NCBI GenBank assembly: GCA_017983795.1
Contig: JAGOAS010000007.1
Span: 62,001 to 126,000 of the forward strand
Length of the DNA stretch: 64,000 nucleotides
Direction of reading: 5' to 3'
Source: Piscinibacter sp.
GTDB taxonomy: Bacteria > Pseudomonadota > Gammaproteobacteria > Burkholderiales > Burkholderiaceae_C
Shown here: one piece after another, positions 1 through 64,000 of the stretch
Layout: every line of letters begins with the position of its first letter
Position numbering within the stretch: the stretch's first letter is position 1
Program-made: the position numbers and the translations under genes
Notes under the pieces: generated by a model
The model's input: the letters and a program-made list of their open reading frames with translations, nothing else
What the model was told of the DNA's origin: nothing
The model's database searches: none

Positions 1-1
1 C

Positions 2-517
2 CTGATGGACGTGTCGGGCTCGATGGACGAGGCGCGCAAGGATCTCGCCAAGCGCTTCTTCATCCTGCTGTACCTGTTCCTCACGCGCCACTACGAGAAG
101 ATCGACATCGTCTTCATCCGCCACCACACGCAGGCGCAGGAGGTCGACGAGCACAACTTCTTCCACGCCACCGAGACCGGCGGCACCGTGGTGTCGAGCG
201 CGCTGGTGCTGATGGACGAGATCGCGCGCGCGCGCTACCCGACCAGCGAGTGGAACATCTACGGCGCGCAGGCCAGCGACGGCGACAACTGGCACCACGA
301 CAGCGGCCGCTGCCGCGAGCTGCTGGCCGACAGGATCCTGCCGCTGTGTCGCTACTTCGCCTACGTGCAGGTGGCCGAGGAAGAGCAGAACCTGTGGGAC
401 GAGTACTCGGCCCTGGCGGCGGAGAACAAGGTCTTCGCGATCCGCAAGGTGACCGAGGCGAACCAGATCTACCCGGTGTTCCGCGACCTGTTCAAGAAGG
501 AAGGGGCAGCCGCATGA
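2..517 (+). CDS. yeaH: YeaH/YhbH family (DUF444) protein, 5'-truncated by window edge
   Basis: This is the C-terminal part of a DUF444 protein; the reading frame is open to the first base, so the start lies outside the window. The visible part begins with a VWA/MIDAS-like DxSxS signature ([18 protein letters not shown]) and continues with the family's typical tail ([19 protein letters not shown]). In enterobacteria yeaH lies next to the PrkA-type kinase gene yeaG, and these families travel with SpoVR in many proteobacteria; the next gene here is spoVR, whose ATG overlaps this stop as ATGA. The set is linked to stationary-phase and stress adaptation, but the biochemical role is unknown. The prkA homologue would be expected just upstream of the window. 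Gene identity is confident; function is not. Confidence 0.88.
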
Positions 518-2139
518 CGCGCAAGGGCAAGTTTCTGCCCGACGGCACGGCCGACATGTTCGAGCCGGGCCTGGCCGGCGCGCTCAAGGGCCGCGTGCGG
601 CGCGCCGCCGACATCGTCACGCCGCCGCGCGCCGCCGAGCCCCTGCCCGCGCCGAGCGACTGGTCGTTCGAGCTGATCGAGCAGTACCACGCGGTGATCC
701 GTTCCACGGCCGAGCGCTTCGGCCTGGACACCTACCCGAACCAGCTCGAGATCATCACCGCCGAGCAGATGATGGATGCCTACGCCAGCGTGGGCATGCC
801 GGTGAACTACCGCCACTGGAGCTACGGCAAGGAGTTCATCTCGACCGAGAAGAACTACAAGCGCGGCCACATGGGCCTGGCCTACGAGATCGTCATCAAC
901 AGCAACCCCTGCATCAGCTACCTGATGGAGGAGAACACGATGGCGATGCAGGCGCTGGTGATCGCGCACGCCGCCTACGGCCACAACAGCTTCTTCAAGG
1001 GCAACTACCTGTTCCGCATGTGGACGGACGCGGCCTCGATCATCGACTACCTCGTCTACGCGAAGAACTACGTCGCCGGCTGCGAGGAACGCCACGGCGT
1101 CGACGCCGTCGAGGAACTGCTCGACAGCTGCCACGCGCTGATGAGCCACGGCGTCGACCGCTACCGCCGCCCGAGCAAGCTGAGCCTGGCGCAGGAGCAG
1201 GCGCGCAGCAAGGACCGCGAGGCCTACGCGCAGCAGCAGATCAACGACCTGTGGCGCACGCTGCCGCGCCGCGCCGAGAAGGCCTCGGAAGAGAAGGAGG
1301 CGCGCCGCTTCCCCGAGGAGCCGCAGGAGAACCTGCTGTATTTCATCGAGAAGAACGCGCCGCTGCTCGAGCCCTGGCAGCGCGAGATCGTGCGCATCGT
1401 GCGCAAGGTGGCGCAGTATTTCTACCCGCAGCGCCAGACGCAGGTGATGAACGAGGGCTGGGCCACCTTCTGGCACCACAAGCTGCTCAACACGCTGTAC
1501 GACGACGGCCACATGTCGGACGGCATGATGATCGAGTGGCTGAAGTCGCACACCAACGTGGTGTACCAGCCGCCGGTGGGCCACCCGCACTACAGCGGCC
1601 TCAACCCCTACGCGCTCGGCTTCGCGATGTACACCGACATCAAGCGCATCTGCGAGGTGCCGACCGACGAGGATCGCGCCTGGTTCCCCGCCATCGCCGG
1701 CAGCGACTGGCTCGAGACGCTGGACCACGCGATGCGCAACTTCAAGGACGAGAGCTTCGTCGGCCAGTACCTCAGCCCCAAGCTGATGCGCGACTTCCGC
1801 CTCTTCTCCATCGTCGACGACGAGCAGGAGAGCGAGCTCGAGGTGGCGGCCATCCACGACGAGAGCGGCTACCGCGCGGTGCGCGAGGCGCTCTCCCACC
1901 AGTACGACCTGGGCAGCCGCGAGCCCAACATCCAGGTCTGGAGCGTGAACCTGCGCGGCGACCGCTCACTGACCCTGCGCCACACCCAGCACAACGACCG
2001 CCCGCTGCACGACACTGCGCAGGAAGTGCTCAAGCACGTGGCGCGGCTGTGGGGCTTCGGCGTGCACCTCGACAGCGTCAACAGCCGCGGCGAGACCACC
2101 AAGCGCTGGGCGGTGCCGGCGCCGGCGAACCACGGCTGA
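514..2139 (+). CDS. spoVR: SpoVR family protein
   Basis: A protein of 541 aa belonging to the SpoVR/YcgB family, close to the usual length of about 510. It is a soluble protein without signal peptide or membrane segments and of unknown biochemical function; the Bacillus namesake affects spore cortex formation, and proteobacterial members are stress-associated. The start was set at the ATG that overlaps the upstream DUF444 stop (ATGA) because the sequence from there ([16 protein letters not shown]) reads as normal protein, whereas the in-frame extension back to 250 is an arginine-rich shadow of the upstream gene. The overlap implies translational coupling. Family assignment rests on long recognisable stretches such as [25 protein letters not shown] and [10 protein letters not shown]. 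Confidence 0.93.
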
Positions 2140-2151
2140 GCGCGTGCCCTC

Positions 2152-3576
2152 TCAGAGGGTGAAGATCTTCCCCGGGTTGAGGATGTTCTTCGGGTCGAGC
2201 GCGCGCTTGAGCGTGCGCATCATCTCGACCGCCCCGCTGCCCGCCTCGTCGACCAGGAAGCCCTGCTTGTGCAGGCCGATGCCGTGCTCGCCGGTGCAGG
2301 TGCCTTCCATCGCCAGTGCGCGGTGCACCAGCTGGTCGTTGAGCCGCTCGGCGGTCTCGCGCTCCTGCGGCTGGGCCGGGTCGATCAGGTAGGCGATGTG
2401 GAAGTTGCCGTCGCCCACGTGGCCGACGATGTAGTACTGCAGCCCCGCGTCTTCCGCATCCGCCACCGCCTGGCTGATGCACTCGGTCAGGCGCGAGATC
2501 GGCACGCAGGTGTCGGTGGTCACGGTGCGGCAGCCCGGCTTCATCTGCAGGCCGGCGAAGTAGGCGCGGTGGCGTGCCGTCCAGAGCCTGGTGCGCTCCT
2601 CCGGCGTGGTCGCCCACTGGAAATCCTCGCCGCCGTTCTCGCGCGCGATCTGCTGCGCCATCTCGGCCTGCTCCTTCACGCCCGCCTCGCTGCCGTGGAA
2701 CTCCATCAGCAGCATCGGGCCTTCGCGCAGGTTGAGCTTGTCGTGGCGGTTTACCGCGCGCACGGCGTTCACGTCGAGCAGCTCGCAGCGCGCGATCGGC
2801 AGGCCGAGCTGGATCATCTGGATGGTGGTGTTCACCGCCGATTCGATGCGGTCGAACACCACCACGGCCGCCGAGATCGCCTCGGGGATGGGGTAGAGCT
2901 TGAGCGTGATCTCGGTGATCACGCCCAGCGTGCCTTCGCTGCCCACCATCAGGCGCGTCAGGTCGTAGCCGGCGCTGCTCTTCTTGGCACGCGTGCCGGT
3001 GCGGATCACCTCGCCGCTGGCGGTGACGACCGTCAGGCCGAGCACGTTCTCGCGCATCGTGCCGTAGCGCACCGCGTTCGTGCCGCTGGCGCGCGTGGCC
3101 GCCATGCCGCCCAGCGAGGCGTTCGCGCCCGGGTCGATGGGGAAGAACAGGCCGGTGTCGCGGATCTCGCGGTTGAGCTGCTCGCGCGTCACGCCCGGCT
3201 CGAGCATGACCGTCAGATCCTCGGGGTTGACCTGCAGCACGCGGTTCATGCGCGACACGTCGATGCTGATGCCGCCCTGCACCGCGAGCAGGTGGCCTTC
3301 CAGCGAGGAGCCGACGCCGAAGGGGATCACCGGCACCGCGTAGCGATCCGCCAGCGCGACGGCGGCCGCCACCTCCTCGGTGCTTTCGCAGAACACCACC
3401 GCGTCGGGCGGGCGCACGTCGAAGGGCGATTCGTCGCGGCCATGCTGCTCGCGCACCGCGAGTGCCGTGCTGCAGCGCTCGCCGAAGCGGGCCTTGAGCG
3501 CATCGATCATCGCGGCCGGCACCTCGCGGGGCTCGACGCGGAAGGGCAGTTCGGAGGGGGCGTTCATGCGATCCAT
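2152..3576 (-). CDS. FAD-linked oxidase, D-lactate dehydrogenase (cytochrome)/GlcD type
   Basis: A flavoprotein of 474 aa of the D-lactate/2-hydroxy acid dehydrogenase family. The N-terminal FAD_binding_4 (PCMH) domain spans about residues 55-195 with the diphosphate-binding stretch PFGVGSSLEGH (85-95); the C-terminal FAD-oxidase domain carries the conserved GHVGDGNFH (385-393) and GEHGIG (429-434) motifs expected to surround the active site. Related enzymes oxidise D-lactate or glycolate and pass electrons to cytochrome c or quinone. There is no GlcE/GlcF partner nearby, so a single-subunit D-lactate dehydrogenase is more likely than glycolate oxidase, but the substrate cannot be read from the sequence. 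A second in-frame ATG at 3567 is an alternative start. It converges on spoVR with 12 bp between stops and is divergent from the adenosyltransferase gene. Confidence 0.88.
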   Translation of the reverse strand: MDRMNAPSELPFRVEPREVPAAMIDALKARFGERCSTALAVREQHGRDESPFDVRPPDAVVFCESTEEVAAAVALADRYAVPVIPFGVGSSLEGHLLAVQGGISIDVSRMNRVLQVNPEDLTVMLEPGVTREQLNREIRDTGLFFPIDPGANASLGGMAATRASGTNAVRYGTMRENVLGLTVVTASGEVIRTGTRAKKSSAGYDLTRLMVGSEGTLGVITEITLKLYPIPEAISAAVVVFDRIESAVNTTIQMIQLGLPIARCELLDVNAVRAVNRHDKLNLREGPMLLMEFHGSEAGVKEQAEMAQQIARENGGEDFQWATTPEERTRLWTARHRAYFAGLQMKPGCRTVTTDTCVPISRLTECISQAVADAEDAGLQYYIVGHVGDGNFHIAYLIDPAQPQERETAERLNDQLVHRALAMEGTCTGEHGIGLHKQGFLVDEAGSGAVEMMRTLKRALDPKNILNPGKIFTL

Positions 3577-3602
3577 TCTAGGCAGCCGCTACCATGTTGC
3601 CC

Positions 3603-4178
3603 ATGGGAAAACGACTGACGCAGATCGCCACCCGCACCGGCGACGACGGCACCACGGGCCTGGGCGACGGCACGCGCGTCGCCAAGGACCACCTGCGCGT
3701 GCAGGCGATGGGCGATGTCGACGAGCTGAACTCGAACGTCGGCGTGCTGCTGGCCGAGCCGCTGCCCGACGAGGTGCGCGAGCTGCTGGTGGTGATCCAG
3801 CACGAGCTGTTCAACCTCGGCGGCGAGCTGTCGATTCCCGGCTTCGAGCTGCTGAAACCCGAGGCGGTGGCGCGGCTCGACGAAGCGCTGGCGCATCACA
3901 ACGCTGCGCTGCCCAAGCTGCAGGAATTCATCCTGCCGGCCGGCACGCGCGGCGCGGCGATCGCGCATGTCTGCCGCACGGTGGCGCGGCGCGCCGAACG
4001 TGCGGTGGTGGCGCTCGGCCACGTCGACGCGCTGCGGCCGGCGCCGCGCCAGTACCTGAACCGCCTGTCGGATCTGCTCTTCGTGCTGGCGCGCGTGCTC
4101 AACCGCGCCAACCTCGACGGCCGCGGCGGCGACGACGTCTACTGGAAGAGCGAGAAGCTGGCGCGCGGCGCGGAGTGA
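3603..4178 (+). CDS. Cob(I)alamin adenosyltransferase, PduO type
   Basis: A protein of 191 aa that transfers the adenosyl group of ATP to cob(I)alamin, giving adenosylcobalamin. The N-terminal ATP-binding signature TRTGDDGTTGLGDG lies at residues 10-23, and the C-terminal helix motif RPAPRQYLNRLSDLLFVLARVLNR is typical of the trimeric PduO/CobO2 family. The start at 3603 (MGKRLTQI) fits the family better than the in-frame ATG three codons upstream. It is divergent from the FAD oxidase gene, whose start is only 26 bp away, so both must share a very short promoter region. There are no other cobalamin genes or a visible B12 riboswitch nearby, suggesting a role in corrinoid salvage or housekeeping adenosylation. 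Confidence 0.93.
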   Translation: MGKRLTQIATRTGDDGTTGLGDGTRVAKDHLRVQAMGDVDELNSNVGVLLAEPLPDEVRELLVVIQHELFNLGGELSIPGFELLKPEAVARLDEALAHHNAALPKLQEFILPAGTRGAAIAHVCRTVARRAERAVVALGHVDALRPAPRQYLNRLSDLLFVLARVLNRANLDGRGGDDVYWKSEKLARGAE

Positions 4179-4203
4179 CCCACGCCGCGCGCGGGCAGAA
4201 GCG

Positions 4204-4491
4204 TCAGCCCACCGGCTTGTAGCCGGCCGCGAACTCGGCCAGGGTCAGCGTGCCGTCCTTGTCCTTGTCGAGCGCATCGAACTTGCCCGCGATCTCGGGC
4301 ATCTTGGCCGCCTCGTCCTTGCTGATGCGGCCGTCGCCGTTGACGTCGGCCTTGGTGAAGGCGGCCTCCACCGCCATGCGCGCCTTCGCGTCGGGCGCCG
4401 GCGCGGCAGCGGTCTGTGCCAGCGCGGCGGCGGCGAAGCCGGTGCAGGCGGTGGCCAGGGTGAAGCGGATGAGGGATGAACGCAGGGTCAT
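4204..4491 (-). CDS. Small exported EF-hand protein
   Basis: A 95-aa protein with an N-terminal Sec signal (MTLRSSLIRFTLATACTGFAAAALA) and two canonical EF-hand loops: DVNGDGRISKDE at residues 49-60 and DKDKDGTLTLAE at 75-86, each with Asp at loop positions 1, 3 and 5, Gly at 6 and Glu at 12. It should therefore bind two Ca2+ ions in the periplasm. The start was chosen at the ATG preceded by an AGGAG ribosome site; the longer frame upstream is not needed. It follows the P-type Ca-ATPase gene on the same strand after 93 bp, which is suggestive but not proof of a shared role in calcium handling. The specific partner is unknown. Confidence 0.85.
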   Translation of the reverse strand: MTLRSSLIRFTLATACTGFAAAALAQTAAAPAPDAKARMAVEAAFTKADVNGDGRISKDEAAKMPEIAGKFDALDKDKDGTLTLAEFAAGYKPVG

Positions 4492-4584
4492 GGCGAACTC
4501 CTGGTGGGTTGAGAGGAGTTCCATTGCAGCCCGCACGGACTGCTTCGGCCAGCCTTCTTGCCGCACCTTGCCCGCGTTACGGCT

Positions 4585-7215
4585 TCAGACCGCTTGCTTG
4601 CCGGATGTTGCGCCCGCTTGCGTGCCGCGTGTCGCCAGATGTCGGCGCCAGCGCTTCTCGGCCTCGGCCGCGAGGTAGACGAGGCCCGCCGCGCCGAAGC
4701 AGATCGCCAGCTCGTCGGCATCGAGCGCCTCGGTCTTGAAGATCGGCTGCAGCCACGGCACGTAGATCGTCGCGAGCTGCAGCGCGAAGGTCAGCAGCAC
4801 CGCGCCGAGCAGCGGCAGGTTCGAGGCGAGCCCCTGCCGCCATAGCGGCTCGCGCTCGGAGCGGATCGCCATCACGTGCGCCATCTGCGCAAAGGTGAGC
4901 ACGGTGAACACCATGGTTTGCCAGTGCGCGTGGCCGGTGGCCAGCGCCCAGGCCTGCACGCCCAGGCACAGGCCGCCGATCAAGAGGCCGATGAAGAGCA
5001 CGTGCTGCCACAAGCCATCGGCGAACAGGCTCTCGCCGGGCGGGCGCGGCGCGCGCTGCATCACGCCGCGCTCGGCCGGCTCGGCGGCCAGCGCCAGGCC
5101 GGGCAGGCCGTCGGTGACGAGGTTGACCCACAGGATGTGGATGGGCAGCAGCGGGATCGGCAGGCCCAGCATGGGCGCGAGGAACAGCGTCCAGATCTCG
5201 CCGGAGTTGCCCGTCATCGCGTAGCGCACGAACTTGCGGATGTTGTCGTAGATGCGCCGGCCATCGCGCACCGCGGCGACGATGGTGGCGAAGTTGTCGT
5301 CCAGCAGCACCAGGCTGGCGGCCTCGCGCGCCACGTCGGTGCCGCCGCGGCCCATTGCCACGCCGATGTCGGCGCGCCTGAGCGCCGGCGCATCGTTGAC
5401 GCCGTCGCCGGTCATCGCGACGAAGCGGCCGAGCGACTGCAGCGCCTCGACGATGCGGATCTTCTGTGCCGGGTCGACGCGCGCGTAGACGCGCACTTCG
5501 GCGCAACGCGCGCGCAGCGCGGCCTCGTCCATCGCGGCGAGCATGGTGCCGGTGAGCACCGGCGCATCCGCGTCGGTGACGATGCCCAGCCGCCGCGCGA
5601 TGGCGCGCGCCGTGGCGGGGTGGTCGCCGGTGATCATCACCGGCGTGATGCCGGCCGCGAGGCAGTCGCGCACGGCCGCCTCGGCCTCGGGGCGCGGCGG
5701 GTCGATCAGCGCCACCAGGCCGATGAACGCCAGGCCGCGCTCGACCGTCTCGGCACCGGCGGACAGATCCGCATCGGCCAGCTCGCGCCGCGCGAAGGCC
5801 AGCACGCGCAGGCCCTGGGCGGCCAGGCGCTCGGCCTGGCGCATGGTCGCGTCGTGGTCGAGCGCCAATGCGCCGGCCTCGCTCCAGTGCGCCGTGCAGC
5901 GCGGCAGCAGCGACTCGGGTGCGCCCTTGGTGTAGAGCACGAAGCCCGCGGCGCCGCGGTGCAGCGTGCTCATGCGCTTGCGCTCGGCGTCGAAGGGCAG
6001 CTCGGCGATGCGCGGCTGCGCGAGTGCGGCCACGTCCACGTCGTGCGCGGCCGCCAGTTCGGCCAGCGCCGTCTCGGTCGGGTCGCCCTGCCAGGCGCCG
6101 TCGGCGCCGCGCTGCGCGTCGTTGCACAAGGCCGCGGCGCGCAGCGTCTCCGCGCGTGCGCTGCCTTCGGCGAGCAGCTGCTCGGCGTGCATGCGGTTGA
6201 GCGTCAGCGTGCCGGTCTTGTCGGTGCAGATGGTGCTCACCGAGCCGAGCGTCTCCACCGAGGGCAGCCGCCGCACGAGCGCGTTCTGCGCCACCATGCG
6301 GCGCGCGCCGAGCGCCAGCAGCACCGTCACCACCGCGGGCAGCGATTCGGGAATCGCCGCCACCGCGAGGCTCACCGCGGTCAGCACCATCAGCACCGGC
6401 GGCTCGCCGCGCAGCACGCCGATGGCGAAGATCAGCGCGCAGATCGCCAGCACCACCAGCGCGAGGCGCTTGCCGAAGGCGGCCAGGCGCTGCTGCAGGG
6501 GCGTCTGCAGTTCGCCGCTGCGGTCGAGCAGGCCGGCCACCTTGCCCAGCTCGGTGGCCATGCCGGTGGCCACCACCAGGCCGGTGCCGCGGCCATGCGC
6601 GGCGGTCGTGCCCTTGAAGGCCATGTTGAGCCGGTCGCCCAGCGCGGCGCCGGCCTCGGAGAGCGAGCGCACATGCTTGTCGACCGCCACCGATTCGCCG
6701 GTGAGCGCCGATTCGTCGATGCGCAGCTGCGCGATCGTCATCAGCCGCAGGTCGGCCGGCACCTGGTTGCCGGCTTCGAGCAGCACGATGTCGCCCGGCA
6801 CCAGGCGGCTGGCGGGAATCGTCACGCGCCGGCCGCCGCGCAGCACCGTGGCGCGTGCCGCCGCGAGTTGCTGCAGCGCCGCCAGGGCGCGATCGGCGCG
6901 CCAGGCCTGCACGAAGCCGATCAGCGCATTGAGCAGCACGATCACCACGATGGCCAGCGTGTCGACCAGATCGCCGATCAGGCCCGACACCACCGCCGCG
7001 CCGAGCAGCACCAGGATCATGAAGTCCTTGAACTGGTCGAGCAGCAGCGCGGCCGGCGTGCGCCGCTCGCCCGCCGCGATCTCGTTGGGCCCGTGCTGCA
7101 CGGCGCGCAGCGCGGCCTCGGCCTCGGCCAGCCCGAGTGCGGGGTCGACGCCGTGTTCGCGCGCGAGTTCGTGCGCGTCGCGCAGATGCCAGTGCGTGTG
7201 TGTCAGGGGAGGCAT
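4585..7215 (-). CDS. Cation-transporting P-type ATPase, Ca2+ (P2A) type
   Basis: A full-length 876-aa P-type ATPase. It has the N-terminal cation-ATPase domain (LGLAEAEAALRAVQHGPNEI), the actuator loop TGES at 172-175, the phosphorylation motif DKTGTLT with Asp332, a TGDH stretch in the P domain, the hinge TGDGVNDAPALRRADIGVAMG around residue 601, and a C-terminal helical bundle (NLVTDGLPGLALA). The overall plan matches the SERCA/PMR1/PacL group, exporting Ca2+ (possibly Mn2+) from the cytoplasm; without structural comparison, the metal is inferred from family resemblance. The next gene downstream encodes a periplasmic EF-hand protein. Its start is only 29 bp from that of the divergent acetyltransferase gene. 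Confidence 0.9.
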   Translation of the reverse strand: MPPLTHTHWHLRDAHELAREHGVDPALGLAEAEAALRAVQHGPNEIAAGERRTPAALLLDQFKDFMILVLLGAAVVSGLIGDLVDTLAIVVIVLLNALIGFVQAWRADRALAALQQLAAARATVLRGGRRVTIPASRLVPGDIVLLEAGNQVPADLRLMTIAQLRIDESALTGESVAVDKHVRSLSEAGAALGDRLNMAFKGTTAAHGRGTGLVVATGMATELGKVAGLLDRSGELQTPLQQRLAAFGKRLALVVLAICALIFAIGVLRGEPPVLMVLTAVSLAVAAIPESLPAVVTVLLALGARRMVAQNALVRRLPSVETLGSVSTICTDKTGTLTLNRMHAEQLLAEGSARAETLRAAALCNDAQRGADGAWQGDPTETALAELAAAHDVDVAALAQPRIAELPFDAERKRMSTLHRGAAGFVLYTKGAPESLLPRCTAHWSEAGALALDHDATMRQAERLAAQGLRVLAFARRELADADLSAGAETVERGLAFIGLVALIDPPRPEAEAAVRDCLAAGITPVMITGDHPATARAIARRLGIVTDADAPVLTGTMLAAMDEAALRARCAEVRVYARVDPAQKIRIVEALQSLGRFVAMTGDGVNDAPALRRADIGVAMGRGGTDVAREAASLVLLDDNFATIVAAVRDGRRIYDNIRKFVRYAMTGNSGEIWTLFLAPMLGLPIPLLPIHILWVNLVTDGLPGLALAAEPAERGVMQRAPRPPGESLFADGLWQHVLFIGLLIGGLCLGVQAWALATGHAHWQTMVFTVLTFAQMAHVMAIRSEREPLWRQGLASNLPLLGAVLLTFALQLATIYVPWLQPIFKTEALDADELAICFGAAGLVYLAAEAEKRWRRHLATRGTQAGATSGKQAV

Positions 7216-7244
7216 GGCCCGATTCTGGGATCATCCGAACCACC

Positions 7245-9932
7245 ATGAGCATCCGCCACCTCGACCACCTTCTCGCCCCCGCGTCCGTCGCGGTGATCGG
7301 CGCCTCGCAGCGCCCGGCCAGCGTCGGCGCGACGGTCTGGCGCAACCTGCACGGCAACGGCTTCAAGGGGCGCAGCTACGCGGTCAACCCCGAGCACAGC
7401 GAATTCGACGGCGTGCCGGTCTACCCGCGCGTCGCCGCGCTGCCCGAGGTGCCCGAGCTCGCCATCGTCTGCACGCCGCCGGCCAGCGTGCCGGGGCTGA
7501 TCGCCGAGCTGGCCGAGGCGGGCACGCGCGCCGCCGTGGTGCTCACCGCCGGGCTGGACAAGGCGCAGCGCCAGGCCATGCTCGATGCCGCCAAGCCGCA
7601 TGTGCTGCGCATCCTCGGCCCCAACTGCATCGGCATGCTGGTGCCGCACCTGGGCCTGAATGCCAGCTTCGCGCACATCGGCGCGCTGCCGGGCGAGCTC
7701 GCCTTCGTCACGCAGTCGGGCGCGCTGATGACGGCCATGCTCGACTGGGCGCACTCGCGGCGCATCGGCTTCTCGCACCTGGTGTCGCTCGGCGAGCATG
7801 CCGACGTCGATTTCGGCGACATGCTCGACTACCTCGGCAGCGATGCGAAGACGCGCGCCATCCTGCTCTACATCGAGTCGATCGAGGCGCCGCGCAAGTT
7901 CATGTCGGCGGCACGCGCGGCAGCGCGCAACAAGCCGGTGATCGTCGTGAAGTCGGGCCGCTCGGCGCAGGGACAGCGCGCCGCGGCCTCGCACACCGGC
8001 GCACTGGCCGGCTCGGACATCGTCTACGACGCGGCCATCGCGCGCGCCGGCATGCTGCGCGTGGACACCATGCAGCAGCTCTTCCTCGCCGCCGAGACGC
8101 TGGCGCGCTTTCGCGCCAACCGCGGCGAGAAGCTGGTCATCCTCACCAACGGCGGCGGCGCCGGCGTGATGGCGGCCGACTGCGCGGCGCACACCGGCGT
8201 CGAGCTCGCCGAGCTGTCGGCCGACACCCTCGCGCGGCTCGACGCGCAGATGCCCGCCAACTGGTCGCGCGGCAACCCGGTGGACATCATCGGCGACGCG
8301 CCGGCCGCGCGCTACGTGCAGGCGCTGGAAGCGATCAATGCCGACCCCGAGGCCGGCGCCGTGCTGTTCGTGCACGCGCCCACCGCCATCGTGCCGAGTG
8401 CCGACATCGCGCGCGCGCTGGTGCCGCTGGCCAGCCAGAGCCCGCCGCGCGTGCTCGGCTGCTGGCTGGGCGGCGATTCGGTGGAGGAGGCGCGGCGCCT
8501 CTTCCGCGAGGCCGGCATCGCCGGCTTCGAGACGCCCGAGGAGGCGGTGCGCGCCTTCGCCATGCTGGTGACCTACCGGCGCAACCAGGCCCAGCTGATC
8601 GAGGCCGCGCCGGCGCGGCCGGAGCAGGCGCGCGAGCCGGATCTCAAGGCGGTGCGCGCGCTGGTGCAGCAGGTGCTGGGCAGCGGCCGCGACATGCTCG
8701 ACGAGGTCGAGGCCAAGGCCGTGCTCGACGCCTACGGCATCCCGGTGGTGGCCACCACGCGCGTCGAGGCCGACCCCGCCGCGGCGGCCGAGGCGGCGAT
8801 GGCGATCGGCTTCCCGGTGGCGATCAAGATCCTCAGCCCCGACATCTCGCACAAGTCCGACGTCGGCGGCGTGGTGCTGGGCCTCGCGGGCGCGGCGCAG
8901 GTGCGCGCGGCCGCGGCCGACATGCTCGAACGCGTGCGCGCGCAGCGCCCGGCCGCGCGCATCGCCGGCTTCACCGTGCAGGCGATGGTGGATCGCAAGT
9001 CGGGCGCGCAGGAGCTGATCGTCGGCGCCAGCATCGACCGTGTCTTCGGCCCGGTGATCCTGTTCGGGCAGGGCGGCACGGCGGTGGAGGTGCTGGCCGA
9101 TCGTGCCGTCGCGCTGCCGCCGCTCAACGAGCCGCTGGCGCGCGCGCTGGTGGCGCGCACGCGCGTGGCCAGGCTGCTGCACGGCTTCCGCGACACGCCG
9201 CCGGCCGACGAGGCAGCGCTGCACCGCGTGCTGATGGCGGTGTCGCAGCTGCTGGCCGACATCCCGCAGATCGCCGAGCTCGACATCAACCCGCTGATCG
9301 TCGACGCCAAGGGCGCGGTGGCGCTGGACGCGCGCATCCGCGTCAGCATGGCCGCGCCGGCGGGCGCGCTGAACTTCGCGATCCGGCCCTACCCGGCGCA
9401 GCTCGTGCAGACGCTGGACTGGCATGGCCGGCGCCTGACGCTGCGGCCGATCCGCCCCGAAGACGAGGCGCAGCACCTCGAATTCCTGCAGCACCTCGAC
9501 CCGGAAGACGTGCGCCTGCGCGTCTTCTACAGCCGGCGCAGCATCGAGCGCAGCGAGCTGGCGCGCCTGACGCAGATCGACTACGCGCGCGAGATGGCCT
9601 TCGTCGCCACCGCGCCGGGGCCGGGCGGCGTGGAGCAGACGCTGGGCGTGGTGCGCGCCGTCGCCGACCCCGACAACGTCGAGGCCGAGTTCGGCATCAT
9701 CGTGCGCAGCGAGATCAAGGGCGAGGGCCTGGGCGAGCTGCTGATGACGCAGATCATCGACTACCTGCGCCAGCACGGCACGCAGCGCCTCGTGGCCACC
9801 GTGCTCAACGAGAACACGCGCATGCTGCAGCTGGCGCGCGACCTCGGCTTCCGCGAGGAGGCGCACAAGCACGAGCCGGGCACGCGCTGGGTCGAGCTGG
9901 ACCTCGCCGCCATGGCAGCCGGACCGGTGTGA
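7245..9932 (+). CDS. Acyl-CoA synthetase (NDP-forming)-like protein fused to GNAT acetyltransferase (Pat/PatZ-like)
   Basis: A protein of 895 aa with four modules: CoA-binding Rossmann domain (about 1-130, VAVIGASQRPASVG), succinyl-CoA-ligase-like domain (about 140-300), ATP-grasp domain (about 480-700, FPVAIKILSPDISHKSDVGGV) and a GNAT acetyltransferase domain (about 720-895, acetyl-CoA loop VRSEIKGEGLGELLM). This is the architecture of the protein lysine acetyltransferases Pat/PatZ, which acetylate enzymes such as acetyl-CoA synthetase. Unusually, the segment corresponding to the phosphohistidine loop of ADP-forming acyl-CoA synthetases is intact (SHTGALAG, His250), whereas I recall it as degenerate in enterobacterial PatZ. 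Start chosen at MSIRHLDHLL; the frame upstream is not family-like. An SDR gene follows after 14 bp. Confidence 0.9.
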   Translation: MSIRHLDHLLAPASVAVIGASQRPASVGATVWRNLHGNGFKGRSYAVNPEHSEFDGVPVYPRVAALPEVPELAIVCTPPASVPGLIAELAEAGTRAAVVLTAGLDKAQRQAMLDAAKPHVLRILGPNCIGMLVPHLGLNASFAHIGALPGELAFVTQSGALMTAMLDWAHSRRIGFSHLVSLGEHADVDFGDMLDYLGSDAKTRAILLYIESIEAPRKFMSAARAAARNKPVIVVKSGRSAQGQRAAASHTGALAGSDIVYDAAIARAGMLRVDTMQQLFLAAETLARFRANRGEKLVILTNGGGAGVMAADCAAHTGVELAELSADTLARLDAQMPANWSRGNPVDIIGDAPAARYVQALEAINADPEAGAVLFVHAPTAIVPSADIARALVPLASQSPPRVLGCWLGGDSVEEARRLFREAGIAGFETPEEAVRAFAMLVTYRRNQAQLIEAAPARPEQAREPDLKAVRALVQQVLGSGRDMLDEVEAKAVLDAYGIPVVATTRVEADPAAAAEAAMAIGFPVAIKILSPDISHKSDVGGVVLGLAGAAQVRAAAADMLERVRAQRPAARIAGFTVQAMVDRKSGAQELIVGASIDRVFGPVILFGQGGTAVEVLADRAVALPPLNEPLARALVARTRVARLLHGFRDTPPADEAALHRVLMAVSQLLADIPQIAELDINPLIVDAKGAVALDARIRVSMAAPAGALNFAIRPYPAQLVQTLDWHGRRLTLRPIRPEDEAQHLEFLQHLDPEDVRLRVFYSRRSIERSELARLTQIDYAREMAFVATAPGPGGVEQTLGVVRAVADPDNVEAEFGIIVRSEIKGEGLGELLMTQIIDYLRQHGTQRLVATVLNENTRMLQLARDLGFREEAHKHEPGTRWVELDLAAMAAGPV

Positions 9933-9946
9933 AGAAGGAGCGAACC

Positions 9947-10720
9947 ATGACCGGAGTTCCGCAAGTGCACTTCGCCGGCGCGGCGTTCCACAGCCTGCGC
10001 GGCCAGGGCGTGATCGTCACCGGCGGCGCCGGCGGCATCGGCGCCGACATCGTGCGCGCCTTCGCCGAACAGGGCTGCCGCGTCGGCTTCGTCGACCGCG
10101 ATGCGGGCGCCGGCGCCGCGCTGGCGGCCGGCCTGGAGGGCGTGCACTTCGAGCCCTGCGACGTGACCGACGTGCCCGCGCTGCAGGCGGCGATCGCGCG
10201 GCTGGCCGAGGCCGCGGGCGGCGTCGACGTGCTGGTCAACAACGTCGCCAACGACCAGCGCCACCGCATCGAGGAGGTCACGCCCGCCTATTTCGACGAG
10301 CGCATCGCCGTCAACCTGCGGCCGCACTTCTTCGCCACGCAGGCGGTGCTCGTCTCGATGCGCGCGCGCGGCGGCGGCAGCATCGTCAACATCGGCTCGG
10401 GCAGCTGGAAGAACAAGGCGCGCGGCCTCGCGGTCTACGCCACCGCCAAGTCGGCCATGCTGGGCTTCACGCGCTGCCTGGCGCGCGAGCTGGGGCCCGA
10501 CCGCATCCGCGTCAACTGCGTGGTGCCCGGCTGGGTGATGACCGAGCGCCAGCTGGCGCTGTGGGTCGATGCCGAAGGCGAGGCCGAGATGGACCGCAAC
10601 CACTGCCTCCCCGGGCGCATCGTCGGCCGCGACATCGCGCACATGGTGCTGTTCCTCGCCGCCGACACGGCGCGCATGGTGACGGCGCAGGAATTCGTCG
10701 TCGACGCCGGCTGGGACTGA
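9947..10720 (+). CDS. SDR family NAD(P)-dependent oxidoreductase
   Basis: A classical short-chain dehydrogenase of 257 aa. It shows the nucleotide-binding glycine motif VTGGAGGIG near residue 25, the acidic residue after beta-2 (FVDRD) suggesting NAD(H) preference, the NNVAND stretch equivalent to NNAG, and the catalytic Ser...YxxxK (SGSW, YATAKSA). The C-terminal segment (VVPGWVMTERQ, VVDAGWD) resembles sugar or polyol dehydrogenases such as those for aldoses, but the substrate is not determined. An AAGGAG ribosome site sits 6 bp before the ATG and the upstream acetyltransferase gene ends 14 bp earlier, so they are probably co-transcribed. It converges on aroG with 12 bp between stops. Confidence 0.9.
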   Translation: MTGVPQVHFAGAAFHSLRGQGVIVTGGAGGIGADIVRAFAEQGCRVGFVDRDAGAGAALAAGLEGVHFEPCDVTDVPALQAAIARLAEAAGGVDVLVNNVANDQRHRIEEVTPAYFDERIAVNLRPHFFATQAVLVSMRARGGGSIVNIGSGSWKNKARGLAVYATAKSAMLGFTRCLARELGPDRIRVNCVVPGWVMTERQLALWVDAEGEAEMDRNHCLPGRIVGRDIAHMVLFLAADTARMVTAQEFVVDAGWD

Positions 10721-10732
10721 GCCGGCGTCGCT

Positions 10733-11845
<1,113 letters not shown>

Positions 11846-11864
11846 GAGAGGACACTCCTGGTCG

Positions 11865-11898
11865 AAAAAAAACCGCCGGGCTTGGGGCCCGGCGGTTT
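11865..11898 (-). terminator. Intrinsic terminator arm of the aroG attenuator
   Basis: On the minus strand the RNA forms a perfect 12-bp stem (AAACCGCCGGGC pairing with GCCCGGCGGTTT, arms 11898-11887 and 11881-11870) with a 5-nt loop, followed by a run of eight T residues. It lies 20 bp upstream of the aroG start codon and after the leader peptide stop, so it can only act on transcripts entering aroG. A stand-alone terminator for tldD is the alternative reading, but the preceding leader peptide argues for attenuation. Confidence 0.9.
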
Positions 11899-11998
11899 GT
11901 TGGATTCGCTGCGCTGTCTTCGCTTATGCGCTTGCCTCTCCATCCGCCGGGCGGTGCGAGAACCAAAAGTACGCAAAGAAGAAGTTGCGCGAAGACAT
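11865..11998 (-). promoter_or_regulatory. Transcription attenuator of aroG with competing antiterminator
   Basis: The 9-mer CCGCCGGGC (plus strand) occurs at 11873-11881 inside the terminator and again at 11944-11952 inside the leader peptide gene. The leader RNA segment GCCCGGCGG (11952-11944) is therefore identical to the 3' arm of the terminator and can pair perfectly with its 5' arm, making an antiterminator. A second perfect 9-bp pairing joins TGTCTTCGC at the start of the leader (11997-11989) with GCGAAGACA just after its stop codon (11923-11915). A ribosome stalled on the FFF codons would leave the antiterminator segment free, whereas completion of the peptide would cover it. Pairing is read from the sequence; the mechanism is inferred from known Phe/Trp/His attenuators. 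Confidence 0.8.
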
Positions 11999-12022
11999 GG
12001 GCGGCAATGTACCACGGTTCAT
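11924..12022 (-). CDS. aroG leader peptide, Phe/Tyr/Trp-rich
   Basis: A short open reading frame of 32 codons (or 24 from the internal ATG at 11998) encoding MSSRNFFFAYFWFSH near its centre, that is five Phe, one Tyr and one Trp within eight residues (F-F-F-A-Y-F-W-F). This composition is a hallmark of ribosome-stalling leader peptides; compare the classical Phe-rich leader of enterobacterial pheA. It ends with TAA 26 bp before the perfect terminator that precedes aroG. The first ATG overlaps the tldD stop as ATGA and has a GGGGG stretch upstream, allowing reinitiation by ribosomes finishing tldD; the internal ATG has no clear ribosome site. No promoter is obvious, so transcription may come from tldD or from a promoter within its 3' end. 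Confidence 0.82.
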   Translation of the reverse strand: MNRGTLPPMSSRNFFFAYFWFSHRPADGEASA

Positions 12023-13494
12023 GCCGTACCCCCGACCGTCAGCCGGTCGATGCGCAGCGTCGGCTGGCCCACGCCCACCGGCACGCTCTGGCCGTCCTTG
12101 CCGCACACGCCCACGCCGGTGTCCAGCGCCATGTCGTTGCCGATCGCGCTCACGCGCGTCAGCGCGTCCGGGCCGTTGCCGATGATGGTGGCGCCCTTGA
12201 CCGGATACTGGATCCTGCCGTTCTCCACCCAGTAGGCCTCGCTGGCCGAGAACACGAACTTGCCGCTCGTGATGTCGACCTGGCCGCCGCCGAAGTTGGT
12301 GGCGTACAGGCCGCGCTTGAGGCCGGCGACGATCTCCTCGGCCGGCTTGTCGCCGCCGAGCATGTAGGTGTTGGTCATGCGCGGCATCGGCACGGCGGCG
12401 TAGCTCTCGCGGCGGCCGTTGCCGGTGGGCTTCACCTTCATCAGGCGCGCGTTGAGCGCGTCCTGGATGTAGCCCTGCAGGATGCCGTCCTCGATCAGCA
12501 CGTTGCGCTGCGAGGCGTGGCCTTCGTCGTCGATGTTGAGCGAGCCGCGCCGATCCGGCAGCGTGCCGTCGTCGAGCACCGTCACGCCCTTGGCCGCCAC
12601 GCGCTGGCCGATGCGGCCCGAGAAGGCGCTCGAGCCCTTGCGGTTGAAGTCGCCTTCCAGGCCGTGGCCCACCGCCTCGTGCAGCAGCACGCCCGGCCAG
12701 CCGGGGCCCAGCACCACGCTCATCTCGCCGGCCTTGGCGGGGCGCGATTCGAGGTTGGTGAGCGCGGCCTGCACCGCCTTGTTCACGTAGCCCTCGATCA
12801 CGCCGTCGTGGAAGAAGCCGAAGCCGAAGCGGCCGCCGCCACCCGAGCCGCCGACCTCGCGGCGCACCTGGCCGTCCACCGTCTGCTCGGCGATCACCGT
12901 CACCGACAGGCGCACCAGCGGGCGCACGTCGGCCGCCAGCGTGCCGTCGGCGCGCGCCACCAGCACCACGTCGTACTCGCCGGCCAGGCCCGCCATCACC
13001 TGCACGATGCGCGGATCCTTGGCGCGCGCGAGCTTCTCCACCTTCTCCAGCAGCGCCACCTTCTGCGTGCTGTCGAGCGTGGCGATCGGGTCCAGCGGCG
13101 CATAGAGGATGCGGCTCGCGGCGATCTTGCGCGGCGCATCCACCTTCACGCGCCGGCTCTGCCCGGCCGCGGCGATGGTGCGCACCGTGGCCGCGGCGTC
13201 GAGCAGCGCGGCCTCGGAGATGTCGTCGGAGTAGGCGAAGGCGGTCTTCTCTCCGGCCACCGCGCGCACGCCCACGCCCTGGTCGATGCCGAAGCTGCCG
13301 CTCTTGACGATGCCCTCCTCCAGGCTCCAGCCCTCGCTGCGCGTGTACTGGAAGTAAAGGTCGGCGTCGTCGACGCGGTGCGTGGCGATGGTCGCCAGCG
13401 CCTTCGCGAGCGTCGCTTCGCTGAGGCCGAAAGGTTCGAGCAGCAGCGAGCGCGCAATGGCCAGGCGTTCGATCGTGGGTTCGCGGGAGATCAT
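12019..13494 (-). CDS. tldD: Metalloprotease TldD
   Basis: A 491-aa TldD homologue. TldD with TldE/PmbA forms a heterodimeric zinc protease that processes modified peptides (microcin B17) and antitoxins such as CcdA. The zinc-binding motif HExxxH is present as HEAVGHGLEGD at residues 272-282, with the characteristic SFGIDQGVGVRAV and GGGGRFGFGFFHDG stretches. The partner TldE is not in the window, which is common because the two genes are usually unlinked. The stop codon overlaps the ATG of the aroG leader peptide, tying tldD transcription to the aroG attenuator. The start ATG is upstream of the family core and gives normal length. Confidence 0.95.
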   Translation of the reverse strand: MISREPTIERLAIARSLLLEPFGLSEATLAKALATIATHRVDDADLYFQYTRSEGWSLEEGIVKSGSFGIDQGVGVRAVAGEKTAFAYSDDISEAALLDAAATVRTIAAAGQSRRVKVDAPRKIAASRILYAPLDPIATLDSTQKVALLEKVEKLARAKDPRIVQVMAGLAGEYDVVLVARADGTLAADVRPLVRLSVTVIAEQTVDGQVRREVGGSGGGGRFGFGFFHDGVIEGYVNKAVQAALTNLESRPAKAGEMSVVLGPGWPGVLLHEAVGHGLEGDFNRKGSSAFSGRIGQRVAAKGVTVLDDGTLPDRRGSLNIDDEGHASQRNVLIEDGILQGYIQDALNARLMKVKPTGNGRRESYAAVPMPRMTNTYMLGGDKPAEEIVAGLKRGLYATNFGGGQVDITSGKFVFSASEAYWVENGRIQYPVKGATIIGNGPDALTRVSAIGNDMALDTGVGVCGKDGQSVPVGVGQPTLRIDRLTVGGTA

Positions 13495-13552
13495 GGCGGC
13501 GTCCTCGGCAGCGTGCGCCCCATTCTAGGAGCGCCGCCGCGCGAGAACGCGC

Positions 13553-15100
13553 TCAAAGGCTGATGCCGCAGCGCCCCGGCGCGAGGATGTTGTTCGGATC
13601 GAGCGCCTTCTTCAGCCGCCGCTCCACCTCGCGCTTGACCGGCCCGTAGGTGGCCGCGACCTTCTCGGCGAAGGCCGTGCTGGTGCGGTAGACGCCGTAG
13701 CCCTGCTCGGCGAAGGCATGGACCAGCTCGTCGTAGCAGGCGTAGGCGGCCTTCATCTGCTCGGGGTCGGTGCGGTCGTACAGCAGGTCGATCACGTGGT
13801 GCATGTCGCGCCAGCCGACGATGAACTCGCCGACATAGTCGAAGCCGTGCTTGCCGAGGATGCGCTTGGCGAGCTGCATCTGCTTGAGCGTCTCGCTGCC
13901 CTTGGCCTGCGACACCGGCGCGAACCAGATCGAGCCGCCGCCGCCGCGCCAGTTGTAGAGGCCGAATTCGCCCAGGTTGGGCTTGCCGCGCATCAGGTCG
14001 AAGCGGTAGTCGAGCGCCTTGCTGCCCTTGGCCTCCTCGCGCGTGACGATGCGCCCGCCGGTGCCGGCGGCCACCGCCTCGATGATCTTCCAGTTGGCGT
14101 CGTTGGTCTCCTTGGTGCCGTACAGCGCCGCGTAGACGTTCCAGGCGCCGATGCGGTGATCCTTGCGGATGCGCGCCACCGCCTCGTCGCTGATCGCGCC
14201 GGGGCCGCTGTGGTAGTCGGCACGCTTGACCGGCGTGCACGGCGCCTCCCACAGCGTGTGCGCGATCACCACCGCGTTCGGGATCACCATCGCGATGCGC
14301 AGCGGGCGCAGCGCATCGACGATCTTGGTGATGTCGGCCTCGTCGGGGTACTGGATGCAGAACGGCCGGAAGTCCGGCGGCTCCGGCATCAGCCACATGC
14401 CCATCTTGGTGACGACGCCGAAATTCGACTGCGTGAAGATGCCGTCGAGCGTCGGCCCGTAGCCCCACTTGAAGACCTGCCAGGTGTTGGAGTTCGGCAT
14501 CGAGCCCATGCCGGTGCGCAGCACCTGGCCGTCGGCGAGCACCACCTCCATGCCGCAGGAGAACAGGAAGTGCTCGCCGTAGGGCGTGTAGCCGACGCCG
14601 CGGTCGACCATGTTGCCCACCGGCCCGGCGATCGCCGACGGCGCCGGGCACGAGAACCACAGCGGCAGCTTCTTCTCCTGCAGGTAGTCGTACAGCTGCT
14701 GGTAGGTCACGCCGGGCTCGACCAGCGCGGTGCACAGGTCGGGGTCGACCTCGAGGATGCGGTTCATGCGCCGCAGGTCCATCACGACCTGCCCGCGCTG
14801 CACCGGCGCGGCCGATCCGTAGCCGAGGTTCTTGCCGGTCGAGATCGGATAGACCGGGATCTTCGCCTTGTTGAGCACCTTGAGGATCGCCTGCACCTCC
14901 TCCACGCTCGCCGGCGTGACCACCGCCGAGGGCATGTGGCGCTCGTTGGGCACCGGCATCATGATCTTGTTGTAGGGCGCGAGCTGCGGCTCGTCGACGA
15001 TCACATGCGCGTCGCCGGCGACGGCGCGCAGCGCCTTGATCGCCTTGTCGAACTCGGCGGCGCTGGCGTACTTGGGCAGGGCCCGGGAAGAGGTGGCCAT
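13553..15100 (-). CDS. pchF: 4-cresol dehydrogenase (p-cresol methylhydroxylase), flavoprotein subunit
   Basis: A 515-aa flavoprotein of the vanillyl-alcohol oxidase family. The FAD domain begins with PAVVTPAS-type sequence and STGKNLGYGSAAP (about 88-99). The C-terminal domain contains LYNWRGGGGS, in which Tyr382 is positioned like the Tyr that covalently binds FAD in p-cresol methylhydroxylase (Tyr384); vanillyl-alcohol oxidase instead uses His. The enzyme hydroxylates and then oxidises the methyl group of p-cresol (or related 4-alkylphenols) with electrons passing to the c-type cytochrome subunit, whose gene is two positions upstream. Gene order cytochrome, small exported protein, flavoprotein equals pchC-pchX-pchF. 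The native substrate could also be another 4-alkylphenol. Confidence 0.9.
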   Translation of the reverse strand: MATSSRALPKYASAAEFDKAIKALRAVAGDAHVIVDEPQLAPYNKIMMPVPNERHMPSAVVTPASVEEVQAILKVLNKAKIPVYPISTGKNLGYGSAAPVQRGQVVMDLRRMNRILEVDPDLCTALVEPGVTYQQLYDYLQEKKLPLWFSCPAPSAIAGPVGNMVDRGVGYTPYGEHFLFSCGMEVVLADGQVLRTGMGSMPNSNTWQVFKWGYGPTLDGIFTQSNFGVVTKMGMWLMPEPPDFRPFCIQYPDEADITKIVDALRPLRIAMVIPNAVVIAHTLWEAPCTPVKRADYHSGPGAISDEAVARIRKDHRIGAWNVYAALYGTKETNDANWKIIEAVAAGTGGRIVTREEAKGSKALDYRFDLMRGKPNLGEFGLYNWRGGGGSIWFAPVSQAKGSETLKQMQLAKRILGKHGFDYVGEFIVGWRDMHHVIDLLYDRTDPEQMKAAYACYDELVHAFAEQGYGVYRTSTAFAEKVAATYGPVKREVERRLKKALDPNNILAPGRCGISL

Positions 15101-15138
15101 CGTTTGTCTCCTGTGGTTGTTTTCTTCGGTGGCCGGCT

Positions 15139-15564
15139 TCAGAGCCTGACCACGAACGAGGCCAGCGGCGTGCCGGCCACGCGCTGCGAGCGGTGCCGCA
15201 CGCAGGCCTGGCCGCGCGAGGCGGCCACCGCCTGCATCACCACCGCGCAGGCCTCGTCGGTGATGCCGATCAGCGCGGCGCCGCTCTCGTGGGGCAGCAG
15301 CGCGGCCACGCGCGCCGGGTCGAGCAGCGCGCGCTCGCTGCGCAGCGTGTGCGCGATGCCGGCGCCGTGCAGCGAGCGCGCCAGCTCGTCGGCGAGCGCG
15401 TGCGCATGCGGCACGCCGGCCTGCACGAGGATGTGCACGGTCGCCGGCGCGCCGGCGGCCGCGGCGTCGTCCGCGAGGCTGGCCTGCGCCGCATGGGCCT
15501 GCGGGTTCGAGGCGATGGCCGCGGCGGCGGCCATCAGCGAGGTGATGAAGCTGCGTCGTTCCAT
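15139..15564 (-). CDS. Small exported protein between pchC and pchF (PchX-like)
   Basis: A 141-aa protein with a twin-arginine-type signal (ERRSFITSLMAAAAAIASNPQAHA) and a short mature domain rich in Ala, His and hydrophobic residues (TVHILVQAGVPHAHALADELARSL, ESGAALIGITDEACAVVMQAV, SQRVAGTPLASFVVRL). I do not recognise a catalytic fold. In known p-cresol methylhydroxylase operons an open reading frame called pchX of unknown function lies at this place, and the position here is the same. Tat export would fit co-export with, or chaperoning of, the folded flavocytochrome, which works in the periplasm. It starts 8 bp after the cytochrome stop and is followed by pchF after 38 bp. Function is inference only. 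Confidence 0.72.
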   Translation of the reverse strand: MERRSFITSLMAAAAAIASNPQAHAAQASLADDAAAAGAPATVHILVQAGVPHAHALADELARSLHGAGIAHTLRSERALLDPARVAALLPHESGAALIGITDEACAVVMQAVAASRGQACVRHRSQRVAGTPLASFVVRL

Positions 15565-15572
15565 CGCCGCAC

Positions 15573-15884
15573 CTACTTCGCCGCGCTGGTGGAGATCAGC
15601 TTCGCGACACCGGCCAGGATCTCGTCGTCGATCTCGGTCGGGCGGAAAGCCGGCATCGCGCGGTTGCCCGAGCGCACGATGGCGCGGATGTACTCGGGCG
15701 GCAGCTTGCGGCCGGTCAGCACCGGGCCGACGTTGGCCTCGTGGCAGTAGGCGCAGACCTTGTCGTAGGTCTCCTGGCTGTTGCGCCATTTGCCGCTCGA
15801 GTCGGCGAAGGCGGAGGGCGCGGCAGCAGCCAGGGCGGCGGCGGCCAGCAGGATCGTCGGGGCGGACCAGGGTTTCATCATCAT
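15573..15884 (-). CDS. pchC: c-type cytochrome subunit of p-cresol methylhydroxylase
   Basis: A 103-aa monohaem cytochrome c with a Sec signal (KPWSAPTILLAAAALAAAAPSAFA) and one haem motif CAYCH at 44-48; the Met of NRAMPAFRP is the likely axial ligand. Mature size of about 75 residues equals that of the PchC subunit, which accepts electrons from the flavin of PchF and passes them to azurin or another periplasmic carrier. Three ATG codons follow each other (15884, 15881, 15878) and the GGAG ribosome site gives best spacing to the third, so the true start may be up to two codons shorter. A sigma-54 type promoter lies 50 bp upstream. Confidence 0.86.
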   Translation of the reverse strand: MMMKPWSAPTILLAAAALAAAAPSAFADSSGKWRNSQETYDKVCAYCHEANVGPVLTGRKLPPEYIRAIVRSGNRAMPAFRPTEIDDEILAGVAKLISTSAAK

Positions 15885-15933
15885 GTCTCCGTGCTCTCGT
15901 GGGGCCGCGTCTTGGCGCGGTGGCGAGCGGAAT

Positions 15934-15950
15934 TGCACGAGACGTGCCAG
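15934..15950 (-). promoter_or_regulatory. Sigma-54 promoter of the pchC-pchX-pchF operon
   Basis: Minus strand reads CTGGCACGTCTCGTGCA: the -24 GG and -12 GC are exactly 10 bp apart, and the -24 element TGGCACG matches the RpoN consensus perfectly while the -12 element is GTGCA instead of TTGCA. It lies about 50 bp upstream of pchC and 80-125 bp downstream of two activator-like sites, as in XylR/DmpR-controlled promoters. Confidence 0.82.
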
Positions 15951-16030
15951 CGCATGGCGAGTGATGCGCGAGCGCTGGCCGGCCCTCGTGGGCAGAGGGC
16001 GACAAGCCGGCCGCCGAGGCGCGCCGGCGC

Positions 16031-16074
16031 TTCACCAAATGGTCAGCCGGGCGTGGCCTTCACCATTTGATCAA
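16031..16074 (-). promoter_or_regulatory. Two upstream activator sites for the XylR/DmpR-type regulator
   Basis: Minus strand carries TTGATCAAATGGTGAA (16074-16059) and CTGACCATTTGGTGAA (16046-16031). Both are imperfect palindromes of the type bound by DmpR/XylR (TTGAT...TCAA) and their centres are 28 bp apart, close to three helical turns. The first overlaps the stop codon of the regulator gene. They sit about 85-125 bp upstream of the -24 element of the pchC promoter. Confidence 0.72.
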
Positions 16075-17852
16075 GCGCCGCTGCGGCCGTGGCGCTTGAG
16101 CCGGTAGGCGAACTGCGGCCGCGTCATGCCGAGCAGCCGCGCGGCCGATGCCACGTTGCCGCCGCTGCGCGCCAGCGCCGCGTCGAGCAGCAGGCCTTCG
16201 ACGCCGTCGAGCCCGACGCCGTGGCGCAGCACGTGGTCGAGGAAGGCGCCGACGGTGTGCTCGTCGTGTGCGCGCACGCTGCCGTCGCGCGCCAGCCCGG
16301 TGAGCTGGCGCTTCTTGGTCAGGTCGGAGGTGATGGACGGGAACAGGTCGCCCAGCTCGATCGCGCCGCCCGGCTGGGCCAGGATCACGCCGCGCTCGAT
16401 CACGTTCTCCAGCTCGCGCACGTTGCCGGGCCAGTCGTAGCCCTGCAGCGCATGCAGCGCCTCGTCGCTGATGCTGCTCACCTTCTTGTCGTGGCGCGCC
16501 GAGCACTTGTCGAGGAAGCGCCGCGCCAGCAGCGCGATGTCTTCCTTGCGCTCGCGCAGCGGCGGGATCGTCACCGGGTAGATGTTGAGACGGTAGAACA
16601 GGTCCTTGCGGAAGCGCCGCTCCTGCACCGCCTGCTCCAGGTCGACGTTGGTCGCCGCGACCACGCGCACGTCGACCTTGCGCGTGCGCGTGTCGCCGAT
16701 GCGCTCGACCTCGCCTTCCTGCAGCGCGCGCAGCAGCTTGGACTGCGCCGAGGCCGACAGCTCGCCGACCTCGTCGAGGAACAGCGTGCCGCCGGCGGCG
16801 CGCTCGAAGCGGCCGGCGCGCGACTGCTGCGCGCCGGTGAAGGCGCCCTTCTCGACGCCGAACAGTTCCGACTCGATGAGCGCTTCGGGCAGCGCCGCGC
16901 AGTTGATCGCCACGAAGGGCTGCGCCGCGCGCGGGCTCACGTTGTGCAGCGCGCGCGCGAACAGCTCCTTGCCGACGCCGGTCTCGCCCTGCAGCAGCAC
17001 CGTCACCTGGCTGTGCGCCGCGCGCTTGAGCAGCGAGGCCGCCTGCTTGAAGCCGGGCGAGGCGCCGACCAGATCGTCGGTGTGCAGGTCGTGGTCGATC
17101 GCGTAGCGCAGCGACTGCAGCCGGTCCTGCAGCGCGAGGATGTGGTCAGTCACCGGATCCGGCTGGAAGTAGCGCAGCTCGGCCTCGGCGTCGGGCCACT
17201 CGTGCGCCGGCCGGCCGGTGATGCGGCAGCAGGGCGCGCCGGCCGCCGCGCACTGCGTCTCGCGGTAGTGGATGAAGCAGCCCATCAGCGCGCTGGAGTA
17301 GCCGCTCGCGTAGCCGAGCTGCATCCAGCACACCGGCTCGGTGGACTGGCCGAACAGCTGCACGTGCGCGTCGGCCTCGAACGAGGCGTGCCAGGTGAAC
17401 TCGCCGTGGAACTTGCCGTGCTCGATGTCGAGCTCCATGCGGTCGGGCGTGCAGCGCACCACGCCTTCGAGCATGTGCAACGCCGGGCCGATGCCGAGCA
17501 GCTCCGTGTCGGAGGCGGCCGGATACAGCGTGCGCGCCCAGCGCGCGTCGCGCGCGCCCGAGGCGTAGCCGATGCGCAGCAGCATGCCGCGCGCGCGGTC
17601 GACGCCGAGCGAGTCGATCAGCTCCTTGCGCAGCGCCGTCAGCGCCGCGCCGTGCAGCAGCAGCATGCGCGACTCGCCGAGCCAGATGTGGCCGCTGTCG
17701 AACGAGAAGCGCAGGCGCGACGCCAGATCGTCGACGCCGAGGTCGACGGGCTGCGGGGGCGGGTGTTGCTTGGCGCTGTGCACGGCGATCCGTACCGTAC
17801 GCCGGCGCGTCGCGCGCATCGCTGCGACGCGGCTCGGGACTTTCCCTGACAT
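16071..17852 (-). CDS. Sigma-54-dependent activator, XylR/DmpR/PoxR family
   Basis: A 593-aa enhancer-binding protein. The N-terminal XylR_N effector domain (about 40-140) and V4R domain (about 145-235, with Cys-containing [14 protein letters not shown]) sense aromatic compounds in this family; they are followed by the AAA+ domain with Walker A GETGVGKE (289-296) and sigma-54 contact loop GAFTGA (336-341), and a C-terminal Fis-type helix-turn-helix ([26 protein letters not shown]). It most likely binds p-cresol or a related phenol and activates the pchC promoter just downstream, where matching sites and a -24/-12 promoter are visible. The gene's own 5' region has been invaded by an IS element. 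An internal ATG at codon 12 is an alternative start. Confidence 0.92.
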
Positions 17853-17953
17853 GACGGCCCCAAGACGCCTGCGGCGTCGCCCCCCGAGGGGATCTCCGGC
17901 CGCTCATATGGTCGCCCGTGTCAATCAAGCTTTGGTTGTTGGCATTTGGATGC
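17853..17953. other. Region upstream of the activator gene: GC-rich palindrome and left IS flank
   Basis: Between the regulator start and the IS non-coding end lies a short segment with a GC-rich stretch CAAGACGCCTGCGGCGTC followed by CGCCCCCCGAGGGG, a sequence type I recall as common between genes in Burkholderiales. It includes ATGGTCGCC at 17908-17916, repeated in inverted form (GGCGACCAT) at 19447-19455 on the other side of the IS. No sigma-70 or sigma-54 promoter for the regulator is convincing here. Confidence 0.5.
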
Positions 17954-18159
17954 CGTGATCGATGGGGTGATGCGACGCACTGGAGGAGTGAAGCGACGAT
18001 GAATCAAGCTCATATCCGCGGGTTGGGTACCGCATTTCATCGATCCGTCGTGGGCCTGCCTCGCTCTTGGGTCGTGGATCTTCCTGAGTACAGGAGCCTG
18101 TAAAGCGGCCGCGAGGGTTGCCCGGTCGCCCGGTGCATCGCATCACGCCATCGATCGTG
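17954..18159 (-). ncRNA. Candidate bridge/seek RNA region in the non-coding end of the IS
   Basis: A 206-bp gene-free stretch bounded by a 22-bp inverted repeat with 19 matches (CGTGATCGATGGGGTGATGCGA at 17954-17975 versus 18138-18159), so its ends can pair. Base composition is less GC-rich than the genes around it. IS1111-type elements encode a structured guide RNA downstream of the transposase, exactly where this lies. One 8-mer, GCTCATAT, is shared between the left flank (17902-17909) and this region (18008-18015), which could be a target guide or chance. RNA expression is not shown by the sequence. Confidence 0.45.
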
Positions 18160-18178
18160 TGATGGGTTCCTCGCGGTG

Positions 18179-19324
18179 TCAGGCCGTCGCGTTGGCCGCG
18201 GGCTGCGCACCCAAGGACGCCAGGTGCTCATCCAGGCCGATGCGTGCCACGGCCCAGACGAAGCCTGCGAGTTCGCGCGCGACCGCCACGCACACTTTGT
18301 TGCGCTGCACGCCGCGCCCGTTGAGCACCGCAAAGCGCCGGGTCAGCCGCAACTGTGCTTTCCAGGCCGTGGCGCGCACGGCCTCGCTGAGCCCGCTCTG
18401 GCGCCTGGCCGCGTCCTCGCCAATGCGTGCGCCGAACCGGTAGTGCCAGGCGGCCTCGGTCAGCAGGGTGCGTGCATGGGCATTGCCGGTCTTGGTGATG
18501 CTGCCGCGCTGCACGCACTGGCCGCTGGAGTGCTCCGAAGGCACCAGGCCCAGGTAGCCCATGAGCTTGCGCGGATGGTCGAAGCGCCTGAAGTCCCCGA
18601 TCTCGGCCGTCAGCCCAACGGCGCTGATCACGTCGATGCCGCGCAGGGCCTGCAGAGCTTTGACCACTGGCTCGAACCGCCAGCCCTTGATCGCGTCCTG
18701 GAGGGACTGGCTCAGCCGCTCCACACGCTGATCCCCGGCCTTGGTCGCCAGCCAATACTCGGTGAACGCCATCTGCGCCGGCCCCTCGAAGCTCAGCGTG
18801 CCCAGCCAGCGCTCGAACTTCTGCGTCCACGATGTCTTGCCCTCGTAGCCGATGCCGTGGCGCAGCAAGAAGCCCTTGAGCTGCTGGCGCAGTTGCGTGC
18901 GCATGTGCACCGCGTCCTCCCGCGCGCGTGCCAAGTCGCGGATCGCCTCGTCGCCGGGATCAGGCACCCACACCGAGCGCAGCAGCCCCGCCCGGGAGCA
19001 CTCCGCCAGTTGCACGCTGTCGCGGCTGTCAGTCTTGACGCGCGTGCCCGGACGGCGCGGGATCTGCGAGGGCGCCACCACTTCGCAGGTGTAGCCCTTG
19101 GCCTGCAGCGCACGCTGCAGTCCGTAGCCGGTCGGCCCCGCTTCGTACACCACGTGCAGCGCCGAGGCTTCACCCCGCTTGCGCAGCAGCTTCACCAGCT
19201 TGGGCACGTCGTGGTCCATGGTGCACAACACCTTGGCCGCCTGCCGGCCGGCTTCGGCCAGCGCGACGGTGATGGTGTCCTTGTGAACATCCAAACCTAC
19301 ATGCGCCTTGGTAATCTCGCTCAT
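18179..19324 (-). CDS. IS110 family transposase
   Basis: A full-length 381-aa transposase with the N-terminal DEDD RuvC-like domain (Asp12 in GLDVHKD, Glu61 in YEAGPTG, Asp99 and Asp102 in KTDSRDS) and the C-terminal Transposase_20 domain (LRGIDVISAVGLTAEIGDFRRFD) with the serine motif PSEHSSG at 262-268. All catalytic residues are present and there is no frameshift, so the element may be active. Its ribosome site (AAGGAGACCGGCC) lies inside an 11-bp inverted repeat that could hide it in read-through transcripts. The gene is oriented towards the phenol activator gene, so transposase transcription could run into it. Confidence 0.94.
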   Translation of the reverse strand: MSEITKAHVGLDVHKDTITVALAEAGRQAAKVLCTMDHDVPKLVKLLRKRGEASALHVVYEAGPTGYGLQRALQAKGYTCEVVAPSQIPRRPGTRVKTDSRDSVQLAECSRAGLLRSVWVPDPGDEAIRDLARAREDAVHMRTQLRQQLKGFLLRHGIGYEGKTSWTQKFERWLGTLSFEGPAQMAFTEYWLATKAGDQRVERLSQSLQDAIKGWRFEPVVKALQALRGIDVISAVGLTAEIGDFRRFDHPRKLMGYLGLVPSEHSSGQCVQRGSITKTGNAHARTLLTEAAWHYRFGARIGEDAARRQSGLSEAVRATAWKAQLRLTRRFAVLNGRGVQRNKVCVAVARELAGFVWAVARIGLDEHLASLGAQPAANATA

Positions 19325-19411
19325 GGCCGGTCTCCTTCATTGCCGATGACTCCGGTCTTCAGCATGTAGCTCGGCACGTGTGCGTGCAACCTACGTCAGC
19401 GGAGACCGGCC
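19325..19411. repeat. Inverted repeat GGCCGGTCTCC...GGAGACCGGCC over the transposase ribosome site
   Basis: Perfect 11-bp arms at 19325-19335 and 19401-19411 with a 65-bp spacer, immediately upstream of the transposase ATG. The transposase Shine-Dalgarno sequence is part of the inner arm, so a long hairpin in mRNA arriving from outside could block translation, a known IS self-limiting device. The region between contains no gene. Confidence 0.75.
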
Positions 19412-19491
19412 GCCTTCACGCCACGCAGCGCGGCGGTGGGGCATCAGGCGACCATGATGTCTTGGGGCGGCCCGGCGCTGGCCGGAGGGGC

Positions 19492-20406
19492 TCAGTCGGC
19501 CTCGCGCTTGCGCGCCAGCGCCCGCTCGTAGAGCGCGTTGCGCGGTGCGCCGGTCAGCTCCACCGCCAGGGCCACCGCCTGCTTGAGCGGCAGCGCGGCG
19601 AGCAGGGCGTCGAGCACGCGGTCGTGCGCGGCGGAGGCGGCCTCGTCGCCCGCCGGCGCCGCGGCATGCAGCACCAGCACGAATTCGCCGCGCAGGCGGT
19701 TGGCGTCCGCGGCCAGCCAGGGCGGCAGGGCGTCGCAGCGCAGCGTGTGCACCGATTCGAACTGCTTGGTCAGCTCTCGGCACAGCGTGACGAGCCGCTC
19801 GCCGCAGGCCGCGGCCAGCTCGCGCGCCAGCGCTTCGATGCGGTGCGGCGCCTCGTAGAGGATGGCGGTGTGCGCATCGGCGGCGAGGCGCTGCACGGCC
19901 TGCGCGCGCTCGCCGCCCTTGGCCGGCAGGAAGCCGTGGAAGACGAAGCCCTGGCCTTGCGCGTCGCCGGCTACGCTGAGCGCCGCCGCCGCCGCGCTGG
20001 CGCCCGGCAGCGGAATGCAGCGCTGCCCCGCCGCGCTCACGGCGGCGACCAGCGCCGCGCCGGGGTCGCTCACCGCCGGCGTGCCGGCATCGCTGACGAA
20101 GGCGATGCGCTCGCCGCGCGCCAGCCGCTCGATCACGCCTGCGGCGGCGGCGCGCTCGTTGTGCTCGTGCACTGCCAGCAGCGGCTTGCCTTCGATGCCG
20201 AGCGCGCGCAGCAGCGGCGCGCTGTGGCGCGTGTCCTCGCAGGCGATGGCGTCGGCCAGCGCGAGCAGGTGGATGGCGCGCAGGCTCAGGTCGGCGAGGT
20301 TGCCGATCGGCGTGGCGACGACGTAGAGTGCGCCGGCCGGAAAGCTCTGGCCACCGGCGGCCGCGGCAGCGGCCTGCCGCAACAGCGAGGCGTCGATGGA
20401 GTTCAC
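19492..20406 (-). CDS. rsmI: 16S rRNA (cytidine(1402)-2'-O)-methyltransferase
   Basis: A 304-aa tetrapyrrole-methylase-fold enzyme that 2'-O-methylates C1402 of 16S rRNA in the decoding centre. The hallmark segments are [18 protein letters not shown] near residue 28, [31 protein letters not shown] and [15 protein letters not shown]. The only suitable start is a GTG at 20406, which lies 10 bp inside the divergent yraN coding region, so the two 5' ends overlap. The C-terminal [25 protein letters not shown] is the family's helical tail. The expected lpoA gene between rsmI and yraN of enterobacteria is missing, as usual in betaproteobacteria. Confidence 0.95.
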
Positions 20407-20779
20407 GAGGCGGCGGACGACGAAGGCGATCGGCGACGAAGGCGAGGCACTCGCCCTCGCGCATCTGCAACGCGCCGGGCTGGTGCTGGTGGAGCGGAAT
20501 TATCGGGTCGCGCGCGGCCCGCACGCGCGCGGCGGCGAAGTCGACCTGATCCTGCGCGAGCGCGACGGCACGCTGGTCTTCGCCGAGGTGCGCGCCCGCG
20601 CCGGCACCGGCCACGGCGGTGCCGCGGCCAGCGTGGGTGCCGCCAAGCAGCGCCGCATCGTGCTGGCGGCGCAGCACTACCTGCTGCGCTGGGCCAGCCC
20701 GCCGCCCTGCCGCTTCGACGTGGTGGCGATCGACGCCGGGCGCGTCGAGTGGCTGCGCGGCGCCTTCGATCTGAGCTGA
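20396..20779 (+). CDS. yraN: YraN family (UPF0102) protein
   Basis: A 127-aa protein of the YraN family, whose fold resembles Holliday-junction resolvase/endonuclease nucleases. The nuclease-like core is visible as [36 protein letters not shown] (the E-x-D and E-x-R residues typical of the PD-(D/E)XK group) and [13 protein letters not shown]. Cellular role is unknown. It overlaps the divergent rsmI start by 11 bp and is followed 60 bp later by the SIS-domain gene, preserving the rsmI-yraN-diaA-dolP order known from other proteobacteria. Confidence 0.92.
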
Positions 20780-20839
20780 GGCAGCGCCACGCTGCGCAGG
20801 GAACTGTCAGGGTAAGCCCTTGTCTTATGATCCGCGACC

Positions 20840-21436
20840 ATGCTCGAACAACGCATCCAGCAGCAGTTCTTCGACAGTGCCGACCTCAAGTACGCGGCCG
20901 CGGAGATCCTTGCCAAGCCCATCGCCGACGCCGTCAACGCGGTGGTCGGCTGCATCACGGCCGGCGGCAAGGTGATGGCCTGCGGCAACGGCGGCTCGGC
21001 CAGTGATGCCCAGCATTTCGCCGCCGAGTTCGTCGGCCGCTTCGAACGCGAGCGCCCCGGCCTCGCCGCCATCGCGCTGACCACCGACAGCTCCATCCTC
21101 ACCGCGGTCGGCAACGACTACGACTTCAACTCGATCTTCTCCAAGCAGGTGCAGGCGCTGGGCTCGCCCGGCGACGTGCTGATCGCCATCAGCACCAGCG
21201 GCAACTCGGCCAACGTGCTGGCGGCCGTCGAGGCGGCCCGCGCCAAGGAGATGACGGTGATCGCGCTGACCGGGCGCGGCGGCGGCAAGCTGCGCGAGCG
21301 CCTGGGCGAGACCGACGTGCACATCTGCGTGCCGCACGAACGCACCGCGCGCATCCAGGAGGTTCACATCCTGGCGCTGCACTGCCTGTGCGACGCGGTC
21401 GACCTGCAGCTTCTGGGAGAACAGGACAACTCATGA
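20840..21436 (+). CDS. diaA: SIS domain protein, DiaA/GmhA family
   Basis: A 198-aa sugar-isomerase (SIS) domain protein, similar in length and sequence to phosphoheptose isomerase GmhA and to DiaA, the tetrameric DnaA-binding initiator regulator. The phosphosugar-binding signatures ACGNGGSASDAQHFAAEF (48-64) and ISTSGNSANVL (117-127) are conserved. Synteny (rsmI-yraN-SIS-BON lipoprotein) equals the E. coli yraL-yraN-diaA-yraP locus, so I favour DiaA; automatic annotation in this group often says GmhA, and dual use cannot be excluded. The stop overlaps the start of the following BON gene (ATGA). Confidence 0.88.
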   Translation: MLEQRIQQQFFDSADLKYAAAEILAKPIADAVNAVVGCITAGGKVMACGNGGSASDAQHFAAEFVGRFERERPGLAAIALTTDSSILTAVGNDYDFNSIFSKQVQALGSPGDVLIAISTSGNSANVLAAVEAARAKEMTVIALTGRGGGKLRERLGETDVHICVPHERTARIQEVHILALHCLCDAVDLQLLGEQDNS

Positions 21437-22068
21437 CCCAACGACGCTCCGCCCTCCATCGCCCCGCCCTGCTGCTCGCAGGCCTGGCCGCCACCACGCT
21501 GATCTCCGCCTGCGCGCCTTTGCTGGTGGGCGGCGCCGTGGTCGGCACCTCGATGGTGGTGACCGACCGCCGCACCTCGGGCACGCAGCTCGAGGACCAG
21601 TCCATCGAGATCAAGGGCCAGACGCGCGTGCGCGAAGCCGTCGGCGAGCGCGGCCATGTCACCATCACCAGCTACAACCGCAACGTGCTGCTGACCGGCG
21701 AAGTGGCGGCCGACACCGACAAGGCCGCCGTCGAGCAGGCGGTGGCCAAGATCGAGGGCGTGCGCACGGTGATCAACGAGCTGGCGGTGATGGGCTCGTC
21801 CTCGTTGGCCAGCCGTTCGAGCGACCTGGTGCTGACCAGCAAGGTCAAGGCGAGCTACGTCGATGCCAAGGACGTGTTCGCCAACGCGATCAAGGTCATC
21901 ACCGAGCGCAGCACGGTCTACCTGATGGGCCGCGTCACCGAGCGTGAGTCCAACCGCGCCGCCGACATCGCGCGCGGCGTGCCGGGTGTGCAGAAGGTGG
22001 TGAAGGTGTTCGAGGTGATCACCGAAGCCGAGCTGGCCGAGATCCAGCCCAAGCAGGCGCAGAAGTAG
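21433..22068 (+). CDS. dolP: BON domain outer-membrane lipoprotein, DolP (YraP) type
   Basis: A 211-aa lipoprotein with signal peptide and lipobox LISAC (Cys27), followed by two BON domains (about 65-125, SIEIKGQTRVREAVGE...VLLTGEV; and about 140-200, KVKASYVDAKDVFANAIKVITERSTVYLMGRVTE). DolP maintains outer-membrane integrity and interacts with the BAM complex in E. coli, and its BON2 domain binds anionic phospholipid. It is translationally coupled to diaA by an ATGA overlap. Start selected at MTQRRSALHR because the longer frame is a shadow of diaA. Confidence 0.93.
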   Translation: MTQRRSALHRPALLLAGLAATTLISACAPLLVGGAVVGTSMVVTDRRTSGTQLEDQSIEIKGQTRVREAVGERGHVTITSYNRNVLLTGEVAADTDKAAVEQAVAKIEGVRTVINELAVMGSSSLASRSSDLVLTSKVKASYVDAKDVFANAIKVITERSTVYLMGRVTERESNRAADIARGVPGVQKVVKVFEVITEAELAEIQPKQAQK

Positions 22069-22087
22069 GGCCCGCTGGTCGCGCGCC

Positions 22088-22999
22088 TCAGCGCAGCCGC
22101 TTGATCAGGCTGGAGGTGTCCAGCCGGTTGCCGCCGGCGGCCTGGATGTCGGCATAGAACTGGTCGACCAGCGCCGTCACCGGCAGGCGCGCGCCGTTGC
22201 GCCTGGCTTCCTCCAGGCACAGGCCGAGATCCTTGCGCATCCAGTCGACCGCGAAGCCGAAGTCGAACCTGGCGTCGACCATGGTCGGCCCGCGGTTGTC
22301 CATCTGCCAGCTCTGCGCGGCGCCCTTGCCGATCACGCCGAGCACGGCCTTCATGTCCAGCCCGGCGCGTTCGCCGAAGGCGATCGCTTCGGCAAGCCCC
22401 TGCACCAGCCCGGCGATGGCGATCTGGTTGACCATCTTGGCGAGCTGGCCGGCGCCGTTTCCGCCCAGCAGCGTGACGGCTTTCGAGAACGCCATCGCCA
22501 CCGGCTTGATGGTCTCGAAGGCCTGCGCATCGCCGCCGCACATCACCGTCAGCGCGCCGTTGATGGCGCCGAGGTTGCCGCCGGACACCGGCGCGTCGAT
22601 GAACTTCAGGCCGCGGCCATCCGCCTCGGCGCCGAGCTCGCGCGCGACCTCGGCCGAGGCCGTCGTGTGGTCGACGAAGATCGCGCCCGGCTTCATGCCG
22701 GCGAAGGCGCCATCGGGGCCGAGCACCACCGAGCGCAGGTCGTCGTCGTTGCCGACGCAGGCGAATACGATGTCGGCGCCCTGCGCCGCCTCGCGTGGCG
22801 TGGCCGCACTGCGCCCGCCGAATTCGGCGGCCCAGGCGGCGGCTTTCGCGGCGCTGCGGTTGTAGACGGTGGTGCGGTGCCCGGCGCGCGCCAGGTGGCC
22901 GGCCATCGGCAGGCCCATCACGCCCAGGCCGAGGAAGGCGACGCTGCGCGCCGCGGTGGGTTCGTAGGTCTTGGCGTTGATCGTGCTAATCGTGCTCAT
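22088..22999 (-). CDS. NAD(P)-dependent oxidoreductase, beta-hydroxyacid dehydrogenase family
   Basis: A 303-aa member of the 3-hydroxyisobutyrate dehydrogenase/tartronate semialdehyde reductase family. The dinucleotide-binding motif GLGVMG is at 24-29, the substrate motif DAPVSGGNLGA and the catalytic-lysine block GNGAGQLAKMVNQI are intact. Substrates in the family include 3-hydroxyisobutyrate, tartronate semialdehyde and succinate semialdehyde; the genomic context (between dolP and pilU) does not choose among them. The ATG at 22999 is preferred over one six codons upstream. It converges on dolP with 19 bp between stops. Confidence 0.9.
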   Translation of the reverse strand: MSTISTINAKTYEPTAARSVAFLGLGVMGLPMAGHLARAGHRTTVYNRSAAKAAAWAAEFGGRSAATPREAAQGADIVFACVGNDDDLRSVVLGPDGAFAGMKPGAIFVDHTTASAEVARELGAEADGRGLKFIDAPVSGGNLGAINGALTVMCGGDAQAFETIKPVAMAFSKAVTLLGGNGAGQLAKMVNQIAIAGLVQGLAEAIAFGERAGLDMKAVLGVIGKGAAQSWQMDNRGPTMVDARFDFGFAVDWMRKDLGLCLEEARRNGARLPVTALVDQFYADIQAAGGNRLDTSSLIKRLR

Positions 23000-23030
23000 G
23001 GGCCGATTCTGGCCCAAGGCATGCCGCGCG

Positions 23031-24167
23031 TCAGACGATGGTCAGGTGCTCGGTGCCCGCCGCGAGGTCGGCGTTGCGCGCGCGCTGGCTGTGCAGCTTG
23101 ACCTGCAGGCGCAGGTCGTTCACCGAGTCGGCGTTGCGCAGGATGTCTTCGTAGGTGACGAGGTTGCTCTCGTAGAGGTCGAACAGCGCCTGGTCGAAAG
23201 TCTGCATGCCGAGTTCGCGCGAGCGCTTCATCAGGTCCTTGATGTCGGCGACCTCGCCCTTGAAGATCATGTCGGCGATCAGCGGCGTGTTGAGCAGGAT
23301 CTCCACCGCCGCGATGCGGCCCTTGCCCTCCTGGCGCGGCAGCAGGCGCTGCGAGACCAGGCCCTTCAGGTTGAGCGACAGGTCCATCAGCAGCTGGGCG
23401 CGGCGCTCCTCGGGGAAGAAGTTGATGATGCGGTCGAGCGCCTGGTTCGCGCTGTTGGCGTGCAGCGTGGCCATGCACAGGTGGCCGGTCTCGGCGAAGG
23501 CCACCGCGTGCTCCATGGTCTCGCGGTCGCGGATCTCGCCCATCAGGATCACGTCGGGCGCCTGGCGCAGCGTATTCTTCAGCGCCTGCTCCCAGCCGTC
23601 GGTGTCGATGCCGACCTCGCGCTGCGTGACGATGCAGTTCTTGTGCGGGTGCACGAACTCGACCGGATCCTCGATGGTGATGATGTGGCCGTGCGAGTTC
23701 TCGTTGCGGTAGTCGACCATCGCCGCCAGCGAGGTGCTCTTGCCCGAGCCGGTGGCGCCGACGAAGATGACCAGGCCGCGCTTGGTCATCGCCACGTCCT
23801 TGAGGATCTGCGGCAGGTTCAGGCTGTCGATGGTCGGCAGCTGCTGCGGGATCGTCCGCATCACCATGCCGACGTTGCCCTGCTGCACGAAGGCGTTGAC
23901 GCGGAAGCGCCCGATGCCCTGCGGCGAGATCGCGAAGTTGCACTCCTTGGTCTTCTCGAACTCGGCGGCCTGCTTGTCGTTCATCACCGAGCGCGTCAGC
24001 GCCAGCGTGTGCGCGCCGGTCAGCGGCTGCGGCGAGACCTTGGTGACCTTGCCGTCGACCTTGATGGCGGGCGGGAAGTCGGCGGTGAGGAAGAGGTCCG
24101 AGCCGTTGCGGCTGACCATCAGGCGCAGCAGGTCGTTGACGAACTTGGATGCCTGGTCGCGTTCCAT
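23031..24167 (-). CDS. pilU: Type IV pilus retraction ATPase PilU
   Basis: A 378-aa PilT/PilU-type hexameric ATPase. Walker A is GATGSGKS at 137-144, with the Asp box (ITIEDPVEFVHPHKNC), Walker B (DVILMGEIRD) and His box (ETGHLCMATLHANSANQALDRI) all intact. The acidic, extended C-terminus and the neighbouring pilT identify it as PilU, the accessory motor that helps PilT retract pili under load. It lies downstream of pilT on the same strand, separated by 91 bp that contain a perfect hairpin, so the two may be co-transcribed with processing or partial termination between them. Confidence 0.94.
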   Translation of the reverse strand: MERDQASKFVNDLLRLMVSRNGSDLFLTADFPPAIKVDGKVTKVSPQPLTGAHTLALTRSVMNDKQAAEFEKTKECNFAISPQGIGRFRVNAFVQQGNVGMVMRTIPQQLPTIDSLNLPQILKDVAMTKRGLVIFVGATGSGKSTSLAAMVDYRNENSHGHIITIEDPVEFVHPHKNCIVTQREVGIDTDGWEQALKNTLRQAPDVILMGEIRDRETMEHAVAFAETGHLCMATLHANSANQALDRIINFFPEERRAQLLMDLSLNLKGLVSQRLLPRQEGKGRIAAVEILLNTPLIADMIFKGEVADIKDLMKRSRELGMQTFDQALFDLYESNLVTYEDILRNADSVNDLRLQVKLHSQRARNADLAAGTEHLTIV

Positions 24168-24223
24168 GTTGAATCCTTTCTATCGTCCCCACGGCCTCGC
24201 GGAGCTCGGCCGGTTCGTCAGGC

Positions 24224-24250
24224 GAAGAACAGTCCTCAGGACTGTTCTTC
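24224..24250. repeat. Perfect 12-bp hairpin between pilT and pilU
   Basis: GAAGAACAGTCC and GGACTGTTCTTC flank a 3-bp loop (TCA on the plus strand). There is no T-run on either side, so it is not a standard intrinsic terminator; an mRNA-stabilising or processing structure between pilT and pilU is more likely. Confidence 0.75.
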
Positions 24251-24258
24251 GTCCGGAC

Positions 24259-25302
24259 TCACCCCGGGAAGTTTTCGGGGAACTTGGCCTTCATGCGCGC
24301 TTCGGCCGGCGAGACCACGTTGCGGCGCACCAGATCGGCCAGGTTCTGGTCGAGCGTGGTCATGCCGATGTTGTTGCCGGTCTGGATCGCCGAGTACATC
24401 TGGGCGATCTTGTTCTCGCGGATCAGGTTGCGGATGGCCGCCGTGCCCAGCATGATCTCGTGCGCCGCCACGCGGCCCGAGCCGTCCTTGGTCTTGCACA
24501 GCGTCTGCGAGATCACGCCGATCAGCGATTCGGACAGCATCGCGCGCACCATCTCCTTCTCGGCCGCGGGAAAGACGTCGACGACGCGGTCCACCGTCTT
24601 GGCGGCGCTCGAGGTGTGCAGCGTGCCGAACACCAGGTGGCCGGTTTCGGCGGCGGTGAGCGCCAGGCGGATGGTTTCCAGGTCGCGCATTTCGCCCACC
24701 AGGATCGCGTCCGGGTCCTCGCGCAGCGCCGAGCGCAGCGCGTTGGCGAAGCTGAGCGTGTGCGGGCCGACCTCGCGCTGGTTGATCAGGCACTTCTTCG
24801 ACTCGTGCACGAACTCGATCGGGTCTTCCACCGTCAGCACGTGGCCGAATTCGTTCTCGTTGAGGTGGTTGACCATCGCCGCCAGCGTGGTCGACTTGCC
24901 CGAGCCCGTCGGGCCGGTGACGAGCACCAGGCCGCGCGGCTTGAGCGCGAGCTCGGCGAAGACCTTGGGCGCGTTGAGCTGCTCGAGCGTCAGGATCTTG
25001 CTCGGAATCGTCCGGAACACGGCGCCGGCGCCGCGGTTCTGGTTGAAGGCGTTGACGCGGAAGCGCGCCAGGCCCTGGATCTCGAACGAGAAGTCGCACT
25101 CCAGCGTCTCTTCGTAGGCCTTGCGCTGCGCGTCGTTCATGATGTCGTACACCATGTCGTGCACCTGCTTGTGCTCGAGCGGGTCGACGTTGATGCGGCG
25201 CACGTCGCCGTGCACGCGGATCATCGGCGGCAAGCCGGAAGACAGGTGCAGGTCGGACGCCTTGTTCTTGACCGAGAACGCCAGCAGTTGAGTGATGTCC
25301 AT
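24259..25302 (-). CDS. pilT: Type IV pilus retraction ATPase PilT
   Basis: A 347-aa PilT, the motor that depolymerises type IV pili and drives twitching. Sequence opens MDITQLLAFSVKNKASDLHLSSG as in other PilT proteins; Walker A is GPTGSGKST (130-138), followed by the Asp box (TVEDPIEFVHESKKC), Walker B (DAILVGEMRD) and His box (ETGHLVFGTLHTSSA). The C-terminal AIRNLIRE motif needed for retraction is present (AAIRNLIRENKIAQM). The start at 25302 was chosen from family conservation, although the frame is open far upstream as a shadow of the divergent yggS. The gap to yggS, 69 bp, must hold both promoters. Confidence 0.96.
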   Translation of the reverse strand: MDITQLLAFSVKNKASDLHLSSGLPPMIRVHGDVRRINVDPLEHKQVHDMVYDIMNDAQRKAYEETLECDFSFEIQGLARFRVNAFNQNRGAGAVFRTIPSKILTLEQLNAPKVFAELALKPRGLVLVTGPTGSGKSTTLAAMVNHLNENEFGHVLTVEDPIEFVHESKKCLINQREVGPHTLSFANALRSALREDPDAILVGEMRDLETIRLALTAAETGHLVFGTLHTSSAAKTVDRVVDVFPAAEKEMVRAMLSESLIGVISQTLCKTKDGSGRVAAHEIMLGTAAIRNLIRENKIAQMYSAIQTGNNIGMTTLDQNLADLVRRNVVSPAEARMKAKFPENFPG

Positions 25303-25371
25303 GGAGCAGCGGGTTGTGCGGCGCGCGTGAATGCGCAGGAGACGTCGCCGCGTGGATACTCTCGATTCATT

Positions 25372-26061
25372 ATGGCGACGATCCTCGGCAACATACAACA
25401 AGTGCGCGCTCGCATTGCGAAGGCCTGTGACGGGGCCAAGCGCCCCGTGCAAAGCGTCACGCTGCTGTGTGTGAGCAAAACTTTCGGCAGTGAAGCAGTG
25501 CGCGAGGCGCACGCGGCGGGCGAATCCGCCTTCGGCGAGAACTATGTGCAGGAAGGCATCGACAAGATCGCCGCGCTGGCCGATCTGCGCGCCTCGCTCG
25601 AATGGCACCTGATCGGGCCGCTGCAGAGCAACAAGACGCGCGTGGTGGCCGAGCAGTTCGACTGGGTGCACACGGTCGACCGGCTGAAGATCGCGCAGCG
25701 CCTGTCGGAGCAGCGCCCGGCCGGGCTGGCGCCGCTGCAGGTGTGCCTGCAGGTCAACATCAGCGGCGAGGCCAGCAAGAGCGGCCTGGCGCCCGCCGAG
25801 GTGGCCGCGGTGGCGCATGCCGTGGCGGCCCTGCCTCGCCTGCGCCTGCGCGGGCTGATGGCGATTCCCGAGCCGGCCGGCGATCTGGCGGCGCAGCGCG
25901 CGCCGCACCGCGCCTTGCGCGAGCTGTTCGAGCAGCTGCGGGCGAGCGGCCTCGCGCTCGACACGCTCTCGATGGGCATGAGCGCCGATCTGGAAGCCGC
26001 CATCCTCGAAGGCGCGACGCTGGTGCGCGTGGGCAGCGCGATCTTCGGCCGGCGCGGCTGA
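25372..26061 (+). CDS. yggS: YggS family pyridoxal-phosphate homeostasis protein
   Basis: A 229-aa member of the PLPBP/YggS family, a PLP-binding TIM-barrel protein without known catalytic activity that buffers free PLP and affects amino-acid and keto-acid pools. The PLP lysine is Lys36 in LLCVSKTFG, followed by GENYVQE, WHLIGPLQSNK and the phosphate-binding SMGMSADLEAAI/VRVGSAIFG near the C-terminus. In many proteobacteria yggS is divergent from pilT, as here, and often close to proC, which is found 5 kb downstream in this window. Confidence 0.95.
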   Translation: MATILGNIQQVRARIAKACDGAKRPVQSVTLLCVSKTFGSEAVREAHAAGESAFGENYVQEGIDKIAALADLRASLEWHLIGPLQSNKTRVVAEQFDWVHTVDRLKIAQRLSEQRPAGLAPLQVCLQVNISGEASKSGLAPAEVAAVAHAVAALPRLRLRGLMAIPEPAGDLAAQRAPHRALRELFEQLRASGLALDTLSMGMSADLEAAILEGATLVRVGSAIFGRRG

Positions 26062-26110
26062 CGGGCCGCGCCGTTGCCGTAGCATCGCGGCGCTCGGGAG
26101 GAACAAGCAC

Positions 26111-26914
26111 ATGAAGACTTGGACATGGGCGGCCGTGGCCGCCGCATTGGCGCTCGCCGGTTGCGGCAAGCAGGGCGTCGAACTCGGCCAGGGCGGCTCG
26201 GTGGTGAGCGGCTCGGGCGGCTCGGCCGGCGCGCAGGGCGCGGCCAAGGAGCTGCAGAAGTGCGACGCGCCGGTGGCCGTGGTCTCGCTGGTCGAGAACC
26301 AGCGCGGCTACGTCGGCATCGGCCGCGGTGGTCTGCCCGAGTCGCCGCTGCCGCTGGTGCGCGTGCTGATGCAGCAAAGCGGCTGCTTTCGCATCGTCGA
26401 TCGCAACGCCGGCCTGGACGCCACCGTGCGTGAGCAGGAGCTCAAGGACAAGGGCGTGCTGCGCGCCGACGACACCACGGTGCGCAAGGGCCGCGGCATC
26501 GTCGCGCAGTACAGCGTGGTGCCCAGCCTGACCTTCAGCGAGCAGGACGCCGGCCGCCAGATCGGCGGCATCCTGGCGCAGATCCCCTTCCTCAACAAGT
26601 TCGCCGGCGCGGCCGAGCAGGTCAAGCTGAAGGAGGCGCAGGTGGTGCTGCTGCTGACCGACAACGAGACCACCGAGCAGCTCTCCTCGGCCACCGGCGC
26701 GGCGCGCACCACCGACCTCGGCGTCGGCGGGCTCGTGATCGGCAAGACCGGCGGCGCCGGCGGCCTGGGCTGGAGCAACACCAACGAAGGCAAGGTGATC
26801 GCCGCGGCCTTTCTCGACGCGCACAACCACCTCGTCGAGCAGGTGCGCGTGCTGGCCGCCAAGCCCCTGCCCGAGCCGGTGAAGACCAGCGCGGCCGCCG
26901 GCCGCAAGGGCTGA
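26111..26914 (+). CDS. CsgG/HfaB-like outer-membrane lipoprotein
   Basis: A 267-aa lipoprotein (lipobox LALAGC, Cys18) whose mature part resembles the CsgG/HfaB family: VAVVSLVENQRGYVG, LPLVRVLMQQSGCFRIVDRN, GRGIVAQYSVVPSLTFSEQDAGRQIGG and a repeated small-residue stretch before KVIAAAFLDAHNHLVEQVR. CsgG proper forms the curli secretion pore; no curli or holdfast genes are in the window, so this is one of the broadly distributed paralogues of unknown role. The region about residues 160-215 could form the transmembrane hairpins. An AGGA ribosome site precedes the ATG. It converges on the Lrp-type gene. Confidence 0.8.
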   Translation: MKTWTWAAVAAALALAGCGKQGVELGQGGSVVSGSGGSAGAQGAAKELQKCDAPVAVVSLVENQRGYVGIGRGGLPESPLPLVRVLMQQSGCFRIVDRNAGLDATVREQELKDKGVLRADDTTVRKGRGIVAQYSVVPSLTFSEQDAGRQIGGILAQIPFLNKFAGAAEQVKLKEAQVVLLLTDNETTEQLSSATGAARTTDLGVGGLVIGKTGGAGGLGWSNTNEGKVIAAAFLDAHNHLVEQVRVLAAKPLPEPVKTSAAAGRKG

Positions 26915-26927
26915 CGCCCCGCGCTGC

Positions 26928-27413
26928 TCAGATCGGCAGCAGCGCGGTGTTCTTCACCTCTTCCATCACCGCATAGGTGCGCGTCTCGCGCACGCCCGGC
27001 AGCGCCCAGATCACCGAGCCCACCAGCTCGCGATAGGCCTGCATGTTGGCCACGCGGGTCTTGATCAGGTAGTCGAAGCCGCCGGCCACGAGGTGGCACT
27101 CCTGGATCTCGGCGCGCACCTGCACCGCGGCCTTGAACGCGTTCATCGCGTCGTGCGTGGTGCGATCGAGCACCACCTCGATGAACACCAGCATGCCGGC
27201 GCCGAGCTTGTCGGGGTTGAGGCGCGCCTCGTAGCCGAGGATGAAGCCGTCGCGCGTCAGGCGCTTGACGCGCTCCAGCACCGCCGTGGGCGAGAGGTGC
27301 ACTTCCTCGGCCAGCTTGAGGTTGGAGATGCGCCCGTCCTTCTGCAGAACGCGCAGGATGCGGATGTCGATCTTGTCGAGGGAATGGGCGCGCGCGTCGT
27401 CGTCGGTGCTCAT
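26928..27413 (-). CDS. Lrp/AsnC family transcriptional regulator, probable activator of putA
   Basis: A 161-aa regulator with an N-terminal winged HTH (LDKIDIRILRVLQKDGRISNLKLAEEVHLSPTAVLERVKRL) and a C-terminal RAM (AsnC ligand-binding) domain (VFIEVVLDRTTHDAMNAFKAAVQ, CHLVAGGFDYLIKTRV). It is transcribed divergently from putA, with 113 bp between the starts. Lrp-type proteins in this position (PutR, BkdR-like) activate proline dehydrogenase genes in response to proline in several proteobacteria. The role is inferred from context; the family is certain. Confidence 0.92.
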   Translation of the reverse strand: MSTDDDARAHSLDKIDIRILRVLQKDGRISNLKLAEEVHLSPTAVLERVKRLTRDGFILGYEARLNPDKLGAGMLVFIEVVLDRTTHDAMNAFKAAVQVRAEIQECHLVAGGFDYLIKTRVANMQAYRELVGSVIWALPGVRETRTYAVMEEVKNTALLPI

Positions 27414-27526
27414 GGGGTGTGCCGAAGTTCGTTCGGCGCCGAGGTATCGATTCGGAGATTAATCCTAGCTGCGAGTCTCTAACCTAGCAACTTATTCGAC
27501 ACCCATCGCTTTCACGGAGCCCCGCC
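27414..27526. promoter_or_regulatory. Divergent promoter region between the Lrp regulator and putA
   Basis: 113 bp, distinctly more AT-rich than its surroundings, with a run GAGATTAATCCTAGCTGCGA and CTCTAACCTAGCAACTTATTC about 40-75 bp before putA. The repeated CCTAGC elements and ATTAAT are plausible Lrp half-sites, but no defined -35/-10 pair stands out. Confidence 0.5.
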
Positions 27527-30517
27527 ATGTTCAACGCGCCGCCCGAGACCACCCGCCTGCCCGACCCCTGCCGCCCCGAGTCGGAGGCGCTCGCCGCCGC
27601 GCTCGCCACGCTGGACGGCCGGCTGGCCTGGCCGCGCGCCGCCGCCCACGCCGCGCCCTGGGTGCGCGCGGTGCGCGAGAAGCCGGCGCCGTTCTGGGCC
27701 ATGGAGTCGCTGCTGCGCGAGTACCCCATCTCCAGCGCCGAGGGCCTGGCCTTGATGCGCCTGGCCGAAGCGCTGCTGCGCGTGCCCGATGCCGAGACCG
27801 CCATCGCGCTGACCGCCGACCAGCTCGGCAAGGCGCACTTCGACGCGCACCAGGCCGAGGGCCCGCACCGCATGCTGGCCAGCCTGTCGGCCAGCGCCAT
27901 CGAGCTGTCCAAGCGTTTTCTGCCCGACGCGGGGAACGAGCCTGGCCTCTTCAAGCGCCTCGGCGCGCAGACGGTGGTGGCGGCCACGGTGCGCGCCATC
28001 CAGCTGCTCGGCCGGCAGTTCGTGCTGGGCCGGCACATCGCCGAGGCGATGGGCGAGGCGCGCGACCAGCGCCGCGCCCAGCCGGCGCTGCGCTTCAGCT
28101 ACGACATGCTCGGCGAAGGCGCGCGCAGCGAGGCCGACGCGCAGCGCTACCACGCCGCCTATGCGCAGGCGATCGCGCACATCGCGCAAGCCCAGGGCGG
28201 CGGCGGGCCCGAGCACTCCGACGGCATCTCGATCAAGCTCAGCGCGCTGTTCTCGCGCTACGAGGTGGCGCAGCGCGAGCGCGTGTTCGCCGAACTGCTG
28301 CCGCGCGTGTGGACGCTGGTGGACGCGGCGGCGCGCGCCGACCTCAACCTCACCATCGATGCCGAGGAGAGCGACCGGCTCGAACTCTCGCTCGATGTCT
28401 TCGAGGCGCTGGCCGCGCGCATCGCGCAGGTGCATCCGCGCTGGCGCGGCTTCGGCCTGGCCATCCAGGCCTACCAGACGCGCTCGCTCGCCGTGGTCGA
28501 GGAGGTGGCGCGCATCGCGCGCGCACAGGGCTTGCGCTTCATGGTGCGCCTCGTCAAGGGCGCCTACTGGGACGGCGAGGTCAAGCGCGCCCAGGAGCTC
28601 GGCCTGGCGGGCTACCCGGTGTTCACGCACAAGCACCACACCGACATCGCCTACCTCGCCTGCGCGCGCGCCCTGCTGGCGCAGCAGGACCTGATCTATC
28701 CGCAGTTCGCCACCCACAACGCCGGCACCATCGCCGCCATCCTGCAGATGGCCGAAGGCCGCCGCGGCGGCTTCGAGATGCAGCGCCTGCACGGCATGGG
28801 CGAAGGTGTGTACCGCGAGCTGATGGCTCAGGCCGACGTGCCGGTGCGCATCTATGCGCCGGTGGGCGAGCACCGCGACCTGCTCGCCTACCTGGTGCGC
28901 CGGCTGCTCGAGAACGGCGCCAACTCCTCCTTCGTGCACCAGCTCGCCGATCCGCAGGTGGATGTCGATGCGCTGCTCGCCTCGCCGCTGGTGCCGGCCA
29001 CGCTGCCCGGCCAGCCGCTGCCGCGCGATCTCTACGGCGCGCGGCCCAACTCCAGCGGCGCCGATCTCGCCGTGCTGGCGCAACGCGCGCCGCTGCAGGC
29101 TGCGGTGGCGGCGACGCGCATCGAGCCGCTGCGCGAAGCCACGCCGGCCGACATCGAGGCCGCGATGCAGCGCCTGCATGCCGCCTTCCCGCGCTGGAAC
29201 GCCGTGCCGCTGGCCGAACGCGCCGCCACGCTGCGCCGCGCCGCCGACGCGCTCGATGCGCGCCTGCCCGAGTTCTGCGGCCTGCTCGTCAAGGAAGCGC
29301 ACAAGACGCTCGCCGACTGCGTGGCCGAAGTGCGCGAGGCGGTCGACTTCCTGCGCTACTACGCCGACCAGGCCGAGCAGCGCCTCGCGGTGCAGGCCCT
29401 GCCCGGGCCGACCGGCGAGCACAACGAACTGCGCCTCTCCGGCCGGGGCGTATTCGTCTGCATCAGCCCGTGGAACTTCCCGCTCGCGATCTTCGCCGGC
29501 CAGGTGGCGGCGGCGCTGGTGGCCGGCAACACGGTGGCCGCCAAGCCGGCCGAGCAGACGCCGGCGGTGGCGCAGCGCATGGTGGCGCTGCTGCACGCCG
29601 CCGGCGTGCCCGACGATGCGCTGGTGCTGCTGCATGGCCCGGGCGAAACGGTGGGCGCCGCGCTGGTGGCCGATGCGCGCACGGCCGGCGTGTGCTTCAC
29701 CGGCTCGACCGCGGTGGCGCGCCACATCAACCGGGCGCTTGCTGCCAAGGACGGCGCCATCGTGCCGCTGATCGCCGAGACCGGCGGCATCAACGCGATG
29801 ATCGTCGACAGCACCGCGCTGCCCGAGCAGGTGGTCGATGCTGTGGTCACCAGCGCCTTCCGCTCCGCCGGCCAGCGCTGCTCGGCGCTGCGCCTGCTGC
29901 TGCTGCACGAGAGCGTGGCCGAGGGCGTGATCGAGATGCTGCGCGGCGCGATGGCCGAGCTCGCGGTGGGCGACCCGGCGCAGCTCGCCACCGACGTCGG
30001 CCCGGTGATCGATGCCGAGGCCTTCGCCGGCCTGCGCGCGCAGGTCGAGCAGCTCAAGCGCGAGGCGCGCCTGATCGGGCAGACGCCGGTGAGCTCCACC
30101 TTCGAGCGGCTGATCGCGCCGGTGGCCTTCGAGCTTTCGGCAATGGCCGAACTGAAGCAGGAGATCTTCGGCCCGGTGCTGCACGTGCTGCGCTGGCGCG
30201 GCGAGGTCGACGCGCTGATCGCCCAGGTCAACGCGCTCGGCTACGGCCTGACGCTGGGCGTGCAGACGCGCATCGACGGCCGGGCCTTGCGCATCGCCGC
30301 CGCCGCGCATGTCGGCAACGTCTACGTCAACCGCAACATGATCGGCGCGGTGGTCGGCGTGCAGCCTTTCGGCGGCGAAGGGCTGTCGGGCACCGGGCCG
30401 AAGGCCGGCGGGCCGCATTACCTGTACCGCTTTTGCGCCGAACAGACATTGACGGTGAATACCGCCGCCGCCGGCGGCAATGTGGAGCTGCTGGCCGGGC
30501 TAGGATCGCGGTCATGA
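27527..30517 (+). CDS. putA: Bifunctional proline dehydrogenase / L-glutamate gamma-semialdehyde dehydrogenase
   Basis: A 996-aa PutA that oxidises proline to P5C with FAD and then P5C/glutamate semialdehyde to glutamate with NAD+. The PRODH barrel covers about residues 100-480 (SIKLSALFSRYEVAQR, RFMVRLVKGAYWDGEVKRAQ, ATHNAGTIAAI), and the ALDH domain about 530-990 with SPWNFPLAIF, catalytic Cys785 in SAGQRCSALR and PFGGEGLSGTGPKAGG. It lacks the N-terminal ribbon-helix-helix DNA-binding domain of enterobacterial PutA and also the C-terminal extension, so it is the minimalist PutA type and needs a separate regulator, presumably the divergent Lrp protein. The stop overlaps the next start (ATGA). 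Confidence 0.97.
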   Translation: MFNAPPETTRLPDPCRPESEALAAALATLDGRLAWPRAAAHAAPWVRAVREKPAPFWAMESLLREYPISSAEGLALMRLAEALLRVPDAETAIALTADQLGKAHFDAHQAEGPHRMLASLSASAIELSKRFLPDAGNEPGLFKRLGAQTVVAATVRAIQLLGRQFVLGRHIAEAMGEARDQRRAQPALRFSYDMLGEGARSEADAQRYHAAYAQAIAHIAQAQGGGGPEHSDGISIKLSALFSRYEVAQRERVFAELLPRVWTLVDAAARADLNLTIDAEESDRLELSLDVFEALAARIAQVHPRWRGFGLAIQAYQTRSLAVVEEVARIARAQGLRFMVRLVKGAYWDGEVKRAQELGLAGYPVFTHKHHTDIAYLACARALLAQQDLIYPQFATHNAGTIAAILQMAEGRRGGFEMQRLHGMGEGVYRELMAQADVPVRIYAPVGEHRDLLAYLVRRLLENGANSSFVHQLADPQVDVDALLASPLVPATLPGQPLPRDLYGARPNSSGADLAVLAQRAPLQAAVAATRIEPLREATPADIEAAMQRLHAAFPRWNAVPLAERAATLRRAADALDARLPEFCGLLVKEAHKTLADCVAEVREAVDFLRYYADQAEQRLAVQALPGPTGEHNELRLSGRGVFVCISPWNFPLAIFAGQVAAALVAGNTVAAKPAEQTPAVAQRMVALLHAAGVPDDALVLLHGPGETVGAALVADARTAGVCFTGSTAVARHINRALAAKDGAIVPLIAETGGINAMIVDSTALPEQVVDAVVTSAFRSAGQRCSALRLLLLHESVAEGVIEMLRGAMAELAVGDPAQLATDVGPVIDAEAFAGLRAQVEQLKREARLIGQTPVSSTFERLIAPVAFELSAMAELKQEIFGPVLHVLRWRGEVDALIAQVNALGYGLTLGVQTRIDGRALRIAAAAHVGNVYVNRNMIGAVVGVQPFGGEGLSGTGPKAGGPHYLYRFCAEQTLTVNTAAAGGNVELLAGLGSRS

Positions 30518-30942
30518 AAGCCGCCCTCACCGCCTTCGTCGCCCTGGTCCTCCTCGTCGCCGCCTGGTTCGCCTTCGCGCTGAACTGGAACTACTCCAGC
30601 GGCGAGCGCGCCGGCTGGGTGCAGAAGTTCTCCAACAAGGGCTGGGTCTGCAAGACCTGGGAGGGCGAGCTGGCCCTGGTGTCGCTGCCCGGCAGCACGG
30701 TGGAGAAGTTCATGTTCACGGTGCACGACGACGCGCTCGCGCAGCAGATCAGCGCCGCGATGGGCAAGCGCGTCAGCCTGCACTACGAGGAGAAGGTGGG
30801 CCTGCCCACCAGCTGCTTCGGCGATACGCGCTACTTCGTCACCAAGATCGTCGAGACGCCGGACATCCCGCTCGGCCCGGGCGTGGTGCTGCCCACGCAT
30901 CCGAACGCGCCGGCCGCGCCCGCGTCCGCCGCCTCGCAGTGA
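30514..30942 (+). CDS. Small membrane-anchored protein downstream of putA, unknown function
   Basis: A 142-aa protein with an N-terminal hydrophobic helix (ALTAFVALVLLVAAWFAFAL) and a beta-rich outer domain (WVQKFSNKGWVCKTWEGELALVSLPGSTVEKFMFTVHDDALAQQI, ending in a Pro/Ala tail). Similar small inner-membrane proteins of unknown role are common in Burkholderiales. Cys residues at WVCKTW and TSCFGD could form a periplasmic disulfide. It is translationally coupled to putA and followed 10 bp later by proC, which places it in a proline operon, but I cannot assign a function. Confidence 0.82.
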   Translation: MKAALTAFVALVLLVAAWFAFALNWNYSSGERAGWVQKFSNKGWVCKTWEGELALVSLPGSTVEKFMFTVHDDALAQQISAAMGKRVSLHYEEKVGLPTSCFGDTRYFVTKIVETPDIPLGPGVVLPTHPNAPAAPASAASQ

Positions 30943-30952
30943 GGAACACCCG

Positions 30953-31768
30953 ATGAGACACGACCTGCTCGCCTTCGTCGGCGGCGGCAACATGGCCTCG
31001 GCCATCATCGGCGGGCTGGTCGCGGCCGGCCGGCCCGGAGGCTCCATCCTCGTCATCGACCCCGGCGAGGCGCAGCGCAGCAAGCTCGCCGCCGAGTTGG
31101 GCGTGCGCACGCAGGCCGCGGCCGACGCGGCGCTGGCGCAGGCGGCGGTGGTGGTGTGGGCGGTGAAGCCGCAACTCTTCCAGGATGCTGCCGCGCCCTG
31201 CGCCACGCATGTGCGCGGCGCGCTGCAGTTCAGCGTGATGGCCGGCATCCGCAGCGATGCGATCGTGCGCGCCACCGGCAGCGCGCGCGTGGTGCGCAGC
31301 ATGCCCAACACGCCGGCGCTGATCGGCCAGGGCATCGCCGGGCTGTATGCGCGCGAGGCGGTGAGCGCCGACGAACGCCGCGCCGCCGAAGCGCTGCTCG
31401 CGCCCACCGGCCGCACGCTGTGGGTGGCGCGCGAGGAAGACCTCGATGCCGTCACCGCGCTGTCGGGCTCGGGCCCGGCCTACGTCTTCTACTTCGTCGA
31501 GGCCATGATGCAGGCGGCGCAGCAGATGGGCCTGTCCGCCGAGCAAGGCAAGCAGCTCGCGCTGGCCACCTTCGCCGGCGCCACCGCGCTGGCGCAGACC
31601 TCGAGCGAGCCGCCGGACGTGCTGCGCGAGCGCGTCACCTCCAAGGGCGGCACCACCTACGCCGCGCTCACGAGCATGGAAGCGAGCGGCGTCAAGGCCG
31701 CCTTCGTGAAGGCGATTGCTGCTGCGCAGCAACGCGCGCGCGAGCTCGGAGACGAGTTCGGCCGCTGA
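30953..31768 (+). CDS. proC: Pyrroline-5-carboxylate reductase
   Basis: A 271-aa P5C reductase that makes proline from P5C with NAD(P)H. Rossmann motif [12 protein letters not shown] (8-19), the substrate block [20 protein letters not shown] and the C-terminal signature [26 protein letters not shown] ... [12 protein letters not shown] are intact. Finding the biosynthetic enzyme in the same operon as catabolic PutA is unusual: together they could cycle P5C and proline. It follows the small membrane protein gene by 10 bp. Length equals the family norm. Confidence 0.96.
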
Positions 31769-31920
31769 TCCCGCGCGCATGCCCGCCATGGTGCAAGCCA
31801 TGCAAACCCGGCATGGCCCTTGGTGAAAAACTCGGTGCGCGCGGGCCTACAGTCTCGGCGCATGTCGCCGGCCGCGTCACGAGCGCGGGTCACGGCGCAT
31901 CCAACCCTCACGGAGACACC

Positions 31921-33198
31921 ATGACCCCGAGCCCGCTGTCCTACGTCCACCCGCAAGCGCACGGCCCTTGGCAGACCTACCTGTCGCAGGTCGACCGCGT
32001 GCTGCCCTACCTCGGCCACCTGGCCCGCTGGGGCGAGACGCTCAAGCGCCCCAAGCGCGCGCTGATCGTCGACGTGCCCATCGAGCTCGACGACGGCACG
32101 GTGGCTCACTTCGAGGGCTTCCGCGTCCAGCACAACCTCAGCCGCGGCCCCGGCAAGGGCGGCGTGCGCTACCACCCCGACGTCACGCTCGAGGAGGTGA
32201 TGGCGCTGTCGGCCTGGATGTCGATCAAGAACGCCGCCGTCAACCTGCCCTACGGCGGCGCCAAGGGCGGCATCCGCGTCGACCCGAAGAAGCTCTCGAT
32301 CAAGGAGCTGGAGCGCATGACGCGCCGCTACACCAGCGAGATCGGCATCATCATCGGGCCGCACCAGGACATCCCGGCGCCGGACGTGAACACCAACCCG
32401 CAGATCATGGCGTGGATGATGGACACGTACTCGATGAACACCGGCTCCACCGCCACCGGCGTGGTCACCGGCAAGCCCATCCACCTCGGCGGCTCGCTGG
32501 GACGCGTCAAGGCCACCGGCCGCGGCGTCTTCGTCACCGGGCGCGAGGCGGCGCGGCGCATCGGCCTGGAGCTCGACGGCGCGCGCGTCGCGGTGCAGGG
32601 CTTCGGCAACGTCGGCTCGGCGGCGGCCGAGCTGTTCGCCCAGGCCGGCGCGAAGATCGTCGCCATCCAGGACCACACCGGCACCATCGTCAACGAGCGC
32701 GGCATCGAGATGGCCGAGCTGATGCCCACGCTCACGCAGTACGGCGGCGTGGGCGACTTCAAGGGCGCCGACAAGGCCAGCGACGAGTCGTTCTGGGACG
32801 TCAAGTGCGACATCCTCATCCCCGCGGCGCTGGAAGGCCAGCTCACGCCCGAGCGCGCGCAGCGCACCAGCGCCAAGCTGGTGCTCGAAGGCGCGAACGG
32901 CCCGACCCTGCCCGAGGCCGACGACATCCTCGCCGAGCGCGGCGTGCTGGTCGTGCCCGACGTGATCTGCAACGCCGGCGGCGTGACGGTCAGCTACTTC
33001 GAGTGGGTGCAGGACTTCAGCTCGTTCTTCTGGACCGAGGACGAGATCAACATGAAGCTCGACAAGATCATGGTCGGCGCGCTGAAGCGCATCTGGGACA
33101 CCGCCGACAAGCACCAGATCACGCTGCGCACCGCCACCTTCGCGGTGGCCTGCGAGCGCATCCTGATCGCGCGCGAGGAGCGCGGGTTGTATCCCTGA
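31921..33198 (+). CDS. Glu/Leu/Phe/Val family dehydrogenase, probable glutamate dehydrogenase
   Basis: A 425-aa hexameric-type dehydrogenase that interconverts glutamate and 2-oxoglutarate. The substrate motif [11 protein letters not shown], catalytic Lys in [36 protein letters not shown] and the nucleotide-binding [20 protein letters not shown] are all present, and the C-terminal [15 protein letters not shown] is typical of GdhA class II. The residue following beta-2 (IQDHTG) suggests NAD rather than NADP. Position downstream of putA-proC makes a coherent route proline to glutamate to 2-oxoglutarate. The 152-bp gap before it probably holds its own promoter. Confidence 0.95.
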
Positions 33199-33216
33199 GC
33201 CTGAGCGAAGAGGCCG

Positions 33217-34089
33217 TCAGCGCAGCGCGAAGTCCGCCACCACGCCTGCGAATACGGCGAAGCCGACCCAGTGGTTGAGCCGGAAGGCGCGAAAGCAGCC
33301 TTCGCGCGTGCGTGTGCGGATCAGCGTGTAGTGCCAGGCGGCGATCGCGCCGGCCACGGCGAGGCCGGCGAAGTAGGGCCGGTGCAGGCCCAGGCCCGCG
33401 CCCAGAGCGGCCCAGATCGCCAGGAAGGCGGCGTAGAACGCCATCACGCCGGCCACGTCGAAGCGGCCGAGCGTGATGGCCGAGGTGCGGATGCCGATCT
33501 TCAGGTCGTCGTCGCGGTCGACCATCGCGTACTCGGTGTCGTAGGCCAGCACCCAGAACAGGTTGCCGATCAGGAGCCACCAGGCCAGCGCCGGCACGCT
33601 GCCGGTGGCCGCGGCGAAGGCCATCGGGATGCCGAAGCTGAAGGCCACGCCCAGCACCGCCTGCGGCATCGAGAAGAAGCGCTTGGTGAAGGGGTAGAAG
33701 ATCGTCACCGCCAGCGCGGCGAAGCTCCACGCGATGGTGGCGAGGTTGGTGGTGAGCACCAGGGCGAAGGCGATCAGGGCCAGCACCGCGCCGAACAGCA
33801 GCGCCTGCCGCACGCCGAGCGCACCGCTGGTCACCGGGCGCTGCGCGGTGCGCTTGACGTGACGGTCGAACTCGCGGTCGGCCACGTCGTTGACGGCGCA
33901 GCCGGCGCTGCGCATCAGGAAGGTGCCGAGCACGAATACCGCCAGCAGGTGCCAGCCGGGAAAGCCTTGCGCGGCGAGCCACAGCGCCGAGAGTGTCGGC
34001 CACAGCAGCAGGTAGCTGCCGGCCGGGCGGTTCCAGCGGATCAGGTCGAGGTAGGGGGCCAGGCGCGGCGGGGCGGCGAGCGTGTTCAT
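33217..34089 (-). CDS. ubiA: 4-hydroxybenzoate octaprenyltransferase
   Basis: A 290-aa integral membrane prenyltransferase of ubiquinone synthesis that joins an all-trans polyprenyl chain to 4-hydroxybenzoate. Both Asp-rich motifs are present: NDVADREFD after helix 2 and [17 protein letters not shown] after helix 6; about eight or nine hydrophobic helices can be counted. The start at [10 protein letters not shown] is preferred to the ATG eight codons upstream. No ubiC lies nearby. It converges on gdhA with 18 bp between stops and is divergent from the Xre antitoxin gene. Confidence 0.95.
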
Positions 34090-34117
34090 GGCGCGATTGT
34101 CGACCCCGGCCATGCCG

Positions 34118-34131
34118 CTTGCAAGTGCAAG
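34118..34131. promoter_or_regulatory. Palindrome ahead of the Xre/RES toxin-antitoxin genes, candidate operator
   Basis: CTTGCA and TGCAAG arms separated by 2 bp, 27 bp before the antitoxin ATG. The second arm is part of a weak -35 like TTGCAA (34119-34124) with a TAGTCT -10-like element 17 bp further. Autorepression by the antitoxin at this site is a reasonable expectation. Confidence 0.5.
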
Positions 34132-34157
34132 AAGAATGCTCTAGTCTTTCACCTGAA

Positions 34158-34565
34158 ATGAGCACGATCCACCTTCCCGCACGTCGCCGCCCGGCCCGAG
34201 ACGGCGCCGCCGATGCCAACGCCGCCGCGGTGCTGGCCACGGCGACGCAGCGTGCCGCCGCGCTGCTCGGCCTGAACGGCGCCGCGCTGGCGCGCGTGCT
34301 GGGCGTGAGCGAGGCCAGCGTGTCGCGCCTCGCGCGCGGCGAACGCGGCCTGCCGCCCGAGGCGAAGGAAGGCGAGCTGGCCTTGCTGCTGGTGCGCCTG
34401 TATCGCTCGCTCGATGCGCTGGTCGGGAACGACGAGGCGCGGCGCCTGGCCTGGATGCGCAGCCCCAACGACGCGCTCGGCGGCGTGCCGGCCACGCTGA
34501 TCCTCAGCGCGCAAGGCCTGGTCGCCGCGGTGGCCTACCTCGACGCGATGCGCGCTCCCGTCTGA
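34158..34565 (+). CDS. Xre/MbcA/ParS-type antitoxin (DUF2384)
   Basis: A 135-aa antitoxin of the Xre/MbcA/ParS family. The N-terminal helical Xre-like HTH is ATQRAAALLGLNGAALARVLGVSEASVSRLARGERGLPPEAKEGELALLLVRLYRSLDALVG, and the C-terminal toxin-binding part contains the diagnostic DUF2384 phrase NDEARRLAWMRSPNDALGGVPATLI. It is followed after 14 bp by the RES-domain toxin gene, the normal order for this module. Start chosen at the ATG with MSTIHLPARRR; the longer frame is antisense to ubiA. A short palindrome upstream is a candidate operator. Confidence 0.93.
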   Translation: MSTIHLPARRRPARDGAADANAAAVLATATQRAAALLGLNGAALARVLGVSEASVSRLARGERGLPPEAKEGELALLLVRLYRSLDALVGNDEARRLAWMRSPNDALGGVPATLILSAQGLVAAVAYLDAMRAPV

Positions 34566-34579
34566 ACCCGCCGCCGAGC

Positions 34580-35277
34580 ATGCAGCCCTGGCGCGACGAG
34601 TGGTTCGCCACGCCGCTGCGCAGCGCCAGCGCGCTGCTGTGGCGCGGCGTGGAGGCGCAGCACCGCGTGGCGACGCTGCGCCTCGTGGACAGCCTGGAAG
34701 ACCAGGCCACGCTGGAGCGCCTGCTCGAAACCAGCAAGCCGCCGTTGCCCGAAGCCGCGCAGGGCCTGCATTACCTGCTCGCCACGCCCTTCCGCTACCG
34801 CTCGCCCTACGGCTCGCGTTTCCGTGCCGGCACCGACCCGGGCGTCTGGTACGGCGCCAAGGAACGCGAGACCGCCTGCACCGAAGTCGGCTACTGGCGC
34901 TGGCGTTTCCTGATGGACAGCGTCAGCCTGCGCGACGGCGAACTCGTCACCGAGCACACCTTCTTCCAGGCGCAGGTGAAAGGCGTGGTGCTGGACCTGC
35001 GCCGCGAGCCCTGGTCGGAAGCCGCCCGAGCCTGGACGAAGCGCGACGATTACGCGCCCTGCCAGGCGCTGGCGCGTGCCGCGCGCGCGCACGGCAAGGT
35101 GCAGTGGATCCGCTATGCCTCGGTGCGCCGCGCGGGCGGCACCTGCGGCGCGGTGCTGGCGCCGAAGGCGCTCGCGCTGCCCGATGCGCATCGCCTCGAA
35201 ACCTGGGTGTGCAAGGTCACCGCGCACCAAGCGCTGATGCTGCACGACGAAGACCGGCTGACGATCCCGATCGAGGT

Positions 35278-35281
<4 letters not shown>
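34580..35281 (+). CDS. RES domain toxin
   Basis: A 233-aa RES-domain protein. RES toxins of Xre-RES modules degrade cellular NAD+ (phosphorylase or glycohydrolase activity). The family signature runs PFRYRSPYGSRFRAGTDPGVWYGAKERETACTEVGYWRW: the Arg, Tyr and Glu that form the active site are all there. The gene appears intact. At its 3' end it overlaps the convergent prfC gene by 4 bp. Chromosomal Xre-RES pairs are often addiction or phage-defence modules; which applies here is not visible. Confidence 0.92.
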
Positions 35282-36915
<1,634 letters not shown>

Positions 36916-36971
36916 GGGGCCGCGATTATCCCCGTTGAGCCCCGAGGCACGGCGCAGGCACACTGCGCCGC

Positions 36972-37856
36972 ATGCCCGAGCTGCCCGACATCACCGTCTA
37001 CGTCGAGAGCCTGGCCGCGAAGCTGGCGGGCGCGACGCTGCAGCGCGTGCGCGTGATGAACCCCTTCGTGCTGCGCACCGCCGTGCCGCCCATCGCCTCG
37101 GCCGAGGGCCGGCGCGTGACGGGGCTGGAGCGGCTCGGCAAGCGCGTCGCGATCACGCTCGAGGGTGATCTCTTCCTCGTCATCCACCTGATGATCGCCG
37201 GCCGCCTGCAGTGGCTGGCCGCCGGTGCCAAGCCGGCGAAGTCCGCCCTGCTGGCGCTCGAGTTCGACGCCGGCACGCTGGTGCTGACCGAAGCCGGCAC
37301 GCAGCGCCGCGCCTCGCTGCATCTGCTGGCGGGCCGCGAGGCGCTGGCGGCGGCCGACCCGGGCGGCGTGGAGCCGCTCGCGGCCGACCTCGCCACCTTC
37401 GCCGAGCGCCTGAAGGCCGAGAACCACACCCTCAAGCGTGCGCTGACGAACCCGCGCCTCTTCAGCGGCATCGGCAACGCCTATTCCGACGAGATCCTGC
37501 ATCGTGCGCGGCTCTCGCCGGTCACGCTGACGCGCGCGCTCGACGACGCGGCGCTGCAGCGCCTGCACGCGGCCACGCGCGAGGTGCTGCTCGAATGGAC
37601 CGAACGCCTGCGCGACGAGGCCAGCAAGGCCGGCGGCTGGCCGAAGAAGGTCTCGGCCTTCCACCCCGAGATGGCGGTGCACGGCCGCTATGGCCAGCCC
37701 TGCCCGGTGTGCGGCACGCCGGTGCAGCGCATCGTGCACGCCGACAACGAGACCAACTACTGCGCACGCTGCCAGACCGGCGGCAAGCTGCTCGCCGACC
37801 GCGCGCTGTCGCGATTGCTCAAGGCCAGCTGGCCGAAGACGATCGACGACCTTTGA
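36972..37856 (+). CDS. Fpg/Nei-family DNA glycosylase, divergent zinc finger
   Basis: A 294-aa base-excision glycosylase. Mature N-terminus would be Pro2-Glu3 (MPELPDITVYVE), the catalytic pair of the Fpg/Nei family; Lys57-like GKRVAI, the HLMIAGRLQW strand and the helix-two-turn-helix (NPRLFSGIGNAYSDEILHRARLSP) are conserved. A CxxC-x16-CxxC zinc finger is formed by Cys244, 247, 264 and 267. Within it the Arg that inserts into DNA in E. coli Fpg (QRATFYC) aligns with Asn259 (DNETNYC), and the N-terminus is PELPDI instead of PELPEVE. It therefore belongs to a subgroup whose lesion preference may differ from 8-oxoguanine; calling it MutM is probable but not certain. Confidence 0.85.
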   Translation: MPELPDITVYVESLAAKLAGATLQRVRVMNPFVLRTAVPPIASAEGRRVTGLERLGKRVAITLEGDLFLVIHLMIAGRLQWLAAGAKPAKSALLALEFDAGTLVLTEAGTQRRASLHLLAGREALAAADPGGVEPLAADLATFAERLKAENHTLKRALTNPRLFSGIGNAYSDEILHRARLSPVTLTRALDDAALQRLHAATREVLLEWTERLRDEASKAGGWPKKVSAFHPEMAVHGRYGQPCPVCGTPVQRIVHADNETNYCARCQTGGKLLADRALSRLLKASWPKTIDDL

Positions 37857-37859
37857 AGG

Positions 37860-40415
37860 TCACGCGGCGCCGATGAGCCGCTTGAGCAATTCGGTGGCGA
37901 CGAGGTAGGCCAGCACCACGCCCAGCAGCGCGGCTAGCAGCGAAGGCGAGAGCGCGACGAAGCCGAACAGGCTCTGCACCGGCGCGAGCAGCGGCAGCAG
38001 CAGCGCCAGCACGCCCACCGCCGCCGTGGTGCCCCACAGCAGCGGGCTGGGCGCGCTGCGCCAGAACGCGCCGCGCGTGCGCAGCACCAGCACCACGGCC
38101 AGCTCGGTGAGCAGCGAGACGCTGAACCAGGCGGTCTGGAAGGTCGCCTCGTCGGCGTGGAACCAGCGGTGCAGCAACAGGAAGGTGAGCAGGTCGAATA
38201 CCGTCGAGATCAGCCCGAAGACGATCATGAAACGCTGCAGGTCTTTCACCTGCCAGCGCTGCGGCGCGGCCAGGCGCTCGGGGTCGACGCGGTCGGTGGA
38301 GATCGCGATCGAGGGCAGGTCGGAGAGGAAGTTGTTGAGCAGGATCTGCTTGGCCGCCAGCGGCAGGAAGGGCAGGAACAGCGTGCCCAGCGCCATGCTC
38401 ACCATGTTGCCGAAGTTGGCGCTGGTGGTGATGCCGATGTATTTGAGCGTATTGGCGAAGGTGCGCCGGCCGTCCTCGACGCCGCGGCGCAGCACGTCGA
38501 GATCGGGGCGCAGCAGCACGATGTCGGCGCTCTCGCGCGCCACGTCCACCGCCTGGTCGACCGAGATGCCGACATCGGCGGCGTGCAGCGCCGGCGCGTC
38601 GTTGATGCCGTCGCCGAGGTAGCCCACCGCATGGCCGGTGCGCTGCAGCGCGTGCACGATGCGCTCCTTCTGCTGCGGGTCGATCTCGGCGAATACGTCG
38701 GCGTGGCGCGCCTGCTGCCAGAGCGCCTCGTCGCGCATCGCGGCGAGCTGCTCGCCGGTGAGCAGCGTGTCGGTCGACAGGCCCAACGCGCCCGCCACAT
38801 GCGCCGCCACGTGGCGGTTGTCGCCGGTGATCACCTTGACGCGGATGCCGAGCGCGGCGAGCTCGCGCAGCGTCTGCGCCGCGCCGGGCTTGACCGGGTC
38901 GAGGAAGAGCAACAGGCCCTCGAAGCACATGCCGGCCTCGTCGGCCAGCGTGTAGTGCGCTTGCGCCGGCACGCGCCGCGTCGCCAGGCCGAGCACGCGG
39001 AAGCCTTCTTCGCTGCGCGCGCGGAACATCTCCGCGAGGCGCCGGCGTTCGGCGTCGTCGAGCGCTCGCGCTTGCTCGCCCGCGCGCACCTGGGCGCAGG
39101 CCGCGAGCACGTTGTCGAAGGCGCCTTTGGTGATGATCCGATGCGTGCCTTCACCGGCCGTTTCCTCGGCGACCACGATGGTGAGCCGCCGGCGCTGGAA
39201 GTCGTAGGGAATCTCGTCGATCTTGCGAAAGGCCTCCACGCTCAGGCCCTGCACCTGGCCGGCGGCCACCAAGGCCGCGTCGAGCGCATTGGCGATGCCG
39301 GTCTCGAGTGCGGCATTGGCATGCGCCCAGCGCAGCACGCGCGCCGAGGCCTGGCCGTCGGGGCCGAGCGCGCCAGACAGCGCCATGTCCCCGACGGTGA
39401 GCGTGCCGGTCTTGTCGGTGCAGAGCACGTCGATGCTGCCCAGGTTCTCGATCGCCTCCAGGCGCCGCACCAGCACGCCGCGCCGTGCCATGGCGTGCGC
39501 GCCGCGCGCGACGGTGACGCTGACGATGGCCGGCAGCAGCTCGGGCGAAAGCCCCACGGCCAGCGCCACCGCGAACATCAGCGACTCCACCATAGCCCGG
39601 CCCAGCCACTGGTTGACCAGCACGACGAACAGCACCATCACGATCATCACGCGCAGCAGCAGCTCGCCGAAGCGGCGCACGCCGCGCGCGAAGTCGGTCT
39701 CGGGCTCGCGCTGCGCGAGGCGCGCGGCCACCGCGCCGAAGGCGGTGTCGGGCCCGGTGGCCGCCACCAGCACGGTGGCCGTGCCGCTGCGCACCGAGGA
39801 GCCGAGGAAGACGCAGTTCTCGCGCCGCGCCAGCGGCGCGTTCGCATCACAAGTGCCGGGGCGCTTCTCCACCGGCATGGATTCGCCGGTGAGCGCGGCC
39901 TCGGTGACGAGAAAATCCTTGGCCTCCAGCAGCAGTGCGTCGGCCGGCACGAGGTGGCCGGCGGCCAGGCGCACGATGTCGCCCGGCACCAGGCGCGAGG
40001 TCGGCAGCGTGTGCCAGGCGCCACCGCGTTGCACCTGGGCGTGCAGCGCGAGCCGGCGCCGCAGCCGCGCTATCGCCGCCGAGGCGCGCCACTCCTGCAC
40101 GAAGCCGAGCAGCGCGCTGCCGGCCACGATGACGAGGATGATGGCGGCCTCGGTGCGCTCGTGCAGCAGCAGCGAGACCGCCGCGCCGAAGAGCAGGATC
40201 AGCACCAGCGGGTTGGTGAACTGGCGCAGCAGCAGGCGCGGCCAAGCCGGCGCCTCGTCGGCGCGCACCGTATTCGGCCCGTGGGTTCGCCAGCGCTGCG
40301 CGGCCTCGCGCGGGCTCAGGCCTTCGCGGCCGGAGCGCAGCGCGGCCAGCAGCGCCTCGGGCGCCAGGCTCCACCAGGCGCCCGGCGTGGCCAGGCGCTC
40401 AGGCGGCGCTCGCAT
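37860..40415 (-). CDS. mgtA: Magnesium-translocating P-type ATPase (MgtA/MgtB type)
   Basis: An 851-aa P-type ATPase of the P3B Mg2+ importer group. TGES follows the FLVTEAALTGESMPVEKRPG block; the phosphorylated residue is Asp334 in CTDKTGTLT, preceded by RLEAIENLGSIDVL; the hinge reads GYLGDGINDAPALHAADVGISVD, and the C-terminal half contains NNFLSDLPSIAISTDRVDPE, a stretch diagnostic for MgtA/MgtB. The ATG at 40415 overlaps the last codons of the upstream PfpI gene by 17 bp; the longer N-terminal frame is arginine-rich shadow sequence. No Mg-sensing leader is visible, because the gene has no untranslated region of its own. Confidence 0.93.
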   Translation of the reverse strand: MRAPPERLATPGAWWSLAPEALLAALRSGREGLSPREAAQRWRTHGPNTVRADEAPAWPRLLLRQFTNPLVLILLFGAAVSLLLHERTEAAIILVIVAGSALLGFVQEWRASAAIARLRRRLALHAQVQRGGAWHTLPTSRLVPGDIVRLAAGHLVPADALLLEAKDFLVTEAALTGESMPVEKRPGTCDANAPLARRENCVFLGSSVRSGTATVLVAATGPDTAFGAVAARLAQREPETDFARGVRRFGELLLRVMIVMVLFVVLVNQWLGRAMVESLMFAVALAVGLSPELLPAIVSVTVARGAHAMARRGVLVRRLEAIENLGSIDVLCTDKTGTLTVGDMALSGALGPDGQASARVLRWAHANAALETGIANALDAALVAAGQVQGLSVEAFRKIDEIPYDFQRRRLTIVVAEETAGEGTHRIITKGAFDNVLAACAQVRAGEQARALDDAERRRLAEMFRARSEEGFRVLGLATRRVPAQAHYTLADEAGMCFEGLLLFLDPVKPGAAQTLRELAALGIRVKVITGDNRHVAAHVAGALGLSTDTLLTGEQLAAMRDEALWQQARHADVFAEIDPQQKERIVHALQRTGHAVGYLGDGINDAPALHAADVGISVDQAVDVARESADIVLLRPDLDVLRRGVEDGRRTFANTLKYIGITTSANFGNMVSMALGTLFLPFLPLAAKQILLNNFLSDLPSIAISTDRVDPERLAAPQRWQVKDLQRFMIVFGLISTVFDLLTFLLLHRWFHADEATFQTAWFSVSLLTELAVVLVLRTRGAFWRSAPSPLLWGTTAAVGVLALLLPLLAPVQSLFGFVALSPSLLAALLGVVLAYLVATELLKRLIGAA

Positions 40416-41010
40416 CCACGAAGGGCCGCACCACCTGCAGCAGCCGCTCGACGTAGGCGTCCTTCTCGCCCACCGGCGCGGCGTAGTGCAGCGCCTGGGC
40501 CGCGGCATCGAAGCCGGCGCGGCTGGCCATCATCCACGCCGCCAGGTACTGCGAGGCGAGGCAGCCGCCCGCCGTGGCCACCGGCCCGCGCGCATGGAAG
40601 GGCGCATCGATCACGCGCACGCCGGCTTCGATGACCCAGGGCTTGGTGATGAGGTCGGTGCAGGCCGGCATGTCGGCCAGCAGCCCGAGCCGCGCCAGCA
40701 GCAGCGTGCCCGAGCACTGCGCGCCGATCAGCTGGCGCAAGGGGTCCAAGCGCAGGCGGTCGAGCAGCTGGCTGTTCTCGGCGATGGCGCGGGTGTAGAT
40801 GCCGCTGCCGAAGATCACCGCGTCGGCCTGGTTGGCGAACTCCAGCGGGCGCTGCGCCTGCACCGTCACCCCGTTCATCGAGGTGACGTGCGAGGTGGGG
40901 CTCGCGATCTCCGCCTTCCAGCCCTGCGCGCCGAGGCGGTTGAGCAGGCCCAGCGCGATGAACGAGTCGAGCTCGTTGAAACCGTCGAAGGTCAGGATCG
41001 CGATGCGCAC
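40399..41010 (-). CDS. DJ-1/PfpI family protein
   Basis: A 203-aa class I glutamine-amidotransferase-like protein of the DJ-1/PfpI superfamily. The nucleophile elbow is GAQCSGTLLLA with Cys99, and the early acidic residue in FDGFNELD is typical. Members serve as chaperones, glyoxalases, isonitrile hydratases or AraC-partner sensors; this one most resembles the ThiJ/InhA-like single-domain group without HTH. It overlaps the start of the Mg-ATPase gene, suggesting translational coupling. An intrinsic terminator of katG lies 20 bp before its start, so it has its own short promoter region. Confidence 0.88.
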   Translation of the reverse strand: MRIAILTFDGFNELDSFIALGLLNRLGAQGWKAEIASPTSHVTSMNGVTVQAQRPLEFANQADAVIFGSGIYTRAIAENSQLLDRLRLDPLRQLIGAQCSGTLLLARLGLLADMPACTDLITKPWVIEAGVRVIDAPFHARGPVATAGGCLASQYLAAWMMASRAGFDAAAQALHYAAPVGEKDAYVERLLQVVRPFVDASAA

Positions 41011-41031
41011 GGCGAAGGTCCTGGGCGAGAC

Positions 41032-41062
41032 AAAACCCCGCCACTGTAGCGAAGTGGCGGGG
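41032..41062 (-). terminator. Intrinsic terminator of katG
   Basis: On the minus strand a perfect 10-bp stem CCCCGCCACT/AGTGGCGGGG with a 7-nt loop is followed by TTTT. It lies 27 bp downstream of the katG stop codon and just upstream of the PfpI gene. Confidence 0.9.
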
Positions 41063-41089
41063 TCGAGCCAATGACGGCGTGCTCTTCGT

Positions 41090-44366
<3,277 letters not shown>

Positions 44367-44507
44367 GCGGTGAAGTATGGCAGCGCGGCGCATCGCGGCG
44401 TGCGCCTGTGGGCATCGTCGCGCTGTACCGGCGCGCTGAGCGCTTGCGCCGCCGCGCGTCGCAGCCGAACCTGCGCGGGCGGCATGTGCCGCGCACTCCG
44501 ATACCTC

Positions 44508-44978
44508 ATGGACACAGCCTCACGTTCGCGTCTCGTCTTCTCCGCATTGCTCGCCGCCGGCGCCCTGTCCGCCTGCGTGGTCGTTCCGGTCGATCCGCGC
44601 ACCGGCCAGCCCTATCCGGCCGCATCGCGCGAGGGCGGCAGCGTCACGGTGGTCACGCCACCGCCGCCGCCCGCGGCACCGCAGCCCACGCTGCTCAACG
44701 TGCGCCTCTATCCCGCCAATGCGCAGGCCAACGCGGGCGGCATGCTGGTCGCCACCGTGCTCGATGTCCACACCGGCCGCGGCACCTTCAGCGTCGGCTA
44801 TCTCGGCGACACCCTGCAAGGAGAAGCCACGCGTGTCGGCGGTGCGCGGCGCGGCATCGCCAACGCCTGGGGCCCGCGCGGCATCAGCGTGCAGTGCGAC
44901 TACCAGATCAGCGCGCCGGGCCAGGGCACGGGCAGCTGTCTCTTCTCGGACGGCGCCCGCTACCAGATGCATTTCTAG
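44508..44978 (+). CDS. Predicted lipoprotein, unknown function
   Basis: A 156-aa lipoprotein with lipobox LSAC (Cys23) and a proline-rich linker (VVTPPPPPAAPQPT), then a small beta-rich domain (NVRLYPANAQANAGGMLVATVLDVHTGRGTFSVGYLGDTLQGEATRV, ending ISVQCDYQISAPGQGTGSCLFSDGARYQMHF). Two cysteines in the C-terminal part could form a disulfide. I do not recognise a named family. It overlaps the convergent recG stop by 4 bp and follows oxyR divergently. Confidence 0.8.
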   Translation: MDTASRSRLVFSALLAAGALSACVVVPVDPRTGQPYPAASREGGSVTVVTPPPPPAAPQPTLLNVRLYPANAQANAGGMLVATVLDVHTGRGTFSVGYLGDTLQGEATRVGGARRGIANAWGPRGISVQCDYQISAPGQGTGSCLFSDGARYQMHF

Positions 44979-47032
44979 GCTTTCAGGTAGTCGGTCTTCG
45001 AGCCCAGCCAGCGCGCGATGTGGCGCTCGGCAGCCTGCGGGCGCTGGGCGAGCAGCTGCTGCGCCGCCGTGCGGGCGAGCCGCAGCAGCGGCTCGTCTTC
45101 GCTGAGATCGGCGAAGCGCAGCAGCGGCGCACCCGACTGGCGTGCGCCGAAGAACTCGCCGGGGCCGCGGATCTCCAGATCGCGGCGCGCGATCTCGAAG
45201 CCGTCGGTGGTCTCGATCATCGCCTTCAGGCGCGACTTGGCGGTGTCCGACAGCGGCGTCGTGTAGAGCAGCACGCACACGCTGGCCACCGCGCCGCGCC
45301 CGACGCGCCCGCGCAGCTGGTGCAGCTGCGAGAGGCCGAAGCGCTCGGCATGCTCGATCACCATCAGCGAGGCATTGGGCACGTCGACGCCGACCTCGAT
45401 CACCGTGGTCGACACCAGCACGCCCATCTGCCCGCCGCTGAAGAGCGACATCACCGCTGCCTTCTCGGCCGCCGGCATGCGGCCGTGCAGCAGGCCGACC
45501 ATCTGCCCGGGCAGCGCCTCGTAGAGCTGCTGGTGGGTGGCGGTGGCGTTGCGCAGGTCGAGCGTCTCGCTCTCCTCGATCAGCGGGCAGACCCAGTAGA
45601 CCTGCCGGCCGGCCGCCACCTCGTCGCGGATGCGCGCGATCACCGCGTCGCGCTTGTCCTCGGCGAACAGTTTGGTGACCACCGGCGTGCGGCCGGGCGG
45701 CAGCTCGTCGATGGTGCTGATGTCGAGGTCGGCGAACAGCGTCATCGCCAGCGTGCGCGGAATGGGCGTGGCCGACATCATCAGCGTGTGCGGCTCGAGC
45801 GGGCCGTCCTGCAGCTTGCTGCGCAACGCCAGCCGCTGCTGCACGCCGAAGCGATGTTGCTCGTCGATGATCGCCAGGCCCAGCTTGGCGAACTCCACCT
45901 GATCCTGGATCACCGCATGCGTGCCCACCACCAGCGCGGCTTCGCCGGAGGCGATCTGCGCCAGCATCTGCGTGCGCGCCTTGCCCTTGCGGCTGCCGGT
46001 GAGCCAGGCCACCGTGATGCCCAGCGGCGTCAGCCAGCCGACCAGCTTGCGCAGGTGCTGCTCGGCGAGGATCTCGGTGGGCGCCATCAGCGCGCATTGC
46101 CAGCCCTCTTCGATGGCGATGGCGGCGGCGAGCGCGGCCACCACGGTCTTGCCCGAGCCGACGTCGCCCTGCAGCAGGCGGTGCATGGGCGTCTCGCGCC
46201 CGAGGTCGCGCGCGATCTCCTCGACCACGCGGCGCTGCGCCTCGGTCAGCGCGAAGGGCAGCGCCGCCAGCAGCTTCTCCTGCAGGCCGCCGGCACGCAG
46301 GGCGAAGGCCGGGGAGCGCTGGCGCTCGCGTTCGAGCTTGGCCTTCAGCTGCGAAAGCTGCTGGGCCAGCAGTTCCTCGAACTTGAGGCGCTGCCAGGCC
46401 GGGTGGCTGTGGTCTTCCAGCGTGGCCAGGCTCACGTCCGGCGCCGGGTGGTGCAGGAAGGCCAGCGCCTCGCGCAGCGTCGGCAGCTGACGGGGCACGC
46501 TGCCGGGTGGCAGCAGCTCGCCGAGATCGGCGTGCGCCAGGCCGGAGGCGACCGCCTTGCGCAAGTAGGCCTGCGGCAGCTGCGCCGTGCTCGGGTAGAC
46601 CGGCGTGAGCGCACGCGCCAGCGGCGCGCCCTCGCTCACCGCCTTGAAGCTCGGGTGCACCATCTCCAGCCCGAAGAAGCCGCCGCGCGCCTCGCCGCGC
46701 ACGCGCAGGCGCGCGCCTTCGGCGAGCGTCTTCTGGTGCGAGGGGTAGAAGTGCAGGAAGCGCAGCACCAGATCATTCGCGCCGTCGTGCAGCTTCACCA
46801 CCAGCTGGCGGCGCGGGCGGAACTGCACGCGGCTGTCGGTCACCACGCCTTCCACCTGTGCGATGTCGCCGTCGCGCAGTGCGGCGATGGGGGTGAGTTG
46901 CGTCTCGTCCTCGTAGCGCAGCGGCAGGTGCAGCGCGAGGTCGATGTCGCGCGTGAGGCCGAGCTTCTCGAGCGCGCGCTGCGGCGCGGACTTCGGCTTG
47001 TTCTCGTTCGACGGGGGGGCGGCCTCGGCCAT
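44975..47032 (-). CDS. recG: ATP-dependent DNA helicase RecG
   Basis: A 685-aa RecG, the branched-DNA helicase that regresses stalled forks and processes R-loops and Holliday junctions. The N-terminal wedge/OB domain (about 60-180) is followed by SF2 motifs: I GDVGSGKTVVA, II IDEQHRFG, III MSATPIPRTLA, VI QLRGRVGRG, and the TRG motif near the C-terminus (SLFSGGQMGVLVSTTVIEVGVDVPNA is motif IV/V). The start at MAEAAPPSNENK gives a length close to the family; an ATG eleven codons upstream is possible. It is divergent from the small ORF and queA. Confidence 0.96.
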   Translation of the reverse strand: MAEAAPPSNENKPKSAPQRALEKLGLTRDIDLALHLPLRYEDETQLTPIAALRDGDIAQVEGVVTDSRVQFRPRRQLVVKLHDGANDLVLRFLHFYPSHQKTLAEGARLRVRGEARGGFFGLEMVHPSFKAVSEGAPLARALTPVYPSTAQLPQAYLRKAVASGLAHADLGELLPPGSVPRQLPTLREALAFLHHPAPDVSLATLEDHSHPAWQRLKFEELLAQQLSQLKAKLERERQRSPAFALRAGGLQEKLLAALPFALTEAQRRVVEEIARDLGRETPMHRLLQGDVGSGKTVVAALAAAIAIEEGWQCALMAPTEILAEQHLRKLVGWLTPLGITVAWLTGSRKGKARTQMLAQIASGEAALVVGTHAVIQDQVEFAKLGLAIIDEQHRFGVQQRLALRSKLQDGPLEPHTLMMSATPIPRTLAMTLFADLDISTIDELPPGRTPVVTKLFAEDKRDAVIARIRDEVAAGRQVYWVCPLIEESETLDLRNATATHQQLYEALPGQMVGLLHGRMPAAEKAAVMSLFSGGQMGVLVSTTVIEVGVDVPNASLMVIEHAERFGLSQLHQLRGRVGRGAVASVCVLLYTTPLSDTAKSRLKAMIETTDGFEIARRDLEIRGPGEFFGARQSGAPLLRFADLSEDEPLLRLARTAAQQLLAQRPQAAERHIARWLGSKTDYLKA

Positions 47033-47198
47033 GGAGGCGGATTCTCGCCGCTGCGGGCGTGACATCCGCCCGCCGCGCGTGGCGCGCCGCATCCGGCCGG
47101 CCACCCTTGGACACATTCCGACAGCCCGCTCTACCGGCAGGCGCGCCGCCAAGGCGTAGCATCGCGCCCTGTCGTCTCGCCGCCCGCCTGCCCGCCCC

Positions 47199-47327
47199 AT
47201 GCGCCTCGTCGCCCGCATCGCCCTGGTTCTCGTCGTCGTCGTCGCCGTCAGCGCCCTCTCCGCGCTAGCCTGGGATCGCTCCGAACGGATCGCGGCGCCG
47301 CCCGCGCCGCCGGCCGCCACGCACTGA
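47199..47327 (+). CDS. Possible 42-aa membrane peptide upstream of queA
   Basis: A short frame [25 protein letters not shown] followed by a charged and Pro/Ala tail ([17 protein letters not shown]). The first half is one strong transmembrane helix, the shape of many small bacterial membrane proteins. It ends 40 bp before queA on the same strand. There is no strong ribosome site, and the frame could be chance in GC-rich DNA, so the call is tentative. Confidence 0.4.
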
Positions 47328-47367
47328 GCGGCCGTTGCGCCCTCGGGCCCAGGCCGGTCAAGCCTTC

Positions 47368-48420
47368 ATGCCCTCCGATCGTTCCTACACGCTCGCCGAC
47401 TTCGATTTCGAACTGCCGGCCGAGCTGATCGCCCAGCACCCCGCCGCCGAGCGCTCCGCCTCGCGGCTGCTCGATGCCAGCGGCGCCGTGCCGGTCGACC
47501 GCGTCTTCCGCGAACTGCCCGCGCTGCTCGAGCCCGGCGACCTGCTGGTCTTCAACGACACGCGCGTCATCAAGGCACGCCTGCTCGGCGCCAAGGCGAG
47601 CGGCGGCGCGGTGGAGGCGCTGGTCGAGCGCGTGCTGCCGCCGCGCGAGGTGCTGGCGCATCTGCGCGCCAGCAAGTCACCCAAGGCGGGCAGCCGCGTG
47701 CGCTTCGTCAGCGGCGATGGTGAGTCGTCCTTCGAAGCCGAGGTGCTCGGCCGCGGCGGGCCGGACGGTTCGCTCTTCCATCTGCGTTTTCCTGCTGATC
47801 CGCTCGTGCTGCTCGAACGCCACGGTCATGTGCCGCTGCCGCCCTACATCACGCATGCCGACAGCGCCGACGACGAGCGCCGCTACCAGACCGTGTTCGC
47901 GAAGCACCCCGGCGCGGTGGCCGCGCCGACCGCGGCGCTGCATTTCGATGCCGGCGTGCTGGCCGCGCTGCACGAGCGCGGCATCGCCGTTGCGAGCGTG
48001 ACGCTGCACGTGGGCGCCGGCACCTTCCAGCCGGTGCGCAGCGAGAACCTCGCCGAGCACCGCATGCACAGCGAATGGTTCGAGGTGCCGCAGGCCACCG
48101 TGGAGGCCGTGGCCGCAGCGCACGCGGCCGGCCGGCGCGTGGTGGCGGTGGGCACCACCACGCTGCGCGCGCTCGAATCGGCCGCGCTCGGCGGTGAACT
48201 GATCGCCGGCGCGCGCGACACCGACATCTTCATCACGCCGGGCTTCCGGTTCCGCGTCGTCGATCGGCTGGTCACCAACTTCCACCTGCCCAAGAGCACG
48301 CTGATGATGCTGGTGAGCGCCTTCGCCGGCCACGAGCGCGTGATGGCGCTGTACCGCCACGCGATCGCGCAGCGCTACCGCTTCTTCAGCTACGGCGACG
48401 CGATGTTGCTGGAACGCTGA
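47368..48420 (+). CDS. queA: S-adenosylmethionine:tRNA ribosyltransferase-isomerase
   Basis: A 350-aa QueA, which adds the epoxycyclopentane moiety from SAM to preQ1 in tRNA, the penultimate step of queuosine synthesis. Recognised by [19 protein letters not shown] at the N-terminus, [36 protein letters not shown] and the C-terminal [30 protein letters not shown]...[11 protein letters not shown]. Start chosen at MPSDRSYTL; an upstream extension to 47335 is not family-like. The next enzyme acting earlier on the same tRNA, Tgt, is encoded 6 kb downstream instead of next door, with the envelope operon between them. Confidence 0.97.
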
Positions 48421-48573
48421 GCCGCAGGGCGGGCGAGCGCAAGGGATCACGCAAGCGTCGCACGCCGACGCGGGCCGCGTGGCGCTGTTCACGCTGCATC
48501 GGCCATCCGGTCGATGCGCGCGATGCGTCCTCGTTTGCACCATCGCATCACGTTCAACCCCCACTGCGTGACG

Positions 48574-49092
48574 ATGAAAAAGACCCTGACGATCCTGGCC
48601 CTGGCACTCACCCTCGGCGCCTGCGCCAGTGCGCCGCAACTCGCGGCTCCGCAGGCCATCAAGGCCCCGTCGCCGATCTTGGGCAACACCGGCAAGTACA
48701 TGTCGCCCTACACCGAGGACGGCACCGTGGCCCCGTGGGTCGAGAAGGGCCGTGCGGCCAGCGCCGGTGCCGGCGTCGGCGGCTTCGTCGGCGCACAGGC
48801 CGGCGCCAAGCTGGCCGAGAGCATTCCCTTCGTCGGCGGCTGGCTGGGCCAGAGCGTCGGTGAATCGGTGGGCCGCCAGGTCGCGCTGAAGATGGTCGGC
48901 GGCGAGGAGTTCATCAAGGCCAACTCCGACATGTCGTTCAACACCGTCAACGAGCTGGCCGTCTACATGTACGCGAGGAACTCCAGCCACAAGGACTTCG
49001 CCGAGGTGCTCGACCTGACGCAGAAGATCTACCCCGACCTGAAGCAGGCCTACTACCCGGCGATCGTCGCCGCCTCGCGCGCGGCGCGCTGA
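48574..49092 (+). CDS. Predicted lipoprotein, first gene of the envelope operon
   Basis: A 172-aa lipoprotein with lipobox LGAC (Cys17). After SPILGNTGKYMSPYTEDGTVAPWVEKGRAASAGAG comes a glycine-rich amphipathic stretch (GVGGFVGAQAGAKLAESIPFVGGWLGQSVGESVGRQ), similar to glycine-zipper segments that pack in membranes, then a helical C-terminus. I do not know a named family. Start set at MKKTLTIL, the ATG with a lipoprotein signal; the upstream frame is not coding-like. It starts a five-gene set that runs with gaps of 7 bp or overlaps, except 30 bp before the fourth gene. Confidence 0.83.
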   Translation: MKKTLTILALALTLGACASAPQLAAPQAIKAPSPILGNTGKYMSPYTEDGTVAPWVEKGRAASAGAGVGGFVGAQAGAKLAESIPFVGGWLGQSVGESVGRQVALKMVGGEEFIKANSDMSFNTVNELAVYMYARNSSHKDFAEVLDLTQKIYPDLKQAYYPAIVAASRAAR

Positions 49093-49099
49093 CCGAACC

Positions 49100-49759
49100 A
49101 TGACGCACGCCATGCCTTCCACCTTCGTGCGCCTGGGCGCGGCGGCTGCCGCCGCCTTCGCGCTGTCGGGCTGCGTGACGGTCAACTCCGGCCTCGACAA
49201 CAGCGCCGGCCGCAAGACCGTCTACGCCGATGCGGCCACCACGTCGAGCAAGGTCGCCGGGGTCGGCGTCGAGTCGCAGGACGTGATCTCGATGACCGAC
49301 CAGATGATGCGCGACATCCTCGCCACGCCGGAGATTGCCGGCCGCGCCAAGGCGCCGCGCATCATCATCGACTCGGCCTACTTCAGCAACGACAGCAGCT
49401 CGCGCATCAACAAGAACGCGATCACCGACCGGCTGCGCGTGGAGCTCAACCGCTCGGCCGCCGGCCGCATGGTCTTCCTCGGGCGCCACTACGGCGACAT
49501 GGTCGCGAAGGAGCGCGAGCTCAAGCGCGAGGGCGGCGCCGATGCCGGCACGATCCGCTCGACCAAGGCTCAGGCCGGCGCCGACTTCCGCCTCGGCGGG
49601 CGCATCGTCTCGATGGACGCCGCATCGACCAGGAACGGCACGGTGTCGCGCTACCACCAGATCACCTTCGAGCTGATCGACCTCGAGTACGGCAACATCG
49701 CCTGGAGCGGGCTGTACGAGTTCAAGAAGGAAGCCCAGGATGACGTGGTGTATCGCTGA
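49100..49759 (+). CDS. LpoB-like penicillin-binding protein activator family lipoprotein
   Basis: A 219-aa lipoprotein (lipobox LSGC, Cys25) whose mature domain resembles LpoB (DUF/COG3417): GVGVESQDVISMTDQMMRDILATPEI, APRIIIDSAYFSNDSSSRINKNAITDRLRVELNRSAAGRMVFLGRHYGDMVAKERELKREGG and ADFRLGGRIVSMDAASTRNGTVSRYHQITFELIDLEYGNIAWSG. LpoB in enterobacteria activates PBP1b from the outer membrane; whether this member contacts a class A PBP is unknown. Next but one gene is YcfL-like, and ycfL-lpoB adjacency exists in E. coli. The downstream gene starts inside its last codons (20-bp overlap). Confidence 0.85.
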   Translation: MTHAMPSTFVRLGAAAAAAFALSGCVTVNSGLDNSAGRKTVYADAATTSSKVAGVGVESQDVISMTDQMMRDILATPEIAGRAKAPRIIIDSAYFSNDSSSRINKNAITDRLRVELNRSAAGRMVFLGRHYGDMVAKERELKREGGADAGTIRSTKAQAGADFRLGGRIVSMDAASTRNGTVSRYHQITFELIDLEYGNIAWSGLYEFKKEAQDDVVYR

Positions 49760-50924
49760 GCCTGCACGGCCCGGCGGCACCGCGTGGCGCGCCGTCGCCG
49801 CCGCTGCGCTGATGGCGTGCGGCGCGGCGCTCGCGCCCGCTGCGCACGCGCGCAGCCTGGCCGAGACCGAGGCCGCGCTCGAGCGCGCCGAGTCCAAAGA
49901 CCGCACGCTGTACCAGCTGCAGGCCGGCGTGGCGGCGCTGCGCGAGGCGAAGCTCGACGTGGCCACGCGCCACCTCGACGAGGCGCTCGACGCGATCGAG
50001 AGCGTGTACTCCAACGCCGAGGGCGCGGCCAAGGCGCGCTCGCTGTGGTACGAGGAAGGCGCGAAGGACTTCAAGGGCGAGCCCTACGAGCGCGCGATGG
50101 CCTTCTACTACCGCGGCCTGGTCTACCTGACCGAGGCCGACTACGAGAACGCACGCGCGTCGTTCCGCACCGCGCTGATGCAGAGCTCGTTCGCCGAGGA
50201 GCAGCGCTACCGCTCCGGCTTCGCGACGCTGATGTTCCTCGACGGCTGGTGCAGCCAGATGCTCGGCGACACCGCGCAGGCCGCCGAGGCCTATGCCGAG
50301 GTGGCGAAGGACCGCAAGGACTGGACACCGCCTTCGCCCGACGCCGGCATGCTGGTGGTGGCCGAGCTGGCCGGCGCGCCGCGCAAGATCGGCGACGGTG
50401 TGGGCAACCACGAGATCGTCTACCGCCGCGCCAAGCGCACGCCGGAAAAGCGCATCGAGATTGCCCAGGGCGCCACGCCACTGCGCCTGTACCCGATGGA
50501 AGACCTGTACGTGCAGGCCACCCACCGCGGCGCGCGAGCGATCGACCGCATCATCGACGGCAAGGTCAGCTTCCAGAAGGCCACCGGCGCGATCGGCGAC
50601 GCGGCCGCCAACCTGGCCAGCGAGGGCGCGCTGATCAACGTCGCGCTCGACGGCAGTGCCGGCCGCGCGCTCGGCGGGCTGGCCGCGGCCGGCGCGATCG
50701 TCTCGCTGGTGTCGGCCAACGTGAAGCCGCGCGCCGACGTGCGCTACTGGGCCAACCTGCCCGAGAGCCTGCACCTGGCCACGCTGGGCGCCGCCGCCGC
50801 GCCGCTGGGCGAACTGAAGCTGTTCGACGAGGCCGGGCAACCGGTGGCCAGCGACGAGCTGGTGCGCCGCGAATGGACCGACCCCAAGGGCCGCCGACTC
50901 GTCTGGATCAAGACACGGCGCTGA
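49740..50924 (+). CDS. Exported TPR-like protein, COG3014 family
   Basis: A 394-aa exported protein with N-terminal signal (a possible lipobox LMAC at Cys27 or a Sec cleavage site after AAHA). The first half is helical and TPR-like (LDEALDAIESVYSNAEGAAKARSLWYEEGAKDFKGEPYERAMAFYYRGLVYLTEADYENARASFRTALMQ) and the second half holds a hydrophobic glycine-rich segment (IVSLVSANVKPRADVRYWANLPE). This fits the COG3014 group, which I recall from gene sets with LpoB-like and other lipoproteins; assignment is from memory, not from a search. It overlaps the LpoB-like gene by 20 bp and uses an AGGAAG ribosome site within it. Confidence 0.8.
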   Translation: MTWCIAEPARPGGTAWRAVAAAALMACGAALAPAAHARSLAETEAALERAESKDRTLYQLQAGVAALREAKLDVATRHLDEALDAIESVYSNAEGAAKARSLWYEEGAKDFKGEPYERAMAFYYRGLVYLTEADYENARASFRTALMQSSFAEEQRYRSGFATLMFLDGWCSQMLGDTAQAAEAYAEVAKDRKDWTPPSPDAGMLVVAELAGAPRKIGDGVGNHEIVYRRAKRTPEKRIEIAQGATPLRLYPMEDLYVQATHRGARAIDRIIDGKVSFQKATGAIGDAAANLASEGALINVALDGSAGRALGGLAAAGAIVSLVSANVKPRADVRYWANLPESLHLATLGAAAAPLGELKLFDEAGQPVASDELVRREWTDPKGRRLVWIKTRR

Positions 50925-50954
50925 ACCGACCCCAAAGACTTGCAAGGACACACG

Positions 50955-51398
50955 ATGAAGACTCCCCTGTTCGCGCTGGCCCTGGCCGCCCTGCTCGTCG
51001 GCTGCGCGCAGCCGCAGTTCACCGAAGGCGCCAAGCTGGCGCAGCGCGTCGACGACAAGCTCGCGCCCGATGCGCGCATCCAGTACGACCAGGTCGTGGT
51101 CCTCGACCGCAGCCTGCAGGGCGTGAAGGCCGGCAGGATCGCGGTCGAGAGCCAGGGCTCGCGGCGCACGCCGACCGGCACGCTGAAGGTGATCGCGCAG
51201 CTGCGCAACCGCACCGACTTCACCCAGGTGATCGAGGCGCGCGTCAGCTTCTACGACAGTGGCTATGCACCGGTGGACCGCGCCAGCGCCTGGAACCGCA
51301 TCGTGCTCGATGCCAACGGCGTCGGCGTCTACGAAGGCAGCTCGACGCTGACGTCACAGGTGGCGCACTACCTCGTCGAAGTGCGGGAGGCACGCTGA
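50955..51398 (+). CDS. YcfL-like (DUF1425) lipoprotein
   Basis: A 147-aa lipoprotein (lipobox LVGC, Cys17) with a single beta-sandwich domain typical of YcfL/DUF1425: DKLAPDARIQYDQVVVLDRSLQGVKAGRIAVESQGSRRTPTGTLKVIAQLRNRTDFTQVIEARVSFYDSGYAPVDRASAWNRIVLDANGVGVYEGSS. In E. coli ycfL sits immediately upstream of lpoB; here the two families again lie in one operon, with a COG3014-like gene between. No role is established. The stop overlaps the next start (TGATG). Start chosen at MKTPLFALAL with a GGA site. Confidence 0.83.
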   Translation: MKTPLFALALAALLVGCAQPQFTEGAKLAQRVDDKLAPDARIQYDQVVVLDRSLQGVKAGRIAVESQGSRRTPTGTLKVIAQLRNRTDFTQVIEARVSFYDSGYAPVDRASAWNRIVLDANGVGVYEGSSTLTSQVAHYLVEVREAR

Positions 51399-52144
51399 TG
51401 CGCGCCGCGGCACTGTCGATGGGCGCGCTGCTGGCGCTGGCCTCGGCCGGCGCGCAGGCGCAGCTGTTCGAGACCGAGCGCATGCTGACCACGCCGGTCG
51501 AGCCCGGCGTGGTCGCGCCGCACAAGCCCACGGCGGCGCATGCCGGCGATGTCGGCGAGACCGGCTCGCTGCAGGTGGCCGCCGCACCGGGCTCGACGCT
51601 GCAGGACTGGTACACCAGGCAGGGCCGCCCTGCGGTGGCGCTGTTCTTCGACCGCCGCCTCGAGCGCCTGCCGGCCGGCTGGGACGGCACGGCCCGCGTG
51701 ATGATCGCCAGCGAGAAGCAGGCCGGCGGCAAGACCGAGACCGAGAACATCTCGATCGCGCTGGAGCACAAGGCACCGCGCGGCTCGCTGCAGCAGCGCC
51801 GCCCGGTGGTGCAGCTGGTCGAGAACTCGCTGCTGCGCGAGCTGCAGCGCATGCGCGTGCGGCTGGTCGATCCGTCGGTGGTCGAGCGCGCGCTGGCCGC
51901 CAAGGGCAAGGGCGGCGACACCGAGTACGACGCGCTCAAGGGCGCGGCCGGCTACCTGCTGGAGATCGAGCTGGCCGCCACCGGCGCCGAGGTGTCGATG
52001 ATCGGTGGGCTCAAGAGCCTGGCCGGCGACATCGTTGCCACCGTGCGCGCGCCGGTGCAGGACGACCTGCGTGAACCGGCCGCCGCCGATGCACTGGCGC
52101 GCGACTTCATCCGCAAGCTGCTCGCCGCCCCGGCGGCGATGTGA
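51398..52144 (+). CDS. Exported protein of unknown function, last gene of the envelope operon
   Basis: A 248-aa protein with a Sec signal (MRAAALSMGALLALASAGAQA). The mature part has a CsgG/LpoB-like flavour: ARVMIASEKQ, RRPVVQLVENSLLRELQRMRVRLVDPSVVERALAAKGKGGDTEYDALKGAAGYLLEIELAATG ... GDIVATVRAPVQDDLREPAAADALARDFIRKLLA, that is a scaffold for a nucleotide-binding-like alpha/beta domain seen in outer-membrane assembly lipoproteins, but without a lipobox. I do not assign a function. Its start overlaps the YcfL-like stop, so it is certainly part of the operon. It converges on the phosphoesterase gene 27 bp away. Confidence 0.83.
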   Translation: MRAAALSMGALLALASAGAQAQLFETERMLTTPVEPGVVAPHKPTAAHAGDVGETGSLQVAAAPGSTLQDWYTRQGRPAVALFFDRRLERLPAGWDGTARVMIASEKQAGGKTETENISIALEHKAPRGSLQQRRPVVQLVENSLLRELQRMRVRLVDPSVVERALAAKGKGGDTEYDALKGAAGYLLEIELAATGAEVSMIGGLKSLAGDIVATVRAPVQDDLREPAAADALARDFIRKLLAAPAAM

Positions 52145-52171
52145 GCACGCCGCCCCGCCGCCGGGCACTGC

Positions 52172-53692
52172 TCACTGCAGCGCCGCGCTGAGGTCGCCGT
52201 TCTTCTCGCGCACGCCCGGCAGCGGCTCGAGGCCGAAACGCCGGGTGATGAATTTGAGGATCGAGCCGGTGTCGTAGCTGGTGTGGTCGACGAAGCCGCG
52301 CTTGACGTTCGGCCCGACGATCAGCGCCGGAATGCGCGTGCCGGGGCCGAGCCGGTCGCCCCAGCCGGAGCCGGCGGGCGGGCTCACGTGATCCCAGTAG
52401 CCGCCGTTCTCGTCGTAGGTCAGCACGATCAGCATGTCCTTCCATTGCGGGCTGGCGCGCAGCTTGGTGAGCAACGCGGCCATGTGCTCGTCACCGCTCT
52501 TGATGTCGGTGTAGGAGGGGTGCTGGGTGTAGCGGCCGGCCGGCTTGTAGAAGCTCACCGCGGGCAGCGTGCCGGCGGCGATGTCGCGCTCGAAGTCTTC
52601 GCCGTCCTTGATGTGCGCGGCGCGATCGGGCGTGCCGGGGGCGAAGCGCTCGTAGTAGTTGAAGGGCTGGTGATGCGGCTGGAACATCGGGCTGCCCTCG
52701 TTGCGCGTATAGATCATCTGCCGCTTCACCGCGGGCGGCTGGCGCCCGTCGGCCAGCGCGACGTTCCAGCCGCCCGAATACCAGGCCCAGGACACGCCCT
52801 TGGCGCTGAGCGTGTCGCCGATGGTCCTGGCGCGCTGCGGCGGCAGCGGCTGGCCGAGCGATGCCGTGCCCTTGGGGTCGGCGGCGTCGAGCGAGCCGCC
52901 TTCGGCCGGCGGCACGCCGCTGGGCTGCCAGGGCGGCTGGGTGGTGTTCACCGAGAGGCCGTCGGGCGTCACCTGCCCGCCCAGCCCGCCGCTGAAGACC
53001 TGCACCGCGCCCTCGTTGGCCGAGGGCGAGCCGGGCTTCTTGGTCAGGCGGCCGTCGGCGTCGAGCACGGCGCGCATGCTGGCCGGCGCGTCGGCATGCT
53101 GCGGCGCGCAGGCGCAGATCAGGTACTGGTGGTTGAGGTAGGAGCCGCCGAACGCGCCCATGAAGAAGCGATCGGCCAGCGTGTACTCCTTCGCCCATTG
53201 CCAGAGCTTGAACTGCGAGCCGTCGTAGTGGCCCATGGTCCAGCCGCCCACGGTCGACATCGCGGCGAACAGGTTGTTCTTCCCGCCGTTGATCTGCTCC
53301 TGGTTGTGGAAGAAGGCGTGGATCGGGCTGGGCACGATCTCGCTGATGGTCTTGCTGACCGGCGGCGCGTCGATGCGGAAGGGCCGGTTGGGCAGGCGCG
53401 GGAAGCGCGCGTCGGGCTTGCCGTTCGGGCCGAAGACGATCAGCTCCTTGAGCGGCTGGCCGTCGTGGTCGAGTTGCGTGGCCTGCTCGGCGCTCGCATT
53501 GGCCACGCCGTCGGCGCCGGGGAACAGGCCGTAGAGATTGTCGAAGCTGTGGTTCTCCGCAAAGATCACGACGACATGGCGCACGCGCTCGATGGATGCC
53601 TGCGAGGCATCGCGCGCGGTGGGTGCGGCGCAGCCGGCGAGGGCGAGCGCGGCCGCGAGCGCGAGGCCGCTGCGGCGGGGTGAAAGCAACAT
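52172..53692 (-). CDS. Phospholipase C / acid phosphatase (AcpA)-type phosphoesterase
   Basis: A 506-aa exported enzyme of the phosphoesterase superfamily that includes bacterial phospholipase C and AcpA. The start ATG follows an AGGAGGAG ribosome site; the N-terminal signal ends in a lipobox-like LAGC (Cys21), so it may be a lipoprotein. The catalytic block is FAENHSFDNLYGLFPG (45-60), followed by the substrate-pocket regions and DENGGYWDHVSPP near the C-terminus. Substrate (phospholipid or phosphomonoester) cannot be decided. The gene is divergent from the cytochrome c gene, with 179 bp between starts that contain an FNR-like box. Confidence 0.87.
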   Translation of the reverse strand: MLLSPRRSGLALAAALALAGCAAPTARDASQASIERVRHVVVIFAENHSFDNLYGLFPGADGVANASAEQATQLDHDGQPLKELIVFGPNGKPDARFPRLPNRPFRIDAPPVSKTISEIVPSPIHAFFHNQEQINGGKNNLFAAMSTVGGWTMGHYDGSQFKLWQWAKEYTLADRFFMGAFGGSYLNHQYLICACAPQHADAPASMRAVLDADGRLTKKPGSPSANEGAVQVFSGGLGGQVTPDGLSVNTTQPPWQPSGVPPAEGGSLDAADPKGTASLGQPLPPQRARTIGDTLSAKGVSWAWYSGGWNVALADGRQPPAVKRQMIYTRNEGSPMFQPHHQPFNYYERFAPGTPDRAAHIKDGEDFERDIAAGTLPAVSFYKPAGRYTQHPSYTDIKSGDEHMAALLTKLRASPQWKDMLIVLTYDENGGYWDHVSPPAGSGWGDRLGPGTRIPALIVGPNVKRGFVDHTSYDTGSILKFITRRFGLEPLPGVREKNGDLSAALQ

Positions 53693-53791
53693 CTCGGGTC
53701 TCCTCCTGGAACGTTCGCTGTTCCACGCTGGCGCAGCGGCCGTGGCGCCGCCGAGACGCCGTGCTCCATCGTGGCAAAACGAGTTTTGCGG

Positions 53792-53805
53792 TTGACGCCT
53801 ATCAA
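53792..53805 (+). promoter_or_regulatory. FNR/ANR-like box upstream of the cytochrome c gene
   Basis: TTGAC-GCCT-ATCAA differs from the TTGAT-N4-ATCAA consensus at one position and its centre is about 74 bp before the cytochrome ATG. That fits a class II site centred near -41.5 with a start of transcription about 33 bp upstream of the ATG. Confidence 0.65.
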
Positions 53806-53871
53806 CCGGGGCGGCGTGGGGTCCACCAAGCATGAGCTCGAATTCGAACCCGATGACAGAGGAGTGACCCC

Positions 53872-55414
<1,543 letters not shown>

Positions 55415-55417
<3 letters not shown>

Positions 55418-55604
55418 GCCGCCGAAGCGAAGCGCCTATGCAATTGCGCAGCGCAGGCGGCTCAACTCAGGCCGACGCTGGCCAGTTGCACAGGGCCTTC
55501 GCTCTGGCCTGAGCCGCCGAAGCGAAGCGCCTATGCAATTGCGCAGCGCAGGCGGCTCAACACAGGCCGACGCTGGCCAGTTGCACAGGGCCTTCGCTCT
55601 GGCC
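55415..55604 (+). repeat. 95-bp tandem duplication immediately after tgt
   Basis: Two adjacent copies, 55415-55509 and 55510-55604, differ at a single position (T at 55467, A at 55562). Each begins with TGAGCCGCCGAAGCGAAGCG, contains GGCGGCTC complementary to its start (GAGCCGCC), and an AGGCC...GGCCT pair near its end, so every copy can fold. The tgt stop codon is the first triplet of copy 1. The period is not a multiple of 3 and no coding frame is kept. The rest of the gap to 55691 shows no gene. Confidence 0.95.
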
Positions 55605-55691
55605 TGAGTGTGGCGCTGGCTTGACGCGGGTCAGGCCAAAGCGCGCGAGCGGCGCGGAAGATCGGCCTCCCCGTCACGCGCAGTACCCACC

Positions 55692-56972
55692 ATGCCGCAG
55701 CATCCGAGCGCCGCCCCCTTCGACACCGACGTGCTCATCATCGGCGCCGGCCCGAGCGGCCTGGCGCTGGCGCGTGCGCTGGCCGATGCGTCGATCCGCA
55801 GCATCGTGCTCGACGCGCAGGATGCCGCCACGCTCGCCGACCCCGCGCCCGACGGCCGCGACATCGCGCTGACGCATCGCGCCGCGGTGCTGATGCGCCG
55901 CCTCGGCCTGTGGGAGCGCCTGCCCGCGGCCGAGGTGGCGCCACTGCGCGCCGCCGAGGTCTACAACGGCCGCGATCCCCAGCCGCTGCACTTCGATCCG
56001 CAGGGCTCGGGCGAAGACGAGCTCGGCTGGCTGGTCTCCAACCACGTGATCCGCCGCGCCAGCTGGGAAGCGGTGCAAGGCCGCGAGGCCATCACGCTGC
56101 GCCCGGGCACGCGCGTGCTGGGCCTGGCCATCGAGGCCGACGCCGCCACGCTGCGCTGCCGCGCGGCCGACGGCAGCGAGGCGACGTTGCGCGCACCGCT
56201 GCTCGTCGCTGCCGACAGCCGCTTCTCCGAGGCGCGCCGCCAGGCCGGCATCGGCGCGCAGATGCGCGACTTCGGCCGCAGCGTGATCGTCTGCCGCATG
56301 GCGCACAGCGAGCCGAACCGCGCGGTGGCGCAGGAGTGCTTCCACATCGGCCACACGCTGGCCGTGCTGCCGATGAACGGCGGCGAGAGCTCGATGGTGG
56401 TGACGGTCTCGTCCGACCAGGCGCTGGCGATGCAGCAGTGGGACGACGCGCGCTTCACCGCCTGGGTGCAGCAGCAGCTCGGCGAGCGGCTGGGCACGCT
56501 CACGCTGCGCGGCAAGCGCCACCTCTATCCGCTGGTGGCGGTGTATGCGCAGCGCTTCGTCGCGCCGCGCTTCGCGCTGATCGGCGATGCGGCGGTGGGC
56601 ATGCACCCGGTCACCGCGCACGGCTACAACTTCGGCCTCTACGGCGTCGACGTGCTCGCCGGCCTGCTGGCCAGCGCGCAGCGCGCCGGCCGCGACCTCG
56701 GCAGCCTGGCCGTGCTGCAGCCCTACGAGACGATTCACAAGCGCGAGACCTGGCCGATCTTTCACGGCACCAACGCGATCGTCGGCCTGTTCACCGACGA
56801 CCGCGGCGCGGCGCGCCTGGTGCGCCAGGCCGTGGTGCGCGTGGCCGAGCACCTGCCGCCGCTCAAGCGCGCCATCACGCAGCGCCTGACGCGCAGCGAT
56901 GCCACGCCCTGGCCGCCGCTGCCGCCCTTGCCGCCGCTGCCCGCGGTGCTGACCTCGCTGTGGCGAGGTTGA
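55692..56972 (+). CDS. UbiH/UbiF-type FAD-dependent aromatic monooxygenase
   Basis: A 426-aa flavin monooxygenase of the ubiquinone-biosynthesis hydroxylase family. The dinucleotide motif is GAGPSG at 18-23, the substrate-gating motif DGRDIALTHRAAVLMRRLGLW follows, and the FAD-ribose motif reads FALIGDAAVGMHPVTAHGYNFGLYGVDVLAG. It probably hydroxylates a polyprenylphenol ring carbon, but whether it acts at C5, C6 or C1 cannot be read; ubiA elsewhere in the window makes the substrate. Start at MPQHPSAAPF; the frame upstream covers the repeat and is not coding-like. Its stop touches that of the convergent acyltransferase gene with no gap. Confidence 0.88.
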   Translation: MPQHPSAAPFDTDVLIIGAGPSGLALARALADASIRSIVLDAQDAATLADPAPDGRDIALTHRAAVLMRRLGLWERLPAAEVAPLRAAEVYNGRDPQPLHFDPQGSGEDELGWLVSNHVIRRASWEAVQGREAITLRPGTRVLGLAIEADAATLRCRAADGSEATLRAPLLVAADSRFSEARRQAGIGAQMRDFGRSVIVCRMAHSEPNRAVAQECFHIGHTLAVLPMNGGESSMVVTVSSDQALAMQQWDDARFTAWVQQQLGERLGTLTLRGKRHLYPLVAVYAQRFVAPRFALIGDAAVGMHPVTAHGYNFGLYGVDVLAGLLASAQRAGRDLGSLAVLQPYETIHKRETWPIFHGTNAIVGLFTDDRGAARLVRQAVVRVAEHLPPLKRAITQRLTRSDATPWPPLPPLPPLPAVLTSLWRG

Positions 56973-58865
56973 TCAGGCGGCCAGCAAGGCGCCCACGCGC
57001 TCGCGCAAGCCGCCCGGCGTGACCTGCGCCGGCGGCACCGGCTCACCCGCCACCAGGCCGACGCGGCTGAAGAAGCCGCGCCGGAAGGGCTTGCTCATCG
57101 CGTTGCCCTCGATGCGCGAGAAGAACGAGCCCCACAGGTTGCGCAGCGCCAGCGGCACCACCGGCACCGGGTTGGCCTCGAGCAGCTTCATCACGCCGCC
57201 CTTGAATTCGCCGAGCGTGCCGTCGCGCGTGATCGCGCCCTCGGGGAAGATGCACAGCAGGTCGCCGGCGTCGAGCACCGCCCGGGCGCGCGCGAAGGCC
57301 TGCTCGTAGGCCTGCGGGTCTTCCTTCTGCGGCGCGATCGGCACGGCCTTGGCGAAGCGGAACAGCGTGCCCAGCACCGGCAGCTTGAAGATGCGGTGGT
57401 CCATGATGAAGACGATGGGCCGCGGGCTGGCCGCCATCAGCAGGATCGCGTCGACGAAGCTGACGTGGTTGCACACCAGGATGGCCGCGCCCTCGGTGGG
57501 AATGTGCTCGTCGCCGCGCACCTCGAAGCGGTAGACGAGCCGCGTGGCGATCCAGGCGATGAAGCGCAGCAGGTACTCCGGCACGACGAGGAAGATGTAG
57601 CCGGCCACCAGCAGGTTGAGCAGCCCGGTGATGAGGAACAGCTGCGGCACCGTCACGCCCGCCTTGAGCAGCAGCGCGGCCATCGCCGCGCTGGCGATCA
57701 TGAACAGGGCGTTGAGGATGTTGTTGGCGGCGATGATGCGCGAGCGGTGGCTGGGCAACGAGCGCATCTGGATCAGCGCATACATCGGCACGCTGTAGAG
57801 GCCGGCGAAGAGCGCCAGCAGCGCCAGGTCGGCCATCACGCGCCAGTGCGCCGGCTGGGCGAGAAACCGGCCCAGCGTGAGCGCGCCCTCGCCGTGCACC
57901 AGGCCGCGCGAGGCGAACCAGAGGTCGATCGCGAACAGGCTCATGCCGAAGGCGCCGAAGGGCACCAGGCCGATCTCGACGTGGCGGCGCGAGAGCGTCT
58001 CGCACAGCAGCGAGCCGGTGGCGATGCCGATCGAGAACACCACCAGCAGCAGCGAGGCCACCTGCTCGTTGCCGCCCAGCACGTCTTTCGCGAAGGCGGG
58101 AAACTGCGTCAGGAATACCGCGCCGAAGAACCACATCCACGAGATGCCCAGCAGCGAGCGGAACACCACGATGCTGCCGTGCGCGAGCTTCAGGTTGCGC
58201 CAGGTCTCGGTGACCGGGTTCCAGTTGATCTGCAGCGCCGCATCGGTGGCCGGCGCGCGGGGCACGAACTGCGCGCTCACGCGGCCGAGCAGCGCCAGCG
58301 CGAGACAGCTCCAGGCCACGTAGCTCGCGCCGACCTCGGGCACCGCGATGAGCAGGCCGCCGACCACGTTGCCGAGCAGGATGGCCACGAAGGTGCCCAT
58401 CTCCACCATGCCGTTGCCGCCGGTGAGCTCGCGCTCGTCGAGCTGCTGCGGCAGGTAGGCGTATTTCACCGGGCCGAACAGCGTGGAGTGCACGCCCAGC
58501 AGGAAGGTGCACAGCAGCAGCACCGGCACGCTCTTCGCGGTGAAGCCGTAGAGCGCGATCGCCATGATCGCGATCTCCAGGTTCTTCACGAAGCGGATCA
58601 GCCGGGCCTTGTCGAACTTGTCGGCCAGCTGGCCGGAGGTCGCCGAGAAGAGCAGGAAGGGCAGGATGAACAGCGCCGCGATCAGCTGCACGACGAGTGC
58701 CGGCGCGAGGCCGCTGGCGCTGGTGGCGCCGAAGGTCACCATCACGGTGAAGGCGAACTTGAACAGGTTGTCGTTGCCGGCGCCGAGAAACTGCGCCCAG
58801 AAGAAGGGCGCGAAGCGGCGCTGGCCCAGCAGCGCGAACTGATTCGTCGGATGCGGATCGTGCAA
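56973..58865 (-). CDS. MFS transporter fused to 1-acyl-sn-glycerol-3-phosphate acyltransferase (LplT-PlsC type)
   Basis: A 630-aa fusion. Residues 1 to about 415 form an LplT-like MFS with some twelve helices (opening FAPFFWAQFLGAGNDNLFKFAF), the flippase that brings lysophospholipid inward; residues about 430-630 form a PlsC acyltransferase with the HxxxxD motif in CNHVSFVDAILL and FPEGAITRDG. Such proteins re-acylate lysophospholipids at the inner membrane. The E. coli Aas adenylation domain that would activate the acyl chain is not fused here, so acyl-ACP or acyl-CoA must come from elsewhere. Confidence 0.92.
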   Translation of the reverse strand: MHDPHPTNQFALLGQRRFAPFFWAQFLGAGNDNLFKFAFTVMVTFGATSASGLAPALVVQLIAALFILPFLLFSATSGQLADKFDKARLIRFVKNLEIAIMAIALYGFTAKSVPVLLLCTFLLGVHSTLFGPVKYAYLPQQLDERELTGGNGMVEMGTFVAILLGNVVGGLLIAVPEVGASYVAWSCLALALLGRVSAQFVPRAPATDAALQINWNPVTETWRNLKLAHGSIVVFRSLLGISWMWFFGAVFLTQFPAFAKDVLGGNEQVASLLLVVFSIGIATGSLLCETLSRRHVEIGLVPFGAFGMSLFAIDLWFASRGLVHGEGALTLGRFLAQPAHWRVMADLALLALFAGLYSVPMYALIQMRSLPSHRSRIIAANNILNALFMIASAAMAALLLKAGVTVPQLFLITGLLNLLVAGYIFLVVPEYLLRFIAWIATRLVYRFEVRGDEHIPTEGAAILVCNHVSFVDAILLMAASPRPIVFIMDHRIFKLPVLGTLFRFAKAVPIAPQKEDPQAYEQAFARARAVLDAGDLLCIFPEGAITRDGTLGEFKGGVMKLLEANPVPVVPLALRNLWGSFFSRIEGNAMSKPFRRGFFSRVGLVAGEPVPPAQVTPGGLRERVGALLAA

Positions 58866-58896
58866 GTCTTCCTCCGTGGTCGTTGTCGTTCTCGGC

Positions 58897-59670
58897 TCAG
58901 CGCACCAGTTGCACCGGGGTGGCCAGCCCGCTGCGATTCAACCACGCGAACACCGAATCGACGGTGACGGTCTCGATGCGATCCGAGAAGCGCTTCTCGT
59001 TCGGATGATCGTCGAAGGCGATGTTGGCCGCGGTGGCGCGCGCGCCCAGGCGGGTGAAGGCGTTCAGGTGCAGCGTGGTCGGCTCGTAGCCGCTGAACTT
59101 CAGCCAGGCCTGGGCGCGATCGCGCGTGAACGTCGCTGCCTGCGGCGCCTGCGCCATCGCCAGCGTCTCGATCGCCCACTGGTTGCTCTGCTGGTAGCGC
59201 TGCGCCCAGGGGTAGGCGAGCATGCTGTAGGCGGACGTGTGCAGGCGCGTCGCCTGCGCGTTGTCGCGCAGCACGGGCAGCAGCCTGGCCTGCAGGTCCG
59301 GCTGCGGCACCACGAAGCCGGCCTTGTATTCGTGCAGGTCGTCGAGGAAGAACTCGCCCAGGCCCTGGCGGTAGACGTCGGCGCGCGCGCTGCCGCAGGC
59401 ATTGAGCTTGTGCAGCACGCGCCAGCGCGCGCCGTCCTTGTAGGCGAGACCGAGGTGCGACCAGGCCAGGCCGTACTTCGACAGATCCTGCCCGGCGCGC
59501 GCCAGCAGCACCACCTGCGCGCCGCTGGCGTCGAGCGCGGCGGCGGTGTGCTGGGCGAGGGTCATCGCGCGCTGCACGTTGAGCGCTTCCGGCGCTCGTT
59601 GCTCGCAGCTGCGCCCTGCCTGGGCTGCGCCTGCCGCGAGCACGAGCGTGATCGCGAAGGCGGCCTTCAT
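58897..59670 (-). CDS. DUF2145-like exported protein
   Basis: A 257-aa secreted protein with a Sec signal (MKAAFAITLVLAAGAAQAG). The mature part is rich in conserved-looking polar motifs: VVLLARAGQDLSKYGLAWSHLGLAYKDG, VLHKLNACGSARADVYRQGLGEFFLDDLHEYKAGFVVPQPDLQ, YSMLAYPWAQRYQQSNQWAIETLAMA and FDDHPNEKRFSDRIETVTVDSVFAWL. I recall this as DUF2145, possibly a papain-like or YiiX-type fold (the SHLGLAY and CNxC-like residues would suit), but that is uncertain. It is translationally coupled (ATGA) to a small hydrophobic protein gene upstream and belongs to a three-gene group with yiaA. Confidence 0.8.
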   Translation of the reverse strand: MKAAFAITLVLAAGAAQAGRSCEQRAPEALNVQRAMTLAQHTAAALDASGAQVVLLARAGQDLSKYGLAWSHLGLAYKDGARWRVLHKLNACGSARADVYRQGLGEFFLDDLHEYKAGFVVPQPDLQARLLPVLRDNAQATRLHTSAYSMLAYPWAQRYQQSNQWAIETLAMAQAPQAATFTRDRAQAWLKFSGYEPTTLHLNAFTRLGARATAANIAFDDHPNEKRFSDRIETVTVDSVFAWLNRSGLATPVQLVR

Positions 59671-60086
59671 CGGCTGACGCGCTCGTTGTAGAGCAGCGCC
59701 TCGCCGATGGCGTTGGGGATGTAGGCGAGCGCCTTGCCCGCCGCCGAGAGCACCCAGCCGGCGCTGAAGGCGCTGACCGTGATCGCCGTGCCGGCCGCCA
59801 CCGAGAGGCCGCCCGCGGCCATGGCCGAGAGCGTGATGCTGGCGCGCGCGCCGTCGGAGGCGCGCTCCAGGATCCACACCGTGCCCTCGGCCGAGGCCTC
59901 GACGGCCACCACCGTGAGCACGGCGCCGCCGGAGATCAGCAGCGCGGGCGCGGCCACCGACACCGCCACCGGCAGCAGCGACAGCGCGCTGGCGTCCGAG
60001 GGCGTGGGGTGCGCGCGCACCGGGCCGGCCAGGGCCGCGGCCAGCGCGGCCGCGGCGACGAGGGAGCGGAAGAAGCGCTGGTTCAT
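59667..60086 (-). CDS. Small exported hydrophobic protein
   Basis: A 139-aa protein with an N-terminal signal (FFRSLVAAAALAAALAGPVRA) and several short hydrophobic, Gly/Ala/Ser-rich segments (LPVAVSVAAPALLISGGAVLTVVAVEA, ITLSAMAAGGLSVAAGTAITVSAFSAGWVLSAAGKALAYIPNAIGEALL). It could be an inner-membrane or periplasmic membrane-associated protein. No family recognised. Its stop overlaps the start of the DUF2145-like gene and its start is 8 bp from the end of yiaA, so the three are one operon. Confidence 0.78.
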   Translation of the reverse strand: MNQRFFRSLVAAAALAAALAGPVRAHPTPSDASALSLLPVAVSVAAPALLISGGAVLTVVAVEASAEGTVWILERASDGARASITLSAMAAGGLSVAAGTAITVSAFSAGWVLSAAGKALAYIPNAIGEALLYNERVSR

Positions 60087-60094
60087 GCTGCTGC

Positions 60095-60505
60095 TCACTG
60101 CGTGGCCTGCGCTTCGTGTGCGTCGCGCAAGGTCTTGGCCAAGGTGAACGCGCTGGAGATCAGGAACAGCCAGGCCACGCCGAGGAAGGCCTTGTAGGTC
60201 GGGTTGATCTCCATGCGCCACAGGCCCCAGCCGGTGAGCGCCATCGCGAGCGCGAAGCCGCCCCAGACGACGGTGCCCCACATCGGCGTGTCGACGCGCC
60301 GGCCCTGGTTGTCGCGCACGTACTTGGCGACCATGAAGGCGGCCGAGAGGCAGAAGCCGTAGCCCATGAACATGAAGGCGCGGTCGAGATCCTGGCCCGG
60401 CAGCCAGGCCAGGCCGACGGCGCACAGGCCGGCGGCAGCGGCGAAGGAGATCCAGACCTGGGCCTTCCAGGCTTTGGTGTCGTGATGGATCGCGGGGCGG
60501 TTCAT
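60095..60505 (-). CDS. YiaA/YiaB family inner-membrane protein
   Basis: A 136-aa protein with four predicted transmembrane helices arranged as two helix pairs, each ending in a small soluble loop: VWISFAAAAGLCAVGLAWL / AFMFMGYGFCLSAAFMVAKYVRDN and TVVWGGFALAMALTGWGLWRM / FLGVAWLFLISSAFTLAKTLRD. This is the YiaA/YiaB family, whose function is unknown. It is the first gene of the operon with the two exported proteins and is transcribed divergently from the XRE regulator gene. Confidence 0.85.
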   Translation of the reverse strand: MNRPAIHHDTKAWKAQVWISFAAAAGLCAVGLAWLPGQDLDRAFMFMGYGFCLSAAFMVAKYVRDNQGRRVDTPMWGTVVWGGFALAMALTGWGLWRMEINPTYKAFLGVAWLFLISSAFTLAKTLRDAHEAQATQ

Positions 60506-60603
60506 GCGGTCATCCCTGTCGGGTGGTTGAGGGTGAGCGCATCGTGACGCAGGCCGAGCGTGGTATCCATCACTCCAAGGAGGGTTGCGCGGCGGCGCGC
60601 TTG

Positions 60604-60624
60604 AAGTATCGTCGAGCGGTACTT
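60604..60624. promoter_or_regulatory. Inverted repeat AAGTA-N11-TACTT in the yiaA / XRE gene region
   Basis: Arms AAGTA (60604-60608) and TACTT (60620-60624) lie 17 bp before the XRE regulator ATG, between two divergent genes. This is a plausible operator of the regulator for itself and the yiaA operon; no other inverted repeat is present in the 136-bp gap. Confidence 0.45.
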
Positions 60625-60641
60625 TTCGGGGGCCGAACAGG

Positions 60642-61391
60642 ATGAGCACGACCCAGGACCTGATCACCGCGCTGAAGGCCGAGCTGAAGGCCGCGGGCAT
60701 CACCTACGCCGACCTCGCGCGCGAACTCGGCATGGCCGAGTCGAGCATCAAGCGCGTCTTCGCCAAGGCCGACATGCCGCTGTCGCGCATCGACGAGGTG
60801 CTGCGCGTGCTGAAGATGGACTTCGCCGACCTGGCGCGCAAGGTGGCCGATGCGCAGCCGCTGCGCCGCGAGCTGACGCACGAACAGGAGGCCGCCGTGG
60901 TGGCCGACCGCAAGCTGCTGCTGGTGGCGATCTGTGCGCTCAGCCAATGGACCTTCGAGCAGATCGTCGCCACCTACACGCTCACGGAAGCCGAGTGCGT
61001 GAAGTGCCTGCTGCAGCTCGACAAGCTCGGCTTCATCGAGCTGCGCCCGCTGAACCGCTACCGGCTCAAGGTGGCCAAGGGTTTTCGCTGGCGGCCCAAC
61101 GGCCCGGCGATGCAGTATTTCCGCAGGAACGTCGTCGACGACTATTTCTCCGGCGGCTTCGACGGCGAAGGCGAGATGCTGATGCTCGTGCACGGCCAGG
61201 TCGGCCGCAGCCTGGCAGCCACCTTCAAGGAGCGGCTGCAGCGTGTCGGCCAGGACTTCGCGCAGCAGCACCTCGCCGACCAGAAGCTCGCGCCCGAGCA
61301 GAAGCGTCCCTACACCCTGGTGGTGGGCATGCGCTCGTGGCTGTTCGCGGCCTTCCGCGATCTCAAGCGCGAGCCGGATCGGATTCCGTGA
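60642..61391 (+). CDS. XRE-family transcriptional regulator
   Basis: A 249-aa protein with an N-terminal helix-turn-helix (TQDLITALKAELKAAGITYADLARELGMAESSIKRVFAKADMPLSRIDEVLRVLKMDFADLAR, residues 4-66) and a C-terminal region that looks like a second winged-helix unit (FEQIVATYTLTEAECVKCLLQLDKLGFIELRPLNRYRLKVAKGFRW) plus a helical part (YFRRNVVDDYFSGGFDGEGEMLMLVHGQVGRSLAATFKERLQRVGQDF). Ligand and targets unknown; the divergent yiaA-DUF2145 operon is the first candidate. Ends 6 bp from the convergent lipoprotein gene. Confidence 0.87.
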   Translation: MSTTQDLITALKAELKAAGITYADLARELGMAESSIKRVFAKADMPLSRIDEVLRVLKMDFADLARKVADAQPLRRELTHEQEAAVVADRKLLLVAICALSQWTFEQIVATYTLTEAECVKCLLQLDKLGFIELRPLNRYRLKVAKGFRWRPNGPAMQYFRRNVVDDYFSGGFDGEGEMLMLVHGQVGRSLAATFKERLQRVGQDFAQQHLADQKLAPEQKRPYTLVVGMRSWLFAAFRDLKREPDRIP

Positions 61392-61397
61392 GTCGGT

Positions 61398-62435
61398 TCA
61401 GTGCAGTGGCAGCGCGGCAGCGGTCACCGCGGCGGCGGTGGTGCTGGCGGGCACGCCGGCCACGCGTGTGCCGGCCAGCGTGTCGGCCAGCGGGCTGTGC
61501 AGCTGCACTGCCAGCGTTGCCGGCGAGAGCTGCGCATCGTGCGGCAGCGCGCGCCAGGGCTGCGCACCATGGGCGAGCAGGTAGTCGACCAGCTCGCGCT
61601 GGCGGGTCGCATCCGCCACGAAGGCCGGCGTGATCACGCGCGCCAGCGGCACCCAGGGCAGCTGGCGTGCCTGCGCGGCGGGCACGCGGTCGACCAGCGT
61701 GGGCACGCGCTGCACCCACCAGTCGAGCGCGTCGAAGTCGGCCGTGCGTAGCGCCTCCTCGAAGCCGCCGGCCAGCTGGCCGTGGTAGGCACCGAGCGCG
61801 GCCTGCGCACTGTGGCCGCGCGCCTCCAGCGCACGCGCCAGCGGCGAGCGCAGGTGGCTCGGGTGCAGCGCGCCCAGCATGCCGAAGGGCAGGGTGTCGG
61901 CGCGCAGCTGGTCCTGCTCGAGCCAGCGGTCGAGCACCGTGTCGAGGCCGGCCGCACGCGCATTGGGGCAGCTCAGCGCGCGCACCACGTCGTGGTGGAT
62001 GGCGCGCGAGTCGGCCTCGGCGAGCCAGCGCAGCGCCTCGCGCTCGCGCGGGCTGGCGGCGGCGAAGTCGGGGCAGGGGTTGGCCTGCGCCAGCGCCACC
62101 CAGGGTGCGCTGGTGCAGGCTTCGGGCGAAGCGCCCTTGTCGACCAGCTCCGGCAGCATCGGCCAGAAGGCCGGGTCGCGCGCGGCCAGCGTCAGCGGGC
62201 ACACCGGCAGGCCGGACGCGCGCACGTCTTCCGCCTTCAGGCTGCCGGGGCGGTAGGCGCCGCAGCGCGGCTGCAGCGCGCGCTCGACGCTGCCGAGGCG
62301 GAAGCAGGAAGTCGGGTCGCCCTCGGTGAGCTTGTCGACCAGATGCGCCACCACCAGCGTGGTCGTGCAGCCGCCGAGCAGCAGCGAACCGGCGGCGAAG
62401 GCGACGGCGGCGGCCAGGCGGCGCAGGTGTCTCAT
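61398..62435 (-). CDS. Predicted lipoprotein, unknown function
   Basis: A 345-aa lipoprotein with lipobox LGGC (Cys23). The mature part has no recognised domain but shows a repeated helical pattern with paired cysteines (PTSCFRL, PRCGAYR, LPVCPLT, EACTSAPWV, NPCPDFA, LSCPNAR), i.e. several disulfide-capable residues in the first 160 aa, and an Ala/Leu-rich alpha-helical repeat (TRQRELVDYLLAHGAQPWRALPHDAQLS) that looks ankyrin-like. Start set at MRHLRRLAAA with the lipoprotein signal; an upstream frame extension has no such signal. Divergent from the SRPBCC gene, 144 bp apart. Confidence 0.8.
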   Translation of the reverse strand: MRHLRRLAAAVAFAAGSLLLGGCTTTLVVAHLVDKLTEGDPTSCFRLGSVERALQPRCGAYRPGSLKAEDVRASGLPVCPLTLAARDPAFWPMLPELVDKGASPEACTSAPWVALAQANPCPDFAAASPREREALRWLAEADSRAIHHDVVRALSCPNARAAGLDTVLDRWLEQDQLRADTLPFGMLGALHPSHLRSPLARALEARGHSAQAALGAYHGQLAGGFEEALRTADFDALDWWVQRVPTLVDRVPAAQARQLPWVPLARVITPAFVADATRQRELVDYLLAHGAQPWRALPHDAQLSPATLAVQLHSPLADTLAGTRVAGVPASTTAAAVTAAALPLH

Positions 62436-62579
62436 GGCGGGAAAAGTTCTCAAGAACCGTGCCTTGCGCCGAAGTGACCAGCTCCGTCGGCCGGCGGTAA
62501 GTGCTTGTTGCCGCTGCCGCTTGCCCTGCCTCGCACCGCGCCCTACGCTTTGCGCCCACGACCCTCGCCGGAGCCGACC

Positions 62580-63137
62580 ATGCGCCGTTTCTTCGCCGCC
62601 TCTTTGTTGGTGCTCGCTTCGTGGTGCGGCGCGCAGGAACGATCGCTCGACAAGGAAGTGCTGGTGCCGGCGACGATCGCCGAGGTCTGGGCGGCGTGGA
62701 CGACGCGCGAAGGCATCACCTCCTTCCTCGCGCCCGACGCCGAAATCGACGCGCGCGTGGGGGGTGCATTTCACGTCCACTTCGATCCGCTCGCGGCACC
62801 CGGCAACAAGGGCGCGGACGACATGCGTTACATGGCGCTACAGAAGCCGACCCTGCTCAGCTTCGACTGGAACGCGCCGCCGCACCTGCCGCTGGCGCGT
62901 GCGCAGCACACCTTCGTGGTGGTGCGATTGAAGGATGTCGATGGCAAGTCGACGCGCGTCACGCTGCACCACGTCGGCTGGGGCGAAGGCGGCGAGTGGG
63001 AGCAGGCCTATGCCTACTTCGACCGCGCCTGGGGCAACGTGCTGGCCAACCTGCGCAAGCGCTTCGAGAGCGGCCCGATCGACTGGAGCGACTGGATGGC
63101 GCAGCTGCGCAAGATGCATCAGGAGCCGGCACGCTGA
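62580..63137 (+). CDS. Exported SRPBCC (AHSA1-type) domain protein
   Basis: A 185-aa SRPBCC/START-like protein. The AHSA1 domain covers about residues 23-165: ERSLDKEVLVPATIAEVWAAWTTREGITSFLAPDAEIDARVGGAFHVHF, the central glycine hinge, and VTLHHVGWGEGGEWEQAYAYFDRAWGNVLANLRKRF. Most AHSA1-type proteins are cytoplasmic; here an N-terminal signal (MRRFFAASLLVLASWCGAQ) suggests export, which is unusual. Trp at the Cys-minus-1 position argues against lipidation. An alternative start 25 codons upstream gives no signal. Ligand unknown. Confidence 0.85.
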   Translation: MRRFFAASLLVLASWCGAQERSLDKEVLVPATIAEVWAAWTTREGITSFLAPDAEIDARVGGAFHVHFDPLAAPGNKGADDMRYMALQKPTLLSFDWNAPPHLPLARAQHTFVVVRLKDVDGKSTRVTLHHVGWGEGGEWEQAYAYFDRAWGNVLANLRKRFESGPIDWSDWMAQLRKMHQEPAR

Positions 63138-63145
63138 GCTCAATC

Positions 63146-63216
63146 CCGTTCGGGCTGAGCTCGTCGAAGCCCCTTGCGTGCCACGCACGGCCCTTCGACG
63201 GGCTCAGGGCGAACGG
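63146..63216. repeat. REP-like inverted repeat between convergent genes
   Basis: Arms of about 28 bp at 63146-63173 and 63189-63216 (CCGTTCGGGCTGAGCTCGTC... and its complement, 23 of 28 positions matching) fold into a long imperfect hairpin with a 15-bp loop. I recall sequences of the form CCGTTCG...CTGAGC...GTCGAAG as common intergenic palindromes in Burkholderiales. It sits between the ends of the SRPBCC and rlmJ genes. Confidence 0.8.
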
Positions 63217-63222
63217 TAGGGA

Positions 63223-64000
63223 TCAGGCCGCCTTCTGATCGAGCAGGAAGTTCGCACCCTCCACCTGCCCCAGCACGCTCACCAGCCAGGGCAGCACGCC
63301 GGCCAGCGTGTCGTGCAGCGTGTAGGGCGGGTTGATGACGAACATGCCGCTGCCGGCCAGGCCGAAGCCCTTGGCGTCGGCGCGCGCCACCGTCAGCCGC
63401 GCGTGCAGCCAGCCCTTGGGCGCGAGCGCCTCCAGCCGGCGCGGCAGCTCGGCCGCCTCGACCTTCTGCACCTGCGGGTACCAGACCATGTAGACGCCCT
63501 CGGCGAAGCGTGCCAGCGCATCGCGCAGCGTGGCCACCACGCGTGCGTAGTCGCCATGGCCCTCGTAGCTCGGATCGATCAGCACCGCGCCGCGCCGCGT
63601 GGGCGGCGGCAGCTGGCTCTTCAGGCCGTCGAAGCCGTCGGCGTGGCGCACGTCGACGTTGCGCTGCCCGCCCAGGTAGGACTCGAGGATGCGGTGCTCG
63701 GTGGGGTGCAGCTCGAACAGGCACAGCGGATCGCCGGGCCGCATCACCATGCGCGCGAACGCCGGCGAGCCGGGATACTGCTCGAGCGCACCGCCGGGGT
63801 TGAACTCGCGCACGCGCGCCACGTAGTCGGCCAGCGGCTCGGGCAGGTCGTCGCGTTCCCACAGCCGCGCGATGCCCTCGAGGTACTCGCCCTTCTTCTG
63901 CGCATAGCGCCCCTGCAGCGAGTAGCCGCCGGCGCCCGCATGCGTGTCGACGAAACGGTAGGGCTTGTCCTTGCCGTTCATGTAGCGCAGCACCTGCAGC
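63223..64000 (-). CDS. rlmJ: 23S rRNA (adenine(2030)-N6)-methyltransferase, 5' end outside window
   Basis: The C-terminal about 260 residues of RlmJ, which methylates A2030 of 23S rRNA. The visible frame begins LQVLRYMNGKDKPYRFVDTHAGAGGYSL, corresponding to the part just after the normal N-terminal block (HADVLKHLVL...), so about 20-25 residues and the start codon lie beyond 64000. SAM-binding motif FVDTHAGAGGY, the substrate-recognition DPSYEGHGDY (where E. coli has DPPYE) and VINPPYTL near the C-terminus are present. It converges on the exported SRPBCC gene across the REP-like hairpin. Confidence 0.93.
   Translation of the reverse strand, partial: LQVLRYMNGKDKPYRFVDTHAGAGGYSLQGRYAQKKGEYLEGIARLWERDDLPEPLADYVARVREFNPGGALEQYPGSPAFARMVMRPGDPLCLFELHPTEHRILESYLGGQRNVDVRHADGFDGLKSQLPPPTRRGAVLIDPSYEGHGDYARVVATLRDALARFAEGVYMVWYPQVQKVEAAELPRRLEALAPKGWLHARLTVARADAKGFGLAGSGMFVINPPYTLHDTLAGVLPWLVSVLGQVEGANFLLDQKAA

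Follow-up and report, generated by a model that had tools for sequence, protein, structure and literature searches.

The locus described here raises the question of how aroG, the DAHP synthase gene at the entry of the shikimate pathway, could be controlled by the short reading frame and the terminator that lie in front of it. In the present study, the window (the whole analysed stretch of 64,000 nucleotides from Piscinibacter sp.) carries on its minus strand, in order, tldD, a short open reading frame, an intrinsic terminator, the aroG ribosome binding site and aroG. We consider it highly probable, from sequence comparison, that this element is a ribosome-mediated transcription attenuator of aroG which senses phenylalanine, tyrosine and tryptophan. 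The parts on which this reading depends are as follows.

12019..13494, minus strand: tldD, metalloprotease TldD (NCBIfam PRK10735.1, E 3.7e-191, above cut-off), the upstream neighbour, outside the switch.
12006..12014, minus strand: extended -10 promoter element TGG-TACATT (TACATT at 12006-12011), 7 nt upstream of the leader ATG, by sequence.
11924..11998, minus strand: leader open reading frame MSSRNFFFAYFWFSHRPADGEASA*, probably leaderless, with its ATG at 11998, by sequence and conservation.
11989..11997, minus strand: 5' strand of the start:post-stop helix, UGUCUUCGC, which takes in the U and G of the start codon.
11960..11983, minus strand: aromatic codon run F-F-F-A-Y-F-W-F, by sequence and comparison of loci.
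11936..11962, minus strand: sequestering hairpin (1:2), UUCUC at 11958-11962 with GAGAG at 11936-11940, which can hold the antiterminator arm.
11944..11952, minus strand: antiterminator arm GCCCGGCGG, which pairs with the terminator 5' arm.
11915..11923, minus strand: 3' strand of the start:post-stop helix, GCGAAGACA, directly after the leader stop codon.
11870..11898, minus strand: intrinsic terminator AAACCGCCGGGC-CCCAA-GCCCGGCGGTTT, 12-bp stem with a 5-nt loop, by sequence and fold.
11865..11872, minus strand: U tract of the terminator, eight T, three of them within the stem, by sequence.
11855..11859, minus strand: Shine-Dalgarno core AGGAG of aroG, by sequence.
10733..11845, minus strand: aroG, DAHP synthase, the regulated gene (TIGR00034, E 2.8e-163, above cut-off).

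For the aroG product, the AroG model PRK09261 gave the top score (545.8 bits), which is below its own cut-off of 568. Several parts had been named in the preliminary description and were found as claimed, these being the frame with F-F-F-A-Y-F-W-F, the perfect 12-bp terminator with eight T's ahead of aroG, and the exact 9-nt copy of the terminator 3' arm inside the leader. That description had also taken the switch to be complete; its parts are indeed present, but the hairpin able to sequester the antiterminator arm had been missed.

The search for AroG took in 100 family genomes from 99 genera, and 98 of them gave a match at E <=1e-100. For 95 of these 98, the sequence ahead of the main aroG was examined; of the three genomes left out, G055 and G058 gave nothing beyond paralogue-like matches (58-60% identity), and the third was G083. 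A short open reading frame in which a stretch of eight residues includes four or more aromatic ones occurred in 93 of the 95 upstream regions, and the stricter limit of five was reached in 91 of the 95, versus 8 of 1900 dinucleotide shuffles. Phenylalanine, tyrosine and tryptophan were all present in 84 of the 93 leaders. No leader was seen in locus L275, where the contig end cuts the region and the terminator end alone remains, or before the distant aroG (63% identical) of locus L277. The terminator, searched by pattern as a 3' arm with T run and a 5' arm, was found in 83/83 loci, and conservation was concentrated on the aromatic codons and the switch arms. In one congener (L003, genome G005) the usual leader ATG does not share its frame with the aromatic codons, which may be a sequencing error because this genome is listed as 77% complete.

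The start of the leader was taken, for the promoter count, as the last ATG before the aromatic run, regardless of any promoter. The first choice of leader start had used the -10 element as a criterion, and the count was therefore redone without it. When limited to the sequence upstream of the originally chosen start, the recount gave 39/93 loci; with the last ATG before the run, an extended -10 (TGnTAnnnT) ending 5-10 nt before the ATG was found in 80/93 loci, versus 0.43% in base-shuffled upstream controls. The spacing to the leader ATG was 7 or 8 nt in 72/93. Scored without the TG, the -10 was present in 84/93 loci versus 6.0% in base-shuffled upstream controls. Among the 13 of 93 loci without an extended -10 at the tested place, four showed by eye a -10 minus the TG and four a -10 before another in-frame start; a clear -10 was not found by eye in five of the 93 (L048, L070, L104, L267 and L268). 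Furthermore, a Shine-Dalgarno core was seen before the leader start in 0/93 loci versus 66/93 before aroG. Because the usual distance from a -10 element to the start of transcription places that start at or beside the A of ATG 11998, the leader is probably leaderless. The extended -10 near the ATG together with the missing Shine-Dalgarno core argues that the leader mRNA probably has its own promoter as well and is not fed by tldD.

Three competing pairings were recognized in the leader RNA, namely UUCUC with GAGAG, GGCGG with the CCGCC of the terminator 5' arm, and the terminator itself. The UUCUC overlaps the last aromatic codon and the following serine codon, and the GGCGG arm sits between UUCUC and GAGAG. 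In the 75 loci laid out, an exact GAGAG was present in 68 and exact TTCTC and GAGAG together in 57, and the best GAGAG-like site was located 7 or 8 nt away from where the arm begins in 75/75, the search having given preference to 7. Since peptide classes differ by one column in the placement of the GGCGG arm in the MAFFT alignment A1, the pair counts were taken from arm-anchored scripts.

By script, the five core antiterminator pairs were all standard in 83/92 loci. A genuine core-pair mismatch was found in 5/92 loci, which are L040, L066, L272, L274 and L076, the last beside its compensatory change. Script artefacts were judged by eye (register errors in L056, L077 and L270, a misplaced arm in L042), and L069 was left unscored as the script found no arm there. 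Core pair 1 shows a compensatory A-U for G-C, AGCGG with CCGCT (L263, L265), and core pair 5 shows GGCGA with TCGCC (L270, script register corrected by eye). At core pair 2, GACGG with CCGTC occurs in L088, L093, L097, L269 and L271, and GACGA in L076, where independent events are fewer than loci because related genera probably share the GACGG/CCGTC change. The preliminary description had proposed to align relatives and look for conserved aromatic codons and covarying arms; with the leader in 93/95 regions and compensatory changes at three of the five core pairs, this comparison came out in favour of its claim.

Own pairing was compared with cross pairing in a permutation test over 74 loci, one per genus. 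For the antiterminator arm and the terminator 5' arm, own pairing was on average better than cross pairing and 0/2000 permutations reached it, as was also the case for the start:post-stop pairing (0/2000), while the terminator stem gave 4/2000 and the control pairs gave 1434/2000 (start with antiterminator zone) and 1945/2000 (antiterminator zone with post-stop); these counts are not probabilities, because most loci are invariant at each core pair and related genera share changes. Against base shuffles, the antiterminator pairing had a mean z of -3.17, with z < -2 in 62/74 loci, and the three control pairs had mean z of 0.09, 0.59 and 0.24. A second pairing of 9 bp, joining the leader start to the stop region, had been presented as an extra control element. 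We found that this pairing, UGUCUUCGC/GCGAAGACA, is present with 9 bp in the minimum fold of the window and that it coevolves, with weaker support than the antiterminator pairing (mean z -0.94; z < -2 in 14/74 loci). In 50/74 loci, U2 or G3 of the start codon was paired in the best start:post-stop duplex.

The folding of the leader RNA was predicted with and without the terminator. The window stretch including the terminator was stable compared with dinucleotide shuffles (z -3.67 and -4.23), and the leader without the terminator was not unusual (z -0.72, -1.45 and -1.56). In the window RNA from 11952 to 11885, which mimics a ribosome masking the sequence upstream, the predicted fold is the antiterminator, at -32.6 kcal/mol and 81% of the ensemble. 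In the RNA from 11998 to 11885, where the leader is free (z -1.56), the sequestering hairpin takes up the arm, and the domain is closed off by the start:post-stop helix. Across loci, the masked transcript formed the antiterminator in 75/75, and the minimum fold of the unmasked leader contained the antiterminator in 28/75 and the UUCUC:GAGAG hairpin in 32/75. When the whole terminator was included, it was always formed, even with everything upstream of the arm masked; the switch must thus be kinetic and decided during transcription, since the full terminator always wins in these folds.

What the analysis itself provides is the set of sequence parts and how far they are conserved, together with the coevolving pairings and the predicted fold switch, and from these we infer the transcription start, the translation, the stalling, the termination and the amino acid response in the following order of events. 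RNA polymerase would start at or beside ATG 11998 from the element's own promoter, and the leader peptide would be translated from a leaderless mRNA. Under a shortage of charged Phe, Tyr or Trp tRNA, a ribosome stalled in F-F-F-A-Y-F-W-F would cover the UUCUC arm, the freed arm GCCCGGCGG could pair with the terminator 5' arm, and aroG would be transcribed. With ample supply, the ribosome would reach the stop codon, or the leader would refold after release; the arm would then be masked or kept in the UUCUC:GAGAG hairpin, the terminator would form, and transcription would end before aroG. While the leader is untranslated, the start:post-stop helix probably favours the terminated state. The central claim of the preliminary description, an attenuator ahead of aroG that senses aromatic amino acids, is supported by the conservation in 93/95 regions, the spread over the order and the covariation. 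If it is true, the enzyme at the entry of the shikimate pathway would be under a sensor that responds directly to all three aromatic amino acids, in a large bacterial group whose records carry names such as Comamonas, Delftia, Hydrogenophaga, Polaromonas and Polynucleobacter.

The probable leaderless start and the start-codon helix are the parts of most interest. As a tentative extension, which we hold to be possible but on balance doubtful, the element may belong to an order-wide class of leaderless attenuators in which a 5'-terminal start codon is captured by a coevolving post-stop helix, so that initiation would be restricted to the first transcription-coupled ribosome and a basal level would be set; the terminated RNA of ~135 nt might remain in the cell as a small leaderless mRNA. 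If such a class is real, the fate of one ribosome decides entry into the shikimate pathway.

Termination before aroG might instead serve mainly to produce a trans-acting RNA, either a small RNA or a small mRNA, comparable to rnTrpL and peTrpL in Sinorhizobium. The probable leaderless start, the strong terminator and the helix that in many genera joins the 5' end to the post-stop region would fit such a product, and the trpL case (PMC7298713) is a precedent. However, it is the aromatic codons and switch arms that conservation centres on, and the relatives that were read sit before aroG; we regard this as an unlikely main function, and a role in trans need not exclude the attenuator.

It is far less probable that the leader is a longer peptide starting at ATG 12022, which overlaps the tldD stop, with both translation and transcription of the switch coupled to tldD. 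The preliminary description had placed the leader start there, and the ATGA overlap (12022-12019) is present in the window together with an open frame of 32 codons; tldD also ends less than 400 nt from aroG in 49/62 loci, counted where tldD was in the stretch read and the leader start was undoubted. Against this reading, the overlapping ATG sits upstream of the extended -10, which lies between ATG 12022 and ATG 11998, 7 nt before the latter, at the spacing conserved among the loci. In addition, the distance from the end of tldD to the leader start ranges from 20 nt, in the window itself and the smallest, to 876 nt across 62 loci (three with doubtful starts left out), which makes the overlap a local feature. 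The start at the overlapping ATG was thus rejected on the promoter position and the variable distances, and the leader most likely begins, from its sequence context, at ATG 11998. The idea that ribosomes leaving tldD feed the switch was likewise not borne out, and read-through from tldD could still contribute some transcript. As for the reading that tldD is simply followed by a terminator and that the aromatic run is accidental, the terminator is strong and, in 64/83 loci, the stretch read includes tldD on its upstream side, but the excess of aromatic runs over shuffles, the coevolving antiterminator and the promoter element between tldD and the run already contradict it, and we leave it next to no weight, for an unforeseen artefact.

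The attenuator reading was followed beyond the family by a covariance model built from 77 sequences of alignment A1 (MAFFT), with the terminator stem as its sole structure. Full-length matches at E <=1e-7 were obtained in 34/150 genomes of the order, from 13 families and with the window's own genome counted; any match at E <=0.01 was obtained in 68/150, many of these being terminators only. All 29 of the 29 order loci fetched, the window's own aside, had aroG downstream and an aromatic-rich open reading frame before it, and four more full-length matches lie outside these 29. At the level of the class, 8/143 genomes matched at E <=1e-4, two of them belonging to the family; of the six outside it, one (L279) had an aroG-like gene with an aromatic leader and five were without an aroG found. 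The L279 locus (genome G266, same class, outside the order) has similar arms, its aroG-like gene is 55% identical over 101 residues, and its aromatic leader may start with GTG.

A pattern of promoter plus leader was also run over a collection of named genomes and gave at least 120 stretches. Among the matches listed (80 named loci), aroG lay downstream in 78, L117 runs out too early for the gene to be seen, and L157 was without tldD and aroG and is taken as a chance match. The titles among the matches listed include Comamonas, Delftia, Polaromonas, Hydrogenophaga, Rhodoferax, Ramlibacter, Methylibium, Rhizobacter, Limnohabitans and Polynucleobacter. In the source genome, apart from the known site, the model search for a second copy of the element gave only the terminator on the opposite strand (E 0.011) and, at another place, a partial match (E 0.10). 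A second DAHP synthase gene is present in this analysis (genome G000, contig 7, 164889-165947), with 57% identity to the AroG of the window. Before the DAHP synthase paralogue, no aromatic leader was found in 4 stretches, only one of which has a clear gene start; on the upstream side of the second DAHP synthase (L106), where the gene start is not clear, no aromatic-rich leader was seen.

Leaders with related logic have been described in other bacteria. In Corynebacterium glutamicum, a Phe-Tyr-Phe leader precedes aroF in the aroR-aroF attenuator (Neshat et al. 2014, as cited in the review PMC11802643 and the RNA-seq study PMC4046766). It resembles the present element in having a leader peptide before a DAHP synthase gene and in the rise of transcription upon ribosome stalling, which is predicted here, and it is reported to respond to limitation of Phe, not of Tyr; it differs in belonging to an actinobacterium and in its shorter aromatic run. 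The Escherichia coli pheL-pheA and pheST attenuators are likewise governed by Phe supply, but they control a later step or a tRNA synthetase, as given in PMC11802643. In Acholeplasma, the uORFC-13-1 motif before aroF, outlined in PMC8632094, shares with our element a predicted uORF with a Phe codon, a terminator and a DAHP synthase downstream, whereas its model has a ribosome binding site and at least one Phe residue, and it covers only Acholeplasma and environmental sequences. PMC8632094 also refers to a hypothesised attenuation of E. coli aroF. In Sinorhizobium meliloti, the first bases of the trpL leader RNA are the ATG of its peptide, and the downstream gene is under attenuation (PMC7298713); an RNA starting at the leader ATG is probable for the present element as well, from the -10 position, whereas trpL senses Trp and controls trpE(G), and a trans-acting RNA and peptide have been demonstrated for it.

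Among the literature matches listed, no description of the aroG element in Betaproteobacteria was found, and an earlier mention is possible in comparative work on attenuators of proteobacteria, with Vitreschak et al. 2004 and Panina et al. 2001 as likely sources; the parts of PMC2965389 and PMC5343134 that were available do not describe it. The logic of attenuation is old and known for DAHP synthase in Corynebacterium, and the present element would belong to a bacterial switch family for which no earlier description was found among these matches. If the reading is correct, it would add a family which Rfam 15 did not return for the window or for the loci of 20 relatives, and a well-conserved natural case of attenuation on a leaderless leader mRNA.

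With Rfam 15, no family reached its gathering score for the aroG leader stretch in the window, and in 20 of the 29 order loci only tRNA and SRP RNA were detected, both elsewhere. The Phe leader of Rfam (RF01859) had no match at gathering score in the window and was absent from the 15 matches at E <=10 in 11700-12200. The phe leaders of E. coli have a Shine-Dalgarno sequence. A Leu_leader match in 11700-12200 was weak (17.2 bits vs a threshold of 50). On the plus strand, a sub-threshold Atu_C9 match (11737-11898, 33.6 bits vs 40) lies antisense to the aroG start and the terminator; it probably carries little meaning and was set aside. Elsewhere in the window, at 58077-58198 on the minus strand, the Rfam model Bcj11 (Burkholderia RNA 11) gave a match of 112.4 bits against a threshold of 49.
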